The translations under genes and the position numbers were made by a program. From Thiomicrospira sp. WB1 (GTDB lineage Bacteria > Pseudomonadota > Gammaproteobacteria > Thiomicrospirales > Thiomicrospiraceae), in assembly GCF_001507535.1 (NCBI RefSeq), contig NZ_LQBN01000001.1, positions 310,001 through 374,000 on the forward strand: a stretch of 64,000 bases of DNA, given 5' to 3'. The first letter of the stretch is position 1. Each line of letters begins with the position of its first letter. Positions 1-64,000 of this stretch are shown here, piece after piece. The notes beneath the pieces were generated by a model. That model searched no databases. It saw only the letters and a program-made list of their open reading frames with translations, and was not told the DNA's origin.

Positions 1-2
1 AA

Positions 3-260
3 AAACGGCTGGATCCGGGCGAACCGCACAACATCAATCATTACAACCTGTCGTTTGAAGCGCTCAAGGAAAAAAAGATTGAGACCTTACCTCAATCCTT
101 GTCCGAAGCGCTGGATGAACTCGAAGCCGATCCGCTGTTTGAGCAACAGTTTGGACAACGTTTTCTGAAAGAATTCATCGACATCAAGCGAATGGAATGG
201 GTCGAATACCAGCGCCACGTCTCGGACTGGGAGCTGGATCGTTACGCGGAATATTTTTAA
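3..260 (+). CDS. Type III glutamine synthetase-like enzyme, C-terminal end only
   Basis: An open frame enters from the left edge and ends with TAA at 258-260. Its last residues (RMEWVEYQRHVSDWELDRY, then AEYF) match the conserved C-terminus of GlnT-type glutamine synthetases, the superfamily that also holds gamma-glutamylmethylamide synthetase (GmaS). Such enzymes ligate ammonia or methylamine to glutamate using ATP in the cytoplasm. The GlxB-type gene starts 12 bases downstream behind an AGGAG site, so the two are surely one operon. Which of the two ligase activities applies cannot be told from 85 residues; the linked glxBCD/mgsABC and folD genes are compatible with both. Confidence 0.75.
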   Translation, partial: KRLDPGEPHNINHYNLSFEALKEKKIETLPQSLSEALDELEADPLFEQQFGQRFLKEFIDIKRMEWVEYQRHVSDWELDRYAEYF

Positions 261-272
261 AGGAGCCTTAAT

Positions 273-1172
273 ATGTGTGGGATCGTCGGGTTATACCTGA
301 AAAACAAAGCGCTGGAAGGGCAACTGGGTCAGTTGTTCGAGCCCATGCTGGTGTCGATGACCGGACGTGGGCCGGACAGTGCCGGGTTTGCCATTTATGG
401 TGACGAAGTGCCAGAAGGCATGATCAAAGTGACCTTGCAACATGCCAATGAGCACTATCCCTGGCATGACCTGGCCAACGAACTGGAACAGGCTCTGGAA
501 ACCGATGTGTCGGTACTGCACAACGCCAATGCCGCGGTGCTCAAGCTTGAAGCGCAGGAAGACGCGGTCAGAGCGGTGATCACTGCATTTGACCCAACCG
601 TTCGGGTGATGAGTGTGGGCCGTTCGATCGAAATCCTCAAGTCGGTGGGTCTGCCGCAGACCATTGCCGACAAATTCACTCTGTCCGGCATGAAAGGCTC
701 ACACATCGTCGGGCACACACGCATGGCGACTGAAAGTGGGGTCAGTATGGAAGGCTCGCATCCTTTCTCGACCGGTTTGGATTTGTGCCTGGTGCATAAC
801 GGCTCTTTGTCCAACCATAACCGACTGCGTGAGGCGCTGAAAAAAGAAGGCATCGTGTTTGAGACCGAGAATGACTCCGAAGTCGCCGCCGGTTACCTGA
901 CCTGGCGCCTGCGAGCAGGCGACAGTCTGCAGCAAGCGCTGGAAAACGCATTGGATGCTTTGGATGGGTTCTTTACGTTTACCGTGGGCACCAAAGATGG
1001 GTTTGCGGTGGTCCGTGATCCCATTGCGTGTAAGCCAGCGGTGATGGCCGAAACCGACGATTATGTGGCGATGGCCTCTGAATACCATGCGTTGGCGTCT
1101 CTGCCCGGGATTGAGCATGCCCGGCTCTGGGAGCCGGATCCGGGCAAAGTGTATTTCTGGGGTCGGGATTAA
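273..1172 (+). CDS. glxB: Class II glutamine amidotransferase subunit, GlxB/MgsA type
   Basis: 299 residues beginning MCGIVGLY, so Cys2 becomes the N-terminal nucleophile of a class II (Ntn) glutaminase after Met removal. The HTRMA segment and HNGSLSNH, which follow in the middle of the protein, are typical of the glutamine-binding fold. The family supplies ammonia from glutamine to a separate FMN synthase subunit, here the gene at 1907. It corresponds to the N-terminal domain of glutamate synthase large subunit, split into its own gene as in GlxB of rhizobia and MgsA of N-methylglutamate synthase. The start has an AGGAG site at 261-265. It lies second in a ligase-glxB-glxC-glxD-folD operon. 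Choosing between glutamate synthase-like and N-methylglutamate synthase function needs upstream context. Confidence 0.85.
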   Translation: MCGIVGLYLKNKALEGQLGQLFEPMLVSMTGRGPDSAGFAIYGDEVPEGMIKVTLQHANEHYPWHDLANELEQALETDVSVLHNANAAVLKLEAQEDAVRAVITAFDPTVRVMSVGRSIEILKSVGLPQTIADKFTLSGMKGSHIVGHTRMATESGVSMEGSHPFSTGLDLCLVHNGSLSNHNRLREALKKEGIVFETENDSEVAAGYLTWRLRAGDSLQQALENALDALDGFFTFTVGTKDGFAVVRDPIACKPAVMAETDDYVAMASEYHALASLPGIEHARLWEPDPGKVYFWGRD

Positions 1173-1206
1173 CCGTTTAGACAGGCGATGAGTAAGAGAG
1201 GTTGCC

Positions 1207-1878
1207 ATGAAATTTGATTTGAAAAAAGACAGTGTCCGAGCGGTCAACCAGGCGTTGCACGACTTGGCGCAGCCCGCCGATGTCAGCGTGGATCACATCA
1301 GTGGGGACCACAATCTGGCGGTGGGCCTGAACCGGCCGCACAAAGTGACGCTGAATGGTCACGCCGGGTATTACTGTGCGGGCATGAACCAGCAGGCCGA
1401 GGTCACCGTCCACGGCAATGTGGGCCAGGGGGTCGCGGAAAATATGATGTCGGGCAAGGTGCATGTGTTTGGCAATGCCAGTCAGTCGGCGGGTGCCACC
1501 GCACATGGCGGCCTGCTCGTGATTGAGGGCGACGCCGCGGCACGCTGCGGGATCTCCATGAAAGGCGTCGATATTGTGGTCAAAGGCTCGGTGGGCCATA
1601 TGAGTGCATTCATGGGGCAGGCCGGGGCGCTGGTCGTGTGCGGCGATGCTGGCGATGCGCTGGGCGATTCGCTGTATGAAGCTCATATTTATGTCAAAGG
1701 TTCGGTGGCCTCGCTCGGCGCGGATTGCGTTGAAAAATCGATGCGTGCCGAACACCTGGAAGAATTGACTCGCCTGTTGGAAGCGGCAGGCAGTGATGAG
1801 GATCCCGCCGATTTCAAACGCTATGGTTCGGCGCGTGAGCTCTATAACTTCAAGGTTGATAACGTCGGCGCTTACTGA
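1207..1878 (+). CDS. glxC: GXGXG-domain glutamate synthase-like subunit, GlxC/MgsB type
   Basis: 223 residues with many glycine-containing beta-helix repeats (for example GHAGYYCAGMNQQAEVTV, HGNVGQGVAENMMSG and GNASQSAGATAHGG). This is the right-handed beta-helix of the C-terminal domain of glutamate synthase, here a free subunit. In the whole enzyme this domain is structural and helps the ammonia channel. It is preceded by an AGAGAGG-like site and lies between the amidotransferase and FMN subunits with short gaps, which supports a three-subunit enzyme. A longer antisense frame across the gene has no recognisable features and is not coding. Confidence 0.83.
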   Translation: MKFDLKKDSVRAVNQALHDLAQPADVSVDHISGDHNLAVGLNRPHKVTLNGHAGYYCAGMNQQAEVTVHGNVGQGVAENMMSGKVHVFGNASQSAGATAHGGLLVIEGDAAARCGISMKGVDIVVKGSVGHMSAFMGQAGALVVCGDAGDALGDSLYEAHIYVKGSVASLGADCVEKSMRAEHLEELTRLLEAAGSDEDPADFKRYGSARELYNFKVDNVGAY

Positions 1879-1906
1879 GCGCGAACCCGAATTTAAGGAG
1901 TCTATT

Positions 1907-3235
1907 ATGACCATGAAAAATCCAGGCATGATTGAATCGGCCACGTTTAACCGGGATGTGATCCACGAGATTCAAAGAGCCGCCGACACCGGCATTTACG
2001 ACATCCGGGGCTTTGGTGCCAAGCGCCATGTGCCTCACTTTGATGATTTGCTGTTTTTGGGGGCGAGCATGTCGCGGTATCCGTTGGAAGGCTACCGCGA
2101 AAAATGCGGCACCGACGTGACGCTGGGCACACGCTTCGCCAAAAACCCCATCAAACTGGACACAGTGGTGACCATTGCCGGTATGAGTTTTGGTGCCTTG
2201 TCGGCCAATGCCAAAGAAGCGTTGGGGCGCGGCGCTAACATTGCCGGCACCTCGACCACCACTGGCGATGGCGGCATGACGCCGGAAGAACGCAAAACCT
2301 CCAAAACCCTGGTGTATCAGTATCTGCCATCGCGCTATGGCATGAACCCGGATGACCTGCGCAAAGCCGATGCGATCGAAGTGGTGTTGGGCCAGGGTGC
2401 CAAACCCGGCGGGGGCGGGATGCTTTTGGGTCAGAAAATCACCGACCGCGTGGCGCAGATGCGCACCCTGCCCAAAGGCATTGACCAGCGCAGTGCCTGT
2501 CGTCATCCTGACTGGACCGGGCCGGATGATCTGGCCATCAAAATCGAAGAACTGCGCGAAATCACCGACTGGCAGGTACCGATCTACATCAAGGTCGGGG
2601 CCACTCGCACCTATTATGATGTCAAGCTGGCGGTCAAAGCGGGGGCGGACGTGATTGTGGTCGATGGCATGCAGGGCGGCACCGCCGCAACTCAGGACGT
2701 GTTCATCGAGCATGTGGGTATTCCCACCATGGCCGCGATTCCTCAGGCGGTGAAAGCACTTCAGGAAATGGACATGCACCGCAAAGTGCAATTGATTGTG
2801 TCCGGCGGGATTCGCAGCGGCGCCGATGTCGCCAAATGCATGGCGCTGGGCGCGGATGCGGTGGCGATTGGCACCGCGGCACTGGTTGCGCTCGGTTGTA
2901 ATCATCCCAAATGGGACGCCGATTACCAGAAGATTGGTTCGGCCGCCGGGTTTTATGACGACTACCACGAAGGCAAATGCCCGGCGGGGATTTCGACTCA
3001 GGATGAGGGTCTGGCCGCCCGTCTTGACCCGGAAGATGGCGGACGGCGCTTGGCGAATTATCTGAACGTTTTGACGTTGGAGGCACAAACCCTGGCCCGC
3101 GCCTGTGGTAAGTCGCACCTGCACAATCTGGAGCCGGAAGATCTGGTTGCCCTCAATGTCGAGGCCGCCGCCATGGCAGGTGTGCCTCTGGCTGGCACCA
3201 GCTGGATCCCCGGTCGGGAGAGCGCTTCCTCATGA
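1907..3235 (+). CDS. glxD: FMN-binding glutamate synthase-like catalytic subunit, GlxD/MgsC type
   Basis: About 442 residues from the ATG at 1907, chosen because an AAGGAG site lies at 1895-1900; a longer upstream frame overlaps glxC and lacks a ribosome site. The sequence carries the FMN/TIM-barrel signatures of the GltB central domain: [21 protein letters not shown]-like [26 protein letters not shown] and [12 protein letters not shown]. It would combine ammonia or methylamine from the amidotransferase side with 2-oxoglutarate or glutamate. The Cys-rich segment that binds the 3Fe-4S cluster in GltB is represented by CRHPDW only, so cluster content is uncertain. Its last codon overlaps the folD start (ATGA), implying coupled translation with folate C1 metabolism. 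Confidence 0.85.
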
Positions 3236-4080
3236 CCGCAACCCGACTGGACGGCAAACAGGTTGCGCAAACCATCCGCCAGCGCATCAAGCAAGGCGTC
3301 GATCAGCGGCGTGAAAAAGGCCTGAAATTACCAGGCCTGGCTGTGGTGCTCGTGGGCGATGACCCCGCTTCCAGTGTGTACGTCAACAACAAAAAAAAGG
3401 CGTGTGAAGCCGTTGGCTTTGTCTCCAAATCCCATCATCTGCCCGCTGACACCTCTGAGACGGATCTGCTGGCTTTGATTCAGACCTTGAATCAGGATGT
3501 CGCCATTGATGGCATTCTGGTACAACTGCCTTTGCCCCAACACATTGACCCGGAAACGGTGATCGAAGCGATTGACCCCGACAAGGATGTGGACGGATTT
3601 CATCCCTATAACATCGGTCGTCTGACTGTGCGAATGCCCACGCTGCGTCCCTGCACGCCTTATGGCTGCATGACGCTGCTGGAAAATTATGGCGTGACGG
3701 TGAAAGGCAAACATGCTGTGATTGTCGGGGCGTCCAATATTGTGGGGCGCCCCATGTCGCTGGAACTGTTGCTGGCGGGGGCCACCACCACGGTCTGTCA
3801 CCGTTTCACGCAAAACTTACAGACCCTGGTGGGCATGGCCGATATTCTGGTAACGGCGGTGGGCAAACCGGGGTTTATTCCCGCAGACTGGATCAAGCCT
3901 GACGCGGTGGTGCTGGACGTTGGCATCAACCGACTGGAAGACGGCACACTGGCCGGTGACGTGGCTCCCGAGGCTGCGGACGTGGCCCGTTATGTGTCCC
4001 CGGTGCCCGGCGGCGTCGGCCCCATGACAATTGCCACGCTGCTTTCGAACACCCTCCAGGCGTGTGAAGCACGCACTTAA
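3232..4080 (+). CDS. folD: Methylenetetrahydrofolate dehydrogenase/cyclohydrolase FolD
   Basis: 282 residues, the normal FolD length. Visible family signatures are [19 protein letters not shown] (with the catalytic lysine region), [26 protein letters not shown] and [14 protein letters not shown] near the end. The enzyme interconverts 5,10-methylene- and 10-formyl-tetrahydrofolate with NADP in the cytosol. The start overlaps the glxD stop by the ATGA arrangement, so it is the last gene of the ligase-glxBCD operon. Linking FolD to this operon suggests that the pathway releases a C1 unit, as N-methylglutamate oxidation does. No clear terminator follows. Confidence 0.96.
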
Positions 4081-4207
4081 CCTTCCTGTTGTTTCATCGA
4101 CCTGACCGCATCGGCGCCTAACCAGGCCAGAATGATGCGGTCGTTTTCTTTTGGTTGCAAACGCTTTTTCTTTCCTTGCTTTTGCACAGATTCATCAGCC
4201 TGATGGA

Positions 4208-4648
4208 TCAGATATTCTTGGAATAAACGCCCAGTTTTGCAGGGTGGAACCCCTGTGCTGGATAAAAGTGAATCGCGGGCAGATTGTCCGGGTCGTAAAC
4301 CAGCTGCATGCGATTGCATCCCGCTTGTTTGCACCAATCCGTTAGGGTTTTAACCAGGCCTGTTGCGATGCCTTGGCGTTGGCAGTCCGGTGTCACGACA
4401 ATGTCTTCCAGCCAGGCCGATTTGGCACCACTGGCGGTTGAATACACCCACTGAGCTGTCCCCATGCCCACCACACGACCGGCTTTGGTGGCCACCATCG
4501 CGCAGGCATTGGGGGCGTCGATGATCGCTTGCAAGGCCACTCTGTGGCGGGCTGGGTCAAAGGTAAAGGCCGCTTCAATCGAAAACAGCCTTTGCAGCAA
4601 CGCAATCATTTCGTTCACATCGTCCAGGGTTGCGTGTCGATACGTCAT
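4208..4648 (-). CDS. GNAT-family N-acetyltransferase
   Basis: 146 residues starting MTYRHATLDDVNEM. The start at 4648 was chosen because GAGGG precedes it and the family fold begins at once; the longer frame to 4759 runs into the amtB terminator. The acetyl-CoA binding motif A is visible as VVTPDCQRQGIATGLV, followed by the usual beta-bulge region (GCNRMQLVYDP) and FYPAQGF near the C-terminus. It would transfer an acetyl group from acetyl-CoA to an amine, substrate unknown. It sits downstream of amtB on the same strand, but a strong terminator at 4674-4703 separates them. Confidence 0.85.
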   Translation of the reverse strand: MTYRHATLDDVNEMIALLQRLFSIEAAFTFDPARHRVALQAIIDAPNACAMVATKAGRVVGMGTAQWVYSTASGAKSAWLEDIVVTPDCQRQGIATGLVKTLTDWCKQAGCNRMQLVYDPDNLPAIHFYPAQGFHPAKLGVYSKNI

Positions 4649-4673
4649 AAAAATGCCCTCTGAATTACGGATA

Positions 4674-4703
4674 TAAAAAAGGCCGCACGGGGCGGCCTTA
4701 AAA
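4674..4703 (-). terminator. Rho-independent terminator after amtB
   Basis: On the - strand an AAGGCCGC/GCGGCCTT stem with a four-base loop is followed directly by TTTTTTAT. It lies just past the amtB stop and upstream of the GNAT start, so it ends the glnK-amtB transcript. Confidence 0.85.
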
Positions 4704-4721
4704 GGTTGGCTTGCGCCGAGA

Positions 4722-5972
4722 TTATTTCTGATCGAACTCAGGATAGGCTTCCATCCCACATTCTTTCTGGTCGAGGCCTTCGAGCTCTTCCTCTTCGGTT
4801 GGGCGCAGTCCGATCAGCTTGTCGATGATGAACAACACAACCAAAGAGGCGATGAACATCCAGGCGAAGGTTGCGACGGTACCGATCAACTGACCCATGA
4901 AGGTCGCGGCAGAGTTACTGAACAGAACGGCAAAGATCCCCCAGATACCGGCGGTCCCGTGTACAGAGATCGCACCCACTGGGTCGTCCAGTCGCATTTT
5001 GTCCATAAAGATGACGGACATCACAACAATCAGACCACCTACGGCGCCAATGATAATGGCCAGGCCTGGTGTAGGGGCCAAAGGTTCAGCGGTAATCGAG
5101 ACCAGACCGGCCAACGCACCGTTAATTACCATGGTCAAATCGGTCTTGCCGAACTTGAATTTGCTCAACAGGGCTGCGGCGATCATACCGGCTGCCGCGG
5201 CGGCATTGGTGTTAACGAAAATAGTGGCAACCGCATTGGCTTCATCCACGTTCGCAACTTTCAGTTCCGAACCACCGTTAAAGCCGAACCAGCCCATCCA
5301 CAGGATAAACATACCCAAAGTGGCCATTGGCAGGTTGGCACCAGGGATCGCACGGACTTCACCGTTCGGGCCATAGCGTCCCATACGGGGACCGACTAGG
5401 ATGACGGCAGCCAAGGCAGCGGCGGCACCGGCCATGTGAACCACAACGGACCCGGCAAAATCCTGGAACCCAAGCTGGTCCAGCCAGCCGCCGCCCCATT
5501 TCCAGAAGCCTTCCATCGGATAGATGAAACCGGCCATGAACACCGCAAAAATCAAAAACGGCCACAGCTTCATGCGCTCGGCAATGGCCCCGGATACGAT
5601 CGACATGGTCGCTGCCGCAAACACCGCCTGGAAGATAAAGTCTGACATCGCTGAGTAATAAGGCGCGCCGTCACCACCGGCCATCACGGCTTCAGCTGTG
5701 TTATCGGCACCCAGCATGAACGACAGATTAGGCAGGTAAGCGCTGATCGGATCGCCCGGGTACATGACGTTGTAGCCTACAATCAAGTAAGCGGTACAGG
5801 CCACACTGTAAAGCAGTGCGTTTTTGGTGAGAATTTCCACCGTGTTTTTGCTTCGGACCAGACCGGCTTCCAACATGGCAAAGCCAGCGGCCATCCACAT
5901 CACAAAGACCGCACTGACCAAAAAGTAGAACGTATCCAGTGCGTAGGATAGTTGTAATAAATTTCCGTCCAT
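4722..5972 (-). CDS. amtB: Ammonium transporter AmtB
   Basis: 416 residues with about eleven hydrophobic segments. The family signatures are present: GFAMLEAGLVRSKN near the N-terminus, DFAGSVVVHMAGA carrying the conserved Asp and first pore His, and SVHGTAGIWGIFA carrying the second pore His. It conducts ammonium across the inner membrane at low nitrogen. The start ATG follows a GGAG site, 109 bases after glnK; together they form the classic glnK-amtB pair in which uridylylation-free GlnK plugs the AmtB trimer. The C-terminal tail is long and acidic (EEEELEGLDQKECG). Confidence 0.96.
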   Translation of the reverse strand: MDGNLLQLSYALDTFYFLVSAVFVMWMAAGFAMLEAGLVRSKNTVEILTKNALLYSVACTAYLIVGYNVMYPGDPISAYLPNLSFMLGADNTAEAVMAGGDGAPYYSAMSDFIFQAVFAAATMSIVSGAIAERMKLWPFLIFAVFMAGFIYPMEGFWKWGGGWLDQLGFQDFAGSVVVHMAGAAAALAAVILVGPRMGRYGPNGEVRAIPGANLPMATLGMFILWMGWFGFNGGSELKVANVDEANAVATIFVNTNAAAAAGMIAAALLSKFKFGKTDLTMVINGALAGLVSITAEPLAPTPGLAIIIGAVGGLIVVMSVIFMDKMRLDDPVGAISVHGTAGIWGIFAVLFSNSAATFMGQLIGTVATFAWMFIASLVVLFIIDKLIGLRPTEEEELEGLDQKECGMEAYPEFDQK

Positions 5973-6081
5973 TGATATGACTCCAGAATGTTATCTAAAA
6001 AAGTTTCAGGCCATGTTCAAAAGAAACAACCTAATAAGATTCGGCCATGCGAGCGCCAATCTTTTCAGGTTATTGCTCTGA

Positions 6082-6420
6082 CTACAGCGCCTCGTCCCCT
6101 TGTTCGTTGGTTCGAACCCGGATGGCATTTTCGACCGGCAGCACGAAAATTTTTCCATCGCCGATTTTGCCCGTCTGAGTTTCCCGAACAATGCATTGAA
6201 TGACATCGTCCAGTGCTTCGTCTTTGACCACGAGTTCAATCATGACTTTGGGAATAAACGCGATTTCGTATTCAGCGCCCCGATAGATTTCGGTTTGCCC
6301 TTTTTGACGACCATAGCCTTTCACTTCGTAAGATGTCAGTCCGTAGGAGCCCAGGTCAGCCAGGCATTCGCGTACATCTGAAAGTTTGTGAGGGGCAATG
6401 ACCGCTTTCACCAGTTTCAT
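6082..6420 (-). CDS. glnK: PII nitrogen-regulatory protein GlnK
   Basis: 112 residues, the canonical PII length, from the ATG at 6420 preceded by GGAGG; the longer frame runs back through the promoter. The T-loop reads GYGRQKGQTEIYRGAEYE with the Tyr51 that GlnD uridylylates, and KIGDGKIFVLPVENAIRVRT holds the ATP/2-oxoglutarate binding residues. It senses ATP/ADP and 2-oxoglutarate and controls the AmtB channel encoded next. A sigma54-like promoter with a superposed inverted repeat lies about 100 bases upstream, consistent with NtrC control. It could be called GlnB on sequence alone; linkage to amtB supports GlnK. Confidence 0.95.
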   Translation of the reverse strand: MKLVKAVIAPHKLSDVRECLADLGSYGLTSYEVKGYGRQKGQTEIYRGAEYEIAFIPKVMIELVVKDEALDDVIQCIVRETQTGKIGDGKIFVLPVENAIRVRTNEQGDEAL

Positions 6421-6514
6421 AAGCGACCTCCAAAAATATATATAAAGTGAAGCCCTGCCACCTGTCGCCAGACAATAGGGCTTCGTGGTATGGAACAAAT
6501 ACCGGCAAATGCTT

Positions 6515-6533
6515 AGAAAGTTTCGTGCCAATA
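6515..6533 (-). promoter_or_regulatory. Sigma54-type promoter for glnK-amtB
   Basis: Read on the - strand, TTGGCACGAAACTTTCTA fits the -24/-12 consensus (TGGCAC, then TTGC) with correct spacing and one mismatch in the -12 GC (TTTC). It lies about 95 bases upstream of the glnK start. Sigma54 control of glnK-amtB through NtrC is well known in proteobacteria. Confidence 0.6.
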
Positions 6534-6554
6534 AAAAAAGTTTCTTTTATTGGC
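6527..6554. promoter_or_regulatory. Perfect 10-bp inverted repeat over the glnK promoter
   Basis: GCCAATAAAA and its exact complement TTTTATTGGC are separated by eight bases. One arm overlaps the -24 element of the sigma54-like promoter. It may be a repressor operator or, for transcripts crossing it, a weak hairpin. No regulator can be assigned from sequence; the adjacent XRE-cupin gene is a candidate. Confidence 0.45.
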
Positions 6555-6643
6555 GATAGATAGGGTAAGAAGCGATCAGAGGTTGGTTAAATGAAATGAG
6601 TTTTGTGTTTTTTTAGTGCAATGTTGAGTTTTTGTGGTGCGAG

Positions 6644-7237
6644 TTATGCATTGGGTGCATCATAGTAAACGATGTTCAGAAAGCGGATCGGCACTTCGAT
6701 CAACTCTTCCGGGCCGTGAGAAATGCGCGCGTCATAGGACAAGGCGTCCCCGGGTTTGAGGTGATAGGTCTGTCGGCCATGGCGATACACCATCTCGCCT
6801 TCAAGCATGTACATAAAGACCTTGCCTTCGTGACTGAAGGCGGGAAAGACCTCGCTTTTGTTGTCCAATGAAATCAGAAACGGTTCCAGGGTTTTCTGTG
6901 GGCCGGTGTCATACGCCAGCAGGTGGTAGCGGTGCCCGACCTTTGTGCCGCGGCGGACCACTTCCAGCCGTTCGTCGGTTTTGACCAGTTGTGCGCCGCC
7001 TTCTTCGGAATCAAACGCTTTAAAGAATGACGAAATGGGCACGCCCAGCGCATTGGCAATTTTTAAAAGGGATTCCAGGCTGGAGGATACTTGAGCGTTT
7101 TCAATTTTGCTGAGCATGCCGCGACTGATCCCCGTTTGGTCCGAGACGTCAGCAATGGTCAGGGATTGTTTTTTTCGGGTTTCGTGAATGACTTTGCCGA
7201 TGTATTGATCCAGAGACTGGGAGGCGCGTTGTGTCAT
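6644..7237 (-). CDS. XRE-family regulator with C-terminal cupin domain
   Basis: 197 residues. Residues about 15-70 form a helix-turn-helix of the XRE type (LTIADVSDQTGISRGMLSKIE). After a linker, residues about 110-190 form a cupin_2 sensor (EGKVFMYMLEGEMVYRHG and LKPGDALSYDARISHGPEE). Such proteins bind a small ligand in the cupin barrel and usually regulate amine or amino-acid catabolism, as PuuR does. It lies upstream of glnK-amtB on the same strand and near the glx operon, so either could be its target. A 9-bp inverted repeat just upstream is a likely autoregulatory operator. Confidence 0.85.
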   Translation of the reverse strand: MTQRASQSLDQYIGKVIHETRKKQSLTIADVSDQTGISRGMLSKIENAQVSSSLESLLKIANALGVPISSFFKAFDSEEGGAQLVKTDERLEVVRRGTKVGHRYHLLAYDTGPQKTLEPFLISLDNKSEVFPAFSHEGKVFMYMLEGEMVYRHGRQTYHLKPGDALSYDARISHGPEELIEVPIRFLNIVYYDAPNA

Positions 7238-7268
7238 GTCTAATTCCGTTTGCTCAACTTTATGCTTA

Positions 7269-7291
7269 TTCTAGCGCAAATGGCGCTAGAA
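7269..7291. promoter_or_regulatory. Perfect inverted repeat upstream of the XRE-cupin gene
   Basis: TTCTAGCGC and GCGCTAGAA flank a five-base spacer, about 30 bases before the regulator's start. Position and symmetry suggest an operator for the regulator itself. No T-run follows, so a terminator is unlikely. Confidence 0.5.
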
Positions 7292-7331
7292 CGGGCTTGG
7301 CTGTGTCGAATTAGTGAATTTTGTAAGCGAA

Positions 7332-7583
7332 TTAAGTTTTGTTGATTCGATTGATCAGGAACAACAAAATCACCGCACCAACCGTGGCCATGACCATCGC
7401 GCCCAGTAAACCACCGGTTGTGATGCCCAGCAGGCCGAACAGGAAACCGCCCAGTATTGCCCCGACAATGCCGACAACAATATTACCCATCACACCAAAT
7501 CCCCGGCCTTTCATGATTTGACCGGCAAGCCAGCCTGCGATGGCCCCCACAGCTAGAAATATGACTAAGTCTAAGATGTTCAT
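7332..7583 (-). CDS. GlsB/YeaQ/YmgE-family small membrane protein
   Basis: 83 residues starting MNILDLVIFLAVGAIAGWLAG, with GGAGGC as ribosome site; the longer frame has no site. Three hydrophobic segments and the glycine-rich GNIVVGIVGAILGGFLFG are typical of the transglycosylase-associated/GlsB family, small inner-membrane proteins linked to general stress. It follows another small membrane protein gene by about a dozen bases, so they are probably co-transcribed. Confidence 0.85.
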   Translation of the reverse strand: MNILDLVIFLAVGAIAGWLAGQIMKGRGFGVMGNIVVGIVGAILGGFLFGLLGITTGGLLGAMVMATVGAVILLFLINRINKT

Positions 7584-7596
7584 GTAGCCTCCAAAC

Positions 7597-7812
7597 TTAT
7601 TTTTTGGCGAAAAGATAAAGGCCGACCACAAAACTGGCCGCCCCCATAATGTAATGCAGCATCACCCTGTCTGTTGCTGCACCTGTTACGGCTTCGGTGA
7701 TTTGGGAGCCAATGGAGTCTGATAACTGGTAACCCCATATGCCAAGTCCGGCACCGATCACCATTAAGGTAATACCGATTAATTTGATTGTATTCACAGA
7801 GTTTTTTTCCAT
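7597..7812 (-). CDS. Small two-TM membrane protein, DUF3185-like
   Basis: 71 residues beginning MEKNSVNTIKLIGITLMVIG. The start at 7812 is favoured over the ATG 15 bases upstream because a GGAG site sits nine bases before it. Two hydrophobic helices (about residues 9-27 and 50-68) flank a short polar loop. The pattern, including a terminal LYLFAKK, resembles DUF3185 proteins, whose function is unknown. It is the first gene of a two-gene unit with the GlsB-like protein. Confidence 0.7.
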   Translation of the reverse strand: MEKNSVNTIKLIGITLMVIGAGLGIWGYQLSDSIGSQITEAVTGAATDRVMLHYIMGAASFVVGLYLFAKK

Positions 7813-7938
7813 AAACGATGACTCCATTGCGACTGCCTGGCTGTGTGCCCCGGTATTTTATATGTTTACTAGACCAACACTGCCAACCTTACACCTTGAC
7901 GTATTTCTTTGCACGGGATAAAAACGGCCAAAAACGGT

Positions 7939-7967
7939 TTGACAGTGTGAAGTCTCCTCTCTATAAT
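7939..7967 (+). promoter_or_regulatory. Sigma70 promoter of the tRNA pair
   Basis: TTGACA at 7939-7944 and TATAAT at 7962-7967 are separated by 17 bases, a perfect consensus. The tRNA-Phe gene begins 18 bases after the -10 box. Confidence 0.9.
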
Positions 7968-7984
7968 ACGCGCATTCACATTTT

Positions 7985-8060
7985 GGCCTGATAGCTCAGT
8001 TGGTAGAGCAAGGGATTGAAAATCCCTGTGTCCGTGGTTCGATTCCGCGTCAGGCCACCA
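7985..8060 (+). tRNA. tRNA-Phe (GAA)
   Basis: 76 bases including an encoded CCA. The acceptor stem GGCCTGA pairs with TCAGGCC, the D-arm has AGCTCAGTTGGTAGAGC, the anticodon GAA sits at 8018-8020 and the T-arm reads GGTTCGATTCC. All positions fit the cloverleaf. Confidence 0.97.
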
Positions 8061-8099
8061 TTTTCTTTTCGAAGCGACTCGCTTCAATTTTCCTTGTTT

Positions 8100-8184
<85 letters not shown>

Positions 8185-8285
8185 TTCAGTTCAGATTTTC
8201 TCCCTCGATTTAACCGTCTTCAACCCGTGTATTTTGCCATCTGGCGCGTTATACTGTTTTTATTTGGTAATACGTTTTTCGGCTT

Positions 8286-11072
8286 ATGGATGAAGCGTCA
8301 ACACGTCAATGCATCGATCAAAAACTGACGCTTGCCGGTTGGGTGGTGCAGGATAAAAACCGTCTGAACCTGCACGAAAGTCTTGGCGTCGCCGTGCGCG
8401 AAATGGACACGGACACCGGCCCGGCGGATTACATGCTGTTTGTGGCCGGAAAGGCCTGCGGCATCATCGAAGCCAAACGTGAAGGCACTGCGTTGGGCGG
8501 CGTGGCGGAGCAGTCCGGTCGCTATGCCGCGTCTAGCACCGCGCACATCAAACGCTGGGCCAACCCCGGCGAGCCGTTGCCGTTTTTGTACGAAGCCACC
8601 AATCAGGAAGTCTTTTTCCGCGACGAGCGCGATCCCAAGCCGCGTTCGCGCCGCGTGTTTCACTTTCACCGCCCCGAGACCTTGCATGACTGGGTGCAGC
8701 AAAGCGATACCTTTCGGTATCGATTGCAAAATTTACCCGACCTGGATATCGAAGGCTTGCGCGACTGTCAGGTGGACGCCATTACCGGCATCGAAGCCAG
8801 CCTAAAACACAATAAGCCGCGTGCGTTACTGCAAATGGCGACCGGCGCAGGCAAAACCTTTACCGCCGTCACGCAGGTTTACCGGCTGGCAAAATTCGCT
8901 CAGGCCAAAAGCATCCTCTTTCTGGTGGATCGCGGCAATCTGGGGCGGCAGGCCCTCAAAGAGTTCCAGAACTACACCGTGCCCGGAGACGGGCGAAAAT
9001 TCACCAGTCTTTATAACGTCACCCAACTGGGCGGCGCGGGCATTGGCGATGACATCAAGGTCACCATTTCCACCATTCAGCGGCTGTATTCGCAGTTAAG
9101 CGGCAAAGAGCTGGACGACGAAACCGAAGAGCACTCCACCTACGAAATCGAAGCCTCCGGCGATCAAAAACCTAAAGAGGTGCGTTACAACCCCGACATT
9201 CCCATTGAGCAGTTTGACCTGATCATCATCGACGAATGCCACCGCTCCATCTACAACCTCTGGCGGCAGGTGCTGGATTATTTTGACGCCTTTCTGATCG
9301 GTCTGACCGCCACGCCCACCAAAAAAACCATCGGCTTTTTCGGTCAGAATCTGGTCTCGGAATACACCCACGAAGACGCCATCGTCGATGAAGTCAACGT
9401 CGGTTACGACATCTACCGCATCAAAACCCAGCTTTCCGAAGAGGGCAATACCCTTGAAGCGGGCACCACCGTCTCGGTACGCGACAAACTCACCAAAGCC
9501 CAACGCCTGCAAAAACTGGACGAAGACGAAACCTATCTCGCCAGTCAGATCGACCGCAGTGTGATTGCGCCCAACCAGATCAAAACGATCATCAAAGGCT
9601 TTAAAGACCGCTGTTTGCCCGAGTGTTTTCCGGAGCGGCACTGGGTCGGCGAAGAGGCGGATCGCCGCATGGAATGGGTGCCCAAAACCCTGATCTTTGC
9701 CAAGGACGACGACCATGCCGACCGCATAGTGACCGCCGTGCGCGAAGTGTTTAACGAAGGTAACGACTTCTGCAAAAAAGTCACCTACCGGGTCGGCAAA
9801 AAGACTGCTGACGAAACCATTGCCGACTTTCGCACCAACCCGCGTTTTCGCGTCGCCGTCACCGTGGACATGATCGCCACCGGCACCGACATCAAACCGC
9901 TCGAATGCGTGCTCTTTATGCGCGACGTCAAAAGCCAGGCCTACTACGAACAGATGAAAGGGCGCGGCACCCGCGTGATTGACGTGGACGACTTGCGCAA
10001 AGTCACGCCCGACGCCGTCGCCAAAACCCGCTTTGTGCTGGTTGATGCCGTTGGCGTCACCGAAACCGACAAAACCGAATCCAAGTCGCTGGAACGCAAA
10101 CCGTCCATCTCCACCAAAAATCTCATGGAACAGATCGCTCGCGGCGACCGTCATTCCGACAGCCTGCGCTCATTGGGCAATCGGCTTATGCGTCTGGACA
10201 TGAAACTCTCCGACGCGCAACGGGCGCAAGTCACCAAAGTCGCCGAACAGCCGCTGGCCCTGATCGCCGGGAAGTTGATTCACGCCACTAATGACGAGTC
10301 ATTGGTTGAAAACGCCTGCCAGACCACCGGCAAAATCGAAGACGACTTGACCGACGACGACATTCAGCATGTGTTTGAGCCGCAGGCCGATGCGCTGGTT
10401 AAACCCTTTCACAACCCTGATCTGCGCGAACTGCTCGAAGACCTGCGCCGCGACACCGAACAGATTGTCGACGATACCGCCGACGAACTGATTGACGGCA
10501 CCGGCTATGACGTGGAAAAAGCCGAGCACCTGATTGAAAGTTGGCAACAGTTTATTCAGGACCATCAAAACGAGCTGGACGCCATTACCCTGATCTATCA
10601 AAAGCCCTACCAGCAACGCCACCTCAGTTACGACCTGATTGAACAATTGGCCGACGAGATCAAACAGCCGCCCTATAACATCGCCCCGCTCGAAGTCTGG
10701 AAAGCCTACGAACAGTTGGAAAAAGCCAAGGTCAAATGCGTGCCCGCCAAGGATTTGCTCACCCATCTGGTCAGCCTGATCCGTTTTGCCACCCAAAACG
10801 TTAACCAACTGGAACCCTTTGACCAAACCGTCAACAAAAACTACCAGGCCTGGTTAAAACAGACCCGAGAAACCGGCGCCCAATTCAGCGACGAGCAAAC
10901 CCAGTGGCTGGAACAGATCAAAGACCAGATCGCCCAAAACGCCGAAATGACGCTCGAAGACTTTGAATACACGCCCTTTAATGAAAACGGCGGGCTCATC
11001 AAAGCCAGACAGCTTTTCGGCCAAGACCTCAATAAAGTCATTCAAGAACTCAACGGCTACTTAATCGCCTGA
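8286..11072 (+). CDS. hsdR: Type I restriction enzyme R subunit, EcoEI-like
   Basis: 928 residues. The N-terminus carries the PD-(D/E)xK nuclease: Asp48 in GPADYML and E62-A-K64 in IIEAKREG. The SF2 motor follows with Walker A in MATGAGKTFTA (about 184-194), a DECH box (about 314-317) and GLTATP, then SAT-like motifs and an arginine-finger region (MKGRGTRV). The long helical C-terminus is that of EcoEI-type R subunits. It would translocate DNA and cut unmodified DNA together with HsdM and HsdS. It is the first gene of the island, with a weak ribosome site and no promoter I can define after tRNA-Leu. HsdM is encoded eight genes downstream, an unusual order. Confidence 0.95.
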   Translation: MDEASTRQCIDQKLTLAGWVVQDKNRLNLHESLGVAVREMDTDTGPADYMLFVAGKACGIIEAKREGTALGGVAEQSGRYAASSTAHIKRWANPGEPLPFLYEATNQEVFFRDERDPKPRSRRVFHFHRPETLHDWVQQSDTFRYRLQNLPDLDIEGLRDCQVDAITGIEASLKHNKPRALLQMATGAGKTFTAVTQVYRLAKFAQAKSILFLVDRGNLGRQALKEFQNYTVPGDGRKFTSLYNVTQLGGAGIGDDIKVTISTIQRLYSQLSGKELDDETEEHSTYEIEASGDQKPKEVRYNPDIPIEQFDLIIIDECHRSIYNLWRQVLDYFDAFLIGLTATPTKKTIGFFGQNLVSEYTHEDAIVDEVNVGYDIYRIKTQLSEEGNTLEAGTTVSVRDKLTKAQRLQKLDEDETYLASQIDRSVIAPNQIKTIIKGFKDRCLPECFPERHWVGEEADRRMEWVPKTLIFAKDDDHADRIVTAVREVFNEGNDFCKKVTYRVGKKTADETIADFRTNPRFRVAVTVDMIATGTDIKPLECVLFMRDVKSQAYYEQMKGRGTRVIDVDDLRKVTPDAVAKTRFVLVDAVGVTETDKTESKSLERKPSISTKNLMEQIARGDRHSDSLRSLGNRLMRLDMKLSDAQRAQVTKVAEQPLALIAGKLIHATNDESLVENACQTTGKIEDDLTDDDIQHVFEPQADALVKPFHNPDLRELLEDLRRDTEQIVDDTADELIDGTGYDVEKAEHLIESWQQFIQDHQNELDAITLIYQKPYQQRHLSYDLIEQLADEIKQPPYNIAPLEVWKAYEQLEKAKVKCVPAKDLLTHLVSLIRFATQNVNQLEPFDQTVNKNYQAWLKQTRETGAQFSDEQTQWLEQIKDQIAQNAEMTLEDFEYTPFNENGGLIKARQLFGQDLNKVIQELNGYLIA

Positions 11073-11076
11073 AACC

Positions 11077-11088
11077 ACCAGGCCTGGT
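11077..11088. repeat. ACCAGGCCTGGT palindrome, hsdR-hsdS gap
   Basis: Perfect copy of the window-wide 12-bp palindrome, followed by AAAAAAG, only four bases after the hsdR stop and 12 bases before the hsdS start. Confidence 0.9.
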
Positions 11089-11100
11089 AAAAAAGAGACT

Positions 11101-12519
11101 ATGGACGTACAAGAAACGACAATAAAAACACAAGGGAACGAACTTCCAGAAGGGTGGAAACAAACCACACTTGGTGAAATAGGCGAGTATATAAATGGAA
11201 GAGGTTTCAGGAAAACTGAATGGTCTGATACCGGGCTTCCGATCATTCGGATTCAGAATCTCACCGGCTCAAACAAGGATTGGCACTACTTTAATGGTGA
11301 GTTAGATGAGCGACATATAGTGGAAAAGGGAGATTTATTAATCTCTTGGTCGGCAACATTAGGTGCATATTTGTGGACAGGTCCTAAGGCCGCATTAAAT
11401 CAGCACATTTTTAAAGTGCGCTCCTACGTTGACAAAAAAATTCACTATTACTTGATTCAGCATATTCTTTCTGACTTGTATCGACAAGCTCATGGCTCGG
11501 GAATGGTTCATATAACAAAGACAAAGTTTGAAAAAACAAAGGTCTGGATTCCTGAAAAAGAGCAAGCACAACGGCATATGGTCGCCAAAATCGAAGAGCT
11601 GTTTTCGCATATTGATGCGGGCATTGAAAACCTGAAAATCGCCAAAGACAAACTCAAACAATACCGCCAATCCGTTCTCAAAGCCGCCGTCACCGGCGAA
11701 CTCACCAAAGAGTGGCGAGAACAAAACGCCGACCAAATCGAACCCGCCGACCAACTGCTGCAACGCATCCTAAAAGAACGCCGCCAACGCTGGGAACAAC
11801 AGCAACTAGAACAACTCAAAGCCAAAGGCAAACCACCCAAAAACGACAAATGGAAAGAGAAATACAAAGAGCCAAGCCTAGAAGGTGGCGCTTTTTTTGA
11901 CTCTATTCCTGCGAGCTGGGCAACTGCTACTGTTGATGCGATAGCATCTGATGTTCGTTATGGTAGTAGTTCCAAAACAAACGATGATGCATCTGGTGTT
12001 CCTGTTATTCGTATGGGAAATATTGTTGAGGGTGAGTTAGATTATTCAAACCTAAAGTATTTGCCCACCGATCATAACGAATTTCCTGAACTTCTCTTGA
12101 AGGGTGGAGATTTATTATTTAATCGTACTAACAGCGCTGAACTTGTCGGTAAAACTGCAGTATTTGTTGATATAGGTAAACCAGTATCACTTGCTTCATA
12201 TCTGATCAGGGTTAGAGTTCTTGATGGGATCTACTCTAAGTTTGTAGCCTATTTCATTAATTCAGTAATCGGTAGGAATTGGATAAAAAGCTGTGTCAGT
12301 CAGAATGTCGGTCAGGCGAATGTGAATGGAACAAAATTAAAAGCATTGCTTGTTCCTATTCCACCAATAGATGAACAAAAAGAAATAGTCCGAATTGTCG
12401 AAGAAAAAATCACCGCCGCTGACCGCCTAATGGCCGAAATCGACACCAAACTCACCCAAGCCCAGCAACAAAAACAAACCATCCTCGCTTCAGCGTTTTC
12501 AGGAAGATTATTGAGGTAA
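11101..12519 (+). CDS. hsdS: Type I restriction specificity subunit
   Basis: 472 residues in the usual two-half layout. Target-recognition domain 1 (residues about 18-155, beginning LPEGWKQTTLGEIGEY) and domain 2 (about 265-430, beginning SIPASWATATVDAI) are each followed by a conserved helical spacer (KIEELFSHIDAGIENLK and VEEKITAADRLMAEIDTKL). HsdS selects the bipartite DNA site for the M2S methylase and the R2M2S nuclease. Both recognition domains are visibly AT-rich while the spacers are GC-rich like hsdR, a mosaic that suggests domain exchange. Its stop nearly abuts the next start, with GAGG inside its last codons, so the ATPase gene behind it is translated from the same message. Confidence 0.95.
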   Translation: MDVQETTIKTQGNELPEGWKQTTLGEIGEYINGRGFRKTEWSDTGLPIIRIQNLTGSNKDWHYFNGELDERHIVEKGDLLISWSATLGAYLWTGPKAALNQHIFKVRSYVDKKIHYYLIQHILSDLYRQAHGSGMVHITKTKFEKTKVWIPEKEQAQRHMVAKIEELFSHIDAGIENLKIAKDKLKQYRQSVLKAAVTGELTKEWREQNADQIEPADQLLQRILKERRQRWEQQQLEQLKAKGKPPKNDKWKEKYKEPSLEGGAFFDSIPASWATATVDAIASDVRYGSSSKTNDDASGVPVIRMGNIVEGELDYSNLKYLPTDHNEFPELLLKGGDLLFNRTNSAELVGKTAVFVDIGKPVSLASYLIRVRVLDGIYSKFVAYFINSVIGRNWIKSCVSQNVGQANVNGTKLKALLVPIPPIDEQKEIVRIVEEKITAADRLMAEIDTKLTQAQQQKQTILASAFSGRLLR

Positions 12520-12524
12520 ACATT

Positions 12525-15185
12525 ATGAAACAGTTCCCGAAAGGCTCAGAATGGCAAAAATGGGATTTACATATTCATACGCCATTTACAAAGTTGAACA
12601 ATCAGTTTTCTAATGACTGGGAAGCTTATGTTCGAGCAATAATAGATCAAGAGCTTTCAGTTATTGGGGCTACAAATTATTTTTGTTTTTCGGATAATGA
12701 AATTGAAAACACAAGATCGAAGTTGGAAGGCGGGGGCTTTGAGGGCGTAGTTCTTCCAAATCTCGAATTTCGACTTAATCAGCAAAATAAAGATGACGAT
12801 TTTATAAATATTCACTTATTGTTTTCTGAAAGTATTTCAACTGACAAAATAAATAGAGCCTTTAATCGACTTCCAATTACAAATACCACATCAGATGGAA
12901 AACCTATCTATTGTATTGAGGAAGATCTTGAAAGTTCGGGAGTTAGCATTGACACCATCCTTGTTGAGCTAAGCAGTTTGCTTGACTGTGTTGATCAGCA
13001 TTTTCATATAGGTAGTGATGTTTTAGTTATTGGCTGCCCAAATGGTTATGGTTCGTATAGGCCAGCAAGAGGGGACGGTCGGGGTAATAATTATGCAATT
13101 GAGATTGATAAAAAGCTTGGCGCGTTGTTTGGAAATCAAGACGATAGAGAGTTCTTTTTGCAACCAGAAGGATCAAGGTTTGACGGAAGCATTAAGAAAC
13201 CTGTTTATCATTGCTCAGATGCACATAAAATAAGTGAAGTCGGTCAAGGCTTTACATGGATTAAAGCTAATCCAAATTTTGAAGGCTTAGTTCAAACACT
13301 CTTTGAACCCGAAGAAAGAGTTAGGATTCAACAAGACAACCCTTCCTTAGATTATGCAAAACCATATTTCTCATCCTTAAAATTTTTAGGTTCTGTTATT
13401 GATGGAGGCTCTCCTAGTTTTTCATCAAGTGAAATTCCTCTGAATGCTAATTTAGTCGCATTGATTGGTGGCCGAGGTACAGGGAAAAGCATACTATTTG
13501 ACTGTGTTTACAAAACCTTTGATCAAACAAACGAATTAAAAGAAAAAAGGATTCAGGCAATCTCACCTGATGATTTCGAGGTTTCGTATCTTAAGCCTGA
13601 TGGAACCAAAGAATCTTATGAATATGGAGAAGTTGCGAATCTGGATTATCTACATGTGAGGCAAGGAGAAATCAAACGTGTTGCGGAAACCTCGGAAAGT
13701 TTGAGTGATGCTTTGAAAAAACTACTTGGTATTTACGGTGAAAATGATGTGCCTCAATATGACACCGATTTTCGTTTGATTCTAGAAAAGATTCACAAAA
13801 CCAAATTCTGGTTTGACGAAGTTGATTCAGAAGGTAAAAAGCTTAACGATGTTTCCAGAAATAAACAGATCATTCAACAGAATAAAAACTTGATTGAAAC
13901 GATTACTACAGATGGTAATAAGAAAAATATTGAGAAATTTCAACAAAGTTCCGAAAAGGCTAATCAACTAAAATCTTACTTAAGAAAACTTTCGGACTTA
14001 AAAGCAAAATTAGAGTTTTTTGAGAAAGATACAAATAACGAAATTGATTTAATTAATGAAAGTCAATTGTCTGATCCAAAGTTGACAAAAGTTTCCTTCA
14101 ATCACTCATATCAAGAAATTAATAGCTTAGAACGGAAGTACTTTACCGAAATTGCAGATATTGAAGTTCAAAATGACGACATACGTAATGATTTGAGGCA
14201 ACAGGGCGTCGATCAGGATGTCAGTACCTTGTTGAAAAAAGTCGACTTCTATAAAAAAGAAATAGATAGTGCAAAATTTAGAATTGATGAATTTAAAGTA
14301 AAAGAAAAAACACTAGTTAGTTTTATAGACGAAAGGTCTGCGTTAGTAGAAAGAATCAAAGTCGACTTGGAAGAGCAATCGAGATCAATTACGACTACTT
14401 TTGAAGGTTTAACGGCTACCAATGGTGAGTTAAACGAAGATCAACAGTCATTGATTACTGATTTACTGAATGAGATAAACATTGAAGGGAAAATATATTT
14501 TGATGTGAAAGTTTTCTATCAAGGGCTCAAGCAATTACTGCATGGCTCAAAATTCAGAAGCAGTGATTCGGTATCAAAAGAAGAGAAGATACAGCAAACA
14601 TTTAATGTAAACAATTTTGATGATTTTTTGAATTTAGCTAGGAATGAAAAAATTATTGACCTTGGTGATCTGGAAGATATTAATTTAGAGACTTTTTCAA
14701 CTTTATCAGATTACTTTGTTAGAAATGGTTTTAATATATTTGAGTATATTTTCTTACATGAGCATCGGTCTAAATATCTATATGTCAAACCAGTTATTGA
14801 ATACCTTGGAAAGTCACCTGAAAAATTATCTGTGGGTCAACGAGGAACGTTTTACGTTTGTATGAAACTTGCCACGGATGCGTTTGGAAGTCCTTTTATT
14901 TTTGATCAGCCAGAGGATGATTTAGATAATAAATTCATTATGAATCAATTGGTTCCAATTTTTAGAAAGATCAAAAAATACCGACAAGTTATTATTGCAA
15001 CGCATAACGCAAACCTTGTCGTCAACGCAGATGCCGAGCAAGTGATTGTTGCTGAAAATGATGATGAAGTATTGTCTTATAAATCTGGAGCTATTGAGTG
15101 TACCGAAATTAGAAATGATATTTGCGAAATACTTGAAGGCGGACAATCCGCCTTCGAAAAGCGTGAACAAAAATACGGCTTTTAG
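12525..15185 (+). CDS. PHP-domain ABC/SMC-like ATPase, TrlF-like putative defence protein
   Basis: 886 residues. The N-terminus is a PHP-type metallo-phosphoesterase: WDLHIHTPF (H16, H18) and a later HCSDAH (about 228-233). A P-loop GGRGTGKS (about 316-323) opens a split ABC/SMC ATPase; a coiled-coil stretch (about 420-660) separates it from the signature LSVGQRG (about 768), Walker B FIFDQPEDDLDN (about 791-802) and a His-switch ATHNANLVV. The architecture resembles proteins that databases label TrlF-like AAA ATPases, often linked to restriction loci; that name is from memory and unverified. Codons are about one third GC, far below hsdR. It lies directly behind hsdS and before a two-TM protein. 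A nuclease or nucleotide-hydrolysing effector triggered by DNA-end or phage sensing is my inference. Confidence 0.7.
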   Translation: MKQFPKGSEWQKWDLHIHTPFTKLNNQFSNDWEAYVRAIIDQELSVIGATNYFCFSDNEIENTRSKLEGGGFEGVVLPNLEFRLNQQNKDDDFINIHLLFSESISTDKINRAFNRLPITNTTSDGKPIYCIEEDLESSGVSIDTILVELSSLLDCVDQHFHIGSDVLVIGCPNGYGSYRPARGDGRGNNYAIEIDKKLGALFGNQDDREFFLQPEGSRFDGSIKKPVYHCSDAHKISEVGQGFTWIKANPNFEGLVQTLFEPEERVRIQQDNPSLDYAKPYFSSLKFLGSVIDGGSPSFSSSEIPLNANLVALIGGRGTGKSILFDCVYKTFDQTNELKEKRIQAISPDDFEVSYLKPDGTKESYEYGEVANLDYLHVRQGEIKRVAETSESLSDALKKLLGIYGENDVPQYDTDFRLILEKIHKTKFWFDEVDSEGKKLNDVSRNKQIIQQNKNLIETITTDGNKKNIEKFQQSSEKANQLKSYLRKLSDLKAKLEFFEKDTNNEIDLINESQLSDPKLTKVSFNHSYQEINSLERKYFTEIADIEVQNDDIRNDLRQQGVDQDVSTLLKKVDFYKKEIDSAKFRIDEFKVKEKTLVSFIDERSALVERIKVDLEEQSRSITTTFEGLTATNGELNEDQQSLITDLLNEINIEGKIYFDVKVFYQGLKQLLHGSKFRSSDSVSKEEKIQQTFNVNNFDDFLNLARNEKIIDLGDLEDINLETFSTLSDYFVRNGFNIFEYIFLHEHRSKYLYVKPVIEYLGKSPEKLSVGQRGTFYVCMKLATDAFGSPFIFDQPEDDLDNKFIMNQLVPIFRKIKKYRQVIIATHNANLVVNADAEQVIVAENDDEVLSYKSGAIECTEIRNDICEILEGGQSAFEKREQKYGF

Positions 15186-15199
15186 TTTTAGGAAATTAC

Positions 15200-15745
15200 A
15201 TGCTTGATAGAACTGTAGAATTTTTGTATGAACAACTTTCTTATCATAAAAGAAAAGCTAGAAATCACTTTCTGTTGTTATGGTTCGTTGCATTCATAAT
15301 TTTTATTATTGTTTTGCTAAATGCTGGTTATGTTTTGGAAGTGCTAAAAGGTGTTGTGGATGTACAATTCTATTTACAAACCTGTTCTTCGTGTCAAAGT
15401 AATTTGGCAAATAGTGAAATGCCAGATCTTGTGACGCTGATAAATGAAAATTATTTTGTTTACGCTGCAATTTCAGGTTTTGTGCTGGGTATGGTTTCAT
15501 TGATGGGGTTGCTAAGGTTCCACATAAAGAGAATATCTCAATTGGAGATAGATATTAAAGAATTTAGCTTGGTAAATTCTTTGTCTGACAATGAGTATTT
15601 TGATATACAGTCCAATAAAGATATATACGAAAGGTTATTTTCTTCTGGTAATTCAGAAGTACCAAAAATTGATGCTTTGGGATTAGTGAAAGATAGTTTA
15701 GATAGATTAAATTTTACAATTAGAGATTTAATAAAGAACAAATAA
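15200..15745 (+). CDS. Two-TM protein of unknown function, partner of the PHP ATPase
   Basis: 181 residues, not recognised. After a basic amphipathic N-terminus (HKRKARNH) there are two hydrophobic segments at about 23-45 and 86-108, joined by a loop holding CSSCQSN. A polar, partly helical C-terminal half follows, rich in Leu/Asp/Asn. Base composition is as AT-rich as the ATPase gene 14 bases upstream, so both probably arrived together. Its stop overlaps the mrr start as TAATG. A membrane partner beside a nucleotide-binding defence ATPase recalls effector-sensor pairs, but nothing in the sequence proves this. Confidence 0.75.
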   Translation: MLDRTVEFLYEQLSYHKRKARNHFLLLWFVAFIIFIIVLLNAGYVLEVLKGVVDVQFYLQTCSSCQSNLANSEMPDLVTLINENYFVYAAISGFVLGMVSLMGLLRFHIKRISQLEIDIKEFSLVNSLSDNEYFDIQSNKDIYERLFSSGNSEVPKIDALGLVKDSLDRLNFTIRDLIKNK

Positions 15746-16665
15746 TGACTATTCCTGATTTCCAAAGCGTGATGCTCCCGGTTCTAAAAGTTGTTTCCAG
15801 CGGCGAGGTCATGAACAAAAACGATGTGGTGGAGCAGGTAAGCGAGGCGTTTAGGTTGTCGCCTGAGCAGCGGGCGGAATTGTTGCCGTCCGGTAAGCAG
15901 ACGGTGATTAAAAACCGCATTGGCTGGGCGATGACCTATTTGAAAAAGGCCGGTCTGGTCAGTTCACCCAAACGGGCGCATATTCAGGTTACGGATTTGG
16001 GTCGGCAGGTATTGGCGCAACATCCGGAAAAGATCAATGTGCGCTTTCTGAAGCAATATGAGAGTTTCCGTCAGTTTCATACGGCCAAACCCGCGCAAAA
16101 GGCCACCAGCGAGTCAGCCCAAACCGATGACCTGCCGGAAACCCCGGATGAACAGCTTCAGCAGGCCTATCAGTCTTTAAACGCCAGTCTGGCGGAAGAG
16201 TTGTTGGAAAGCGTCAAGCAGGTCTCCCCACAGGCGTTTGAACAGCTGGTGGTGGATTTGATGTTGGCGATGGGCTATGGCGGCGCGCGCATGGAGGCGG
16301 GGCAGGCAACCCAGCTCACCGGCGATGACGGCATAGATGGCATCATCAATGAAGACAAGTTGGGGCTGGATTCGATTTACCTGCAAGCCAAGCGCTGGGA
16401 AAACACCGTGCATCGCCCGGAGATCGACAAGTTTATCGGCTCCTTAACCCGTCAGGGCGCGAGCAAGGGCGTGTTTATCACCACCTCCGGCTTTTCCGAC
16501 GGCGCACTGGCCTCGGTTAAGAATGGTCTGAATTTGTCGGTGGTGCTGGTGGATGGACAGCAACTCGCCGAACTCATGATCGAGCACAACCTGGGCGTGA
16601 ACATCAAAGAGACCTACCAAGTCAAAACCCTCGATTCCGATTACTTTGACGGGTTTATAGGCTAA
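15745..16665 (+). CDS. mrr: Mrr-type restriction endonuclease
   Basis: 306 residues. An N-terminal winged-helix domain (residues about 1-90, with NRIGWAMTYLKKAGLVSSPKR) is followed by the Mrr catalytic domain: FEQLVVDLMLAMGY, the catalytic Asp in TGDDGIDGII (about 194) and YLQAKRW (Q-x-K near 213-215), then GVFITTSGFSDGA. Mrr enzymes are type IV, cutting methylated DNA. It overlaps the preceding stop by TAATG, but its GC-rich codons match hsdR, not the AT-rich pair. A modification-dependent nuclease inside a type I methylase operon implies that its site differs from the HsdM/HsdS mark. Confidence 0.93.
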   Translation: MTIPDFQSVMLPVLKVVSSGEVMNKNDVVEQVSEAFRLSPEQRAELLPSGKQTVIKNRIGWAMTYLKKAGLVSSPKRAHIQVTDLGRQVLAQHPEKINVRFLKQYESFRQFHTAKPAQKATSESAQTDDLPETPDEQLQQAYQSLNASLAEELLESVKQVSPQAFEQLVVDLMLAMGYGGARMEAGQATQLTGDDGIDGIINEDKLGLDSIYLQAKRWENTVHRPEIDKFIGSLTRQGASKGVFITTSGFSDGALASVKNGLNLSVVLVDGQQLAELMIEHNLGVNIKETYQVKTLDSDYFDGFIG

Positions 16666-16676
16666 TGGACGGTTGA

Positions 16677-17564
16677 ATGCTTGGCGAAATATCTTCTGGT
16701 CTATCGATTGTTGAGTTTCTTACCAAATGGTCTAAAAAATTCTGGCCGTTGAAAAAACAACCGCCTGAAAATATAGCGACCCGCTTTTTTCTGCTTTTTG
16801 AATCTCACGGTGTTCATCAAAATCAAATCCCGTCTTTAATCGGTCATGGTTTGACCATCGCAGATGTTCAAACTGAAGAAGCTTTGTTCCCGCGCTTAAA
16901 TGATGCGATTTTGAATGATGTCTGTGAACTGTTTGCTGTTCGTCGTGAATGGTTGGACGGTGCGGATGACCAAATTTATCCATTGCATGATTTTTATAAA
17001 TGGCCAGAGCAGTTTTCTGAGTTTCTGGATGGTTTATTGGTTGATAAAGCTGCCTATGAAGTATCGGGCGTTGTCCTGGCTACAAGGCATGCCAATAGGA
17101 CAGGTAGCGCTTTAATCATTTTAGAGGAACCGGTTGGCTTGATCGGTGATAAATCAGTTTGTCGTTATCACCTCTGTCATAACTGGGTGTTCAGTTATTG
17201 GAAGTCGAGAACGTATTTGTCGGCTTGTGTAGCGATTGCTTGGAAAAAGAAGGTCTGTTTAATGGGAAGGTATGTCGATCAGTCGGTAATCGATCAGTAC
17301 CAAGATGGAAGGACCCTTCTTGAATATTCGATCAATACTGCGCTGCCTTTGAATGGTGCTCCGTGGTGCCCGGAAGAGATGGCTTTAAAGCCTGAAATTT
17401 TTCTTGATGGGATTGATGAAGATGGTTTTGGAAAAGCAGCCGCGTTGAATCTATGGCTGGCTGAAGAAAAGAAAGGCTTGATGGATACGGGGTTGGGTTA
17501 TCTCAAAGTGAGGGATGCTTTTGAAAACAAACTGGGCGAAATGCAATCCAGTCACCTTAACTAA
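16677..17564 (+). CDS. Unrecognised protein of the defence island
   Basis: 295 residues that I do not recognise. The first 90 hold a short amphipathic start, a basic linker (KWSKKFWPLKKQPPENI) and a helical stretch (FESHGVHQNQIPSLIGHGLTIADV then VCELFAVRREWLDG) that recalls an XRE-like helical module. The middle (about 115-210) looks like a beta-rich sensor with VSGVVLATRHAN, ALIILEEPVGLIGDK and two Cys/His pairs (CRYHLCHNW). The C-terminus is helical. It starts eleven bases after mrr and ends before the hipBA operators, so it closes the first half of the island operon. A DNA-binding or sensing role is a guess. Confidence 0.7.
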   Translation: MLGEISSGLSIVEFLTKWSKKFWPLKKQPPENIATRFFLLFESHGVHQNQIPSLIGHGLTIADVQTEEALFPRLNDAILNDVCELFAVRREWLDGADDQIYPLHDFYKWPEQFSEFLDGLLVDKAAYEVSGVVLATRHANRTGSALIILEEPVGLIGDKSVCRYHLCHNWVFSYWKSRTYLSACVAIAWKKKVCLMGRYVDQSVIDQYQDGRTLLEYSINTALPLNGAPWCPEEMALKPEIFLDGIDEDGFGKAAALNLWLAEEKKGLMDTGLGYLKVRDAFENKLGEMQSSHLN

Positions 17565-17592
17565 AGAGACTGTTTTACCTAATTCTGAATAT

Positions 17593-17610
17593 TATACGGT
17601 ATAGCGTATA
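17593..17610. promoter_or_regulatory. HipB operator copy 1
   Basis: TATACG-GTATAG-CGTATA: a 6-bp inverted repeat with a six-base centre. It is the first of three identical sites spaced exactly 28 bases apart upstream of hipB. Confidence 0.8.
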
Positions 17611-17620
17611 GATTGATTTT

Positions 17621-17638
17621 TATACGGTATAGCGTATA
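17621..17638. promoter_or_regulatory. HipB operator copy 2
   Basis: Identical 18-bp site to the copies at 17593 and 17649. E. coli hipBA likewise has several operators of related TATCC...GGATA form, bound cooperatively by HipB. Confidence 0.8.
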
Positions 17639-17648
17639 ATTATGTTTT

Positions 17649-17666
17649 TATACGGTATAGCGTATA
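17649..17666. promoter_or_regulatory. HipB operator copy 3
   Basis: Third identical 18-bp site; it ends just before the GAGG ribosome site of hipB, so HipB bound here would block the promoter or early transcription. Confidence 0.8.
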
Positions 17667-17679
17667 AGAGGAATTGTTG

Positions 17680-17922
17680 ATGAGAGTGAATTCGCCGAAA
17701 GAGTTGGCCGTCTATCTTCAGGATCGGCGTGTGTTAAAGAATGTTTCACAAGAGAAAGCGGCGGATTTGGCCAGCGTTCGTCAGGCGACAGTGTCCGCTT
17801 TTGAATCCAGGCCGGAGTCGGCCAAGCTGGAAACGCTGTTCAAATTATTATCGGCTTTGGATTTGGAGCTGGAGGTGGGTCCCAAAGGCGAGGCTGATCG
17901 ATCGCTTGAGTTGGATTGGTGA
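17680..17922 (+). CDS. hipB: Antitoxin and autorepressor HipB
   Basis: 80 residues from the ATG at 17680, eight bases after a GAGG site; two TTG codons just upstream are less likely starts. An XRE helix-turn-helix spans residues about 10-60 (VSQEKAADLASVRQATVSAFE). HipB dimers bind the three operators upstream and hold HipA inactive. The C-terminal SLELDW tail, ending in Trp, matches the short HipB tail that reaches into HipA and is degraded by Lon in E. coli. It is followed seven bases later by hipA. Confidence 0.92.
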   Translation: MRVNSPKELAVYLQDRRVLKNVSQEKAADLASVRQATVSAFESRPESAKLETLFKLLSALDLELEVGPKGEADRSLELDW

Positions 17923-17929
17923 TTGAGCT

Positions 17930-19258
17930 GTGCAATCTCAGAACCTGAATCATTTGTGTGTCTCGATGAACGGCTTGCTGGTCGGCACGTTATCAAAACT
18001 CAAAAACGGAGCCTTGCGTTTTGTTTACGCTGAAGAGTGGTTGAATTCCCAGTTTGCCCGTTCATTGTCGCTTTCTCTGCCGTTGGCTCGCCGCCCCTAT
18101 GAAGGGGATGTGGTTTATAACTTTCTGGATAACCTGCTTCCGGATAATGAAGCCATCCGCGCCAAAATGCAGGTGCGCTTTCATACTTCCACCACTCAGC
18201 CGTTTGATTTGTTAGCAGCCGTAGGCCAGGACTGCGTCGGGGCCATCCAATTGTCGTCCGAGTTTGAACCGGGTCTGGCTGAACTTAAAGCAAAGCCTTT
18301 AAACGAAAGGCAAGTCGCAGAATTGTTAAAAGGCTACGCCAGCAGCCCTTTGGGAATGCAGGAGGCCGAAGCGGATTTTCGAATTTCCATTGCCGGGGCA
18401 CAGGAGAAAACGGCGCTGCTAAAAATGGACGGTAACTGGTATTTGCCGCAAGGTTCGACGCCCACCACGCATATCCTCAAATTGCCGATTGGGGTACTGG
18501 CGCATCACAATTTGGATTTGTCCCAAAGCTGTGAAAATGAATGGCTCTGTATGCAAATCGCAAAGGGGTTCGGGTTGCCAGTGGCTCAAACAGAGGTACT
18601 GACGTTTGAAGACCAAAAGGTGTTGTCGGTCGAGCGATTTGATCGAAAGTGGCTGGATGGCAAGCGCTGCATCCGCCTGCCACAGGAAGATATGTGCCAG
18701 GCTTTAGGAGTGGCCCCTGCGTTGAAATATGAAAGCGATGGTGGTCCGGGGATTAAATCGATCATGCAGGTTTTGAGGGGTTCGAAAAATGCACAAGCCG
18801 ACCGGGCGATCTTCTTTAAAGCGCAAATTCTGTTTTGGTTATTGGCAGCTCCCGACGGACATGGCAAGAATTTCAGCTTGTTTATTGAACCCAATAACGG
18901 CTATCGTCTAACGCCTTTGTATGATGTGTTGTCAGCATACCCGTTAATCGGTGGAGCGGGGCTGCAAAAACAGAAGATAAAAATGGCGATGGGGTTGTAT
19001 GGGAAGCAGCGTCACTTTAAATGGGATGGCATGATGCCGAGGCATTTTGTGACCACAGCTAAGGCAGTGGGGTATTCCGAAACATTGGCTGTTGAGCACT
19101 TAGAAGAGATGTTGGGGAAGGCTCATAAGGTGGTTGAGTCTGTTCAGCGGACATTGCCGGAGGGGTTCCCGAACCAAATTGCACAGCCGATTTTTGACGG
19201 TTTAATCAAGAAAACAGAGGTCGGTATGCGATACCTCGAATCCATTGCAAGTAAATAA
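17930..19258 (+). CDS. hipA: Toxin kinase HipA
   Basis: 442 residues with a GTG start. The sequence follows E. coli HipA closely: ISIAGAQEKTALL (Ser153, equivalent to the autophosphorylated Ser150), HILKLPIG, SVERFDRKW, RLPQEDMCQALG, KYESDGGPG, the catalytic Asp309 in DGHGKNFSLF and the metal-binding Asp332 in LYDVLSAYP. All kinase residues are intact, so it should be active. HipA phosphorylates glutamyl-tRNA synthetase and stops translation. Its stop lies nine bases before hsdM, so the toxin-antitoxin promoter probably also drives the methylase gene, tying methylase supply to HipB repression. Confidence 0.96.
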   Translation: MQSQNLNHLCVSMNGLLVGTLSKLKNGALRFVYAEEWLNSQFARSLSLSLPLARRPYEGDVVYNFLDNLLPDNEAIRAKMQVRFHTSTTQPFDLLAAVGQDCVGAIQLSSEFEPGLAELKAKPLNERQVAELLKGYASSPLGMQEAEADFRISIAGAQEKTALLKMDGNWYLPQGSTPTTHILKLPIGVLAHHNLDLSQSCENEWLCMQIAKGFGLPVAQTEVLTFEDQKVLSVERFDRKWLDGKRCIRLPQEDMCQALGVAPALKYESDGGPGIKSIMQVLRGSKNAQADRAIFFKAQILFWLLAAPDGHGKNFSLFIEPNNGYRLTPLYDVLSAYPLIGGAGLQKQKIKMAMGLYGKQRHFKWDGMMPRHFVTTAKAVGYSETLAVEHLEEMLGKAHKVVESVQRTLPEGFPNQIAQPIFDGLIKKTEVGMRYLESIASK

Positions 19259-19266
19259 GGGATCCT

Positions 19267-20793
19267 ATGTCGAATGTAACGGTTTCGAAGACGAAGAACC
19301 TGGCGACCAGCCAAGAAACACAGAACTTGGCGACGAGCCAAGAAATCGTCAGCCGGGTTTGGAACTACGCACACGTTTTGCGCGACGACGGCGTGGGCTA
19401 TGGCGATTATGTGGAGCAGATCACGTATCTGATCTTTCTGAAAATGGCGTTTGAGCGGGCCGAGGCCGGTTTGGACGATGGCGGTGTGCCCTCTCAATAC
19501 GATTGGTCGCATCTGGTGAAACTGGACGGCGATGCGCTGGAAAACCAGTATCGCCACACCTTGGAAAACCTGGGCAAAACCGGTGGCATGTTGGGCACGA
19601 TTTTCCGCAAGGCGCAAAATAAAATCCAGGACCCGGCCAAGTTGGAACGCTTGATTAAGATGATCGACAAGGAGTCCTGGTCCACTTTGCCGTCGGATGT
19701 AAAAGGCGACATCTACGAAGGCCTGCTGGAACGCAACGCGCAGGATGTCAAAGGCGGTGCGGGGCAATATTTTACCCCGCGTGCGCTGATCGATGCCATG
19801 GTGGAAGTCATGCAGCCCAAGCCGACCGACACGGTCGCCGATCCGGCGTGTGGCACAGGCGGTTTCTTATTGTCGGCCTATGAACACATGGCGCCCAATG
19901 CGCAGTCCAAAAAAGAGAAAAAACACCTCAAGAATGACGCTCTGCGCGGCAATGACATTGTGGACTCGGTGGTGCGTTTGTGTGCCATGAACCTTTATTT
20001 GCATGGCATTGGCGGTGACACTTGTCCGATTGTGACTCAGGATGCCCTGGCGAAAGAGGTGGGTGCGCACAAGGTGGACATGGTGCTGGCCAATCCGCCT
20101 TTCGGCAAGAAAAGCTCGATTACGGTCATGAACGAAAAAACCGGCAAGGCAGAGGCGGAAAAGCTGACCTACGAGCGAGAAGATTTCTGGGCGACCACCT
20201 CCAATAAACAGCTTAATTTTGTGCAGCACATTGCCAATATGCTCAAGGTCAACGGCAAAGCGGCGGTGGTGTTGCCGGACAATGTGCTGTTTGAAGGCGG
20301 CGCAGGTGAGACGATCCGCAAGAACCTGTTGGAACGCACGCATCTGCATACCTTGTTGCGATTGCCGACGGGGATATTTTATGCCAATGGGGTCAAGGCG
20401 AATGTGCTGTTTTTTGACGCCAAACCGGCAAGCAAAGAGCCTTGGACGCAGGAGCTATGGGTTTATGACTACCGCACCAATGTGCATAAAACCCTGAAGC
20501 AGAATCCGTTGAAAAAATCGGATTTTGACGAGTTTATTGAACTCTATCACCCCGAAGACATCAGTCAGCGCAAAGCCACCTGGAGCGAGGAAACCCCGGA
20601 AGGGCGTTGGCGTGCTTACCGTTACGATGAACTGATGGCGCGGGATAAAACCAACCTGGATATTTTCTGGCTGAGAGACCAGTCGCTGGAAGACTCTGAA
20701 AACCTGCCGGCACCGGAGATTTTAGCCGCGGAAGTGGTGGAGCAGCTCGAAGCCGCGTTGGAAGAGTTTCGTCAGATGGAAGGGGCTTTGTAG
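19267..20793 (+). CDS. hsdM: Type I DNA methyltransferase M subunit
   Basis: 508 residues. The N-terminal HsdM helical domain (IVSRVWNYAHVLRDDGVGYGDY) precedes the N6-adenine methylase core with motif I DPACGTGGFL (about 190-200) and motif IV NPPF (about 275-278). With HsdS it methylates the recognition site. The first residues contain a repeated NLATSQE (twice in 9-residue register), so the true start may lie after it. Gene order R-S-(insert)-hipBA-M is unlike the usual M-S-R block: hsdM now depends on the hip promoter or on long read-through. The C-terminal region (VVEQLEAALEEFRQMEGAL) is a normal helical end. Confidence 0.95.
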   Translation: MSNVTVSKTKNLATSQETQNLATSQEIVSRVWNYAHVLRDDGVGYGDYVEQITYLIFLKMAFERAEAGLDDGGVPSQYDWSHLVKLDGDALENQYRHTLENLGKTGGMLGTIFRKAQNKIQDPAKLERLIKMIDKESWSTLPSDVKGDIYEGLLERNAQDVKGGAGQYFTPRALIDAMVEVMQPKPTDTVADPACGTGGFLLSAYEHMAPNAQSKKEKKHLKNDALRGNDIVDSVVRLCAMNLYLHGIGGDTCPIVTQDALAKEVGAHKVDMVLANPPFGKKSSITVMNEKTGKAEAEKLTYEREDFWATTSNKQLNFVQHIANMLKVNGKAAVVLPDNVLFEGGAGETIRKNLLERTHLHTLLRLPTGIFYANGVKANVLFFDAKPASKEPWTQELWVYDYRTNVHKTLKQNPLKKSDFDEFIELYHPEDISQRKATWSEETPEGRWRAYRYDELMARDKTNLDIFWLRDQSLEDSENLPAPEILAAEVVEQLEAALEEFRQMEGAL

Positions 20794-20805
20794 GTTTTTG
20801 GACCT

Positions 20806-20838
20806 CCTGTTTTCACCAGGCCTGGTGAAAAAGACAGG
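20806..20838. repeat. Extended ACCAGGCCTGGT palindrome between convergent genes
   Basis: The core at 20815-20826 is flanked by TTTTC and GAAAA, and beyond these by CCTGT and ACAGG, giving a hairpin with a GGCC tetraloop. It sits between the convergent hsdM and deaminase genes. No T-run follows on either strand, so a standard terminator is not evident. Confidence 0.8.
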
Positions 20839-20852
20839 AAGACGACATAGGT

Positions 20853-21314
20853 TTAGCACTCACCGATGTCTTCATTCCAGATGTCCGGGGATTGTTGGAT
20901 GAATTGTTGCATCAGGTTTTTGCAGCGGTCGTTGTTGAGCACCACGACTTTGACGCCTGCGTCACGCAGCCAGTCCAGATGCCCTTCAAAGGTGTCGTTT
21001 TCCCCCACGACCAGCGTGCCGATATTAAATTGTCGAATCAGGCCAGAGCAGTACCAGCAGGGTGCGAGAGTGGTGACCAGTATTTTATCCCGGTAGCAGC
21101 GCTGGCGTCCGGCTTTGCGAAAGGCATCGGTCTCGCCATGCACGCTGGGATCATTATCCTGCACCCGCCGGTTGCGTCCGCGGCCCAGTAATGAACCCTC
21201 TGCGTCGAACAGCGCTGCGCCCACCGGCACGCCGCCCTCATTAAAGCCGATTTCGGCTTCTTTCAGCGCTGGCTGAAGCAGGGCCTGATAATCCAGATCA
21301 GCGAGCCTGTTCAA
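20853..21314 (-). CDS. Fcy1-like cytosine deaminase (CDA fold)
   Basis: 153 residues. Zinc ligands are in VHGETDAFRKAG (His, with catalytic Glu) and in LAPCWYCSG (two Cys). The stretch GTLVVGENDTFEGH and the ending RCKNLMQQFIQQSPDIWNEDIGE closely follow yeast Fcy1, unlike the bacterial amidohydrolase CodA. It would deaminate cytosine to uracil for pyrimidine salvage. The best start is TTG at 21314, overlapping the stop of the cytochrome gene (TTGA) with GGGGCGAGA upstream, so it is probably translated by coupling. Confidence 0.85.
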   Translation of the reverse strand: MNRLADLDYQALLQPALKEAEIGFNEGGVPVGAALFDAEGSLLGRGRNRRVQDNDPSVHGETDAFRKAGRQRCYRDKILVTTLAPCWYCSGLIRQFNIGTLVVGENDTFEGHLDWLRDAGVKVVVLNNDRCKNLMQQFIQQSPDIWNEDIGEC

Positions 21315-21859
21315 TCTCGCCCCAGCATGCGCTTGAGGGTGTTGTCTTTGTAAATGAAATGGTGTTTCAGCGCACCGGCGATGTGAAGCAGGATCAAAGC
21401 CGGGAATAGAATGTTGCCGACAAAGGCGTGCACGGTTTTGGCAACGTCACCAATGGCTTCGCTCTCGGGGACCAGAGCTGGCAGGGTAAACAGCCCAAAA
21501 AAACTGACTTCGTGGCCACCGGCACTGGACATGGCCCAGCCGGAGAAAGGCATAATCAATAAAGACAGGTACAGCAGCCCGCGTACACTGTGGGCCAGCA
21601 CTTCTTCCCAGCGTTTGGCAGGTAAAATGGGTGGGTTGGGCGAGAGTTTAAGCCAGATCAGCCGCAGGATGATCAGTCCCAGTACGCCGATGCCCAGGGC
21701 CTTGTGCACGTCATACAGCTCAAATTTGTCGGGTGAATCGGGCAAGCCTGTCATGTAAATGCCCAGGCCGATCAAGCCGATGACAAGAATGGCGCTCAGC
21801 CAGTGGTTGGCACGTGTGACCAACCCGTAGGCGCTGTCATTGTTGTAAAGTCCTTTCAT
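21311..21859 (-). CDS. Cytochrome b561 family protein
   Basis: 182 residues with four hydrophobic helices. Haem-ligand histidines appear in TRANHWLSAIL (helix 1), DVHKALGI (helix 2) and near VHAFVGNIL and LHIAGALKHHFI in the last two helices. The N-terminus YGLVTRANHW is typical of the prokaryotic YodB/b561 family, which pass electrons between quinol and periplasmic or cytosolic acceptors. An AGGAG-like site precedes the start. It leads a two-gene unit with the deaminase; a functional link is not obvious. Confidence 0.93.
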   Translation of the reverse strand: MKGLYNNDSAYGLVTRANHWLSAILVIGLIGLGIYMTGLPDSPDKFELYDVHKALGIGVLGLIILRLIWLKLSPNPPILPAKRWEEVLAHSVRGLLYLSLLIMPFSGWAMSSAGGHEVSFFGLFTLPALVPESEAIGDVAKTVHAFVGNILFPALILLHIAGALKHHFIYKDNTLKRMLGRD

Positions 21860-22067
21860 TTTTCTTTCTCCTTAGCCATCAACGTTTGAATTTCATTTTA
21901 GCGAAGCCAGTTTTGAAAAGTGCAGAAAAAATGCGTAATAACTGTGCAAGCCTATATGGCATGAAAGGGCGAGTGGATTCATTCTCTTAAGTCTGCCCAA
22001 AAAGGTTTTAATTGAACCGATGGCAGAAATCTCTGTGGTCAGGGAAGAGAGTCGATAAAATGATGCC

Positions 22068-24458
22068 ATGATTTTTAACCTTCAACCTCGCGTGTTCATT
22101 CGCTTCTTGATTGCCAGTTACCTCATTATTATGTTGTTGGTGGCGGGTGCCTTCGGTTTGTTTTTCTATTTCGAAAAAAAGATCCAAACTGCGTTTGATG
22201 CCTACATTGTCAGCACAACCAATCAGAACCACATCGAAACACTGATGTCGGGCGCAACCCAGCGCAGCGTGCTGATGACCAAGATGGTCCATGCCAAAGA
22301 CATTTTTCGGGTGGATGAGCTGCACATGAAAATGCTCGAGCAAGAGCAGCGCATTATTAAAAGTTTGATGGCGTTGCGTTCAGAGCTTCATAAGCAATCC
22401 ACCGCGCAAAAACTCAATCAGGTTGCGGAGGTGATGACGCAAACCCGTTCTGTTCAGGAATCGGTATTTCAGCAGTTAATGCAAGGCAGCCGCGAGCAGG
22501 CGTTTGATACCTTGGTCGAAAAAGTGTTGCCTGCTCAGGATCAGGTTTATTCACGCGTGACCGAGCTCAAACAAATTTTTGCGCGGCAGGCGCTGGCGGC
22601 ACAAACCGACTTTTCCGATCAGGTGAGTGCCTTTCGGCAGATGTCGTTGCTGACGGCTTTGCCGACGCTGGTCGTACTGATTCTGGTCGGGGGCTTGAGT
22701 GTGGTGCGAATTCGTCGATACGCCCAGGCGCGGGAAGAATTGCTGGCCACACTGGAACAGCGTGTTGAGGCGCGCACCCATGAACTGATGCTGGACCGCA
22801 ACCTGATGCAGAACCTGAACGAGGCGATCGGGATTTTTGATCAGGCCGGTCACCTTCAAATCAGTAATAAGCCCCTGACACGCATTCGTCAGTCGTTGCC
22901 GTTGCAAGACCTGCAGTCCGTGTGGGAAATGCTGAAAAAAGGGTTTGGCGGCTTGGATGTGGCCCAGGTACAAGAGGCGTTGCGGATGCATCACAAATGG
23001 CGCGGGGAAGCCGCGCTCAGCACTGGTGCGCAAGGCTACTACATGATCGACATGGCGCAACTGGATGATCCCAGTTTGCCGCAGCCGTATTTTTCGTTGA
23101 TTTTGACCGAGATCACCGAGCTCAAACAGATTCAGAATCAGTTGACCCTGACGGCGAAGTACGATGCCATCACCCAGCTGCCCAACCGGCATCATTTCAA
23201 TCATCAGATTGAGCACCGGATTCATGAATCGCCGGATGAACCTTTTCATTTGTTCTATCTGGACCTGAATGATTTCAAATGGGTCAATGATCATCTGGGT
23301 CATGCGGCAGGCGATGCCTTTTTGCAAGCGGTCGGTCAGGCGTTCAAAAGGCACTTGTCGGGCGAGGCGTTCATTGCCCGCATCGGCGGGGATGAATTCG
23401 CGGTGATTGTGCCCGGCTCTTTGAGCAAGGATCGCCTGTGTCAATTGGCCGAACAGTTTCTGGCGACGATTGCGGCCATTAATCTGGAGCAGAACACCGG
23501 TCATGATGTCGGGTGCAGCATTGGGGTCAGCCATTTTCCAGAGCACGGACAAACCCCCGAAGCGTTGTTGAAGAAAGCCGATTATGCAATGTATTTTGCC
23601 AAGTCTTCGGACGATGCCCGGCATTGCGCGGTGTTTGATGAGTCGATGGAAGCGGCCCTGCAACACCAGAGCGAGTTGGAGGTCAATCTGCATGACGCGG
23701 TCAAATCACAGGCGTTCACACTGCACTACCAGGCTCAGTTTAAGCTGTCTGATTTGAGCCTGTCGGGGGCCGAGGCCTTGATACGCTGGCCAAGCGAGGA
23801 AGGCATGGTGTCGCCAGCGGAATTCATTCCCATGGCGGAGAAATTCGGCCTGATTGATCGCATTGGCGAGTTTGTGCTCGAAGCGGCGTCCACCCAGTTA
23901 CAGGCCTGGCAAAAAACACCCTTGGCGCTGCCCAAAATGGCGATCAACACCTCCTGCTCGCAATTGCTCTCGCCTAACTTTCATGAGCAGGTGATGGCGG
24001 TGTTGGCGCATCATCGGTTGCAACCCGCTCAGTTGGACATTGAGGTGACCGAGTCGGTGATGATGCGCAACATTGAACACCATAGTTTTGATAACGAAAC
24101 CACAAGTCTCCAACAGTTGCAGAGTGCCGGGGTGGAGATTTCCATTGACGATTTCGGCACCGGGTATTCGTCACTGGCTTACATCAAACACCTCAACATC
24201 GATCGTATTAAAATCGACAAGCGTTTTGTGGAAGATCTGGATCAGAACCCAGAGTCACGTTCCATAGTGGGCGCGATTATTACAATGGGACACAGTTTGG
24301 GGCTGCGAGTGTTGGCCGAGGGCATTGAAACCCAAAGCCAGCTCGATCAGTTGCGTCAACTGGGGTGCGATGAAGGGCAGGGCTTTTTCCTGAGTCGCCC
24401 GGTGGCCGCCGAGACCTTTGCGGCGCAGCACTTACAGAGTCAAGATAAGGAAGCATAA
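22068..24458 (+). CDS. Membrane GGDEF-EAL cyclic-di-GMP protein
   Basis: 796 residues. Two TM helices (about 10-32 and 195-214) frame a periplasmic helical domain of about 160 residues. A coiled coil leads to a PAS-like domain (about 255-350), then a GGDEF domain with intact GGDEF (about 439-443) and an EAL domain starting GAEALIRW (about 565). EAL catalytic signatures EVTES, DDFGTGYSSLAY, KIDKRFV and LAEGIET are present. It could both make and degrade c-di-GMP; the sequence does not tell which dominates. It heads a three-gene operon with the receiver-ATPase and kinase genes, its stop only one base from the next start. Confidence 0.93.
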   Translation: MIFNLQPRVFIRFLIASYLIIMLLVAGAFGLFFYFEKKIQTAFDAYIVSTTNQNHIETLMSGATQRSVLMTKMVHAKDIFRVDELHMKMLEQEQRIIKSLMALRSELHKQSTAQKLNQVAEVMTQTRSVQESVFQQLMQGSREQAFDTLVEKVLPAQDQVYSRVTELKQIFARQALAAQTDFSDQVSAFRQMSLLTALPTLVVLILVGGLSVVRIRRYAQAREELLATLEQRVEARTHELMLDRNLMQNLNEAIGIFDQAGHLQISNKPLTRIRQSLPLQDLQSVWEMLKKGFGGLDVAQVQEALRMHHKWRGEAALSTGAQGYYMIDMAQLDDPSLPQPYFSLILTEITELKQIQNQLTLTAKYDAITQLPNRHHFNHQIEHRIHESPDEPFHLFYLDLNDFKWVNDHLGHAAGDAFLQAVGQAFKRHLSGEAFIARIGGDEFAVIVPGSLSKDRLCQLAEQFLATIAAINLEQNTGHDVGCSIGVSHFPEHGQTPEALLKKADYAMYFAKSSDDARHCAVFDESMEAALQHQSELEVNLHDAVKSQAFTLHYQAQFKLSDLSLSGAEALIRWPSEEGMVSPAEFIPMAEKFGLIDRIGEFVLEAASTQLQAWQKTPLALPKMAINTSCSQLLSPNFHEQVMAVLAHHRLQPAQLDIEVTESVMMRNIEHHSFDNETTSLQQLQSAGVEISIDDFGTGYSSLAYIKHLNIDRIKIDKRFVEDLDQNPESRSIVGAIITMGHSLGLRVLAEGIETQSQLDQLRQLGCDEGQGFFLSRPVAAETFAAQHLQSQDKEA

Positions 24459-24459
24459 G

Positions 24460-25392
24460 ATGTCGGAGCGAGCGTTCCAACGATTACTGCTGGTCGACGA
24501 TCACCCTCAGGCGTTGAAACTGTTGAGTCGCCTGGCGGAAAAACTGGGTTATCCCTATGACACCGCGGTGGATGGGCAGAAAGCTTACCAACTGATTGCC
24601 AGTCAACCACCGGGGTACTTCAGTGCGGTGGTGACGGATCGGATGATGCCGAATATGGATGGCATGGCACTGCTCAAAGCCATTCACCAGTTGCCCGGTT
24701 GTGAGCATTTGCCCGTAATTTTGCAAACCGCGCTTACGGATGAGCAGTCGATCCAGGAAGGCATTGAAGCCGGTGCCTTTTATTACCTGAACAAGCCGCT
24801 CAACCTCAAAGTGGTGGAGCAGGTGATCGCCTCGGCGGTGGCGGACTTCCAGACGCATCAGGCCCTCCTGGAGAGGCTGACACGGCTTGAAGACACACTG
24901 TCGCTGCTGAGCGAAGCCCGTTTTCAGTATCGGACCCTCGACGAAGCCACTCAGCTTGCCGCAGTGGTGTCACGTTTTACCCGCCAGCCCAAGTCAAGTG
25001 TGATCGCCTTGTATGAACTGATGGTCAATGCGGTCGAACATGGCAATCTGGGCATTCAATATGACGAAAAAAGCGAACTGATTGAAGCGGGCACGCTGAA
25101 ATCGGAAATTCATTCACGCCTGCAATCACCCGAATACGCCGATCGTTTTGTCACCGTCAGTGTGGTTCGGCGGGGCGCAGAGATCATTGTGGAAATCACC
25201 GATATGGGGGATGGCTTTGACCATCAGCCCTTTATGACGTTTACGGCTGAGCGAATGATGGATACCCATGGGCGCGGGATTATGATGGCCAGTGCCCTGG
25301 GAGAAGCCAAGTTGACCTACAGCAATGGCGGGCGGACGGTCACCTGCCGTTTTGAACAAAATGACGAACCGGGCTGGCTGGATGATCAATAA
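24460..25392 (+). CDS. Response regulator with RsbW-like ATPase output
   Basis: 310 residues from the ATG at 24460, next to the preceding stop. Residues 7-125 are a receiver domain: phospho-acceptor Asp60 in VVTDRMMPNMDG, acidic DD at 13-14 and Lys in LNKPLN. After a coiled linker, residues about 160-300 are a GHKL ATPase: ELMVNAVEHGN (N box), DMGDGFD (G1) and THGRGIMMA (G2). There is no phospho-His dimer domain, so it looks like an anti-sigma/serine-kinase ATPase rather than a histidine kinase. A partner-switch output under phosphorelay control is the likely role. It overlaps the kinase gene by 11 bases. Confidence 0.88.
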   Translation: MSERAFQRLLLVDDHPQALKLLSRLAEKLGYPYDTAVDGQKAYQLIASQPPGYFSAVVTDRMMPNMDGMALLKAIHQLPGCEHLPVILQTALTDEQSIQEGIEAGAFYYLNKPLNLKVVEQVIASAVADFQTHQALLERLTRLEDTLSLLSEARFQYRTLDEATQLAAVVSRFTRQPKSSVIALYELMVNAVEHGNLGIQYDEKSELIEAGTLKSEIHSRLQSPEYADRFVTVSVVRRGAEIIVEITDMGDGFDHQPFMTFTAERMMDTHGRGIMMASALGEAKLTYSNGGRTVTCRFEQNDEPGWLDDQ

Positions 25393-27802
25393 GCTGTATC
25401 AGAAAGGTTGGTATGAGTGGTTGCTGGCCGCCGGGTTTATTTTTATTATGGGCTCGGTGTTTTCTCTTTATCAGGTGCACCGTGATTACGAGGCAAGCGA
25501 AAACGAGCGCTTTAATACCTTTGCCCTCGAACAAAGCAAGCTCGAAATCATTTCCAAAATGTACGGGTTGCGCAATCAGCTCAAAGTGCAGCTGGAAGCC
25601 CTGACTCAACAGACCGAGCCCCATCGACGCGAAGCGTTGCAGCGTCATCTCAACATCACCCGTAAAAGCATTGTGGAAAAAGGCCAGCAGCTGCGCGCGT
25701 TGGAAACCGATCCCGAGCGGGCCGGTATTTTGCAGCGCCAGCTGGCGGTGTTGAATGAGGGGTTGGCCGAACAGCTGTATTTTCAGTCGTTGGTCAATGA
25801 TTTTGACGCCATTCAAGCGGCTCAACGCGTGCTTTATAACCGGATTTTGCCCATCCAGAATCGCGCCGACATGTTGTTGACCGAATACAATGGCCGCGTG
25901 CTCGACTCGTTCAATCAAGTCAAAAGCGATCTGATCGACTATCAACAGACGAAAAGTCGAGAGATGACCGAGTGGATTTTCTGGGTGGTGGTTTGGGTGC
26001 TGACCGTGAGTGTTCTGGTGTTCTGGTTAGTGATCCAGGCTCGCCGCCGAGGGCGGCGTCACGCCCAGGAGCTGAGCGATCAGGTTGCGACGCGTACCCA
26101 CGAACTGGAGCTGGCCCGGGCAGAATTGCAGCGGGCACTGGCCGAACAGGAAGCCATTGTGGACTCGGCACCGGATGCGATCATCAAAACCGATTGCCAC
26201 GCCAACATCGTCGATGTCAACCCGGCGGTGCAGACGCTGTTCGGTTATGCCCCGCAAGAACTGCTGGGGCAGAATGTCAAAGTGCTGATGCCCATTCAGG
26301 CCCGGCGAGCGCATGAAGAGCATGTGCGTCAGTTCGATGCTTCGCGTCTGAAGGTGACTAATATGATGGGGCGCAAAGGGCGCGTGGAAGGGCGTCACAA
26401 AAATGGCCGGGTGTTCCCGGTGGAAGCGGCCATCGGTGAAATCAAACAAAGCGATCAGCGTGGCTTTACCGTCCTGATTCGCGATGTCAGCCGCACCGTT
26501 GAAATCGAGCGGGCCTTGATGCAGCAAAAAGACATTCTCGAAGTGCTTTGGCAGGCCACCAATGAGTTCATGGTCACACGAAACCTGCGCAAGGTGGCTG
26601 ACTTTCTGCTGGACAAAGTGATTGCGGTGACGCAGAGCGAGTATGGCTTCATCGGCGAGGTGCATTATGACGACGAAGGCCAACCCTATCTTAAGACGCT
26701 GGCATTGACCGACATCGCCTGGAATGAGGAAACCCGTGCGCTTTATGCCAGTTATGAAGCCAAAGACGAAGGGCTTGAGTTCACCAATCTGGACACCTTG
26801 TTTGGTGAGGTACTCACGAGCGAATACGTGGTCATCAGCAATGACCCGGACACTGATCCGCGTGCCCGCGGACTGCCCGAAGGCCACCCGGCCCTGAATG
26901 CGTTTCTGGGCATCCCTGTGTTCTACGCCAATCAGCTGGTGGGCATGGTCGGGTTGGCGAATCGGCCAGAGGGCTATGACGACTCGCTGGTGGAATTGTT
27001 ACAGCCCTTTACCCAAAATTACGGGGCGCTCATTTATGTACGCCGAATGCTGTCGGTGCAGGAACGCATGCACGAAGAAATCGTCAATGAGCGCAACCAT
27101 GCGGAAAAAGCCAGTCGGGCCAAATCGGAATTCCTCTCCAGCATGAGCCACGAGTTGCGCACGCCGTTGAATTCGATTCTGGGCTACGCTCAGTTGCTCG
27201 ACATGGATCCGCTGAGCGACGAGCAACTGGAAAACGTGCGTGAAATCGTTCAGGCCGGCGAGCATCTGCTGGATCTGATCAATGTGGTGCTGGACCTGTC
27301 CAAGATCGAAGCCGGTAAAGTGCAGCTCAACTGTGACCCGGTGTCTTTGTCCTCTGTGGTGGATGAAAGCCTCTCGCTGGTCCGATCGCTGGCCGAGTCG
27401 GCTGACGTGGCCCTTATATCGCCGGACTTACCGGAGATTGAAGTTCAGGCCGACCGGGTACGCTTCAAACAGACCTTGCTGAACCTTTTGTCCAATGCCA
27501 TCAAATACAATCGCTCGGGTGGAGAGGTCTCGCTGGCGTTGGACGAATCGACCTCCCAGGGTGTTTCTCCGGCGATGACGCTCTGGGTGTGCGACACCGG
27601 TTACGGCATAGACCCCGACAAAGTGTCTCAGCTGTTTGAACCCTTCAATCGTCTGGGGCGCGAAGGTGGCGTGACCGAAGGCACCGGTGTCGGGCTGGCC
27701 ATCTCGAAAGAACTGATGACCCTTCAGGGGGGCGATTTGATCTACCGCCCTAACACGCCGCAAGGCAGCTGCTTCGGTATTTGCCTGCCCCGCGCGACTT
27801 AA
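25382..27802 (+). CDS. PAS-GAF sensor histidine kinase
   Basis: 806 residues from the ATG at 25382, which overlaps the previous gene by 11 bases. TM helices at about 12-32 and 199-220 frame a helical periplasmic sensor. A coiled coil is followed by a PAS domain (about 258-375, with IVDSAPDAIIKTD), a GAF domain (about 395-565) and the kinase core: HisKA FLSSMSHELRTPLNSILGY with His590, N box NLLSNAIKYN, G1 DTGYGID and G2 GTGVGLAIS. There is no receiver domain of its own, so the adjacent receiver-ATPase protein is the expected partner. The three-gene set joins c-di-GMP turnover to a phosphorelay. Confidence 0.93.
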   Translation: MINKLYQKGWYEWLLAAGFIFIMGSVFSLYQVHRDYEASENERFNTFALEQSKLEIISKMYGLRNQLKVQLEALTQQTEPHRREALQRHLNITRKSIVEKGQQLRALETDPERAGILQRQLAVLNEGLAEQLYFQSLVNDFDAIQAAQRVLYNRILPIQNRADMLLTEYNGRVLDSFNQVKSDLIDYQQTKSREMTEWIFWVVVWVLTVSVLVFWLVIQARRRGRRHAQELSDQVATRTHELELARAELQRALAEQEAIVDSAPDAIIKTDCHANIVDVNPAVQTLFGYAPQELLGQNVKVLMPIQARRAHEEHVRQFDASRLKVTNMMGRKGRVEGRHKNGRVFPVEAAIGEIKQSDQRGFTVLIRDVSRTVEIERALMQQKDILEVLWQATNEFMVTRNLRKVADFLLDKVIAVTQSEYGFIGEVHYDDEGQPYLKTLALTDIAWNEETRALYASYEAKDEGLEFTNLDTLFGEVLTSEYVVISNDPDTDPRARGLPEGHPALNAFLGIPVFYANQLVGMVGLANRPEGYDDSLVELLQPFTQNYGALIYVRRMLSVQERMHEEIVNERNHAEKASRAKSEFLSSMSHELRTPLNSILGYAQLLDMDPLSDEQLENVREIVQAGEHLLDLINVVLDLSKIEAGKVQLNCDPVSLSSVVDESLSLVRSLAESADVALISPDLPEIEVQADRVRFKQTLLNLLSNAIKYNRSGGEVSLALDESTSQGVSPAMTLWVCDTGYGIDPDKVSQLFEPFNRLGREGGVTEGTGVGLAISKELMTLQGGDLIYRPNTPQGSCFGICLPRAT

Positions 27803-27873
27803 TTGAATCGGCCGTCGCGCCCAAAATGTGGCGACACTGCGCTCTTTTGGTGCTGCCTCTCGCTGTCTTTTTT

Positions 27874-27885
27874 ACCAGGCCTGGT
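27874..27885. repeat. ACCAGGCCTGGT palindrome after the kinase operon
   Basis: Perfect copy with TTTTTT before and GGTTTTTT after it, 71 bases past the kinase stop. Of all copies this comes closest to a rho-independent terminator, because a T-run follows, but the stem is short. The rest of 27803-28055 shows nothing further. Confidence 0.75.
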
Positions 27886-28055
27886 GGTTTTTTACCTTAT
27901 CCTTTTGTTTTATTAGCTTTTTTTCAGTTGGGAACAGGCTTCGCATAGGGCGTTTGAGACCACAATAAAAAAAATCAATGGTCGATTTTTCAAGGGCGTG
28001 TTTTCTTTGCGAAGAAACTGTGTGAAGATGAAGTGAAACTCCCAACGGAGGGCGT

Positions 28056-29231
28056 ATGACGCTGGATTGGCAGGCGCACCTGACAGAAACGCAAGCGACG
28101 CGACACTGGTTGCATCAGCATCCGGAACTGACCTGGCAGGAAGCGGGCACCGCCCGTTATGTCCGGGCCAGACTGGATGAGCTGGGCATTCGTTGGCGCC
28201 CTTGCGCCGAGCATGGGTGCGTGGCCACGCTGGCGCCCTCCGCCAAAGGCCAGCACATCGCCCTGCGTACCGACATGGATGCGCTGCCGATTACGGAAGC
28301 CACCGGGTTGGATTTTGCCTCTAAGACAGAGGGGATCATGCATGCCTGCGGTCACGATGGGCACATGGCAGCCCTCTTGGGGGCGGCCAAGTGGCTCAAG
28401 ACCCATGAGGCGGCGCTTCCCGGTCCGGTGTCTCTGGTCTTTCAACCGGCTGAAGAAGGCGGGCATGGGGCCAAAGCCATGATTGACGACGGGGCGCTGG
28501 ATGGGGTGGACGCCATTTACGGCTGGCACAACTGGCCTGCACTGCCGCTGGGCACCGCGGTCTGCCCTGAAGGCCCGGTCATGTCGGGTAATGGTACCTT
28601 TCACATCACCCTCAAAGGGCGAGGCGGTCATGCCTCGCAACCCGAATCCACGTCCGATGCATTGCTCGCCGCCAGTGCCCTCACACTCAACCTGCAGCAG
28701 ATTGTCAGTCGCCGGTTGCCGCCTCAGGTGGCGGCGGTGGTCAGTGTGACCAGCCTTGACGCCCAAAATGCGTTGACGGTGATTGGTGACCGCGTTCGGC
28801 TTGAAGGCAGCATCCGTTTTGCCGACCCGGCTTTTCAAACCCCGATTAATGAGGCGATTGATGCGATTGCACACGGCACCGCTCAAACCTATGGCGTGAC
28901 CGCGCAGGTTGAAATTCGTCCCCGCTATGGCCCGACCTTGAACCATGCCAAGCCGTCGGCCCTTTATCGCGAAGCGTTGCAGGCCGAGCTGGGTTCAGAG
29001 TCGGATCAGGTGGATTTGCGCCTGCCGCTGATGGCGTCGGAAGATTTCAGTTATTACCTCAATCAGATTCCGGGTGCGTTTGCACTGGTGGGCATGGCCG
29101 AGTCGTCTGGCAAAAATAACCAGGCCTGGTATGGCGAGCCCTGCCACAGCCCCAATTATCAGTTTAATGACCGGGTATTGGATTCGGTCATGCGTGTGTT
29201 TTGTCGCCTGGCCGGGGTGCCGGTGGTTTGA
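28056..29231 (+). CDS. M20-family amidohydrolase, probable N-acetyl-diaminobutyrate deacetylase (DoeB2-like)
   Basis: 391 residues. The binuclear-metal site of M20D amidohydrolases is visible: ALRTDMDALPI, HACGHDGHMA, QPAEEGGHGAK and a dimerisation lid beginning FHITLKGRGGHAS. It closely resembles hippurate/indole-acetyl-amino-acid hydrolases. As the first gene before a DoeD-type aminotransferase, DoeA hydrolase and semialdehyde dehydrogenase, it fits removal of acetate from N-acetyl-2,4-diaminobutyrate, the DoeB step, which other bacteria do with an M14 enzyme. The start follows AACGGAGGG. The window palindrome lies in frame at 29119 and encodes NQAW. Confidence 0.8.
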   Translation: MTLDWQAHLTETQATRHWLHQHPELTWQEAGTARYVRARLDELGIRWRPCAEHGCVATLAPSAKGQHIALRTDMDALPITEATGLDFASKTEGIMHACGHDGHMAALLGAAKWLKTHEAALPGPVSLVFQPAEEGGHGAKAMIDDGALDGVDAIYGWHNWPALPLGTAVCPEGPVMSGNGTFHITLKGRGGHASQPESTSDALLAASALTLNLQQIVSRRLPPQVAAVVSVTSLDAQNALTVIGDRVRLEGSIRFADPAFQTPINEAIDAIAHGTAQTYGVTAQVEIRPRYGPTLNHAKPSALYREALQAELGSESDQVDLRLPLMASEDFSYYLNQIPGAFALVGMAESSGKNNQAWYGEPCHSPNYQFNDRVLDSVMRVFCRLAGVPVV

Positions 29232-29237
29232 AACGTC

Positions 29238-30509
29238 GTGTCAAAGGAGAAAAGAATGGATTGGTTTGAAGACTATGAATCTGAAATTCGTGCTTACAGC
29301 CGTGCTTACCCGGCGGTGTTTGTCAAAGGTCAGAACGCCAAGCAATGGGACGAAGACGGCAAGGAATACATCGATTTTTACGCCGGCGCGGGCGTACTGA
29401 ATTTCGGGCACAACAACCCCAAGCTGAAACAGGCCATGATGGATTATCTGGCCGGGGACGGGGTCTTGCACAGTCTGGACATGATGACCGGCGCCAAGCG
29501 GGACTTTATTGAGGGGTTTGTACAGACCATTCTTAAGCCGCGCAAGATGGACTACAAACTCCAGTTTATGGGACCGACCGGGACCAATGCGGTGGAAGCC
29601 GCGCTCAAGCTGGCGCGCAAAGTTACCGGGCGTGAAAATGTGATTGCGTTTGCTCAGGGCTTTCACGGGATGACATTGGGGGCGCTGGCCTGTACGGCCA
29701 ATGGCTATTTTCGCCAGGCCGCAGGGGTGCCTTTGACGCATGTGTCTCACTGTCCGTTTGAAACCAATACGGGCGGTGGCATGGCCATGCTCGATACCTT
29801 GCGTGCTCTCTATGAAAACACCTCCGGCGGCGCGGAAAAACCCGCAGCAATTTTGGTGGAGGCGATTCAGGCCGAAGGCGGGGTCAATGTGGCCTCGGCC
29901 GAGTGGTTGCAGGGCCTGGAGAAACTGGCGCGCGATCTCGGGGCCTTGTTGATTCTGGATGACATTCAGGCCGGTTGCGGCCGCACCGGGCAGTATTTCA
30001 GTTTTGAGCAGGCCGGAATCGACCCGGACATCGTGACCCTGGCCAAAGGCATTGGCGGGCTGGGCACGCCAATGGCGATGAACCTGGTCAAGCCCAAACA
30101 CGACCAGCACTGGCAGCCGGGCGAGCACACCGGCACCTTCCGCGGGCAAAACCTTTCATTTGTCGCCGGGCGTGAAGCCCTGCGTTATTTCGAAGACGAT
30201 GGCCTGATGTCCGAGGTACGCGACAAAGGGGAAATTATGGCCGGCGCCCTGCAGCAGATGGCGCAGACCTACCCGGACAAGGGCTTCAGTGTGCGCGGCA
30301 AAGGCATGATGCAGGCGTTGGATGTCGGAGACGGTGCCCTGGCCAAAGCGGTGGCGCGGGCCTGTTTTGATCGCGGCATGCTGTTTGGGCCTTGTGGTGT
30401 GGGTGGCTCGGTGATCAAGTTGATCCCGCCGCTGACCATTCCTGAAAACGAATTGATTGAAGGCCTGGAAATTTTGTCCGATGCCTTGGCTGCGTGTGTA
30501 AAGGGGTAG
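29238..30509 (+). CDS. doeD: Diaminobutyrate aminotransferase, DoeD/EctB type
   Basis: 423 residues of the class III PLP aminotransferases. Signatures are MGPTGTNAVEAALKLARK, FHGMTLGALACTAN, LILDDIQAGCGRTG and the PLP lysine in VTLAKGIGG. The opening (SEIRAYSRAYPAVFVKGQ) is that of EctB/DoeD. In degradation it converts 2,4-diaminobutyrate to aspartate semialdehyde. No ectA or ectC lies nearby, and DoeA follows three bases downstream, so a catabolic DoeD role is preferred over synthesis. The start follows AAAGGAG. Confidence 0.88.
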   Translation: MSKEKRMDWFEDYESEIRAYSRAYPAVFVKGQNAKQWDEDGKEYIDFYAGAGVLNFGHNNPKLKQAMMDYLAGDGVLHSLDMMTGAKRDFIEGFVQTILKPRKMDYKLQFMGPTGTNAVEAALKLARKVTGRENVIAFAQGFHGMTLGALACTANGYFRQAAGVPLTHVSHCPFETNTGGGMAMLDTLRALYENTSGGAEKPAAILVEAIQAEGGVNVASAEWLQGLEKLARDLGALLILDDIQAGCGRTGQYFSFEQAGIDPDIVTLAKGIGGLGTPMAMNLVKPKHDQHWQPGEHTGTFRGQNLSFVAGREALRYFEDDGLMSEVRDKGEIMAGALQQMAQTYPDKGFSVRGKGMMQALDVGDGALAKAVARACFDRGMLFGPCGVGGSVIKLIPPLTIPENELIEGLEILSDALAACVKG

Positions 30510-30512
30510 ACC

Positions 30513-31808
30513 ATGAAAAAACGCGATGACATGACGTTCCCGTATGAGGAGTACGAACGACGAATCCAGGGCCTGCGGGAGCGCATGGCCAAGCGATTGC
30601 TGGATGCGGTGATCATTTCCGACCCGGAAAACCTGATGTATCTGACCGATTATCAGACCACCGGTTATTCATTTTTTCAGGCGCTGGTGGTGCCGCTGGA
30701 AGACGAACCCTTTATGATCACGCGCAAACTGGAAGAATCCAACGTCCACGCACGGACCTGGGTGGAGATCACCCGGCCTTACCCGGATACCGGTGACGCC
30801 ATCCAGATGTTGATTTCCTCTTTGCTGGAGTTCAATCTGGTGGGCAAATCCATCGGCTACGAGCGCAATTCTTACTTCTTCCCGGCCTATCATCAGGACA
30901 CTTTCCACACCAGCTTTACCAAAAGTCGCCTGATGGACTGTTTTGGGATTGTGGAAGAAGGGCGGGTCTGCAAATCCGCCTGTGAGCTGGAGGTGATGCA
31001 GAAAGCGGCCATTGCCACCAAGGCAGGCATGCAGGCTGGTATCGATGCCTGTCAGCCAGGGGTGACTGAAAATGAAATTGGGGCCGAGATCAGCCGTGCT
31101 ATGTTTGCCGCCGGTGGCGAGATTCCGGCGGTGATGCCTTATGTGACCTCGGGACCGCGTACCATGATCGGTCATGCGTCCTGGGAAGGGCGCGAAGTTC
31201 AGCCGGGCGAGCATGTGTTTCTGGAGATCGCTGGGTCCTATCGTCGTTACCACACGGCGATGATGCGCACGGTGGTCTGCGGCGAGCTTACCGACAGTTT
31301 TTACAAGGCACAGGAGACGATGAAAACCGCGCTGGCCCATGCGCGCAAAGAATTGCGTCCGGGCATGACGGTGTCGGATGCCGACAACATGCTGCGCAAC
31401 ATCATCGCCGACAACGAGCTGGGCGCCAAGCTGATTACGCGTTCCGGGTATTCGATCGGCATTGCCTTTCCGCCCAGCTGGGACGAAGGTTACATTTTAA
31501 GTTTGTATCAGGGGCACAGTGCGGTACTGGAGCCGGGCATGACGTTTCACGTGATTCCCTGGATGTGGGGCGTGGATGGGGACAAATCCTGCGGGATTTC
31601 GGACACTTTCTACATCACCGAAGACGGCTGCGGGTCGTTTTTTGAAGACGTACCGCAGGATTTCAGTGTCAAAACCAACACCATGCTGGATCGGGAAAAG
31701 CTCAACCAGCCTCGTCCGGTCCTGCCGCCAAGTGCGTTGAATCTGGACAGCAATCCCCCCAAGTCACCCGGTAAAAACGCCAAGAAAAAACACAAAAAAT
31801 CGAAATAA
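30513..31808 (+). CDS. doeA: Ectoine hydrolase DoeA
   Basis: 431 residues of the creatinase/M24 fold. The N-terminal creatinase-like domain (DAVIISDPENLMYLTDYQTTG) and the pita-bread C-terminal half (GHASWEGREVQPGEHVFLE, then RSGYSIGIAFPPSWDEGY and VLEPGMTFHVIP) match DoeA/EutD ectoine hydrolases. The enzyme opens the tetrahydropyrimidine ring of ectoine to N-acetyl-2,4-diaminobutyrate. As in other DoeA proteins, the full set of M24 metal ligands is not obvious. A basic KSPGKNAKKKHKKSK tail is unusual. It lies between doeD and the dehydrogenase, all tightly spaced. Confidence 0.9.
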   Translation: MKKRDDMTFPYEEYERRIQGLRERMAKRLLDAVIISDPENLMYLTDYQTTGYSFFQALVVPLEDEPFMITRKLEESNVHARTWVEITRPYPDTGDAIQMLISSLLEFNLVGKSIGYERNSYFFPAYHQDTFHTSFTKSRLMDCFGIVEEGRVCKSACELEVMQKAAIATKAGMQAGIDACQPGVTENEIGAEISRAMFAAGGEIPAVMPYVTSGPRTMIGHASWEGREVQPGEHVFLEIAGSYRRYHTAMMRTVVCGELTDSFYKAQETMKTALAHARKELRPGMTVSDADNMLRNIIADNELGAKLITRSGYSIGIAFPPSWDEGYILSLYQGHSAVLEPGMTFHVIPWMWGVDGDKSCGISDTFYITEDGCGSFFEDVPQDFSVKTNTMLDREKLNQPRPVLPPSALNLDSNPPKSPGKNAKKKHKKSK

Positions 31809-31818
31809 GGAGACGCCT

Positions 31819-33192
31819 ATGTTTGTCGCCACCAACCCGACCACGGGCGAAGCCATGGAAGGCTTTCCGGCCATGGATGCGGCTCAGATTGATTCGGCCA
31901 TTGAATTGAGCCAGCAGGCTTTTAAACAGTGGCGAACCACCTCGTTTGATGAGCGTGCGGATTTGTTGAATCAGGTCGCTGATCTGATGGCGAGTGACGA
32001 GGAACGTCTGGCTCGGTTGATGACCGTGGAAATGGGCAAACCCATCAAAGAGGCTCGCGGTGAGGTGCAAAAAGCCGCTTGGTGTGCCCGGCATTATGCC
32101 GAGCATGCCGCCGACTATCTGGCGCCACAGACGCTGCAATCGGATGCGTCGCACAGTTATGTTCAGCACTTGCCCCTCGGGCCGCTACTGGGGATTTTGC
32201 CTTGGAACGCGCCCTTCTGGCTGGCGTTCCGGTTTGGCGCGCCGGCATTGATGGCGGGCAACACCTGCCTGATGAAGCATGATTCGCATGTGCCCGCCTG
32301 CGCCGAAGCCATTGCCGAATTGTTTGAAAAGGTCGGTGCCCCACGTGGCCTCTTTCAAAACATGCGCGTGCACAACGACCAGGTAGCTCGCATCATTGAA
32401 CATCCGGCTGTGCAGGCAGTGTCCTTGACCGGGTCCAGCTTTGCCGGGTCACAGGTGGCTTCACTGGCGGCCAAGCACATCAAACCCGCGGTGCTGGAGC
32501 TGGGTGGCTCCGATCCCAGTCTCGTGCTGGCCGACGCCGATGTGGATAAGGCGGCGGAAGTTTTGGCTTTGTCTCGCATCATTAATGCCGGACAGTCCTG
32601 CATTGCGGCCAAGCGACTGATTGTGGAAGCGCCGGTGTATGACCGGTTTGTGGACAAGTTAACCGAGCATTTGGCGGCCCTCAAGATGGGCGATCCGGCG
32701 GAGGAAACCACACAAGTGGGGCCGATTGCACGCGACGATTTGCGTCAGGGGCTGCACCGTCAGGTGACCGAAACCATCCGTCAAGGGGCTCGATGCCTGT
32801 TGGGCGGAGAGATGCCGTCCGGCCCGGGGTTTTTCTATCCCGTGACTTTGTTGGCGGATGTCACACCCGGCATGCAGGCGTCCTGTGAAGAAACGTTTGG
32901 CCCGATTGCGGTGGTGATGAAAGCCGACAGCGCGGAGCAGGCATTGGCCATGGCCAATGACACGGAATATGGTCTGGCGGCGTCTATCTGGACTGCGGAC
33001 ACGGCTAAAGCCGAGGCCATGAGCCGTGAGATTGAAGCGGGACAGGTGTCGATCAATGGCATTGTTAAAACCGATCCGCGTCTGCCCAGTGGCGGAATCA
33101 AGCGTTCGGGCTATGGTCGCGAACTGGGGCCGCACGGCATACGCGAGTTTGTCAACGTGCAGCAGGTCTGGGTCGGGCCCGTGCAAAGCTGA
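31819..33192 (+). CDS. NAD(P)-dependent semialdehyde dehydrogenase, DoeC role
   Basis: 457 residues, aldehyde dehydrogenase superfamily, Sad/YneI subgroup. The nucleotide-site ILPWNAPFW, SLTGSSFAGSQVA, catalytic Glu in LELGGSDP and catalytic Cys in NAGQSCIAAKR are intact; the C-terminus has RLPSGGIKRSGYGRELG. The nearest general activity is succinate-semialdehyde oxidation, but as the last gene of an ectoine operon it most likely oxidises aspartate semialdehyde to aspartate. The start follows AAGGAG. No regulator (enuR or DoeX type) lies beside the operon. Confidence 0.87.
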   Translation: MFVATNPTTGEAMEGFPAMDAAQIDSAIELSQQAFKQWRTTSFDERADLLNQVADLMASDEERLARLMTVEMGKPIKEARGEVQKAAWCARHYAEHAADYLAPQTLQSDASHSYVQHLPLGPLLGILPWNAPFWLAFRFGAPALMAGNTCLMKHDSHVPACAEAIAELFEKVGAPRGLFQNMRVHNDQVARIIEHPAVQAVSLTGSSFAGSQVASLAAKHIKPAVLELGGSDPSLVLADADVDKAAEVLALSRIINAGQSCIAAKRLIVEAPVYDRFVDKLTEHLAALKMGDPAEETTQVGPIARDDLRQGLHRQVTETIRQGARCLLGGEMPSGPGFFYPVTLLADVTPGMQASCEETFGPIAVVMKADSAEQALAMANDTEYGLAASIWTADTAKAEAMSREIEAGQVSINGIVKTDPRLPSGGIKRSGYGRELGPHGIREFVNVQQVWVGPVQS

Positions 33193-33241
33193 TTGCGAGG
33201 GGCTGAAACCGATATAGCCAGGTTGTTTGGGTGGGTTTTTC

Positions 33242-33253
33242 ACCAGGCCTGGT
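33242..33253. repeat. ACCAGGCCTGGT palindrome after the ectoine operon
   Basis: Perfect copy preceded by GTTTTTC, 49 bases beyond the dehydrogenase stop and just ahead of fold-back element 1. Confidence 0.85.
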
Positions 33254-33262
33254 GATTTGTGC

Positions 33263-33903
33263 TTTGATCAGGTTTTTTATCGCGCTTTAAATTTTATGCT
33301 TGTGCGATACTTGAGGTGTTCATTTTTTACGTGTGTAAAAAACGAACCAAAAAAGCACACCCAGCACACGCTTTCTGTGCGTTCTAGGCTTTGCCACAGG
33401 GCTCTTGCGAACTCGCTTACGCTCGGACAGCGCAAGGCCATTTCCTGTGACAAAACCAAGAAGCACAACGAAATCTTTGTGATGGGGACTTTCCCAAGCA
33501 TTGCTCATTGCACCACTTGTTATGAACCGTTTTGCCTGTTCAGTTTGAAACCAACCGGGCCTGGTCAAAAAGACGGCTGCCATCCGGTTTCGATTGGTAT
33601 GACAAGACCCAATACCAACTTAAACAAACGGCACTCAACCGCCGGGGGGTGTCAGGGTCCCATCAGAAAATTTCGTCGTGACGCTGGGTGAGGGCGCTGG
33701 GTCACCGCTTGCGCTGTTCGAGCGTAAGCGAGTTCGCAAGCGGCCAGCGACAAGCCCTAGTGACACAGAAATTTTCTGCTGGGTGTGCTTTTTTTCGTCT
33801 CTTTTTTGCACAAGCAAACGAAGAACTCGGCGCCCGCAGGGGTAAGCCGAGAAAAAAAGGGACATATATGCTCTTGCGCTGTAAAAAAGCGTGAGCACAA
33901 AAA
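33263..33903. repeat. Fold-back repeat element 1
   Basis: About 640 bases with no credible gene, in the gap 33193-34031. Its left arm (33319-33500) begins with GTAAAAAACGAACC and AAAAAAGCACACCCAGCA; the right arm (about 33655-33815) is an inverted, diverged copy ending in TGCTGGGTGTGC and a TTTTTTGCACAAGC run. Both arms share GCGAACTCGCTT and ACGAAAT...TGATGGG. A one-mismatch copy of the palindrome (ACCGGGCCTGGT, 33554-33565) lies near the centre. Copies 2 and 3 are at 40309 and 43371. Short frames in the copies do not keep a common reading frame, so they are not genes. Confidence 0.85.
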
Positions 33904-33984
33904 TAATCTTAGACACAAATCAAAAAACCACCAGTCCTTGTGGTTTTGGATGCGTTTTTGGCAGGAGAGCGTTGGAATTTTTGC

Positions 33985-34013
33985 TTGACAAGTCAGGGGA
34001 GTTCGCGGATAAT
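33985..34013 (+). promoter_or_regulatory. Sigma70 promoter of tRNA-Leu(CAG)
   Basis: TTGACA at 33985-33990 and GATAAT at 34008-34013 with a 17-base spacer, followed 19 bases later by the tRNA. A GC-rich stretch (CCGCGGC) after the -10 resembles a stringent discriminator. Confidence 0.88.
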
Positions 34014-34031
34014 CCGCGGCATCCAGTTCAA

Positions 34032-34118
34032 GCGGATGTGGCGGAATTGGTAGACGCGCAGGGTTCAGGTCTCTGTGGGGTAAAACCCGTGGGAGTTCAA
34101 GTCTCCCCATCCGCACCA
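34032..34118 (+). tRNA. tRNA-Leu (CAG)
   Basis: 87 bases with encoded CCA. The acceptor GCGGATG pairs with CATCCGC; the anticodon loop TTCAGGT gives anticodon CAG; a long class II variable arm (GTGGGGTAAAACCCGT) and the GTTCAAGTC T-loop follow. Confidence 0.96.
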
Positions 34119-34127
34119 TACGAAACG

Positions 34128-34160
34128 CCCCGGTGATCCAACGATCATCGGGGTTTTTTT
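34128..34160 (+). terminator. Terminator after tRNA-Leu(CAG)
   Basis: A ten-pair stem (CCCCGGTGAT with ATCATCGGGG, one G-T pair) with a short loop is followed by seven T residues, ending at the tail of the convergent GGDEF gene. Confidence 0.92.
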
Positions 34161-35781
34161 ATGTCGTCTGTTCACTGTTTTGAGTCGGGAAGTCGTTTTC
34201 GGATTCCGGTTCAAAACTGATGCGATCACGCCCCTGGTCCTTGGCCGCGTACAAAGCCAAGTCCGCCCGTTTGAGCACCGTGTTCAGTGATTCGCCCTTG
34301 TGACGTTCAATGCAGCCGATGCTGGTGGTGATTTGAATGTCCTGATCGGAAATGCGTTTGGCATGCAGGGTGTCAAGCAGTCGTTTGGCCAATACCGATG
34401 CCTGATCGCGATCGGTATTGGGCAGTAGCATAATAAATTCCTCCCCACCCATGCGTCCGGCCAGATCGGATTTACGCGCGTGTTCAATCAAATGATGCCC
34501 GAATGCGGCAATCACTTTATCACCATAGTTGTGGCCGTAGTTATCATTGATGCGTTTGAAATGGTCCAGATCCATGGACAGTACACTGACCGGCTGGTCA
34601 TTGCGGTCTGCCAGTTCAAACAGCCATTCTGCTTTTTGCTCCACCCCTCGACGGTTCAGCAGTTCGGTCAATTCATCATGGATGGCAATGCGGTTGATTT
34701 TCAGAAAGACTTCAAACAGCCAGATGAGCAGCATCAGGACCAGAATCAGTGAGGTAAAAAATAAGCCCTGCAACGTCATGGAGCGCAATACGACCTGAGT
34801 GTGCCCGTTCGGGTAGAGGTAGTGCACCAGATACAACTGGTCGGTGATCACGGGCATTACCATTTTTTCCGGGCTCAACCCCGGCTCGTGCCGCTGTGCC
34901 AACTCGTACAAGGGTGCGTCCAGGGCAACTTGGGTGCCTGGCTCAAAGTCATAGGGGGCGGAAATGATCTGATTCTGGCCGTTCACCAGAAGTGTCGCGC
35001 CATCCAGACGGTTTTCCAATGTTTTGCGTATGGACGCCAGCGTATGGTCCAGTGACACCACGCCGTAAAAGACATCGTCCACATAAACCGGTAAGGACAG
35101 CGAAATCATAAAGCCTTTGCCCGCCGCGTCCTGATAAATGGGCGAGATACGAAACTGGCGCTGAGGGTTGTTTTCCGGGGTGGCAATGGTCCAAAACGGC
35201 TTGTTATATAAATCTCGGCTGAATTGAAACTGGCTGGGTTCCACCGCCGGGGCAAACAGAATAAAGTCATGTCTGGAGGTGTAGTAGGACCAGGCAAATT
35301 CAATGTGATTGATGGGATCGGTCTTAATGTCGATGTCCAGCGCCAGGGCCGCATCCACTTCCTGACGCACTTGTTCGCTGATGTCCGCGTAGTTTCCAAG
35401 GCCCGATATGTTGGCCTCTAGGCAATGGTCTCGATCGGTCAGATCATAGGGTGACAGACCCCAAGTCTGCTCGTATTGCATGAACCGGTCCGAGCAGTAA
35501 GTTTGTAAATGCCCCATTTTCGCCAGTTCAATGTTTTTCTGCATTTGCTCGGCCATGCTGTAGGCCAGCATGTAACTCAAGCCGATTTGGCGTTGGATCA
35601 GGGTGGTTTTTTCACTGAGCTCTGAATAAATCTGCTGGTGCGTGGTGCGTTTGGCATCTTCATACAGCCAGAACATGCCCAACAACCAGCAAAACAGGAG
35701 CGTCCACTGCAAGTATGGCTTGATTCGCGGGAAGTTGCGCGTAAAGGCACAATTGCGATTGAAGAAACGATGTAGTGTCAT
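34159..35781 (-). CDS. Membrane diguanylate cyclase with periplasmic Cache-like sensor
   Basis: About 540 residues from the ATG at 35781, after GGCAGGA; an ATG 18 bases upstream lacks any site, so the exact start is unsure. TM1 lies at about 24-42 and TM2 at about 350-370. The 300-residue periplasmic part has the double PDC/Cache look (FWTIATPENN, PIYQDAAGKGF, PVYVDDVFYGVVSLD). The GGDEF domain carries RMGGEEFIMLLP, an active-site variant used by many cyclases. No EAL domain. It should make c-di-GMP in response to a periplasmic small ligand. Confidence 0.88.
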   Translation of the reverse strand: MTLHRFFNRNCAFTRNFPRIKPYLQWTLLFCWLLGMFWLYEDAKRTTHQQIYSELSEKTTLIQRQIGLSYMLAYSMAEQMQKNIELAKMGHLQTYCSDRFMQYEQTWGLSPYDLTDRDHCLEANISGLGNYADISEQVRQEVDAALALDIDIKTDPINHIEFAWSYYTSRHDFILFAPAVEPSQFQFSRDLYNKPFWTIATPENNPQRQFRISPIYQDAAGKGFMISLSLPVYVDDVFYGVVSLDHTLASIRKTLENRLDGATLLVNGQNQIISAPYDFEPGTQVALDAPLYELAQRHEPGLSPEKMVMPVITDQLYLVHYLYPNGHTQVVLRSMTLQGLFFTSLILVLMLLIWLFEVFLKINRIAIHDELTELLNRRGVEQKAEWLFELADRNDQPVSVLSMDLDHFKRINDNYGHNYGDKVIAAFGHHLIEHARKSDLAGRMGGEEFIMLLPNTDRDQASVLAKRLLDTLHAKRISDQDIQITTSIGCIERHKGESLNTVLKRADLALYAAKDQGRDRISFEPESENDFPTQNSEQTT

Positions 35782-35885
35782 GATCCTGCCTGCACCCATG
35801 TTATATGGATGATTGAGTTGAATTTAGCGTAACGTTTTTGGGGTCATTTTGACAATAAAAGTTACTGATTGTGGTATTGCAAATG

Positions 35886-38800
35886 TCACGTCTGGTCCGG
35901 GGCGATCAGTTTTGCGTAATCGTCGGCGGATAAAGGTCTGGCACAATAATAGCCCTGATAATAGTCCGCGTCATGCTGTGTCAGAAAGTCTTTCTGTTCA
36001 CGGGTCTCGACGCCTTCTGCGAGCACTTTCATCTCCAGCGAATGCCCCATGGTAATGGTGGCTTTGAGGATTTCCTCGGTTTGCGGGTCCTGGCCGATGC
36101 CGTCGATGAACATTTTATCGATTTTGAGCACATCAATGGGCAGGTTGCGCAGATACGCCAGCGAGCTGTAACCGGTGCCGAAATCGTCCATGGCGATGGC
36201 AATGCCCATGGCCTGTAATTGGGTGAAACGCCGCGCGGCGCGTTCCTGAGAGTGCATCAGAGAACTTTCTGTGATCTCAACTTCCAGATAATGCGGTGGC
36301 AATTGTGTGGTGGCCAGGTTGGTTTCAATGGACTTAATGACGTTGACATCCTGGAACTGGCGGCTGGAGAGATTAATGGCCAGTCGGCCCGGATTGAGTC
36401 CCTGGTCCAACCAGGTGCGTCCCTGATGACACACGGTTTTGAGGACCCAGTCACCAATGTCGATGATCAGGCCCGTTTCTTCGGCCAGGTCGATGAATTG
36501 ATCCGGTGAAATCAAGCCTCTCTCAGGGTCCTGCCAGCGAATCAAAGCTTCGGCGCCAATCACTTCACCTGTGTGCAGATCAACCTGAGGTTGATACAGC
36601 ATTTCTAATTCGTTGTTGATCAGCCCCTGTTTCAGGCGGGCTTCCATATCAATACGACGGTGTGCCAGCTCGGTCAGTTCCGAGGTGTAATAGGCATAGA
36701 GTTCATTGTTGGCGCTGCTTTTGATTTTATGCAGGGCTGCATCAGCGTTCTGGATCAATGTGGTCGCATCGGTCCCATGATACGGGTACAGGCTGATGCC
36801 GATGCTGACGTCGGCATTGAGGATTGTGTGTTCATTCAGTTGGAAGCTTTGGTTGAGACTTTTGATCAGGGTTTCTGCCTGTCTTGCCGCATCTTCCTGG
36901 TGAGGCAGCTGGGGCATCACCACCACAAACTCGTCGCCGCCGAATCGGGCCAGCATCTGATTGGCATGAAGGTTCTGACGCAAGCGCTTGCCGACGGCCT
37001 TAAGCAGGGCGTCACCAATTTCATGCCCCAGGCTTTCATTGACGTATTTGAACCGATCCAGATCCAGCATGAGCACCGCAAACGGTTGGGGTTTTTTTGG
37101 GGCCAGCAGCTGATTGAGATACTCGATCAGTTGATCGCGGTTGGGCAGCCCCGTAAGCGCATCGTGGCTGGAAAGGTAATTCAAGGCCGCTTGCGAGTCT
37201 TTCAGTTTGGAGATGTCGCTGAAAACACCGATGTAGTAGCGCACCTGTCCCCGTTCATCATCGACCTGAGTGATGCTGAGCAATTCAGGGTAGGTTTCGC
37301 CGTTTTTGCGTCGGTTCCAGATTTCACCCTGCCAGGTGCCGTCCTGTTTGATTTTGCGCCAGATGTGCCGGTAAAAATCGCGATCATGTCGGTTTGATTT
37401 GAGAAAGGCCGGGGTCTGTCCGCGCACTTCGCTCAGGCGATAGCCGGTGATGCGCTCAAAGGCCGCATTGACGTTGAGAATGTGCTGCTCGGCATCGGTG
37501 ATGATGATGCCTTCCTGAGTCGCGTCATACACGACTTGCGCCTGTTTTAGTTGCTCCTGTTGGGCTTTTTCATTGGTGCGGTCCTGCCAGGTGCCAACCA
37601 CTTCCACTTCCTGGCTGCTCAACCGGAACACCCGAAATTCATCCCGAATGATGCGGACCTTGCCATGTTTGTCATAGAAGCGAAATTCATGGGCAAAAGT
37701 TTTGCCGCTGTCTGACGAACGCTGGGCGTTTTGATGGAAACGCTCGGCTTCGGTCTGATCGGCTTGATGCAAATGGTCACGCCACCAGTCTGGCTGGCTG
37801 GCCTCCTTGGCCGAGAAACCGGACAGGGCTTTGATGTTGGGGCTGACATAGTCAACTTGCACGGCTTCCTCGGTCCCTCGAAGCACATAAAGCACGTTGG
37901 GGCTGACGCTGAGAAAATGTTGCAAACGGTTGTTGGAAACCGTCAACTGCATCTGGTAGAGGCGTTCCTGCTGGCGCCAAAGCAACCAGATGGCGTAACC
38001 CAGGGCGCTCATGATGATCAGGCTGATCAAGACCACCCAAAGCAAAATAACGTAAAGCTCCTGCAGTAAGTATTTGCGGTCCATGGCCGCCACCACCAGC
38101 CAATCGACGGTTTCAAACGGCGTGACCGCGACCAAGGCTTGCTGGTGATCGCAAAAGGTGGTGGTGTGCGTGCTGGCGGTCATGGCCTGAAGCTGGGGTT
38201 GAAAGGTTTCCAGAAAACAGCTTTTTTTTAAAAAGTTGTCCTGGTTGCCCTCTTGGGCAAACAGGGGTTGATAGGGCGCATCGTCCTGCCGGTGCATGAG
38301 TGCCAACTGCAGGGTTTTCCCTGTTTCAGTCAATGGGGCCAGCAGTTTGCGAATGAACATTTCCGGTCCGGCGTGAACCACAATGTAGCCCAGTGTTTGG
38401 GTGGAAAGCGGGCCCTGATACGTTTGAATGGGAATGACCCAGTCCAGGTGGGTATGGGTGTCATCCACGTTGCGATAAAACGAGGTGGTTTGTACCTGTC
38501 CGGACGCCGCCGCTTTGGCCAGGGTTCGTTTGAGTACCGGCAACTGTGCAACTGTGTCTTGAAATGAGCGGCCAAATTGGAGGCGGGTTTCATAGTTGGC
38601 ATCCAACAACTCTACCCCTTCGTATTGGTAAAAGCGGTGCAGGTCTTTCAGGCGTTGACGAATGATGCTGTCCTCTCCCGGAGTCTGGGCCGACTCATTC
38701 GACAGGAAGCTTTGCAGACGTTGGTCAAGCAGCCGATCGTTCTGGATGATCTGCGCATCGGCCTGGCGTTCCTGGTACCAGCGGTGAAGCTGATGGGTTT

Positions 38801-39182
38801 TGTTTTGCGCCAGTATTTTTAACTGGTCCTGGGTTTGCCGCTCCAGTACGGGGGTTTGCAGGAAAACGATCATGGCGGCAATGATCGGGACCAGAGCAAG
38901 CAGACCTGTCAGCGTAAAGATCAGGCCTCGGTTGAGCGGTTTGATGTTGGATTCATCCAGTTTTGGCGGTGGCAGCCAATAGGTCAGCAGCAGAAACAGC
39001 AGGCCGGCGGTGACCAGCACAAACGCAAGGCCTTTGGCGGTCTGGCCATGGGCGCCAAACACGGTCTGCAGAATCTGCGCTGAAATCAGTTGGTCCGAGA
39101 CCAGAATCCAGACCCCGGCCACGGCCGCATAGAGCAGCGAAAGCTTCAGTGCTTTGGTTTTGGGGTGGACGTTGGCCGGCAT
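35886..39182 (-). CDS. Large PAS-GGDEF-EAL membrane sensor
   Basis: 1098 residues. Two or three TM helices fill residues 10-110; a Cache-like periplasmic domain of about 240 residues follows, closed by a TM helix near 375-400 (LWVVLISLIIMSALG). Two PAS domains (about 415-540 and 550-665) precede GGDEF with RFGGDEFVVVMPQ and EAL with GAEALIRWQDPERG, EVTES-like EVEITESS, DDFGTGYSSLAYL and KIDKMFIDG. Both catalytic motifs are intact. It is encoded behind the cyclase gene on the same strand with an 85-base gap; a long + strand frame inside it is only a shadow. Confidence 0.92.
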   Translation of the reverse strand: MPANVHPKTKALKLSLLYAAVAGVWILVSDQLISAQILQTVFGAHGQTAKGLAFVLVTAGLLFLLLTYWLPPPKLDESNIKPLNRGLIFTLTGLLALVPIIAAMIVFLQTPVLERQTQDQLKILAQNKTHQLHRWYQERQADAQIIQNDRLLDQRLQSFLSNESAQTPGEDSIIRQRLKDLHRFYQYEGVELLDANYETRLQFGRSFQDTVAQLPVLKRTLAKAAASGQVQTTSFYRNVDDTHTHLDWVIPIQTYQGPLSTQTLGYIVVHAGPEMFIRKLLAPLTETGKTLQLALMHRQDDAPYQPLFAQEGNQDNFLKKSCFLETFQPQLQAMTASTHTTTFCDHQQALVAVTPFETVDWLVVAAMDRKYLLQELYVILLWVVLISLIIMSALGYAIWLLWRQQERLYQMQLTVSNNRLQHFLSVSPNVLYVLRGTEEAVQVDYVSPNIKALSGFSAKEASQPDWWRDHLHQADQTEAERFHQNAQRSSDSGKTFAHEFRFYDKHGKVRIIRDEFRVFRLSSQEVEVVGTWQDRTNEKAQQEQLKQAQVVYDATQEGIIITDAEQHILNVNAAFERITGYRLSEVRGQTPAFLKSNRHDRDFYRHIWRKIKQDGTWQGEIWNRRKNGETYPELLSITQVDDERGQVRYYIGVFSDISKLKDSQAALNYLSSHDALTGLPNRDQLIEYLNQLLAPKKPQPFAVLMLDLDRFKYVNESLGHEIGDALLKAVGKRLRQNLHANQMLARFGGDEFVVVMPQLPHQEDAARQAETLIKSLNQSFQLNEHTILNADVSIGISLYPYHGTDATTLIQNADAALHKIKSSANNELYAYYTSELTELAHRRIDMEARLKQGLINNELEMLYQPQVDLHTGEVIGAEALIRWQDPERGLISPDQFIDLAEETGLIIDIGDWVLKTVCHQGRTWLDQGLNPGRLAINLSSRQFQDVNVIKSIETNLATTQLPPHYLEVEITESSLMHSQERAARRFTQLQAMGIAIAMDDFGTGYSSLAYLRNLPIDVLKIDKMFIDGIGQDPQTEEILKATITMGHSLEMKVLAEGVETREQKDFLTQHDADYYQGYYCARPLSADDYAKLIAPDQT

Positions 39183-39366
39183 CGTTTTGACTTTCCTGGC
39201 TAGAAGAGATTTGAGTGCAATTCTTTATATCACTTTATCTTACTCAATTTTTGCAAGATTTTTGGGGGGATTGCCCAAATAAGACGTTTGAAGATCGTAT
39301 AATCAGATAAACATGATGGACCAAATGTGGGTTGAATCAACAGACCAGTATGAACGAGGAGGTCGG

Positions 39367-40245
39367 ATGAAACAATGGATGCAATGGTTGGCTGGGGCTG
39401 CAATGTTTGTCAGTAGCACGACGTGGGCTGGCGGTGAGGCCATACATGTCGAAAACGCCGGGTTCGCCACGCCCGAATCGATGGAGTATGTGGCCAGCCA
39501 GGATGTGTATCTGGTGGCCAATATCCATGGCAGCCCGTTTGCCAAAGACGACAATGGCTTTATTTCCAAAGTCAGTCCTGACGGTCAGGTCATGGAACTC
39601 AAATGGATCGATGGGGCCAGTAACCAGATTCATCTGAATGCGCCCAAGGGCATGGTCGCGACCGATGAATTTCTGTTTGTCGCCGACATTGACCGGGTGC
39701 ATCAGTTTGACATCAAAACCGGTGAGCAGATCGCCAGCATGATTTTTTCCGGGGTGAATTTCCTTAACGGTCTGGCGCTGGCGGATGAAGGCGGTTTGTA
39801 TGTGACCGACAGCGGGGTCGCGCCGGGATTCAAACCGGCGGGCACGGATGCCATTTATCATGTGACCTTTGACGGCAAGATCACGCCGATTTATCAGGAC
39901 AGCGAAATGGGCGTGCCCAATGGCGTGGTGTCTGACGGCGGCGGTTTGGTCGTGGTCACCATCTTCTCCGGCGAAGCGTTTCGTCTGGACGCCAGCGGAA
40001 ACCGGACTGAGCTTCCCAAGCCTCCGCATAATCGCATCGATGGGCTGCTGAACATGGGCGAAGGTCGTTTTATTGTCTCCAGCTGGACGGGTGAAGCGAT
40101 CTATGAAATCGATGCCGGTCAAGGCACGGTGACGGAGCTGTTCGGCGGGTTAACCTCGCCAGCGGATCTGGGGTGGGACACCAAGCGCAATCGTTTGTTG
40201 ATCCCGTTGTTTAAAAAAGACGCGCTGGTGATTCAGCCGCTCTGA
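39367..40245 (+). CDS. Exported SMP-30/gluconolactonase-like beta-propeller protein
   Basis: 292 residues from the ATG at 39367, preceded by GAGGAGG; the longer frame begins before this site. A signal peptide (WMQWLAGAAMFVSSTTWA) suggests periplasmic export with cleavage after TWA. The mature part has repeated propeller blades: YVASQDVYLVANIHG, LFVADIDRVHQFDIKTGE, LYVTDSGV and FIVSSWTGEAIYEID, ending with GGLTSPADLGWDTKRNRLLIP. This resembles SMP-30/strictosidine-synthase-type periplasmic proteins whose substrates are unknown. It stands alone. Confidence 0.82.
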   Translation: MKQWMQWLAGAAMFVSSTTWAGGEAIHVENAGFATPESMEYVASQDVYLVANIHGSPFAKDDNGFISKVSPDGQVMELKWIDGASNQIHLNAPKGMVATDEFLFVADIDRVHQFDIKTGEQIASMIFSGVNFLNGLALADEGGLYVTDSGVAPGFKPAGTDAIYHVTFDGKITPIYQDSEMGVPNGVVSDGGGLVVVTIFSGEAFRLDASGNRTELPKPPHNRIDGLLNMGEGRFIVSSWTGEAIYEIDAGQGTVTELFGGLTSPADLGWDTKRNRLLIPLFKKDALVIQPL

Positions 40246-40280
40246 ATCCCGTTTGAACTGGTTGGACGGGGTTAAAAATG

Positions 40281-40292
40281 ACCAGGCCTGGT
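40281..40292. repeat. ACCAGGCCTGGT palindrome before element 2
   Basis: Perfect copy with AAAAATG before and GATTTTTG after, 36 bases past the SMP-30-like stop, mirroring the copy that precedes element 1. Confidence 0.85.
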
Positions 40293-40308
40293 GATTTTTG
40301 ATGATTGC

Positions 40309-40857
40309 TTTGGTCAGGTTTTATGTTGTGCTTTAATCTGGATGGCTGTGCGATCCTGCATGCGTTCATTTTTTACTTGTGTAAAAAACGAACCAAAAAA
40401 GCACACCCAGCACACGCTTTCTGTGCGTTTCTAAGCCCTGCCACAGGGCCCTTGCGAACTCGCTTCGCTCAAACAGGCGCAAGGGACATTTCCTGTGACA
40501 GAGCTAAGAAGCACGACGAAATCTTTGTGATGGGGACTTCGCCAAGCATTCCTTGTGGCACGATTGGCTTGTTATTCGTGAAAAAAACACCAGGCCTGGT
40601 CAAAAAGACGATTGCTATTGTGCCCGGTTGTCATGACAAGATCCAATACCAACTGGAAACATCGGTGCTCAACCGCTGGGGTTGTCAGGATCCCATCAGA
40701 AAATTTCGTGGTGACACTGGGTGAAGGCGCTGGGGCACCGCTTGCGCTGTCCGAGCGAAAGCGAGTTCGCAAGCGGCCAGCGACAAGCCCTAGTGATACA
40801 GAAATTTTCTGCTGGGTGTGCTTTTTTGGTTCGTTTTTTGCACAAGCAAAAAATGAA
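40309..40857. repeat. Fold-back repeat element 2
   Basis: About 550 bases within the gene-free stretch 40246-40973. It aligns with element 1 over almost its whole length. The left end reads GTAAAAAACGAACC and the right end, inverted, GCAAAAAACGAACC, both followed by AAAAAAGCACACCCAGCA, so the outer 35 bases are almost perfect inverted repeats. A perfect ACCAGGCCTGGT (40589-40600) followed by CAAAAAGACG lies near the centre. The rest of the gap up to 40973 shows a ribosome site for the next gene only. Confidence 0.88.
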
Positions 40858-40973
40858 TGCATTCGAGATCGCAGAGGAATCAAAGTTGTAAGCGCGACAG
40901 AGAACCTGATGAAGCAGCTCCCTATCGGGCCAGGTAGATAGTCGGTTTTTTTCACGTTAAAAAGGACAGTACT

Positions 40974-41435
40974 ATGATCAGTGCGTTTTGGTTGAGTTTG
41001 CATGTGATCGCGGCCCTGATCTGGGTCGGCGGCATGTTTTTCGCCTATCGGGTGTTGCGCCCCTCGGCGGTGGTCAGTCTGGAACCACCTGAGCGCCTGC
41101 GCTTGTGGCAGCAGGTGTTTCGTCGTTTTTTCTTTTACGTCTGGTTGAGCATTCTGTTTTTGTTTGTCAGCGGCTATGGCGATTTCTTCGGTCGGTTCGG
41201 CGGCAATGGCCCGCATTACTTGTTAACCATGATCGGCATCGGCTGGCTGATGCTGGGGTTGTTTGCCTGGTTGTATTTTGTGTTTTACAAACGCTTTTCA
41301 CGTCAGGTGGACGCCGAAGACTTTGCCGAGGCGGGCAAAACCTTGAACAGCCGAATTCGCCCGGTGATTGCGGTGAATCTGACCCTGGGGGTGATCGCGT
41401 TTATTCTAGGCGCGGCCGGGCCCTTCATTCAATAA
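40974..41435 (+). CDS. CopD-family four-TM membrane protein
   Basis: 153 residues with four hydrophobic helices. The opening ISAFWLSLHVIAALIWVGGMFFAYRVLRP is typical of the CopD/DUF2269-type inner-membrane proteins (His in helix 1, Trp-Val-Gly-Gly). These are often linked to copper or haem; no copper gene is near, so the substrate is open. A GGA site precedes the start. The thiamine-kinase-like gene begins 15 bases after its stop and may be co-transcribed. Confidence 0.8.
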   Translation: MISAFWLSLHVIAALIWVGGMFFAYRVLRPSAVVSLEPPERLRLWQQVFRRFFFYVWLSILFLFVSGYGDFFGRFGGNGPHYLLTMIGIGWLMLGLFAWLYFVFYKRFSRQVDAEDFAEAGKTLNSRIRPVIAVNLTLGVIAFILGAAGPFIQ

Positions 41436-41450
41436 TGGAGCGATGCCGTC

Positions 41451-42503
41451 TTGAGGGCTGATCCCGCACCGAAAACAAATGCGTCGTTGGCGCATTGGCA
41501 ACGTTTTGTGAGCGAGTCACTGGGCGAGGCCGTGGCGCTGGAGGCGCAACCCCTGGCTTTTTCGGACAGTTCGCACCAATTGTATCGGGTGTTTGAAGGG
41601 GCGCGCAGACTGTCGGGTCCGCCCGGGTATATGCTCAAGATTCCGAACCCGGACGGGGTGGCCCAGGCTCAATTCTGGCAGGGATTCGAAGCGCTTTTCG
41701 GCGCCACCTTTGCTCAGCAGACGCGTGATTTGCCCGGTCTTTACCAACGTGCTCGCACTCTGACACCGCTGGCGGTGCCTACGCTCAGTCAGGCCTGGTC
41801 CACGCAGGATGGTTTTACGGTTTCGCTGACCCGATTTGTCCATGGCATGGAGCCTGACACAAAGGATTGGACACGAGCCATGCCACCGTTGGCGCAGCAT
41901 CTGTCGGCCATGCATCAGGCGCCCATGGATCAGGCGCCCATAGATCAGCTTGCGCGTGAGCACTGGCCGCAGCAAGTCGGCCTTTGGCTGCGGGCGTTTT
42001 TTGAGGCCCCCGAGCAGGCAGCGCAGTGCCGGGCATTGATCCAATGGGCACAGACCGCGGGCCTGGGCGCCAGCCTGACATCGATTTTAACCGAGGCAGA
42101 AAGGGCCTTGCAGTCGGAAGAGACTGAGTGGGGCTGGAGTCTGCCGGACTTACGCCCGGATCAGTTTTTGTGCCCGCCTGCCTCGGGCTCGTCGGCTCCG
42201 TCAGATCAGGCAGCCGACAGCGCTTTGACCTTGGTGGATTGGGACGCGTTGACGCCCGCCCCCATCGTGCTGGACTGGGTGTTGTTGGAATATTTGTGCG
42301 ATGCGCCCGAGGCGCAGACACTGGCCCGAGCGTATCGTGAAGCCGGTGGCGCCCAGAGCTTGAACAAACTGGAGGGCAGTCTGCCTCGGGTCCGGTGGGT
42401 GTATCGGTTGCTGCTGTTTAGCCTGAATGTGCTGGGTGAAGATTCCCTGAATGCTTGGCTGCAGCGTCCCGCGCACTTTGACGCCATTGAAAAAAGCCAA
42501 TGA
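41451..42503 (+). CDS. APH-fold kinase, possibly a thiamine kinase
   Basis: 350 residues, apparently with a TTG start at 41451 behind GGAG; no in-frame ATG lies nearer. The protein has a diverged aminoglycoside-phosphotransferase fold: an N-lobe with YMLKIPNPDG, a catalytic-loop-like LPDLRPDQFL (D-x-x-x-D) and metal-binding LVDWDALTPAPIVLDW. It is convergent with pnuT and overlaps it by 86 bases. PnuT uptake is facilitated diffusion that needs phosphorylation to trap the vitamin, so a thiamine kinase role is attractive but inferred only from context. Confidence 0.68.
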   Translation: MRADPAPKTNASLAHWQRFVSESLGEAVALEAQPLAFSDSSHQLYRVFEGARRLSGPPGYMLKIPNPDGVAQAQFWQGFEALFGATFAQQTRDLPGLYQRARTLTPLAVPTLSQAWSTQDGFTVSLTRFVHGMEPDTKDWTRAMPPLAQHLSAMHQAPMDQAPIDQLAREHWPQQVGLWLRAFFEAPEQAAQCRALIQWAQTAGLGASLTSILTEAERALQSEETEWGWSLPDLRPDQFLCPPASGSSAPSDQAADSALTLVDWDALTPAPIVLDWVLLEYLCDAPEAQTLARAYREAGGAQSLNKLEGSLPRVRWVYRLLLFSLNVLGEDSLNAWLQRPAHFDAIEKSQ

Positions 42504-43080
42504 CCGCCATCACAAAATACACCGCGAACATCAGCACCGTGAAATAGAACCCATTGTCCCAGTACAACCACATGGCGGCGGAATTGATCACCAGCCAGTA
42601 GAGCCAGTTTTCCAGGACTTTGCGCGCCATGAGATAGGTGTTGAGCATGGAAAAAACGGTGACGCCCGCATCCAGCCAGGGTGCACGGGACAACTCAAAA
42701 CTTTGCATGGCTTGCACCACTACGATGGTGAGCAGACTGCCCAGAGTCAGGAACACGCCGTGCTGCCAGGTTTTCAGGCGATGAACCTTTAATGGGGTTG
42801 CATGGCGTGCCGGGGTGGGCGAAGGCGGGTGCGTGGACCAGAGCCAGAAGCCATAGATTGCCATGATCAGATAGTAGGCATTGAGCAATGCCTGCATGGG
42901 CAACTGGCCATCCCAGAACAGCCAGGTATAAATCAGCGTGCTGAAAAAGGCACAGGGCCAGGCCCAAAGCGATTCACGAATGGCAAAGACAATGTACGCC
43001 AGCCCGAGCAACGTGGCCAACGCTTCCCACCCGGAAAAGGTGTGCAGTTGTTGCCAGGCCTGGTCCAGCGCCTCCATCAT
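42418..43080 (-). CDS. pnuT: PnuC-family vitamin transporter, probable thiamine transporter PnuT
   Basis: 220 residues with about seven hydrophobic helices. The WENWLYW-like motif (LENWLYWLVINSAAMWLYW) and the AIRESLWAWPCAFFSTLIY segment mark the PnuC fold. In THI-box regulons PnuC paralogs called PnuT import thiamine. Here the gene ends an operon that starts with a TPP riboswitch and TonB receptor, and it overlaps the stop of a thiamine-binding-type protein by ATGA. Its last 86 bases overlap the convergent kinase gene. A GCCAGGCCTGGT near-copy of the palindrome lies in codons for QAW. Confidence 0.86.
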   Translation of the reverse strand: MMEALDQAWQQLHTFSGWEALATLLGLAYIVFAIRESLWAWPCAFFSTLIYTWLFWDGQLPMQALLNAYYLIMAIYGFWLWSTHPPSPTPARHATPLKVHRLKTWQHGVFLTLGSLLTIVVVQAMQSFELSRAPWLDAGVTVFSMLNTYLMARKVLENWLYWLVINSAAMWLYWDNGFYFTVLMFAVYFVMAVIGFFQWRQSARDAAAKHSGNLHPAHSG

Positions 43081-43343
43081 TCGGGATCAAACCCGCAACG
43101 GTTGGTGCCGACCAGTTTCATTACGAACACCGTGTGCGGATTTTTCGAAAACACGGCTTCCAGTTCGTCCGTCATGGCGCTCATGACTGTATGGTAGTCC
43201 CCAAACACTTGTGTGCTCAGGGTGTTGCAGGCCACCTGCACCCCATCCAGTTCGTGCAAACGATCAATGAACGCCTGAATGGGACGCAGATAATCGTCGC
43301 TGAGTGGGTACATGCTGATGTCGATTGAAACTTGCAGAGCCAT
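43077..43343 (-). CDS. YkoF/MTH1187-type thiamine-binding protein
   Basis: 88 residues, opening with VSIDISMYPLSDDYLRPI and containing NTLSTQVFGDYHTVMSAM. These are the marks of the small ferredoxin-like YKOF family that binds thiamine or HMP. It overlaps pnuT by the ATGA arrangement. The AAGGAAA site precedes the start, and fold-back element 3 lies directly upstream, between it and the methyltransferase gene. A role as a cytosolic or periplasmic thiamine buffer is inferred; no signal peptide is seen. Confidence 0.8.
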   Translation of the reverse strand: MALQVSIDISMYPLSDDYLRPIQAFIDRLHELDGVQVACNTLSTQVFGDYHTVMSAMTDELEAVFSKNPHTVFVMKLVGTNRCGFDPE

Positions 43344-43370
43344 TTGTATTTCCTTTTTTTTCAGTGAGCG

Positions 43371-43842
43371 GTTTGATCCGGTTTTGCGTTGTGCTTTTTC
43401 TTGATTGCTGTGCGATTTTGGAGGTGTTCATTTTTTACGTGTGTAAAAAACGAACCAAAAAAGCACACCCAGCACACGCTTTCTGTGCATTCTAGGCTTT
43501 GCCACAGGGCCCTTGCGAACTCGCTTCGCTCAAACAGGCGCAAGGGGCATTTCCTGTGTCAAAACCAAGAAGCACAACGAAATCTTTGTGATGGGGACGA
43601 CTATCCCAAGCATTGCTCACTGCACCACTTGTTATGAACCGTTTTGCCTGTTCAGGTTGAAAACAACCAGGCCTGGTCAAAAAGACGGTTGCCTCCGATC
43701 TCATTTGTGATGACAAGACCCAATATCAACTTAAAAAATCGGCACTCAACCGCTGGGTGTGCTTTTTTTCGTCTCTTTTTTTGCACAAGCAAAAAAAGGG
43801 AGATATATGCTCCTGCGCTGTAAAAAAGCGTGAGCACAAAAA
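43371..43842. repeat. Fold-back repeat element 3, with shortened right arm
   Basis: About 470 bases filling the gap 43344-43880. The left arm is nearly identical to element 1 (GTAAAAAACGAACC and GCACACCCAGCACACG). The right arm has lost its internal part: CTCAACCGCTGGG runs straight into TGTGCTTTTTTTCG. The right tail GCTGTAAAAAAGCGTGAGC matches element 1. A perfect ACCAGGCCTGGT (43666-43677) lies near the centre, followed by CAAAAAGACGG. The element separates two genes of the thiamine operon. Confidence 0.87.
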
Positions 43843-43869
43843 TCAACTTGGCTGAATCATCAACAAATC

Positions 43870-43881
43870 ACCAGGCCTGGT
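43870..43881. repeat. ACCAGGCCTGGT palindrome at the end of the methyltransferase gene
   Basis: Perfect copy preceded by AAATC and followed by TTATTT; its last base is the first base of the stop codon (- strand) of the methyltransferase gene. Confidence 0.85.
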
Positions 43882-44537
43882 TATTTCTGTGCCTTAATCA
43901 CCACAAACGCGCCTTGGTCATGGCCGTTCATTACACTGAGCGTAATGGCCTCGTCTTTCACGGCTTTCAGTTGCTCGGCGGTCAGTGTCTGCACCGAATC
44001 AAAATGGTGGAAACCGAGTTGGCCCAGCATCCCCATCACCTCGTCCGCGCTCATAAACGTCGCATCCTTGTAAAAGGGGCTTTGCTCTTTGTGGGCCTCA
44101 TACTGACGGCCCAGTTCGCTGTTTTTTTCCAGAAAGGCAATCACGATCTGCCCGTCGTCACTCAGCACCCGGTGCGCTTCGGTTAAGGCTTTCATCGGGT
44201 CTTCAACAAAGCACAGAGAGGTGACAAACAGCGCCCAGTCAAAGCTTGCATCGTCTAACGGAAGCGCTTCGGCGGTGCCGGCCTTGACCTGAAACCCCTT
44301 CTGCTCGGCGCGCTGGCGCATGCCTTTGGATGGCTCTACGCCCAGGTCAATTTTCAGCGGCCCCATGAATTGTCCGCTGCCGGAACCGATTTCCAGACGC
44401 CGACCGGTGTCGTCGGTCGGCATCAGCGTTTCAATCGCGTTGATTTCCGCCTGGTGCAGGCGCGGGTTGTCATCAAACCACTGATCGTACAGTTCAGCGT
44501 ATTGGTCAAACCCCTGGTTTTTTTGGGTATTGGGCAT
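43881..44537 (-). CDS. Class I SAM-dependent methyltransferase
   Basis: 218 residues. The SAM-binding motif I is RRLEIGSGSGQFMGPL, then GVEPSKGMRQRAEQ (motif II acid) and LPLDDASFDWALFVTSLCFVEDP (motif IV/post), typical of Methyltransf_11. The substrate is unknown. It follows the TonB receptor by 11 bases behind the TPP riboswitch, so expression should rise when thiamine is scarce. It might act on a thiamine precursor or on an unrelated small molecule; the sequence gives no hint. Confidence 0.85.
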   Translation of the reverse strand: MPNTQKNQGFDQYAELYDQWFDDNPRLHQAEINAIETLMPTDDTGRRLEIGSGSGQFMGPLKIDLGVEPSKGMRQRAEQKGFQVKAGTAEALPLDDASFDWALFVTSLCFVEDPMKALTEAHRVLSDDGQIVIAFLEKNSELGRQYEAHKEQSPFYKDATFMSADEVMGMLGQLGFHHFDSVQTLTAEQLKAVKDEAITLSVMNGHDQGAFVVIKAQK

Positions 44538-44548
44538 AGACGGTCTCC

Positions 44549-46630
44549 TTAGAAGTAAACGCGAGCGGTCAGGCCAAATTGACGTGGGTCACCCAGGCGC
44601 AGATAGGTCTGATTCTGCAAAAAGGCATTATAAAAACCGCGGGTTGCATAGCGCTCGTCGGTCAGGTTTTTGCCCCAGGCATAGGCTTCCCAGTCTTTGC
44701 CTTCATAGCCGATTCGGGCATTGTACAACTGATACGAGTCGGAACGGGCATTGTGGACGTTGTCAAAGTAAAAGCTGTCCATTCTGCGCATATCGGCTCG
44801 GGCGAAAAAGCCGCTGGCATGTCGGTACTGAGCACCCAATTGGAATTGATAATTGGGCGCGTGCGCCTGATCACGGTCGGACACTTCCAGTGAGCTGTTC
44901 AAGGGCGTGCCGGTGACATCCGTGTAAAGCAAGCCAAGCGAGCCAAAGGTTTGCCATTGCGGGCTCATCTGCCAGTCAAAACTGGTTTCCAGTCCGTAGT
45001 TTTTGGCCGAGTCGAGATTTTCTTTGTAGAAAATGTATTCGGCGCCGACGTAGGTGTAGCCATCCATCTGAGGGTTGTTGCGATCCATGTAAAAGGCGGT
45101 CACGTCAGTGTTCAGGGTCTGGTTGAGCCACTCGGCCTGGAAGCCGGTTTCGTAATTCCATAAGGTTTCAGCGTCAAACCAGAGTTGATCCGGGTCGGTG
45201 CTGTTGCTGCCTGTATTGAAGCCGCCGGCTTTAAAACCGCGTGTGATCGAGGCATAACCGGTCAGGCTATCGCTCAGGTCACGTGTGTAGGCCAGTGATC
45301 CGCCCCATAAGGTCTCAGAGGTGTCAAAATCATTGTCCACCTGTGTGCCATAAGAGACCTTGTCCAGCGTAAAATCCTGACGGCTGGTTTCCACCCGCAG
45401 GGTATAAGATAGGGTGTCACGCGTGGTCAAGGCCTGATCAATCTGAGTATAGGCCGCCAGTTTGCGGTGGTCGTAATCCGACTGCCCACGTTCTTCCCCG
45501 TAATAAACGCTCAGGGTGTCATTGCTTTCCGTCATGCCAGAGGCGTAGGCCCCCACCAGCCAGTCAAAGGATTGCTCGCCGATTTTAACCGGTTGGCTGG
45601 AAACCAGGCGCAGATCCTGCGTCCACTGTCGATGATGCTTGCGATTGTCAAAATAATAGTCATCGGTGTCCCAGTCGTAATCGTAGCTGTATTTGATGTC
45701 GGAATTGGTCAGGCCGGTGGTGGCAATCAGGTCAAACGCTTCGGCGCCTGTGTGGGTGACTTTGACCGAGCCAGCATTGGAGCGCTGATTGTCGTCACCC
45801 GGCTGATTGGACAGCGTGGTAAAGGTGTTGTCCTTGGCCCAGGCGTCATAGCCATTGTCAAAATTGGCGTGCAGGAGGCTCAAATCTACGGTGGTGTCCT
45901 CGGTGGCAAAGACGCGCAGTTTGCCGCGTAAAGTCAGCTCGTCTTTCTGGTTGGTGTCGTTGCGATTGAGTGTGTCGTTTTCATAAAACCCGTCGCTTTT
46001 GTGCTTGAACACGGCGATGCGGTATTGCGTCGCATCCGGGGCATCGCTGACTGGACCAGAGGTCATCAGACCGACTTCGGTATGACCGTATTCGCCCAGA
46101 CTGGTTTCCACCATGCTTTCCCGGTAGGGCGTGGGGTCGTTGGTCTGGATATTGATCAGTCCGCCGATGGCGGCCTGGCCATAACGGGTATTTTGCGGGC
46201 CACGCAGCACTTCCACCTGTTGAACGTCAAACAGGTTGCCGATGCCGCCCAGGCCACTGAAATCCATGCCATCAATGGCCAGTCCCACGCTGCTGTTGGG
46301 GGCACCAGTGTAGTCGTCGCGCGCGCCAATGCCGCGAATTTGGATGTGACGGACACGTGCGTTCTGGTTGGAAACGTTCACATTGGGCGTGGTCAGCAGG
46401 ATGTCATCGGTGTGGGTCGCGCCCTGGTCCTTCAGGTCCGCACTGTCGTACACCGTCAGGCTGGTGGCCATGTCACTGGCCTGACTCTCGCGCAGGTCTG
46501 CCTGGATTGTCACCGGTGCCAATTGAGTTTGGTCCGTGGACGAAGTGCTTTGAGCCAGTGCCACGCCAGTGGGCACCAGGCCGATCAGAACGGCGGTTAA
46601 GGGTTTGAGTTTGAAATGCGTTGTGGTCAT
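44549..46630 (-). CDS. TonB-dependent receptor, TPP-riboswitch controlled
   Basis: 693 residues. A signal peptide (LTAVLIGLVPTGVALAQ) precedes a TonB-box region and plug (about 40-150, with VEVLRGPQNTRYGQAAIGG and INIQTNDPTP), and a 22-strand barrel ending in the aromatic LTARVYF typical of outer-membrane proteins. Barrel segment GSLAYTRDLSDSLTGYASITRG is typical of siderophore/vitamin receptors. The TPP riboswitch about 110 bases upstream and the pnuT and YkoF-type genes downstream identify thiamine or a precursor as cargo, comparable to Omr1 described in THI-box surveys. Confidence 0.88.
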   Translation of the reverse strand: MTTTHFKLKPLTAVLIGLVPTGVALAQSTSSTDQTQLAPVTIQADLRESQASDMATSLTVYDSADLKDQGATHTDDILLTTPNVNVSNQNARVRHIQIRGIGARDDYTGAPNSSVGLAIDGMDFSGLGGIGNLFDVQQVEVLRGPQNTRYGQAAIGGLINIQTNDPTPYRESMVETSLGEYGHTEVGLMTSGPVSDAPDATQYRIAVFKHKSDGFYENDTLNRNDTNQKDELTLRGKLRVFATEDTTVDLSLLHANFDNGYDAWAKDNTFTTLSNQPGDDNQRSNAGSVKVTHTGAEAFDLIATTGLTNSDIKYSYDYDWDTDDYYFDNRKHHRQWTQDLRLVSSQPVKIGEQSFDWLVGAYASGMTESNDTLSVYYGEERGQSDYDHRKLAAYTQIDQALTTRDTLSYTLRVETSRQDFTLDKVSYGTQVDNDFDTSETLWGGSLAYTRDLSDSLTGYASITRGFKAGGFNTGSNSTDPDQLWFDAETLWNYETGFQAEWLNQTLNTDVTAFYMDRNNPQMDGYTYVGAEYIFYKENLDSAKNYGLETSFDWQMSPQWQTFGSLGLLYTDVTGTPLNSSLEVSDRDQAHAPNYQFQLGAQYRHASGFFARADMRRMDSFYFDNVHNARSDSYQLYNARIGYEGKDWEAYAWGKNLTDERYATRGFYNAFLQNQTYLRLGDPRQFGLTARVYF

Positions 46631-46645
46631 TGTGTATTCCTTTTT

Positions 46646-46657
46646 ACCAGGCCTGGT
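46646..46657. repeat. ACCAGGCCTGGT palindrome in the TonB receptor leader
   Basis: Perfect copy in the gap between the TPP riboswitch and the receptor start, preceded (plus strand) by TTTTT. It is only 16 bases upstream of the start codon, so a hairpin here could affect initiation. Confidence 0.85.
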
Positions 46658-46742
46658 GATTTCAGGCTTGTGACAAAAAAGGAACAGGAAATTGCAGAGT
46701 TCTGCGTCTGGACGAGCGGAAAACGGGTCCGCTAAGACAAAG

Positions 46743-46852
46743 ATGGGCTGCAGCCTGTTCCTACGCCAGTATTAACTGGATCAGGTTTAAAGGGTTCCCA
46801 TCTGTGATGGATCTCAGGCCGTAACGACCACCCCTCGGCTTGGGCGTTGTGA
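46743..46852 (-). ncRNA. TPP riboswitch (THI element)
   Basis: The - strand contains the conserved core in order: GAGGGGTGG, then GGCCTGAGATCC, GGGAACCCTTTAAACCTGAT, CAGTTAATACTGGCGTAGG and AACAGGC. This is the thi-box with P4 and P5 helices formed. It precedes the TonB receptor gene, so thiamine pyrophosphate should shut down the receptor operon by termination or ribosome-site sequestering. The gap 46631-46921 holds this switch and one palindrome and nothing else. Confidence 0.93.
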
Positions 46853-46921
46853 AACGCTTTTTAGATTATAGCCACAATTGACCTGGCTTGGCAATGCGTG
46901 CTTCCCCGTACGGGGGTGGAA

Positions 46922-47989
46922 TCAAGGAAAATCGGGAATGCTGTCCTGGTCGTAAGGCAGTTGTTCGTCGGTTTGAATGGCATCGGCAAAATCGCCCACG
47001 CGGGCTTCGGCCAGATCGGTGCGGGCAAAGCGGGCCAGATGAAACAGCGCTTCGCCTTCGTGCACCAGTGGGCTTTTCATCTGACCGATGATCAGGCCAT
47101 TGAAGGGGGCGATGATTTCGGCCTGGTCTTCACCGAAGGGGTCTGAGACCACGCCCATGAGGGTCTGGCCTTTCTGTACGCGGTCGCCGTCCTGGACCAG
47201 CGAGCGGAAGATGCCGCTTTGAGACGCACGCACCCAGCTGGTGTTACGGGCGATGACGGGCGTCTGGGTAGGCTTTTTGCGGCGCTGATCCGTGATCATG
47301 CCCAGTGATTTCATCACGTTGAGAATGCCCCGCACGCCAGCACGAATTGACATTTCGTCAAAGCGTAGCGCTTCCCCGGCTTCATAGAGCAAGACGGGCA
47401 TATTGTTTTCAACCGCCGCGGCGCGAAGGGACCCATCCCGTAAGGGCATGTTCATCATCACCGGGGCGCCGAAGGCTTCGGCCATGGCCAGGGTGGCGGG
47501 GTCATCGAGATTGGCTCGGATCTGTGGCAGATTGGAGCGGTTGATCGCGCCAGTGTGCAGATCAATGCCGTGCGTGCAGAGTGAGGCCACTTCCTGCAGA
47601 AAAAAATGCGCCATGCGTCCGGCCAATGACCCTTTAGGCGAACCCGGAAAGCTGCGGTTCAGGTCCCGTCGATCCGGCAGGTAACGGCTTTGATGAATGA
47701 ACCCATACAGGTTGACGATGGGCACGGCCACCAGCGTGCCTTTGAGGCGTTTGAGTGACTTGACCTGCAACAGACGGCGGATGATTTCCACCCCATTGAG
47801 CTCATCACCGTGAATGGCGGCGCTCACCAGCAACACTGGGCCTTTCTGGCGGCCATGGATCACCTGAACCGGCATGTTCAGTTCGGTGTGGGTATAGAGT
47901 TTGCCCATTTCCAGATCGACCGTCTGACGTTCGCCCGGCGCGATGCTGACGCCGCCGATGGAAAAAGGGCGGTTTTTGGTGCTCGGCAT
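46922..47989 (-). CDS. Succinylglutamate desuccinylase/aspartoacylase-family deacylase (M14)
   Basis: 355 residues. Zinc-site residues are in AAIHGDELNGVEI (His and Glu) and DLHTGAINRSN (His), with SRYLPDRRDLNRSFPG as the arginine/aspartate region. The C-terminal half (WVRASQSGIFRSLVQDGDRVQ, GVVSDPFGE) is a lipoyl-like beta domain that many of these proteins share. It follows rimK by three bases on the same strand. The RimK-M14 pair is widespread in gammaproteobacteria; together they may add and remove amino acids or acyl groups on a protein or small peptide. The DoeB-type use in ectoine degradation is unlikely because the operon is elsewhere. Confidence 0.87.
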   Translation of the reverse strand: MPSTKNRPFSIGGVSIAPGERQTVDLEMGKLYTHTELNMPVQVIHGRQKGPVLLVSAAIHGDELNGVEIIRRLLQVKSLKRLKGTLVAVPIVNLYGFIHQSRYLPDRRDLNRSFPGSPKGSLAGRMAHFFLQEVASLCTHGIDLHTGAINRSNLPQIRANLDDPATLAMAEAFGAPVMMNMPLRDGSLRAAAVENNMPVLLYEAGEALRFDEMSIRAGVRGILNVMKSLGMITDQRRKKPTQTPVIARNTSWVRASQSGIFRSLVQDGDRVQKGQTLMGVVSDPFGEDQAEIIAPFNGLIIGQMKSPLVHEGEALFHLARFARTDLAEARVGDFADAIQTDEQLPYDQDSIPDFP

Positions 47990-47992
47990 GAC

Positions 47993-48898
47993 TCAGCCTT
48001 TGCCTTTGGTGCGGGTGTTATGCGGGCGGGCGTTTTTTTCGATGAAGGCGATGATCTGTCCGGCGATGTCTTTGTTGGTCGCGGTTTCAATGCCCTCAAT
48101 ACCGGGGGAGGAGTTGACCTCCATCACCACGGGGCCATGGTTGGAGCGTAACAGATCCACGCCGCAGACATTGAGCCCCATGATTTTGGCGGCTCGCACC
48201 GCCGTGGCCCGTTCTTCCGGGGTGATGCGGGTCAGTGTGGCGGAACCGCCCTGATGCAGATTGGAGCGAAATTCGCCTTCTTTGGCCTGACGTTTCATGC
48301 TGGCCACCACTTTGCCGCCAATCACAAAACAGCGTAAATCCGCGCCTTTGGCTTCCTGGATGAACTCCTGCACCAGAATATTGGCCTTGAGACCCTGAAA
48401 GGCTTCGATCACCGATTCCGCCGCTGAGTGGGTTTCGGCCAACACCACGCCTTTGCCCTGAGTGCCTTCCAGCAGTTTGATCACGACGGGCGCACCGCCG
48501 ACGCTTTGCAGTAGATCGTTGACGTCATCGGGGGAGTGCGCAAACCCGGTCACCGGCAGGCCCACGCCGCGGCGCGAGAGCAGTTGCAGACTGCGCAGCT
48601 TGTCGCGGGAGCGAGAGATCGCCACCGATTCGTTCAAGGGGTAGACGCCCATCATTTCAAACTGGCGCAGCACGGCGGTGCCATAAAAGGTGATGGAGGC
48701 ACCGATGCGCGGAATGATGGCGTCGAATCCGTCCAGTACCTCGCCTTTGTAGTGCACTTTGGGGTTGTTGGCGGTGATGTTCATGTAACAGCGCAACGCA
48801 TCAATCACCTTTACCGTATGCCCGCGTTCTTCGGCGGCTTCAATCAGGCGACGGGTGGAATAGAGCTTGGCATTGCGAGACAGAATGGCGATGTTCAT
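47993..48898 (-). CDS. rimK: RimK-family ATP-grasp amino-acid ligase
   Basis: 301 residues from the ATG at 48898 behind GGGAG; the longer frame lacks a site. It has the RimK opening [18 protein letters not shown], the ATP-grasp core [22 protein letters not shown], and [37 protein letters not shown]. RimK attaches glutamates to ribosomal protein S6 or makes poly-glutamate, a modification linked to translation control. Length matches E. coli RimK. The M14 deacylase follows immediately. Confidence 0.93.
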
Positions 48899-49074
48899 AA
48901 AACGATGATCTCCCGATTTTTGCTTCCATAGTAAGACAATTCCGGTTTGCCTGCATGTGAATTTAAACAATGAAAAAACGGAGCTCATAGCGGTTTGAAG
49001 CGCGGAAAAAGGACGGGAATCGACTGAAACGGCGCCCCTGGAAAACGGTAAAATAGTGCCAAAAAGGAGTGACC

Positions 49075-50466
49075 ATGGCCGAGACCGACGTGACCGATCA
49101 AACCTATTTAACCGACAGCCCGTCCGATACGCAGACGCTTTTGCTGTCGTTGCAGAAATTGCTGGCCGACCCGGAAGCTCAAGGAGAGGTCTGTGCCTTT
49201 CTCGACGGCCTCAATGACACTGAAATCGCGCTGTTGCTCGAATCGTTCCCATCCACGGAGCGCGAGCGCATCTGGCAGTGTGTGCCCCAGTCCCTGCAAG
49301 GGGAAGTATTGGCCGAGATTGGCGAGGAGGTGCGTTCCGGTATTATGGCGGACATGCCGGTCGAAGCGGTGACCAATCTGACTCAAAACCTGCCGCCGGA
49401 AGACGTCACCGAACTGCTGGGCACGGTCAATCCTGAGATCAAGGAAGCGGTGATCGAAACCCTCGACACCCCGGTGCGTGATTACGTGGAGACCCTGCAG
49501 GGCTATGGCGAAAACCAGGTGGGACGGTTTATGGACCCGGACACCGCCAACGTCAAGCAAGGGGTCAGCCTGGAAACGGTGCAGCGCTATGTGCGCATCA
49601 ATCAGCTACTGGACGCTGAATCGCAGGAACTGATGGTCACGGACAAAGACAACTACCTCGTCGGTGCGTTGAGTCTGGTGGATCTGGTCAAGCAGAATCA
49701 GGAAGCGCTGGTGGATGAATACATGCACATGCCCACCTATCTGGTCGATACCATGGACACACATGAAGCGGCGACGATTCTGCGCTCCAAGGAACTGAGT
49801 TTTGTGCCGGTGGTGAACGAAGCCGGCATTCTGGTGGGGCAGCTCAACAGCTCCGAAATCATGGCGCTGACGCGTGACGATGCCGATGCGACATTATTGG
49901 GCATGTCCGGGGTCAAAGAGGAAGACGAGTTGTTTGCGCCCATTCGTTCCAGTGCCAAAAGCCGAGGCGTGTGGCTGGGCATCAACCTGGCCACGGCGTT
50001 TCTGGCCGCCTGGGTGATCGGGCAGTTTGAAGCCGTCCTGTCGCAAGTGGTGGCATTGGCGGTGTTGATGCCGGTGGTCGCCAGCATGGGTGGCATCGCC
50101 GGCAGTCAGACGCTGACCGTGGTGATCCGAGGTATGGCCATGGGGCAGATCGGGGGCAACAACCGCTGGTGGCTGATGAACAAGGAACTCTGGGTCGGCA
50201 TGATCGGGGGTGCGGTCTGGGGTGCGGTGGTGGCCGTGGTGGCTCAGATCTGGTTTGAAAACGCGATGATCACGCTGGTGATTGCGCTGGCGATTTTGAT
50301 CAACATGACCGTGGCCAATGTGGCGGGGATTTCCATTCCCCTGCTGCTCAAACGCATGGGCATTGATCCGGCATTGTCCGGCGCGGTGATTCTCACCACC
50401 GTCACCGATGTGGTCGGGTTCATGTCGTTCCTGGGCCTGGCGACCCTGTTGATCCTGTCGGTTTAA
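49075..50466 (+). CDS. mgtE: Magnesium transporter MgtE
   Basis: 463 residues from the ATG at 49075, five bases after an AAGGAG site; a GTG two codons upstream is less likely. The N-terminal superhelical domain (residues about 20-135) is followed by two CBS domains (about 140-255; a slightly shortened one with [11 protein letters not shown]) and five TM helices. The pore signature [18 protein letters not shown] and the inner [13 protein letters not shown] and [10 protein letters not shown] are intact. Mg2+ bound at the CBS gate closes the channel. It is convergent with sulP across an extended palindrome. Confidence 0.95.
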
Positions 50467-50474
50467 CACCGAAT

Positions 50475-50514
50475 GCCCCTTATTTTTAACCAGGCCTGGT
50501 CAAAAACAAGGGGC
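50475..50514. repeat. 40-bp extended palindrome between convergent mgtE and sulP
   Basis: Core ACCAGGCCTGGT at 50489-50500 lies in a larger inverted repeat: GCCCCTT, five T, then the core, then five A and AAGGGGC, with one non-pairing base beside each homopolymer run on either side. Any transcript would fold into an 18-pair hairpin with a GGCC loop. It sits eight bases beyond the mgtE stop. It may end both transcripts, although no T-run trails it. Confidence 0.85.
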
Positions 50515-50524
50515 GGGCGCGCCT

Positions 50525-51844
50525 TCAGTTGATTTCCTGTTCGTCGCTTTTGAACTTATTGAAATAGTCCCGCACGATGGCCGTGGTGGGGCGGCTTTCA
50601 ATGTTTTTGAAAATCACATAATAGATGGTGGCATGAATCACCAGTGTGATGATCAACCCTTCGAAAATGCCCACCTTGAACACCAGAATGCCGCAGAGCG
50701 TTGCCAGCAGCAGGGCGTAAGGGCCGTGTTTGGCGATGTGCAGCAGACCCAGTACCATTTTGATCCCGACGAAGGTCATGATGATCGCCAGGGCAAAGTA
50801 CGGCAGGTGGTCCAGATGGTGGCTGTTGAACACGAAAAAGGTGATCAGCAGGCCGATGATCAGCACCGACAGTTTGGTGTAGGCCCCGGCCAGACGGTTG
50901 GTGGAGGATTTCGCCAGACCGTCGAGGTTGGTCATGCCGTTGAAGAAGGAGGCGCCCATGTTGGCCACCCAGATGGCCAGAAGGGAGTGGTTGGAGTTAC
51001 AGGGGCGTTTCAAAGGGTCGATTTTCTCAATCGCCGCGTTGCTCATGACCTGTTCGATCACATCCACCACGGCCAGCATCATGGCAAAAAAGACCGCATA
51101 CACCCACATCCAGGCGCTGTCAAAATCGGGAATCGGCAGCCCCAGCTCGAAATCCACGTCTTCGACTTTGAGCATTTTGACGTCAAAGAACCAGGCCGCG
51201 ACGATGCCAAACAGAATCAGCACAAAATACGGCAGGGCGGGTTTGGTGTCTTTGTATTTACGAAACAGGCCCAAAAAGATGACCACGCCGAGCAATGACA
51301 GGATGATCACCTGAATTCTGGGTTCGGTCCAGAATTCTTCGCCGGCACTGAGGCCGACCGGCAACATCCAAAGAAACGGCAGAAATTTGAGCGCGATTTT
51401 GAGTCCGATCCCGGCGAGCAACCCTTCCACCAGATACCCCGGCACCGCCATCAACAGGTAGCGCTGCCAGTTAAACTTCCAGATCAGGGCCTGAAAAGAG
51501 GCGGTAAGGAAGATAATAAACGCCATGTTTTCCAGGCCGAAGGTGGCGACGCCCATGGCCAGAATCGGGGCCAGCCCGGCGGCGATGCCGGGGGCGCCGA
51601 TGAAATTACCCGGACGGAACCAGGCAAACAGAAACCCGATGAACGAAGCGAAGGCCACCGTGGCCAGGCCCACCTGGATCGGATAGTCCGACATCAGGGC
51701 GATGCCGATGGACAGCGGGATCGCCATGGTCGCGGTGATGACCCCGGCCTGAACGTCTCTGACGGCGTATTCTTTGCGAAACGCGGCGGAGCCTGGATCG
51801 GTGGTGGGTGTGGTGGCTTCCTGGCTGGTCTCGGATTGTGACAT
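50525..51844 (-). CDS. SulP-family anion transporter without STAS domain
   Basis: 439 residues from the ATG at 51844 behind AAGGTG. It has about eleven or twelve hydrophobic helices; the N-terminal signature IPLSIGIALMSDYPIQVGLA and the GAPGIAAGLAPILA stretch fit SulP/SLC26 transporters. The normal C-terminal STAS domain is missing: the protein ends shortly after the last helix with KSDEQEIN. Such short SulP proteins have been linked to bicarbonate, sulfate or molybdate uptake in aquatic gammaproteobacteria; a dicarboxylate or bicarbonate role is only a suggestion. No carbonic anhydrase lies beside it. Confidence 0.82.
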   Translation of the reverse strand: MSQSETSQEATTPTTDPGSAAFRKEYAVRDVQAGVITATMAIPLSIGIALMSDYPIQVGLATVAFASFIGFLFAWFRPGNFIGAPGIAAGLAPILAMGVATFGLENMAFIIFLTASFQALIWKFNWQRYLLMAVPGYLVEGLLAGIGLKIALKFLPFLWMLPVGLSAGEEFWTEPRIQVIILSLLGVVIFLGLFRKYKDTKPALPYFVLILFGIVAAWFFDVKMLKVEDVDFELGLPIPDFDSAWMWVYAVFFAMMLAVVDVIEQVMSNAAIEKIDPLKRPCNSNHSLLAIWVANMGASFFNGMTNLDGLAKSSTNRLAGAYTKLSVLIIGLLITFFVFNSHHLDHLPYFALAIIMTFVGIKMVLGLLHIAKHGPYALLLATLCGILVFKVGIFEGLIITLVIHATIYYVIFKNIESRPTTAIVRDYFNKFKSDEQEIN

Positions 51845-52140
51845 GGTTTTCACCTTTTAGCAGATGCCCATTAGCTCAGACCCAACTTGTGTCGCGCTTT
51901 TTGACGGCCAGCAGGGTCTCTTGCAGAGCAAACAAATATAAGTAGATCAGAGTAGTGTCGTAGACACGGGCGAAAAAGAACAATTGAAAATTAAGGTTGG
52001 ACCCATAGATAATTTTCAATGGAAAGGATGCGGCCAAGGAGATTTAGCACGAGAAAGGGCGTTGACCGGCAGGAAAAGCAATCGTAACGCAGCGACCCGC
52101 TTTCGCGAGTCGCTGTGAGGTCAAACCGTCCTATGAAGGA
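51845..52140. other. Gene-free gap between sulP and azoR
   Basis: About 296 bases without a credible reading frame. It holds an inverted repeat CAGCGAC/GTCGCTG at 52090-52115 with a 12-base centre that could end the azoR message. No T-run follows. Nothing else recognised. Confidence 0.5.
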
Positions 52141-52758
52141 TCAATCGGTCAGTTGAGCCAGCCAGGCATCGACGCTCTGACGCGCCTGGACCTCCCCTTT
52201 TTCCTGACTGGCTTCGTCGCCAGCCATGCCGGGAAGGTTGATCACGGTGACGTCATCAATGCCGATGAAATTCAAGGCGGTTTTAAGATAGGGGCCGACA
52301 AAATTCATGGCGTCCATGGGCGGTTGCGTGTAGTCGCCACCGGACGCGGCCAGGATCACGGCCCGTTTGTTTGCCAGCAACCCTTGCGGTCCGTTTTCGG
52401 TGTAAACGAAGGTCTCACCCACGCGCAGAACGTGGTCGATCCAGGCTTTGAGTGTGGACGGGATGGTGAAGTTGTACATGGCCGTGCCAATTAAGAGCAC
52501 ATCCGCGTCTTTGAGCTGATTCAGGTATTGGTCGGATCGCGTCAGGACGTCTTTTTGTGCCTCGCTGCGTTCCTCGGGCCGGGTGAAGTAGGCACCAATC
52601 ATGGCTTCGGTCATGTGTGGCGGTGGGTTCTGCGCAAAATCGAGTTGCGCCAGGGTCTCGTGGCCGGCATTTGACCAGGCCTGGTGAAAATAATGAGTCA
52701 GGTTTTTGGAGTGCGAGCCTTGTGTCAGGGCACTGGCATCAATTTGTAGCAGTTTCAT
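52141..52758 (-). CDS. azoR: FMN-dependent NADH-azoreductase
   Basis: 205 residues, usual AzoR length. Flavodoxin-like fold: the phosphate-binding IDASALTQGSHSKN, then IGTAMYNFTIPSTLKAWIDHVLRVGETFVY, where PMYNF-type residues bind FMN, and AASGGDYTQPPMDAMNF. It reduces quinones and azo dyes with NADH in the cytosol, protecting against thiol stress. The palindrome lies in frame at 52674, encoding HQAW. The start follows GAGGTCGCG. Confidence 0.93.
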   Translation of the reverse strand: MKLLQIDASALTQGSHSKNLTHYFHQAWSNAGHETLAQLDFAQNPPPHMTEAMIGAYFTRPEERSEAQKDVLTRSDQYLNQLKDADVLLIGTAMYNFTIPSTLKAWIDHVLRVGETFVYTENGPQGLLANKRAVILAASGGDYTQPPMDAMNFVGPYLKTALNFIGIDDVTVINLPGMAGDEASQEKGEVQARQSVDAWLAQLTD

Positions 52759-52840
52759 CGCGACCTCTTGCCTCTTGCATTGCGTTGATGGAATGCCGTC
52801 AGTTTAGCGAAACGAGGTTGGGAATCCGAGAGGGCAGGTA

Positions 52841-52871
52841 GAAAAAGACTGTTGCCGGAATGGCAACAGTC
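52841..52871 (-). terminator. Terminator after adk
   Basis: On the - strand GACTGTTGCC pairs perfectly with GGCAACAGTC around a five-base loop and is followed by TTTTTC. It lies just past the adk stop. Confidence 0.92.
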
Positions 52872-52886
52872 GAATGGGTGACGGCT

Positions 52887-53567
<681 letters not shown>

Positions 53568-53598
53568 TTAACAAAATTCATGGCCCCATGCCCGTCTC

Positions 53599-54486
53599 TC
53601 AGGAGCGCTCCAGGCTGTCGAGCAGTCCCTGAATCATGGCAATGGCCTGGCGTTGATAGTGCCCACCGAACAGGTTGAAGTGATTGAGCACATGGTAGAG
53701 GTTATACAATGCTTTGCGCTGCTGGTAGCCAGCGTCCAGCGGAAAGACTTCGTTGTACCCCCGGTAGAAGTCAGCACTGTAGCCGCCGAAAAGTTCGGTC
53801 ATGGCAATGTCGGCTTCGCGGTCGCCATAATAGCTGGCCGGGTCGAAAAAGACCGGGTCGCCGTCGCTGTCGAAAGCACTGTTGCCCGCCCAGAGGTCGC
53901 CATGCAGGGGCGAGGCTTCAGGCTGATAATCGGTGAAAAAGCCGTCCAGCTGGTCGATCAGGGTTTGTCCAAGCTGATCCAGTTGAGCCCCGGCGCCCGC
54001 GTCCACTGCCAGTTCAATCTGGTGGCGTAAGCGTTTCTGGCCATAAAATCGTACCCAATCGGTGTCCCAGCCGTTGGGCTGCAGCGTGTGGCCGATGTAG
54101 TTGTCCTGATGCCAGCCAAAATCGCCGCTGGGGTTGACCTGGTGGTGGAGCAGTGCCAGGTCTTTGCCGCGCTGATAGTCGTCGCCCTGAGCGCGCATGG
54201 GCAGCCAGTTCAAAATCAACCAGGCCTGGTGATTTTGGCTCCCCACGGCAATGACTTTGGGGGTCTGGATGCTGCCGGTGGCCTGAAGGCGATTCAAACT
54301 TTCGGCTTCGGTTTCAAACAGCGCCAACTGGTCAGCGTGATTGAATTTGACGAAAAAATCGCCCGCCGAGGTATGCAGATGCGCCGCCTGATGGATGTCA
54401 CCGCCGGAGACAGCGGAGGCCGAGGTGATGTGTGTCGCCTGTCCCAATGCTTCAGACAGGGGGGCGTTTAACGTCTGCCAGTCCAT
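53599..54486 (-). CDS. Fructosamine kinase family protein (FN3K-like)
   Basis: 295 residues, matching YniA of E. coli. The N-lobe GGDIHQAAHL and FFVKFN, the catalytic loop PLHGDLWAGNSAF and the DFG-like VFFDPASYYGDREADIAMTELFGG are intact. FN3K proteins phosphorylate ketosamines on glycated proteins so that they fall off; bacterial ones mainly act on ribulosamines. Its start lies 30 bases below the PBP1A stop, perhaps co-transcribed. The palindrome at 54219 is read in frame as HQAW. Confidence 0.93.
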   Translation of the reverse strand: MDWQTLNAPLSEALGQATHITSASAVSGGDIHQAAHLHTSAGDFFVKFNHADQLALFETEAESLNRLQATGSIQTPKVIAVGSQNHQAWLILNWLPMRAQGDDYQRGKDLALLHHQVNPSGDFGWHQDNYIGHTLQPNGWDTDWVRFYGQKRLRHQIELAVDAGAGAQLDQLGQTLIDQLDGFFTDYQPEASPLHGDLWAGNSAFDSDGDPVFFDPASYYGDREADIAMTELFGGYSADFYRGYNEVFPLDAGYQQRKALYNLYHVLNHFNLFGGHYQRQAIAMIQGLLDSLERS

Positions 54487-54516
54487 AAAATCTCCTAGTT
54501 GCCGGTTGCCAGGGGT

Positions 54517-57012
54517 CTATTGAAACAGTTCCTGGGTGATTTTTTCCATCTCGGTGGCTTCCACGCTCGGGATTTCCGGGGCATTGTCTTCGCGGAAAAT
54601 TTCAAACACCGCGTTTGGGTTGTCGGCGGGAACCGCTTGTCCGGTGTCGGGATTGATGGGAATGTTCACCAGCCCGGACGGGGTCGGGATCGGCGTATTG
54701 GCATAAGGGGCCAGCGCCGCTTCCATGTAATCGATCCAGATAGGCAGTGCCGCGCGGCCGCCGACCTCAGAGCGTCCCAGCGTGGAGGGCGTATCGAACC
54801 CGACCCAGACGGTGGTGGCAATGTGCGGGTTGAAACCGGAGAACCAGGCATCGACCTGGTTGTTGGTGGTACCGGTTTTGCCAGCGATGTCGTTGCGCCC
54901 CAGTTGTTTGGCTTTGCGCCCCGAACCGTAAGCGATCACGTCCTGCATCATCGAGGTGACCAGATAAGCGTTCTGCGGGGTGATGGTACGCGGCGCATAA
55001 GCCGGGTCATTGTCTTCGCACTGGAACTGGCAGGCGGTTTTGGGCTCGGCCTGATAGATGACGTCGCCATTGAAGTCACGCACCCGATCAATCAGGTAAG
55101 GGTCAATGCGATAGCCGCCATTGGCAAAGGTCGCGTAGCCGCGTACCACCTGTTGCGGGGTCAGCTGGACGGTGCCCAGCGCCAGCGACAGGTTGCGACT
55201 GGCATTGAGCGCGTCATCAGGAAAGCCGAAACGACGAAAATAGTCGGCCGCGTAGCCCACGCCGACCCGCTGTAGAAGACGAATGGAAACCAGATTGCGC
55301 GAATAAGCCAGCGCTTTGCGCAAGCGGGTGGGGCCGTAAAAACGCCCCGAGTAGTTTTCCGGTTTCCAGGTGTCTTCGAGGTTACGGTCTTCAAACACCA
55401 CTGGCGCGTCATTGATCACGGTGGCCACGGTCATGCCCTGTTCCAGCGCACTGGAGTAAAGGAACGGCTTGATGTTGGAACCGACCTGACGCTTGGCCTG
55501 AGTCACGCGGTTGTATTTGCTTTTGAAATAGTCATAGCCGCCCACCAGCGCTTGAATGGCCCCAGTGCGGGCATTGACCGAAATCAATGCGCCCTCAACG
55601 TTCGGGTTTTGAGCCAGTTGCCAACGATCCTCACGTTGATGCACGTAAATAAGGTCCCCCTGCTCAAGCACATCGGTCACGGCTTCCGGTTTGGGGCCCG
55701 TTTTGTTGACACTGAGATAAGGACGCGCCCAGGCCAGATCGGCCAATGGCAGGGAGGCGGTTTGCCCGTTTTCCAGAAGAAGGTCGGCCTGCTTGGCCTG
55801 AACCGTCGTGACCACCGCCGCGACCAGATCGCCATAAACCGGCATCTCATCCAGCCGTTTCAACAGGGCATCCTCATCGGTCATCTGGCTGGGCGATAAA
55901 TGGCCGCTGGGGCCGCGATAACCATGGCGACGTTCATAGGCCTGCAGCCCCTGGCGGACCGCCTGGTTGGCCACGGCCTGCAGCTCGCTGTTAATGGTCG
56001 TGATCAGCGTCAGGCCGTTTTCCAGCGCGTCTTCCCCAAACTGTTCCAAGGCAAAACGACGGGCCATTTCAGCGATGTAGTCGGCTTCGATGTCAATGCG
56101 GGCGCCCGTGAGCTTCGCATGCACTGGCGTGGCCTTGGCGGTTTCAAACTGCTCGTCGGTGATGTAATTGTTTTTGTGCATCTGGCGCAGTACATAATTG
56201 CGCCGGATCATCGCTCTTTCCGGGTCGTAGATCGGATTGTAGCGGGATGGCGCCTTGGGCAAACCGGCGATCATCGCGTATTCGTTTAAAGCCAGTTCAT
56301 CAATGGGTTTGCCGTAATAGGTCTGTGCCGCGGCGGCCACGCCGTATGAGCGATAGCCCAGAAAAATTTTGTTCAGGTAAAGTGCCAGGATTTCCTGTTT
56401 GCTCAAATAATGTTCGATTTTGTAGGAAAGGACGATCTCGTTGAATTTGCGCAAAAAGGTGCGCTCACGCGACAGGAAAAAATTACGCGCCACCTGCATG
56501 GTGATGGTGGAACCGCCGGATTGTTTGCTGCCGGTGGTGACCAGTTCGAACACCGCCCGCGCGATCCCCATATAGTCCACGCCGCCGTGTTCAAAAAAGT
56601 TTTCGTCCTCGGCAGAGATGATGGCCTGGGTCATCAGCGGGGGAATTTCGTTGTAATCAAGCGGCAGTCGCTTTTGGGTGCCGATTTCGGTGATCAGCTG
56701 CCCGTCCTGGGTTTCGATGCGCAAGGGGACTTTGTAGGTGACATCTTTCAATTCCCGCGGGTCAGGCAGGTTGGGCAACAGGGTCCAGACGTAACCGCCG
56801 ACCAGCAGGGCCGGCAACACAAAGAACAGAAACAGACCGCCCCAGATCAGGCGACGGCGCTTGCGGCGGCGTTTGGACGGGTCCGGTTGCGGGGAGGACG
56901 ATTCGGGCTCATTTTCCGACGCATCGGGAGAGGCCTTCGTCGGGTCGTCGGGCGTTGACGCTAATTCGTCGAGATTGATTTTCGGATCACGTTGGGTGTC
57001 GGAGTGACTCAT
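54517..57012 (-). CDS. mrcA: Bifunctional penicillin-binding protein 1A
   Basis: 831 residues. A basic cytoplasmic tail rich in Pro/Ser (KRRRKRRRL) and one TM helix (about 55-78) lead to the GT51 transglycosylase with EDENFFEHGGVDYMG and the GGSTITMQVARNFFLS stretch. An OB-like insertion follows, then the transpeptidase with SNIK (SxxK), SRN and KTGTTNNQVDAWFSG. It polymerises and cross-links peptidoglycan in the periplasm. The gene is slightly short in the N-terminal tail compared with ponA genes of larger cells, within normal range. All catalytic motifs are intact. Confidence 0.96.
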   Translation of the reverse strand: MSHSDTQRDPKINLDELASTPDDPTKASPDASENEPESSSPQPDPSKRRRKRRRLIWGGLFLFFVLPALLVGGYVWTLLPNLPDPRELKDVTYKVPLRIETQDGQLITEIGTQKRLPLDYNEIPPLMTQAIISAEDENFFEHGGVDYMGIARAVFELVTTGSKQSGGSTITMQVARNFFLSRERTFLRKFNEIVLSYKIEHYLSKQEILALYLNKIFLGYRSYGVAAAAQTYYGKPIDELALNEYAMIAGLPKAPSRYNPIYDPERAMIRRNYVLRQMHKNNYITDEQFETAKATPVHAKLTGARIDIEADYIAEMARRFALEQFGEDALENGLTLITTINSELQAVANQAVRQGLQAYERRHGYRGPSGHLSPSQMTDEDALLKRLDEMPVYGDLVAAVVTTVQAKQADLLLENGQTASLPLADLAWARPYLSVNKTGPKPEAVTDVLEQGDLIYVHQREDRWQLAQNPNVEGALISVNARTGAIQALVGGYDYFKSKYNRVTQAKRQVGSNIKPFLYSSALEQGMTVATVINDAPVVFEDRNLEDTWKPENYSGRFYGPTRLRKALAYSRNLVSIRLLQRVGVGYAADYFRRFGFPDDALNASRNLSLALGTVQLTPQQVVRGYATFANGGYRIDPYLIDRVRDFNGDVIYQAEPKTACQFQCEDNDPAYAPRTITPQNAYLVTSMMQDVIAYGSGRKAKQLGRNDIAGKTGTTNNQVDAWFSGFNPHIATTVWVGFDTPSTLGRSEVGGRAALPIWIDYMEAALAPYANTPIPTPSGLVNIPINPDTGQAVPADNPNAVFEIFREDNAPEIPSVEATEMEKITQELFQ

Positions 57013-57093
57013 GGGGCAGCGGCCAGTCGTTCTGTGAGGACAAAGACGCTATTATATGCAATCTGGCGCGGGAATCCCAGATTGGGCGGAGAG

Positions 57094-57120
57094 AAAAAAC
57101 CCGGCAGCGAGGCCGGGTTT
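57094..57120 (-). terminator. Terminator after the 71-residue membrane protein
   Basis: On the - strand AACCCGGC pairs with GCCGGGTT around a six-base loop, followed by TTTT. It ends the small-gene transcript before pbp1A. Confidence 0.85.
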
Positions 57121-57142
57121 CGTTTGAAGCAATGGGGGCGAA

Positions 57143-57358
57143 TTAGGAGCGCTTGGAATAGCGACCGCTGCGAATGTCGTCCCACATAAGGTACAGGTTG
57201 CCGCCAACAATGAACACGATCGACGCGATCACGGCTGCTGCTGCGATGTAAACCTGCAGGGACTGAGGCAGAATGTTTGCCCAGATACCCAACAGAACCG
57301 CCAATGGGATCACAACGGTGACCACCAGAACCCCTAGCAATTTAATAAAATTATTCAT
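57143..57358 (-). CDS. Small two-TM membrane protein of unknown function
   Basis: 71 residues: hydrophobic helices at about 5-27 and 35-57 and a basic tail (WDDIRSGRYSKRS). The start follows AGGAAAGC and a terminator follows the stop, so it is a genuine independent gene. No family is recognised. Confidence 0.75.
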   Translation of the reverse strand: MNNFIKLLGVLVVTVVIPLAVLLGIWANILPQSLQVYIAAAAVIASIVFIVGGNLYLMWDDIRSGRYSKRS

Positions 57359-57455
57359 GTGCTTTCCTCAGACTTTGTTGTGATCGATAACAACACGTCA
57401 AAACTATACTCAGCTTTGGCGCAAAATTCAATTAGGAAACTTGATCCGGATCAAT

Positions 57456-57502
57456 AAACCGGCGCGCTTTGAGCGCAAACGGGTGTCCCGTTGCGCCGGT
57501 TT
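57456..57502 (-). terminator. Probable terminator after yicC
   Basis: AAACCGGCGC pairs with GCGCCGGTTT across a 27-base loop that can fold further, and TTTATT follows on the - strand. Because the stem ends in A and T runs on both sides, it could work in both directions. Confidence 0.6.
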
Positions 57503-58371
57503 TATTCGATGTTCTGAATTTGCTCGCGCATCTGTTCGATCAGGACTTTGAGTTCGATGCTGATCTGGCTGATGTCAGTGGCCGGGGATTTGGCGGCAAT
57601 GGTGTTGGCTTCGCGATTGAGTTCCTGCATCAGAAAGTCCAGGCGTCGTCCTACCGGACCGGTGCTGTCCATCACCCGTTTGACTTCGGTCAGGTGGGCA
57701 TTGAGACGGTCGATTTCTTCGTCAATGTCCATTTTCTGAATCAATAACGCGGCTTCCTGCGCCAGGCGTTCGGCGCTGACGTCCAAGTCGGTACGCTCAA
57801 ATTTCTGTTTGAGTTTTTGTTGGGTCTGGGTGCGGATCTGCGGCATTTTCGCCTGAGCTTGTTTGACTTCGGCCCGGGCTTTGTCCAGTCGTTGCATCAG
57901 GCCGTTTTTCAGAGCAATGCCTTCGCGCGTTCGGGTTTGCACGTGTTCATTCAGCGCCTCTTTCAATGTATCGAGCAGGCGTCGCTTGAACTGTTCAGGT
58001 TTGAGGTCACCGAAGGCAGACTCTTTGACCAGGCCTGGCCATTTCAGCACTTCGACCGGATCGATGGGCCCGGCCTCGCGCAGGGTGTGCTGAATCTGTT
58101 CCAGATTGTGGCTCAGTTGCGACAGCAGTCCACGGTCCAGCTGCAGGCTGTCCTGGCGGCTGGCCGGTTGCAGAGTCAGGCTGAGCGTGACCCGGCCGCG
58201 TGCGATGAATTGCTTGAGCAGGTCGCGCAGCGCAGGTTCGCAAAATGCGGTTTCCGGGGGGAGCTGGTACTGGGTTTCAAGGTAGCGATGATTGACGCTG
58301 CGCAGGGTCCAGACAATCTCGCCCCAGCTATCCTGAAAGGTTCGGTGGGTGTAAGCGGTCATACTTTTCAT
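57502..58371 (-). CDS. yicC: YicC-family endoribonuclease
   Basis: 289 residues, opening MKSMTAYTHRTFQDS and continuing LRSVNHRYLETQYQLPPE. The YicC_N domain covers residues 1-155 and the DUF1732 C-terminal domain ends with FLMQELNREANTIAAKS and LIEQMREQIQNIE. YicC proteins cut RNA, including small RNAs, in E. coli. It is divergent from rdgB with about 120 bases between. An ACCAGGCCTGGC near-copy of the palindrome lies at 58028. Confidence 0.94.
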   Translation of the reverse strand: MKSMTAYTHRTFQDSWGEIVWTLRSVNHRYLETQYQLPPETAFCEPALRDLLKQFIARGRVTLSLTLQPASRQDSLQLDRGLLSQLSHNLEQIQHTLREAGPIDPVEVLKWPGLVKESAFGDLKPEQFKRRLLDTLKEALNEHVQTRTREGIALKNGLMQRLDKARAEVKQAQAKMPQIRTQTQQKLKQKFERTDLDVSAERLAQEAALLIQKMDIDEEIDRLNAHLTEVKRVMDSTGPVGRRLDFLMQELNREANTIAAKSPATDISQISIELKVLIEQMREQIQNIE

Positions 58372-58495
58372 GGGCTTGAAACCTTTGGCGCGTTGGGTTT
58401 GCTATAATTGTGCCGTTTCGATGATGCGATGTAAATGTAGGCGTTGGTCTCAGCCAGCGCTGCGCATCCGAGAGGTAATAAGCAGGGACGGCTTT

Positions 58496-59107
58496 ATGGC
58501 GGAACACAGAAAAGAGCAATGGGTGCTGGCCACGGGCAATCCGGGCAAACTGGCTGAAATGCAGTCACTGCTGGCCCCGCTTGGTATTGATTTGCGTCCG
58601 CAAAGCGACTTTTTTACGGAGGCGGCCGAGGAAAATGGCCTGAGCTTTGTTGAAAACGCGCTGATCAAGGCGCGTTTTGCGTCGGAAAAAACCGGCCTGC
58701 CCGCGATGGCCGATGACTCCGGGTTGGAGGTGGCGGCGCTGGACGGGGAACCGGGGATTTTTTCGGCGCGTTACGGTGAAGGCTTTCAGGGTCAGGCGGC
58801 CAGTGATGCGGTCAATAATGCAAAATTAGTGGATGCGCTGCAGGGCGTTCCCGCCGAAAACCGCCAGGCCTGCTATTACTGTGCCATGGTCTGGGTACGT
58901 CACGCCCGTGATCCGGTGCCGCGGATCGGATTGGGCCAATGGTGCGGCCAGGTTCTGGAAGCCCCGCAAGGCGAGGGCGGGTTTGGTTACGACCCGCTGA
59001 TCTGGTTGCCTGAGCAACAGTGCACCGCGGCGGCGTTGCCCAAAGCCGATAAAAACCGGCTCAGTCATCGTGCTCAAGCCATTCACGCTTTGATGCTACA
59101 GTTTTAA
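58496..59107 (+). CDS. rdgB: XTP/dITP diphosphatase, RdgB/HAM1
   Basis: 203 residues from the ATG at 58496, with AGGGA upstream; a longer frame includes the promoter region. Signatures are VLATGNPGKLAEM (SxNxxK), ENALIKARFAS, MADDSGLEVAALDGEPG and FGYDPLIWLP. It removes XTP, ITP and dITP to keep them out of DNA and RNA. It is the first gene in a + strand group, 45 bases before the DUF1538 gene. A TATAAT at 58403-58408 could be its -10 box. Confidence 0.96.
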   Translation: MAEHRKEQWVLATGNPGKLAEMQSLLAPLGIDLRPQSDFFTEAAEENGLSFVENALIKARFASEKTGLPAMADDSGLEVAALDGEPGIFSARYGEGFQGQAASDAVNNAKLVDALQGVPAENRQACYYCAMVWVRHARDPVPRIGLGQWCGQVLEAPQGEGGFGYDPLIWLPEQQCTAAALPKADKNRLSHRAQAIHALMLQF

Positions 59108-59151
59108 CCTTTCATCCGGGCTCTTACAACGTTTAACACGGTTTGATTTTC

Positions 59152-60912
59152 ATGGAAAAACAGGAAATTCCCTACCACGAGGTGGTGCAGCGCGAGCGCT
59201 TTGATACGCGTGTGATCGATTATGGTGAGCTGACGCGTTCACCGGAAGCGGCCTACAGCAAGTTTCGCATCACCCCGATGGATGCTTACCGGCTGCTGAA
59301 ACCCTACTTTAACGACCGCATTGGCGACCAGTTGCGCGCGGTTTTGCCCCTGGCTTTGTACCTGGCGCTGTTTCAGATGATTATTTTGCGTCAGCACGTT
59401 ATGGATGCCGGCGTGATCACCGCCGGGTTAATGGCGGTGATTATCGGGTTGATGCTGTTTATGGAAGGACTGCGTCTGGGGCTGATGCCCTTTGGGGAGA
59501 CCATCGGTAATAAATTGCCGCAGAAATCCACGCTGCCGGTAGTGCTCGGCATCGCCTTCATTCTCGGGATCGGAGTGACGTTCGCCGAACCCGCGATCGG
59601 GGCGCTGAAAGAAGCCGGCTCCAATGTGATTCCCGAGGACGCGCCTTATCTGTATGCGATGTTGAATTTTTATGCCGAGCGACTGGTGCTGGTGGTGGGC
59701 ATTGGTGTGGGACTGGCCGCACTGTTGGGGACCTTGCGTTTTTTGTATAACTGGAGCCTCAAACCCATGATTTTTGCCACGGTGCTGCCGGTGCTGGCAC
59801 TGACGGTTTATGTGGCACTGGACCCGCAGCTGAGCCCGGTCATTGGGCTGGCGTGGGACAGTGGGGCGGTGACCACTGGGCCGGTGACGGTGCCACTGGT
59901 GCTGGCGCTGGGCATTGGCATCGCCTCCGCAGCCGGAAGCGGCAATCAGTCGTTGAGCGGGTTTGGAATTGTGACGCTGGCCTCACTGTTTCCGATTATG
60001 GCCGTGTTGCTGTTGGGGCTGTATGTGCAGTCGGCGATGACGGTGCCTGAAATTCTGGCGCAGGCCAAATCGATTCACGCCGCCGATCCGACCTGGTATC
60101 AGGTGACGCCTATGGCGGAAATCATCGGTGGCTTGCGTGCGATTGTGCCGTTGATCCTGTTTCTGGGGCTGGTGCTGGTCTTTCTGTTGCGCGAAAAAAT
60201 GCGCGACAGCAAAGTGGTGATGCTGGGGCTGGGCTTTGCCATTGTGGGCATGATCGTGTTTAACCTGGGCCTGACCTACGGTCTTGCCAAGCTGGGCGGG
60301 CAGGCCGGTTCCATGATTCCGGCCGCGTTCATTCAGATGGATGGCGTGGATGAGTCGCCGTTTTATTGGTTCAGTCTCGGGATTGCCATCACCTTGTTGT
60401 TTGCGTTTCTGCTCGGGTTCGGGGCGACGGTGGCGGAGCCGGCTCTGAACGCGCTGGGCATGACGGTGGAGACCCTGACCAACGGGGCATTCAAAAAGAA
60501 AACCCTGATGACGGCCGTCGCGGTGGGCGTGGGGATCGGGATCGCCACCGGCGTGGCGAAGATTATTTTCGACTGGTCTCTGGCGTGGCTATTGATCCCG
60601 ACCTATCTGTTTGCGCTGGTCTTGACGCTGCTTTCGACGGAAGAATACGTCAACGTGGCCTGGGACAGCGCCGGCGTGACCACCGGGCCGGTCACGGTGC
60701 CGTTGGTGTTGGCGATGGGTCTGGGTCTGGGTCTGGCCGTGGGCGCAATCGAAGGCTTCGGCATTCTGGCAATGGCTTCGATCGGTCCGATTATCTCAGT
60801 GCAGTTGACAGGCTTGGCAATCCGACTGCGCTTGTACTGGCAGGAGCGCCGTCGCCTTAAAGAAGAAGCGGCCCTGGATCCAACCTATCAAAAAGGGAGT
60901 GTGAACGCATGA
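59152..60912 (+). CDS. DUF1538 membrane protein, PII-linked candidate transporter
   Basis: 586 residues from the ATG at 59152, though no ribosome site is clear. After a 65-residue cytosolic head come about 14 hydrophobic helices arranged as two repeats. Each repeat has TFAEPAIGAL or TVAEPALNAL near its start and AWDSGAVTTGPVTVPLVLA or AWDSAGVTTGPVTVPLVLA later, the DUF1538 marks. The function of the family is unknown. Its stop overlaps the start of a PII-like gene by ATGA, and a second PII-like gene overlaps in the same way. A transporter or channel gated by PII-type proteins, by analogy with AmtB-GlnK and SbtA-SbtB, is my inference. Confidence 0.85.
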   Translation: MEKQEIPYHEVVQRERFDTRVIDYGELTRSPEAAYSKFRITPMDAYRLLKPYFNDRIGDQLRAVLPLALYLALFQMIILRQHVMDAGVITAGLMAVIIGLMLFMEGLRLGLMPFGETIGNKLPQKSTLPVVLGIAFILGIGVTFAEPAIGALKEAGSNVIPEDAPYLYAMLNFYAERLVLVVGIGVGLAALLGTLRFLYNWSLKPMIFATVLPVLALTVYVALDPQLSPVIGLAWDSGAVTTGPVTVPLVLALGIGIASAAGSGNQSLSGFGIVTLASLFPIMAVLLLGLYVQSAMTVPEILAQAKSIHAADPTWYQVTPMAEIIGGLRAIVPLILFLGLVLVFLLREKMRDSKVVMLGLGFAIVGMIVFNLGLTYGLAKLGGQAGSMIPAAFIQMDGVDESPFYWFSLGIAITLLFAFLLGFGATVAEPALNALGMTVETLTNGAFKKKTLMTAVAVGVGIGIATGVAKIIFDWSLAWLLIPTYLFALVLTLLSTEEYVNVAWDSAGVTTGPVTVPLVLAMGLGLGLAVGAIEGFGILAMASIGPIISVQLTGLAIRLRLYWQERRRLKEEAALDPTYQKGSVNA

Positions 60913-61310
60913 GTGCACAAAAGGAAATGACCATTCTCACCGGTGTGTCCCTGATCACCTGCATGGTGCAAAAAGGCAAGGGCGAAGCCGTGGTTGCGGC
61001 CGCCCGTTCGGCCGGCGCTCAGGGTGCCTCCATTCATTTCGGGCGCGGGGCCGGTGTGCGTGAACGTCTGGGGCTGCTCAGCATTACCGTGGAAGCAGAA
61101 AAAGAAGTGATTCAGATCATGGTGTCCAAGCAGCAGGAAGAAGAGGTGTTTGCGGAAATGTTTGAAGCGGGACAGCTCGATACGCCGGGCATGGGCATTA
61201 TGTTTGTCACCCCGCTGGAAAAAGCCGCGGCGTATATCCCGCCGCATGTGCTGGAACGCATTGAAAAAGACCGGGTTGCCAGAAAAACCAACCGTCAGGA
61301 AATTCTATGA
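60909..61310 (+). CDS. PII-family protein without the uridylylated tyrosine
   Basis: 133 residues with the PII ferredoxin-like pattern: LITCMVQKGKGEAVVAAARSAG, a short T-loop region IHFGRGAGVRERLGL and DTPGMGIMFVTPLEKAAAYI. Compared with GlnK the long T-loop with RQKGxTExYRG is replaced and no Tyr occurs there, so GlnD-type uridylylation is unlikely. It overlaps both neighbours by ATGA. It probably senses a nucleotide or a small ligand and binds the membrane protein encoded before it. Confidence 0.8.
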   Translation: MSAQKEMTILTGVSLITCMVQKGKGEAVVAAARSAGAQGASIHFGRGAGVRERLGLLSITVEAEKEVIQIMVSKQQEEEVFAEMFEAGQLDTPGMGIMFVTPLEKAAAYIPPHVLERIEKDRVARKTNRQEIL

Positions 61311-61759
61311 GCGAGACCGAAACGGATACCCAGAAAAAAACGCCTACGCTGTTGCATGCCAAGCTGATTGGTGGGGTGATCGCACGCGGCGAATCCAAAC
61401 GCGTCCTGGAGGCCTTGCCGCCGGGGAAAATCATGGCATCGGAGTACGTCTCCATCCGCAACGCTCAGTCCACCATGGCGGGCGAAAACTGGGAGGAGAT
61501 GGACCTATTGCGTCTGGTGGTGCGTGCTGATGACGCCGAGGACGTGTTTGCCCAATTGCATGAGCTGGCTGAGGTGAGCACGCGGGAAGGGGTTTATTTG
61601 TATCAGCACGATGTGCCCCGCTGCACCGAATATACGCTGCCCTTCCTGCCTGAGGAAGGCCTGGCGCTCAGCGTGCTCAAGGACCCGGAACAGGCCCGAG
61701 AGATGGGGCTCGACGATGAGCAGGTCGCTCAGTTGAAGACGCTGGCTCAAAACGAGTAA
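61307..61759 (+). CDS. Second PII-like protein of the DUF1538 module
   Basis: 150 residues. The middle reads LLRLVVRADDAEDVFAQLHELA and TREGVYLYQHDVPRCTEYTLPF, which fits the second beta-alpha-beta unit and C-terminal strand of the PII/CutA fold, with an N-terminal half (LLHAKLIGGVIARGESKRVLEAL) that fits the first. It has no clear T-loop. It starts at an ATGA overlap and its stop leaves about 30 bases before the convergent reductase gene. A heteromeric partner of the other PII protein is likely but not shown. Confidence 0.6.
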   Translation: MSETETDTQKKTPTLLHAKLIGGVIARGESKRVLEALPPGKIMASEYVSIRNAQSTMAGENWEEMDLLRLVVRADDAEDVFAQLHELAEVSTREGVYLYQHDVPRCTEYTLPFLPEEGLALSVLKDPEQAREMGLDDEQVAQLKTLAQNE

Positions 61760-61791
61760 GCATCACGCTGAGTGTTTCAGCGCTTTCTGCC

Positions 61792-62493
61792 TCAGTTAAA
61801 CTGGGCCTCATCCAGCCCGGCATCGATGAAGTCGGCTTTGGCCGCTTCCTGCATGGGCCAGGGGCCGCACACCAGCACCCGGGCACCGCTCAGGTCCGGG
61901 CGATCGGCCAACACCTGTTCATGCACCAGCCCAAAATACATTCCGTCTTCCTGCACCTCTGAGAGCACCGGCGTGTAGCGCAGCAGTGCGTGCTTGTCGG
62001 CCAGTTCGGTCATGACGTCGTGATCGTAAAGATCCTGGCGTGTGCGGGCGCCCCAGTAAAATTCGATCGGCGGGTGGGTTTCCAGAGCCAGCAGCTCGTC
62101 CAATACCGCTTTCATGGGCGCAAACCCGGTGCCGCCGGCGATGAGTATGATGGGGTTGTAGGTTTCCGCTTTGACCGTTTCAGCGTCCAAATGGTATTGA
62201 TCATTGGGGCCTTTCACGCGCAGAGTCGCGCCCGTTTCCAGTTGAAACAACTGGGTCATCCAGTCGGTGTGATCGTGGTCGCGAATGTGCAACTCGATCA
62301 ACCCGTCGCGATGATGCGCCGCCGCGATGGAAAAGGGCTTGAGTTCGGTGTCGTTGAAGCCCAGCATCACATACTGGCCCCCGCTGTACGCAAACGGTTC
62401 AGACGGCTGCAGGAACAGTTTGCAGGTGTCGTCGGTCAGAAGCTGACGGTCGACCAGCGTCATGTCTTGCAGGTGGGGCGTGCTTGTGGCCAT
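61792..62493 (-). CDS. NAD(P)H-flavin reductase, Fre/LuxG type
   Basis: 233 residues of ferredoxin-reductase fold. The flavin site is LKPFSIAAA (RxYS-like), the NAD site IILIAGGTGFAPMKAVLDEL, and the C-terminal VLVCGPWPMQEAAK matches Fre/LuxG. It reduces free FMN or riboflavin with NAD(P)H, supplying reduced flavin to ferric reduction or monooxygenases. It is followed by xthA upstream in transcription order, separated by 15 bases, so they may share a transcript. Confidence 0.9.
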   Translation of the reverse strand: MATSTPHLQDMTLVDRQLLTDDTCKLFLQPSEPFAYSGGQYVMLGFNDTELKPFSIAAAHHRDGLIELHIRDHDHTDWMTQLFQLETGATLRVKGPNDQYHLDAETVKAETYNPIILIAGGTGFAPMKAVLDELLALETHPPIEFYWGARTRQDLYDHDVMTELADKHALLRYTPVLSEVQEDGMYFGLVHEQVLADRPDLSGARVLVCGPWPMQEAAKADFIDAGLDEAQFN

Positions 62494-62508
62494 ATGAGGG
62501 AAATCCTT

Positions 62509-63336
62509 TTAGTTCAGTGCGAAATCGGTCCAGACCGGTGCGTGGTCGGACGGCTTTTCCATGCCGCGAATGTCATAACAGACGCCGCTGTCGATGGCTT
62601 TTTTAACCAGGCCTGGTGTGGCCAGCAGGGTGTCGATGCGCAGGCCGCGTTTGGGCTCGGCCTGAAACCCGCGGGAGCGGTAATCAAACCAGCTGAAGGT
62701 GCGGTCTTCGTCCGGGTGGATCTGACGGAACGAATCCTTCAGCCCCCAGCCGATCAGAGTCTGCCACCATTCGCGCTCTTCGGGCAGGAAGCTGGTTTTG
62801 CCATCGCGCAACCAGCGTTTGCGGTTTGGTTCGCCAATGCCGATGTCTCGATCTTCGGGCGAGATGTTGAAATCGCCCATGACGATCAGGTTTTCATCCG
62901 GCGAACATTGCGTGTTGAGGTAATCCATCAAGTCCTGATAAAACTTTTCCTTGGCTGGAAATTTGGTGGGGTGGCTGCGGTTTTCACCCTGAGGAAAATA
63001 GCCGTTCAGGACTTTCAGCGTTTCGCCGCCCGGGGTTGTGAAAGTGCCGATGATCATGCGTTTTTGCGCTTCCTCCGTGTCGTGGTCCCAGCCGTATTGA
63101 CAGTCGGTGAGTGTGACCTGATCCGGGTCAAACATCAGGGCCACGCCGTAATGCGTTTTCTGGCCCATAAAAACAGACTGGTATCCCAGTTTTTCCAGGT
63201 CTTTGACCGGAAATTCGTGGTCCTGCACTTTGGTTTCCTGCAGGCCGACGATGGCCGGATGCAATTCGGATTTGAGCGCATCCAGCTGATGCAGGCGCAT
63301 GCGCACGCTGTTGACGTTGAAAGAAACAATTTTCAT
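62509..63336 (-). CDS. xthA: Exodeoxyribonuclease III
   Basis: 275 residues. The catalytic motifs of the EEP fold are LQETKVQDHEFP (Glu), VMGDFNISPED (Asp and Asn), and SDHAPVW (His) at the end. It has AP endonuclease and 3'-5' exonuclease activity in base-excision repair. The start follows AAGGAAATG-like bases. An ACCAGGCCTGGT copy at 62606 is read in frame as PGL. Confidence 0.95.
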   Translation of the reverse strand: MKIVSFNVNSVRMRLHQLDALKSELHPAIVGLQETKVQDHEFPVKDLEKLGYQSVFMGQKTHYGVALMFDPDQVTLTDCQYGWDHDTEEAQKRMIIGTFTTPGGETLKVLNGYFPQGENRSHPTKFPAKEKFYQDLMDYLNTQCSPDENLIVMGDFNISPEDRDIGIGEPNRKRWLRDGKTSFLPEEREWWQTLIGWGLKDSFRQIHPDEDRTFSWFDYRSRGFQAEPKRGLRIDTLLATPGLVKKAIDSGVCYDIRGMEKPSDHAPVWTDFALN

Positions 63337-63454
63337 AAGGAAATGACTTGGTTAAATAAAAAATGATTATACCAGAGGCCATGCCAGCCGTCAGGCACAT
63401 GACGGTCGGGTGTCACAGTGCTAAAATGCCCCAATCGTAGAAGAAGGAATTGCC

Positions 63455-64000
63455 ATGAGTCGTGTGTTTCGTTTGATTATTTCCTGCCCCGACCAGGTCG
63501 GGATTGTGGCCAAAGTGGCCAGTTACATTGCCGAGCAGGGCGGATCGATTGTGGAAGCCAATCACCATACCGATTCGGTCAACCAGTGGTTTTTTATGCG
63601 CCATGAAATTCTGGCCGAATCGCTGAACAATGACCTGGAAAGCTTCAAGCTGGGGTTTGAAACCATTGCCCGGGATTTTGACATGCAATGGCAGATCACC
63701 GACTCGGCGAAACCCAAAAAGATTGCTCTGTTTGCGTCAAAAGAATCGCATTGTCTGGCGGACTTGTTGTACCGCTGGCACGACGAAAACCTGCCCGGCG
63801 ACATTGCCTGTGTGATCGCCAATCACCCGGATCTGCAACAGATGGCGCAGTGGTATGACGTGCCCTTTCATCATGTGCCGGTCACACCCGATACCAAGCC
63901 CGAGGCGTTTGCTCGGGCCGAGGCGCTGGTGGCCGAGTACGACGTGGATGTGATTGTGCTGGCGCGCTACATGCAGATTCTGCCGCCGCAGATGTGTGCC
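63455..64000 (+). CDS. purU: Formyltetrahydrofolate deformylase PurU, N-terminal part
   Basis: The frame starts at the ATG at 63455 behind AAGAAGGAA and runs off the right edge. Residues about 5-80 form the ACT domain (LIISCPDQVGIVAKVASYIAEQGG, with EANHHTD and the WFFMRHEI strand). The catalytic formyl-transferase-like half starts near residue 90 (IALFASKESHCLADLLYRW) and continues to VIVLARYMQILPPQMC. PurU hydrolyses 10-formyl-THF to formate and THF, feeding purine synthesis and balancing the folate pool that FolD at the other end of the window also serves. The C-terminus with the catalytic Asp is outside. Confidence 0.93.
   Translation, partial: MSRVFRLIISCPDQVGIVAKVASYIAEQGGSIVEANHHTDSVNQWFFMRHEILAESLNNDLESFKLGFETIARDFDMQWQITDSAKPKKIALFASKESHCLADLLYRWHDENLPGDIACVIANHPDLQQMAQWYDVPFHHVPVTPDTKPEAFARAEALVAEYDVDVIVLARYMQILPPQMCA

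Follow-up and report, generated by a model that had tools for sequence, protein, structure and literature searches.

The locus comprises three genes on the forward strand of the window, the whole stretch of 64,000 nucleotides from Thiomicrospira sp. WB1 that was analysed. The first gene (59152..60912, + strand) encodes a DUF1538 membrane protein of 586 amino acids, in which an UmpA-like and an UmpB-like repeat are fused. The second (60909..61310, +) codes for PII-like protein 1 (PII1, 133 amino acids), the more strongly conserved of the two PII proteins, and the third (61307..61759, +) for PII-like protein 2 (PII2, 150 amino acids), which is strongly diverged. The first-pass annotation had described three genes joined by two ATGA overlaps, and all three reading frames and both overlaps were confirmed. 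Each overlap is four bases long; the stop of gene 1 overlaps the start of gene 2 at 60909..60912 (+), and the stop of gene 2 overlaps the start of gene 3 at 61307..61310 (+). A TTG at 59143 is a possible alternative start of the DUF1538 gene. Overlaps were also counted in 72 of the 80 named loci of relatives, namely those with two complete PII genes. The four-base overlap between the DUF1538 and PII1 genes recurs in 54 of these 72 loci and is therefore not due to chance; between the PII1 and PII2 genes it is present in 14. Promoter- and terminator-like sites were not more frequent than in shuffled sequence.

PII proteins are classic nitrogen and carbon sensors. PII1 matches the Pfam family P-II (PF00543) with 27.2 bits (cut-off 25), and 57 of the 58 rows in the alignment of its homologues match P-II at E ≤0.1. 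The nucleotide-binding frame is kept: Gly35, Gly37, Gly89 and Lys58 are found in all 58 rows and Gly87 in 54. The equivalents of Gln39, Lys90, Arg101 and Arg103 are replaced in 58/58 rows. Position 39 is R (56 rows) or H (2), position 90 is F (28), I (24), V, M or L (2 each), position 101 is T (53), A (3), V or I (1 each) and position 103 is I (40), V (17) or L (1). Position 51 is occupied by V (39), A (17) or T (2). Gln39, Tyr51, Lys90, Arg101 and Arg103 of GlnB/GlnK presumably serve 2-oxoglutarate, uridylylation and Mg-ATP roles, and this canonical set is found neither in PII1 nor in the window PII2, which keeps none of the five residues. That both PII-like proteins lack Tyr51 had been stated before and proved correct (the alignment column holds A and E). 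In five annotated records the linked gene is named 'P-II family nitrogen regulator', a label that may send readers to the wrong physiology.

A Pfam search of the window PII2 gave no match, P-II included, and 39 of the 68 rows in the alignment of PII2 homologues match P-II at E ≤0.1. A search with an HMM built from 65 homologues, with all Hydrogenovibrio rows excluded to avoid circularity, matched PII2 with an E value of 1.4e-13 (search space 10,000) over nearly the whole PII2 domain. The top PDB match of the AlphaFold model (pLDDT 88, pTM 0.69) is GlnK1 (E 4.6e-5), and the best matches are GlnK/PII chains. Gene 3 thus encodes a PII-like protein with a predicted PII fold although it is missed by Pfam, in agreement with the initial description of the second PII-like protein as very diverged. 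The T-loop of the window PII2 is much shortened and the nucleotide-site glycines are missing. Among the PII2 relatives Gly35 is present in 63/68, Gly37 in 42/68 and Gly89 in 63/68 rows. The idea that PII2 is degenerate in general was dropped since most relatives keep Gly35 and Gly89; it holds for the window form only.

DUF1538 was found in about one third of the genomes sampled from the class (90 of 274, leaving 184 without it). The linked type of PII is present in two of the 184 genomes without DUF1538. In the phylum sample, which overlaps with the class sample, it was found in 112/116 genomes with DUF1538 and in 5/183 without. Two outcomes had been set beforehand as speaking against the original reading, a missing PII fold and DUF1538 that is mostly unlinked. 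Neither was observed: the PII fold was predicted, and in the class sample every one of the 90 genomes with DUF1538 had the linked PII. In the named relatives PII1 is located directly downstream of DUF1538 in 80/80 loci, and PII2 follows next after PII1 in all 73 loci whose contig reaches that far.

The DUF1538 genomes without a PII match in the phylum sample are G433, G478, G496 and G505. Of 93 loci from the class, those without a visible PII are L176, L219 and L239, where contigs end, and L190, which contains only the UmpA half; the UmpB half lies on another contig and has a PII. In G032 (L176) a PII-CBS pair is located on another contig with different genes upstream (L272), and here DUF1538 and the pair may be truly unlinked. 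At L087 the PII and CBS genes lie before DUF1538 rather than after it. The linked type of PII without DUF1538 occurs in G098 (at a contig end, L264), G191 (L265), G291, G378, G390, G406 and G442, as a tandem in G223 (L267) and as second copies in G249 (L266), G300, G307, G310 and G363. Relatives without an adjoining DUF1538 gene were seen at L265, L266, L267, L275-L277, L279, L280 and L282-L285; some of these paralogues adjoin a gene for ETF-ubiquinone oxidoreductase. The PII gene at L266 lies directly before a gene for a PF00999-TrkA_N antiporter, and the PII-CBS pair at L264 before another one. A PF00999 antiporter gene was also found with a one-sequence HMM in the fetched flanks of 15 of the 80 named loci, 12 of them on the same strand and four overlapping the DUF1538 start. 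Pfam was run on seven of the 15 loci and on a locus from the organism that carries an eighth, and PF00999 was confirmed each time.

The partners of DUF1538 vary. CBS domains regulate transporters, for instance MgtE, and classical umpAB loci resemble such systems in that one PII is accompanied by a separate CBS-domain protein (CBS in 76/77 loci). The dual-PII loci of the class differ from them, since none of nine has this CBS gene and PII2 takes its place as second partner. DUF1538-PII pairs are also present in Clostridia, where the PII is fused as a double PII. In three genomes a single chain contains two clear PII-like domains and a third whose similarity to PII is weak (hhalign probability no higher than 76%); we label this form triple provisionally.

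The DUF1538 protein of the window matches Pfam PF07556 in two stretches with 366 bits (cut-off 22.6). The NCBIfam UmpA model (NF041627) fits best in the first half, with 244.5 bits, and the UmpB model (NF041628) in the second, with 169.3 bits. Both scores are below the equivalog cut-offs of 490 and 500 bits, respectively, and the protein is therefore classed as a relative instead of as UmpAB proper. The UmpA cut-off was passed by none of the 70 genomes searched among the 90 with DUF1538 (best score 408 bits). In a tree the window DUF1538 falls into a clade apart from the classical UmpAB-like forms; this tree was built quickly, contains three long branches and drew a program warning that long branches meet at L256.

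The two repeats share 35% identity over a 249-column alignment (E 2e-32, single comparison). The claim of two repeats with a nearly identical motif was confirmed: the motif reads AWDSGAVTTGPVTVPLVLA in repeat 1 (59851..59907, +, residues 234-252) and AWDSAGVTTGPVTVPLVLA in repeat 2 (60658..60714, +, residues 503-521). Both motifs contain a helix break in the predicted model, with residues 241-245 and 510-514 non-helical, and an aspartate, Asp236 and Asp505, which is D in 49/49 DUF1538 rows each. The AEPA motifs contribute Glu146 (codon 59587..59589, +; E in 49/49 rows) and Glu429 (codon 60436..60438, +; E in 48/49 rows, the other being a gap in a frameshifted gene). The 49-row alignment comprises classical, fused, dual, triple and Clostridial forms and has no Halomonas row; within it E146, D236, E429 and D505 are common to the window protein and the classical forms. 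Residues 1-56 (59152..59319, +) form an N-terminal extension that is a candidate docking segment. The clade consensus is SYNxLxP and the window sequence in the alignments DYGELTRSP; the extension is absent or much shorter in the two triple-PII rows and the single classical row of one of these alignments, and the model has low confidence at residues 1-40. Comparison of the DUF1538 fold with the PDB gave no Foldseek match at E ≤0.001, and the best VIA-align hit had a Z of 5.9 with an rmsd of 6.8 over 111 residues (7p5c, TTYH3). No sequence relatives of the protein were found in the PDB.

The substrate of DUF1538 had at first been considered unknown, which was not borne out. According to a 2017 report, UmpA and UmpB, a DUF1538 pair from Halomonas zhaodongensis, are a Na+(Li+,K+)/H+ antiporter; the tests were complementation of E. 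coli KNabc, a laboratory strain without NhaA, NhaB and ChaA, and assays with everted vesicles (PMC5484666). NCBIfam names its two DUF1538 models accordingly. In the same paper umpA and umpB alone are described to give E. coli salt tolerance, therefore PII is not needed for activity; the cloned fragment has four listed ORFs with umpB as the last and no PII among those listed (PMC5484666). PII or P-II is not mentioned in the text of that paper. A list of pH-adaptation genes includes DUF1538 among its 20 Pfams (PMC13255231). UmpAB and the window protein belong to the same Pfam family and consist of two homologous halves, but UmpA and UmpB are separate chains, whereas the window form is fused and has the N-terminal extension and two PII proteins.

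Other transporters encoded beside their own PII are SbtA-SbtB and AmtB-GlnK. The window genome has a separate SbtA-SbtB pair (L091), whose SbtB also lacks Tyr51 and Lys90. SbtA belongs to an unrelated family, Sbt_1 (PF05982), which is matched elsewhere in the genome and was not found in the window DUF1538 protein in a Pfam search, and SbtA is paired with one PII instead of two paralogues. AmtB-GlnK is likewise a transporter-PII gene pair, an ammonium channel described in passages of a review as gated by a PII ring (PMC10710835); the transporter is a different one, and GlnK has the residue set that is replaced in PII1.

We consider it probable, though far from certain, that the operon encodes a monovalent cation/proton antiporter of the UmpAB type that is gated by a ring of two paralogous PII proteins. 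The first-pass annotation had proposed an undescribed PII-gated transport system; the coupling to two PII genes stood, and no description of the DUF1538-PII pairing was found in the open-access literature searched, while the gating is what we infer. The antiporter would exchange Na+, Li+ or K+ for protons with two homologous halves on one chain and would have its own PII-type regulator. In each half one glutamate and one aspartate near a helix break likely form the cation/proton site. PII1 would combine with the diverged PII2 in a ring of mixed composition, in the simplest case a heterotrimer, that binds directly to the cytoplasmic face. The ligand of this ring might be an adenine nucleotide or a comparable small molecule, bound mainly at the PII1 sites, and the ring would either open the antiporter or block it depending on energy or ionic conditions. 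For the classical umpAB loci, PII together with the CBS-domain protein may have an equivalent role. The analysis itself shows the gene order, the fold family (from sequence and prediction), the joint inheritance and the conserved residues. In favour of this reading are the homology to the tested UmpAB, the conserved glutamates and aspartates, the linkage to PII in both samples and in the named loci, the PF00999 antiporter genes near DUF1538 or near linked-type PII, the predicted PII fold of gene 3, the Clostridial double PII and the place of DUF1538 among the pH-adaptation Pfams. Against it count the activity of UmpAB without PII, the lack of a convincing structural match for DUF1538 and the PII relatives that have no DUF1538 beside them.

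Since the window protein scores below the equivalog cut-offs and its clade is separated from the classical forms, the substrate in this clade could differ. The clade might have left UmpAB chemistry and transport something else, bicarbonate for instance, like SbtA-SbtB, with PII1 sensing adenylates and carbon state. In favour of this, two RuBisCO genes and already one SbtA-SbtB pair are present in the window genome, and several named relatives come from genera that are usually autotrophic. RuBisCO is found in 62/77 genomes with other DUF1538 forms compared to 74/184 without DUF1538, counts that ignore kinship. However, it is not commoner in the dual-PII clade than elsewhere (4/10 genomes; triple form 2/3), and we therefore rank bicarbonate lower. 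DUF1538-PII pairs in Clostridia, the retained UmpAB-like carboxylates and the cation/proton antiporter neighbours in 15/80 named loci argue against this substrate, which we regard as unlikely.

An explanation that we consider rather unlikely dispenses with gating of the transporter: PII1 and PII2 might be soluble sensors that share the regulon of the transporter, or use it as a membrane anchor towards other targets. The activity of UmpAB alone in E. coli (PMC5484666), the paralogues without DUF1538, some beside the ETF-ubiquinone oxidoreductase gene, and the separate PII-CBS pair of G032 are consistent with this. The near one-to-one co-occurrence, the adjacency and the frequent translational coupling are better explained by a complex than by a loosely shared regulon. 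Quite improbable, finally, is that the Hydrogenovibrio PII2 is a decaying, functionless gene kept by its position, with DUF1538 and PII1 as the working unit. The lost glycines and T-loop would agree with decay, as would the identity to the H. halophilus counterpart, which is 72% for PII2 and 92% for PII1. Against it, the reading frame is intact in all three Hydrogenovibrio loci seen (the window, L092 and L093), the profile fit spans nearly the whole domain, the model is confident, and all 73 named loci with sufficient contig carry a second, diverged PII.

The preferred reading, a PII-gated cation/proton antiporter, can be extended tentatively. It is possible, if less than probable, that DUF1538 antiporters are a large undescribed PII-gated class with an asymmetric PII ring of one well-kept and one fast-diverging PII, the latter without a ligand site in Hydrogenovibrio. 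The asymmetry could take the form of PII1-PII2 genes, of the Clostridial fused double PII or of a single chain possibly holding all three subunits. If this is true, a three-fold sensor would read a pseudo-two-fold transporter, and Na, K and pH balance would be coupled to the adenylate state.

Passages of a review name Amt/AmtB, Nrt, Urt and SbtA as transporters controlled by PII, and no cation/proton antiporter is among these (PMC10710835). Since an antiporter-related membrane protein is almost always encoded beside one or more PII-type sensors, our data suggest a widespread and apparently undescribed switch that links salt and pH balance to the metabolic state. If the switch exists, cation and pH homeostasis would be directly controlled by PII, every DUF1538 locus would be a test case, and the double and single-chain PII forms would be tools for asking why PII rings have three sites.

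Three genes on the forward strand encode a membrane protein of the DUF1538 family (59152-60912), a PII-like protein (PII1, 60909-61310) and a third small protein (PII2, 61307-61759). Their coordinates confirm that two ATGA overlaps join them into one unit. The upstream neighbour is a Ham1-family gene on the same strand that ends at 59107, and the downstream neighbour is encoded on the opposite strand. The nearest named relative is found in Hydrogenovibrio halophilus DSM 15072, with a DUF1538 identity of 92%, so that the window is probably from a closely related member of this genus. A genome search identified no further DUF1538 match and four additional P-II matches, of which three are canonical PII proteins and the fourth is an SbtB adjoining SbtA. 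One of the canonical genes is located in the window (6103-6420, reverse strand, 99.9 bits). The genes for SbtA (Sbt_1), SbtB and a LysR-like regulator (named by eye) follow one another on contig C3 of the genome at approximately 229-231 kb (L091:4197-5534), with a RuBisCO gene approximately 7-8 kb upstream; this region is likely a carbon-uptake locus.

The DUF1538 protein consists of two DUF1538 repeats with a mutual identity of 35%. In NCBIfam, UmpA is the best match over the first half and UmpB over the second, both under the equivalog cut-off. UmpA and UmpB of Halomonas zhaodongensis are reported to act together, as a heterodimer, as an antiporter of Na+(Li+,K+) and H+ (PMC5484666). The first-pass annotation had proposed a PII-linked transport system of unknown substrate; the linkage was borne out, and the statement about the substrate needs correcting in the light of that report. 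We infer that cation/proton antiport carries over to the clade of the window protein. In an alignment of 49 DUF1538 rows, which includes every architecture and has no Halomonas rows, E146, D236, D505 and R196 (window numbering) are invariant, and E429 is present in 48; the remaining row, from a frameshifted gene, has a gap there. A helix is broken at each TTGP motif in the predicted model (pLDDT 82), for which no convincing match was found among solved structures.

PII1 scores above the Pfam P-II cut-off, and 57 of 58 aligned PII1 rows match P-II with an E value of 0.1 or better. PII2 yielded no match in a Pfam search of its own sequence; within its family 39 of the 68 rows reach the same P-II threshold, and the family profile matches PII chains in the PDB (best E value 1.5e-5). 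An HMM built without the Hydrogenovibrio rows still detects PII2 (E value 1.4e-13), and its model has the PII order of strands and helices, with GlnK1 chains as top matches. The PII glycines as well as Gln39, Lys90, Arg101 and Arg103 (PII column numbering) have roles in the binding of 2-oxoglutarate, Mg-ATP and nucleotides. Among the 58 PII1 rows, Gly35, Gly37, Gly89 and Lys58 are invariant and Gly87 is present in 54, whereas every row has other residues in place of Gln39, Lys90, Arg101 and Arg103. The PII2 family retains Gly35 in 63, Gly37 in 42 and Gly89 in 63 of 68 rows; PII2 of the window has none of the three and lacks much of the T-loop. Judged by these replaced and lost residues, classic binding of 2-oxoglutarate and Mg-ATP by PII1 is unlikely, and nucleotide binding has probably been lost in the PII2 of this genome.

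Linkage of DUF1538 and PII was surveyed in several samples. A profile of 15 PII proteins encoded beside DUF1538 (E value 1e-13 or better) matched in 92 of the 274 genomes of the class sample, comprising all 90 with DUF1538 and two others (Fisher p 4e-71, kinship ignored). Of the 299 genomes in the phylum sample, which partly coincides with the class sample, 116 contain DUF1538, 117 the PII and 112 both. PII1 follows DUF1538 immediately in all 80 named loci (the top 80 of 562 relatives) and PII2 follows PII1 in 73 of these 80; in the other seven the sequence ends inside PII1 or approximately 110 bases or less past it. No PII was seen in four of 93 class loci, three of which end there and one of which is an UmpA half alone. 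These locus counts are not independent, as some class genomes and named records represent one organism (for instance L075 and L105). The HMMs for the locus scan included the window proteins among others, which leaves the other loci unaffected. On plasmids, the PII gene lies directly after DUF1538 in all seven records examined of nine with DUF1538; in two of them, which lack annotation, the genes were called from ORFs. On the Methylocystis rosea plasmid pGW6_2, typed mobilizable, two DUF1538 genes and a PII gene are flanked by two IS66 transposase genes. In one locus (L268:2899-4891) an altered PII frame still adjoins a fragmented DUF1538 gene, and both seem to be decaying together. Relatives of the linked PII adjoin a gene for ETF-ubiquinone oxidoreductase in four loci (L275, identified with Pfam; L276, L277 and L285, by eye).

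Classical umpA-umpB loci and shorter fusions contain one PII and a CBS-domain protein, the latter in 76 of 77 such loci (CBS identity checked with Pfam on one example); in L087 both genes lie upstream of DUF1538. The clade of the window combines a long DUF1538 fusion with two PII genes, followed by a CBS gene in none of nine class loci; among the 80 named loci (the top 80 of 562 relatives), one has a CBS hit, elsewhere and on the opposite strand. Class-sample genomes with DUF1538 forms other than the dual one and the single-chain one described next encode RuBisCO in 62 of 77 cases, compared with 74 of 184 without DUF1538, which may be a kinship effect. In three of 274 genomes the long DUF1538 gene, which has a long central loop, is directly followed by one gene for a protein of 384-396 amino acids (L079:335-1525, L080:6659-7813, L081:6087-7265). 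With hhalign, the middle domain of this chain resembles PII1 (99.2%), the first matches PII2 (97.6%) and PII1 (97.0%) about equally, and the third reaches 76% at best, which suggests two clear PII-like domains and, weakly, a third. Five Clostridial records (L258-L262) encode a fused DUF1538 and then a single chain with a double PII. Its second domain is better conserved; the more diverged first domain matches the single-PII type (98.1%) more closely than PII2 (93.6%). In a quick DUF1538 tree (49 rows, SH-aLRT support only), dual forms are monophyletic (99) and sister (99) to the single-chain forms (98); the Clostridial doubles (95) lie apart together with one alphaproteobacterial row, on long branches about which the program warns. 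Because these clades are separate, the second PII seems to have been gained at least twice. In L286 (996-5187, reverse strand), genes for DUF1538, PII, CBS, another PII and an additional DUF1538-like protein are consecutive.

A search with a one-sequence HMM (>100 bits) of the flanking sequence retrieved for the 80 named loci (the top 80 of 562 relatives) found a PF00999-type Na+/H+ exchanger in 15. Twelve of these exchanger genes have the same orientation as DUF1538, and four of the twelve extend into the beginning of its longest reading frame. Pfam confirmed PF00999 in all seven checked of the 15, and also in L074 (same organism as L107). A PII of the linked type without DUF1538 is located directly upstream of a PF00999-TrkA_N antiporter in L266 (4533-6915), and PII, CBS and such an antiporter are consecutive in L264. 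DUF1538 is among 20 Pfams listed in work that models the growth pH optimum (PMC13255231), and UmpAB homologues of cable bacteria are named with regard to salinity (PMC12093952, PMC10030654). PII forms are absent from the text searched in the latter two and in the UmpAB paper (PMC5484666, neither "PII" nor "P-II"), as is P-II from that of PMC13255231. The DUF1538-PII pairing was not found in searches of an open-access library for DUF1538 and UmpAB, a name with some uses unrelated to the antiporter, nor in searches on PII-like proteins that covered tandem and fused PII, their genomic context, and combinations with antiporters or CBS domains; as bioRxiv preprints and most subscription titles lie outside this library, the pairing may have been described elsewhere.

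By homology to UmpAB, the fused antiporter would exchange Na+ or K+ for H+ via two Glu/Asp pairs. The linkage, together with AmtB-GlnK and SbtA-SbtB as precedents, suggests that a ring of PII1 and PII2 could dock on its cytoplasmic side and might alter its activity according to the ligand at the PII1 sites; the N-terminal extension characteristic of the clade is a possible docking site. The unit would thus be a PII-controlled transporter, itself an established kind of system; the mixed or single-chain ring is the boldest part of this reading. The linkage holds across the DUF1538 family in all samples drawn, with exceptions, and its reach is therefore larger than first stated.
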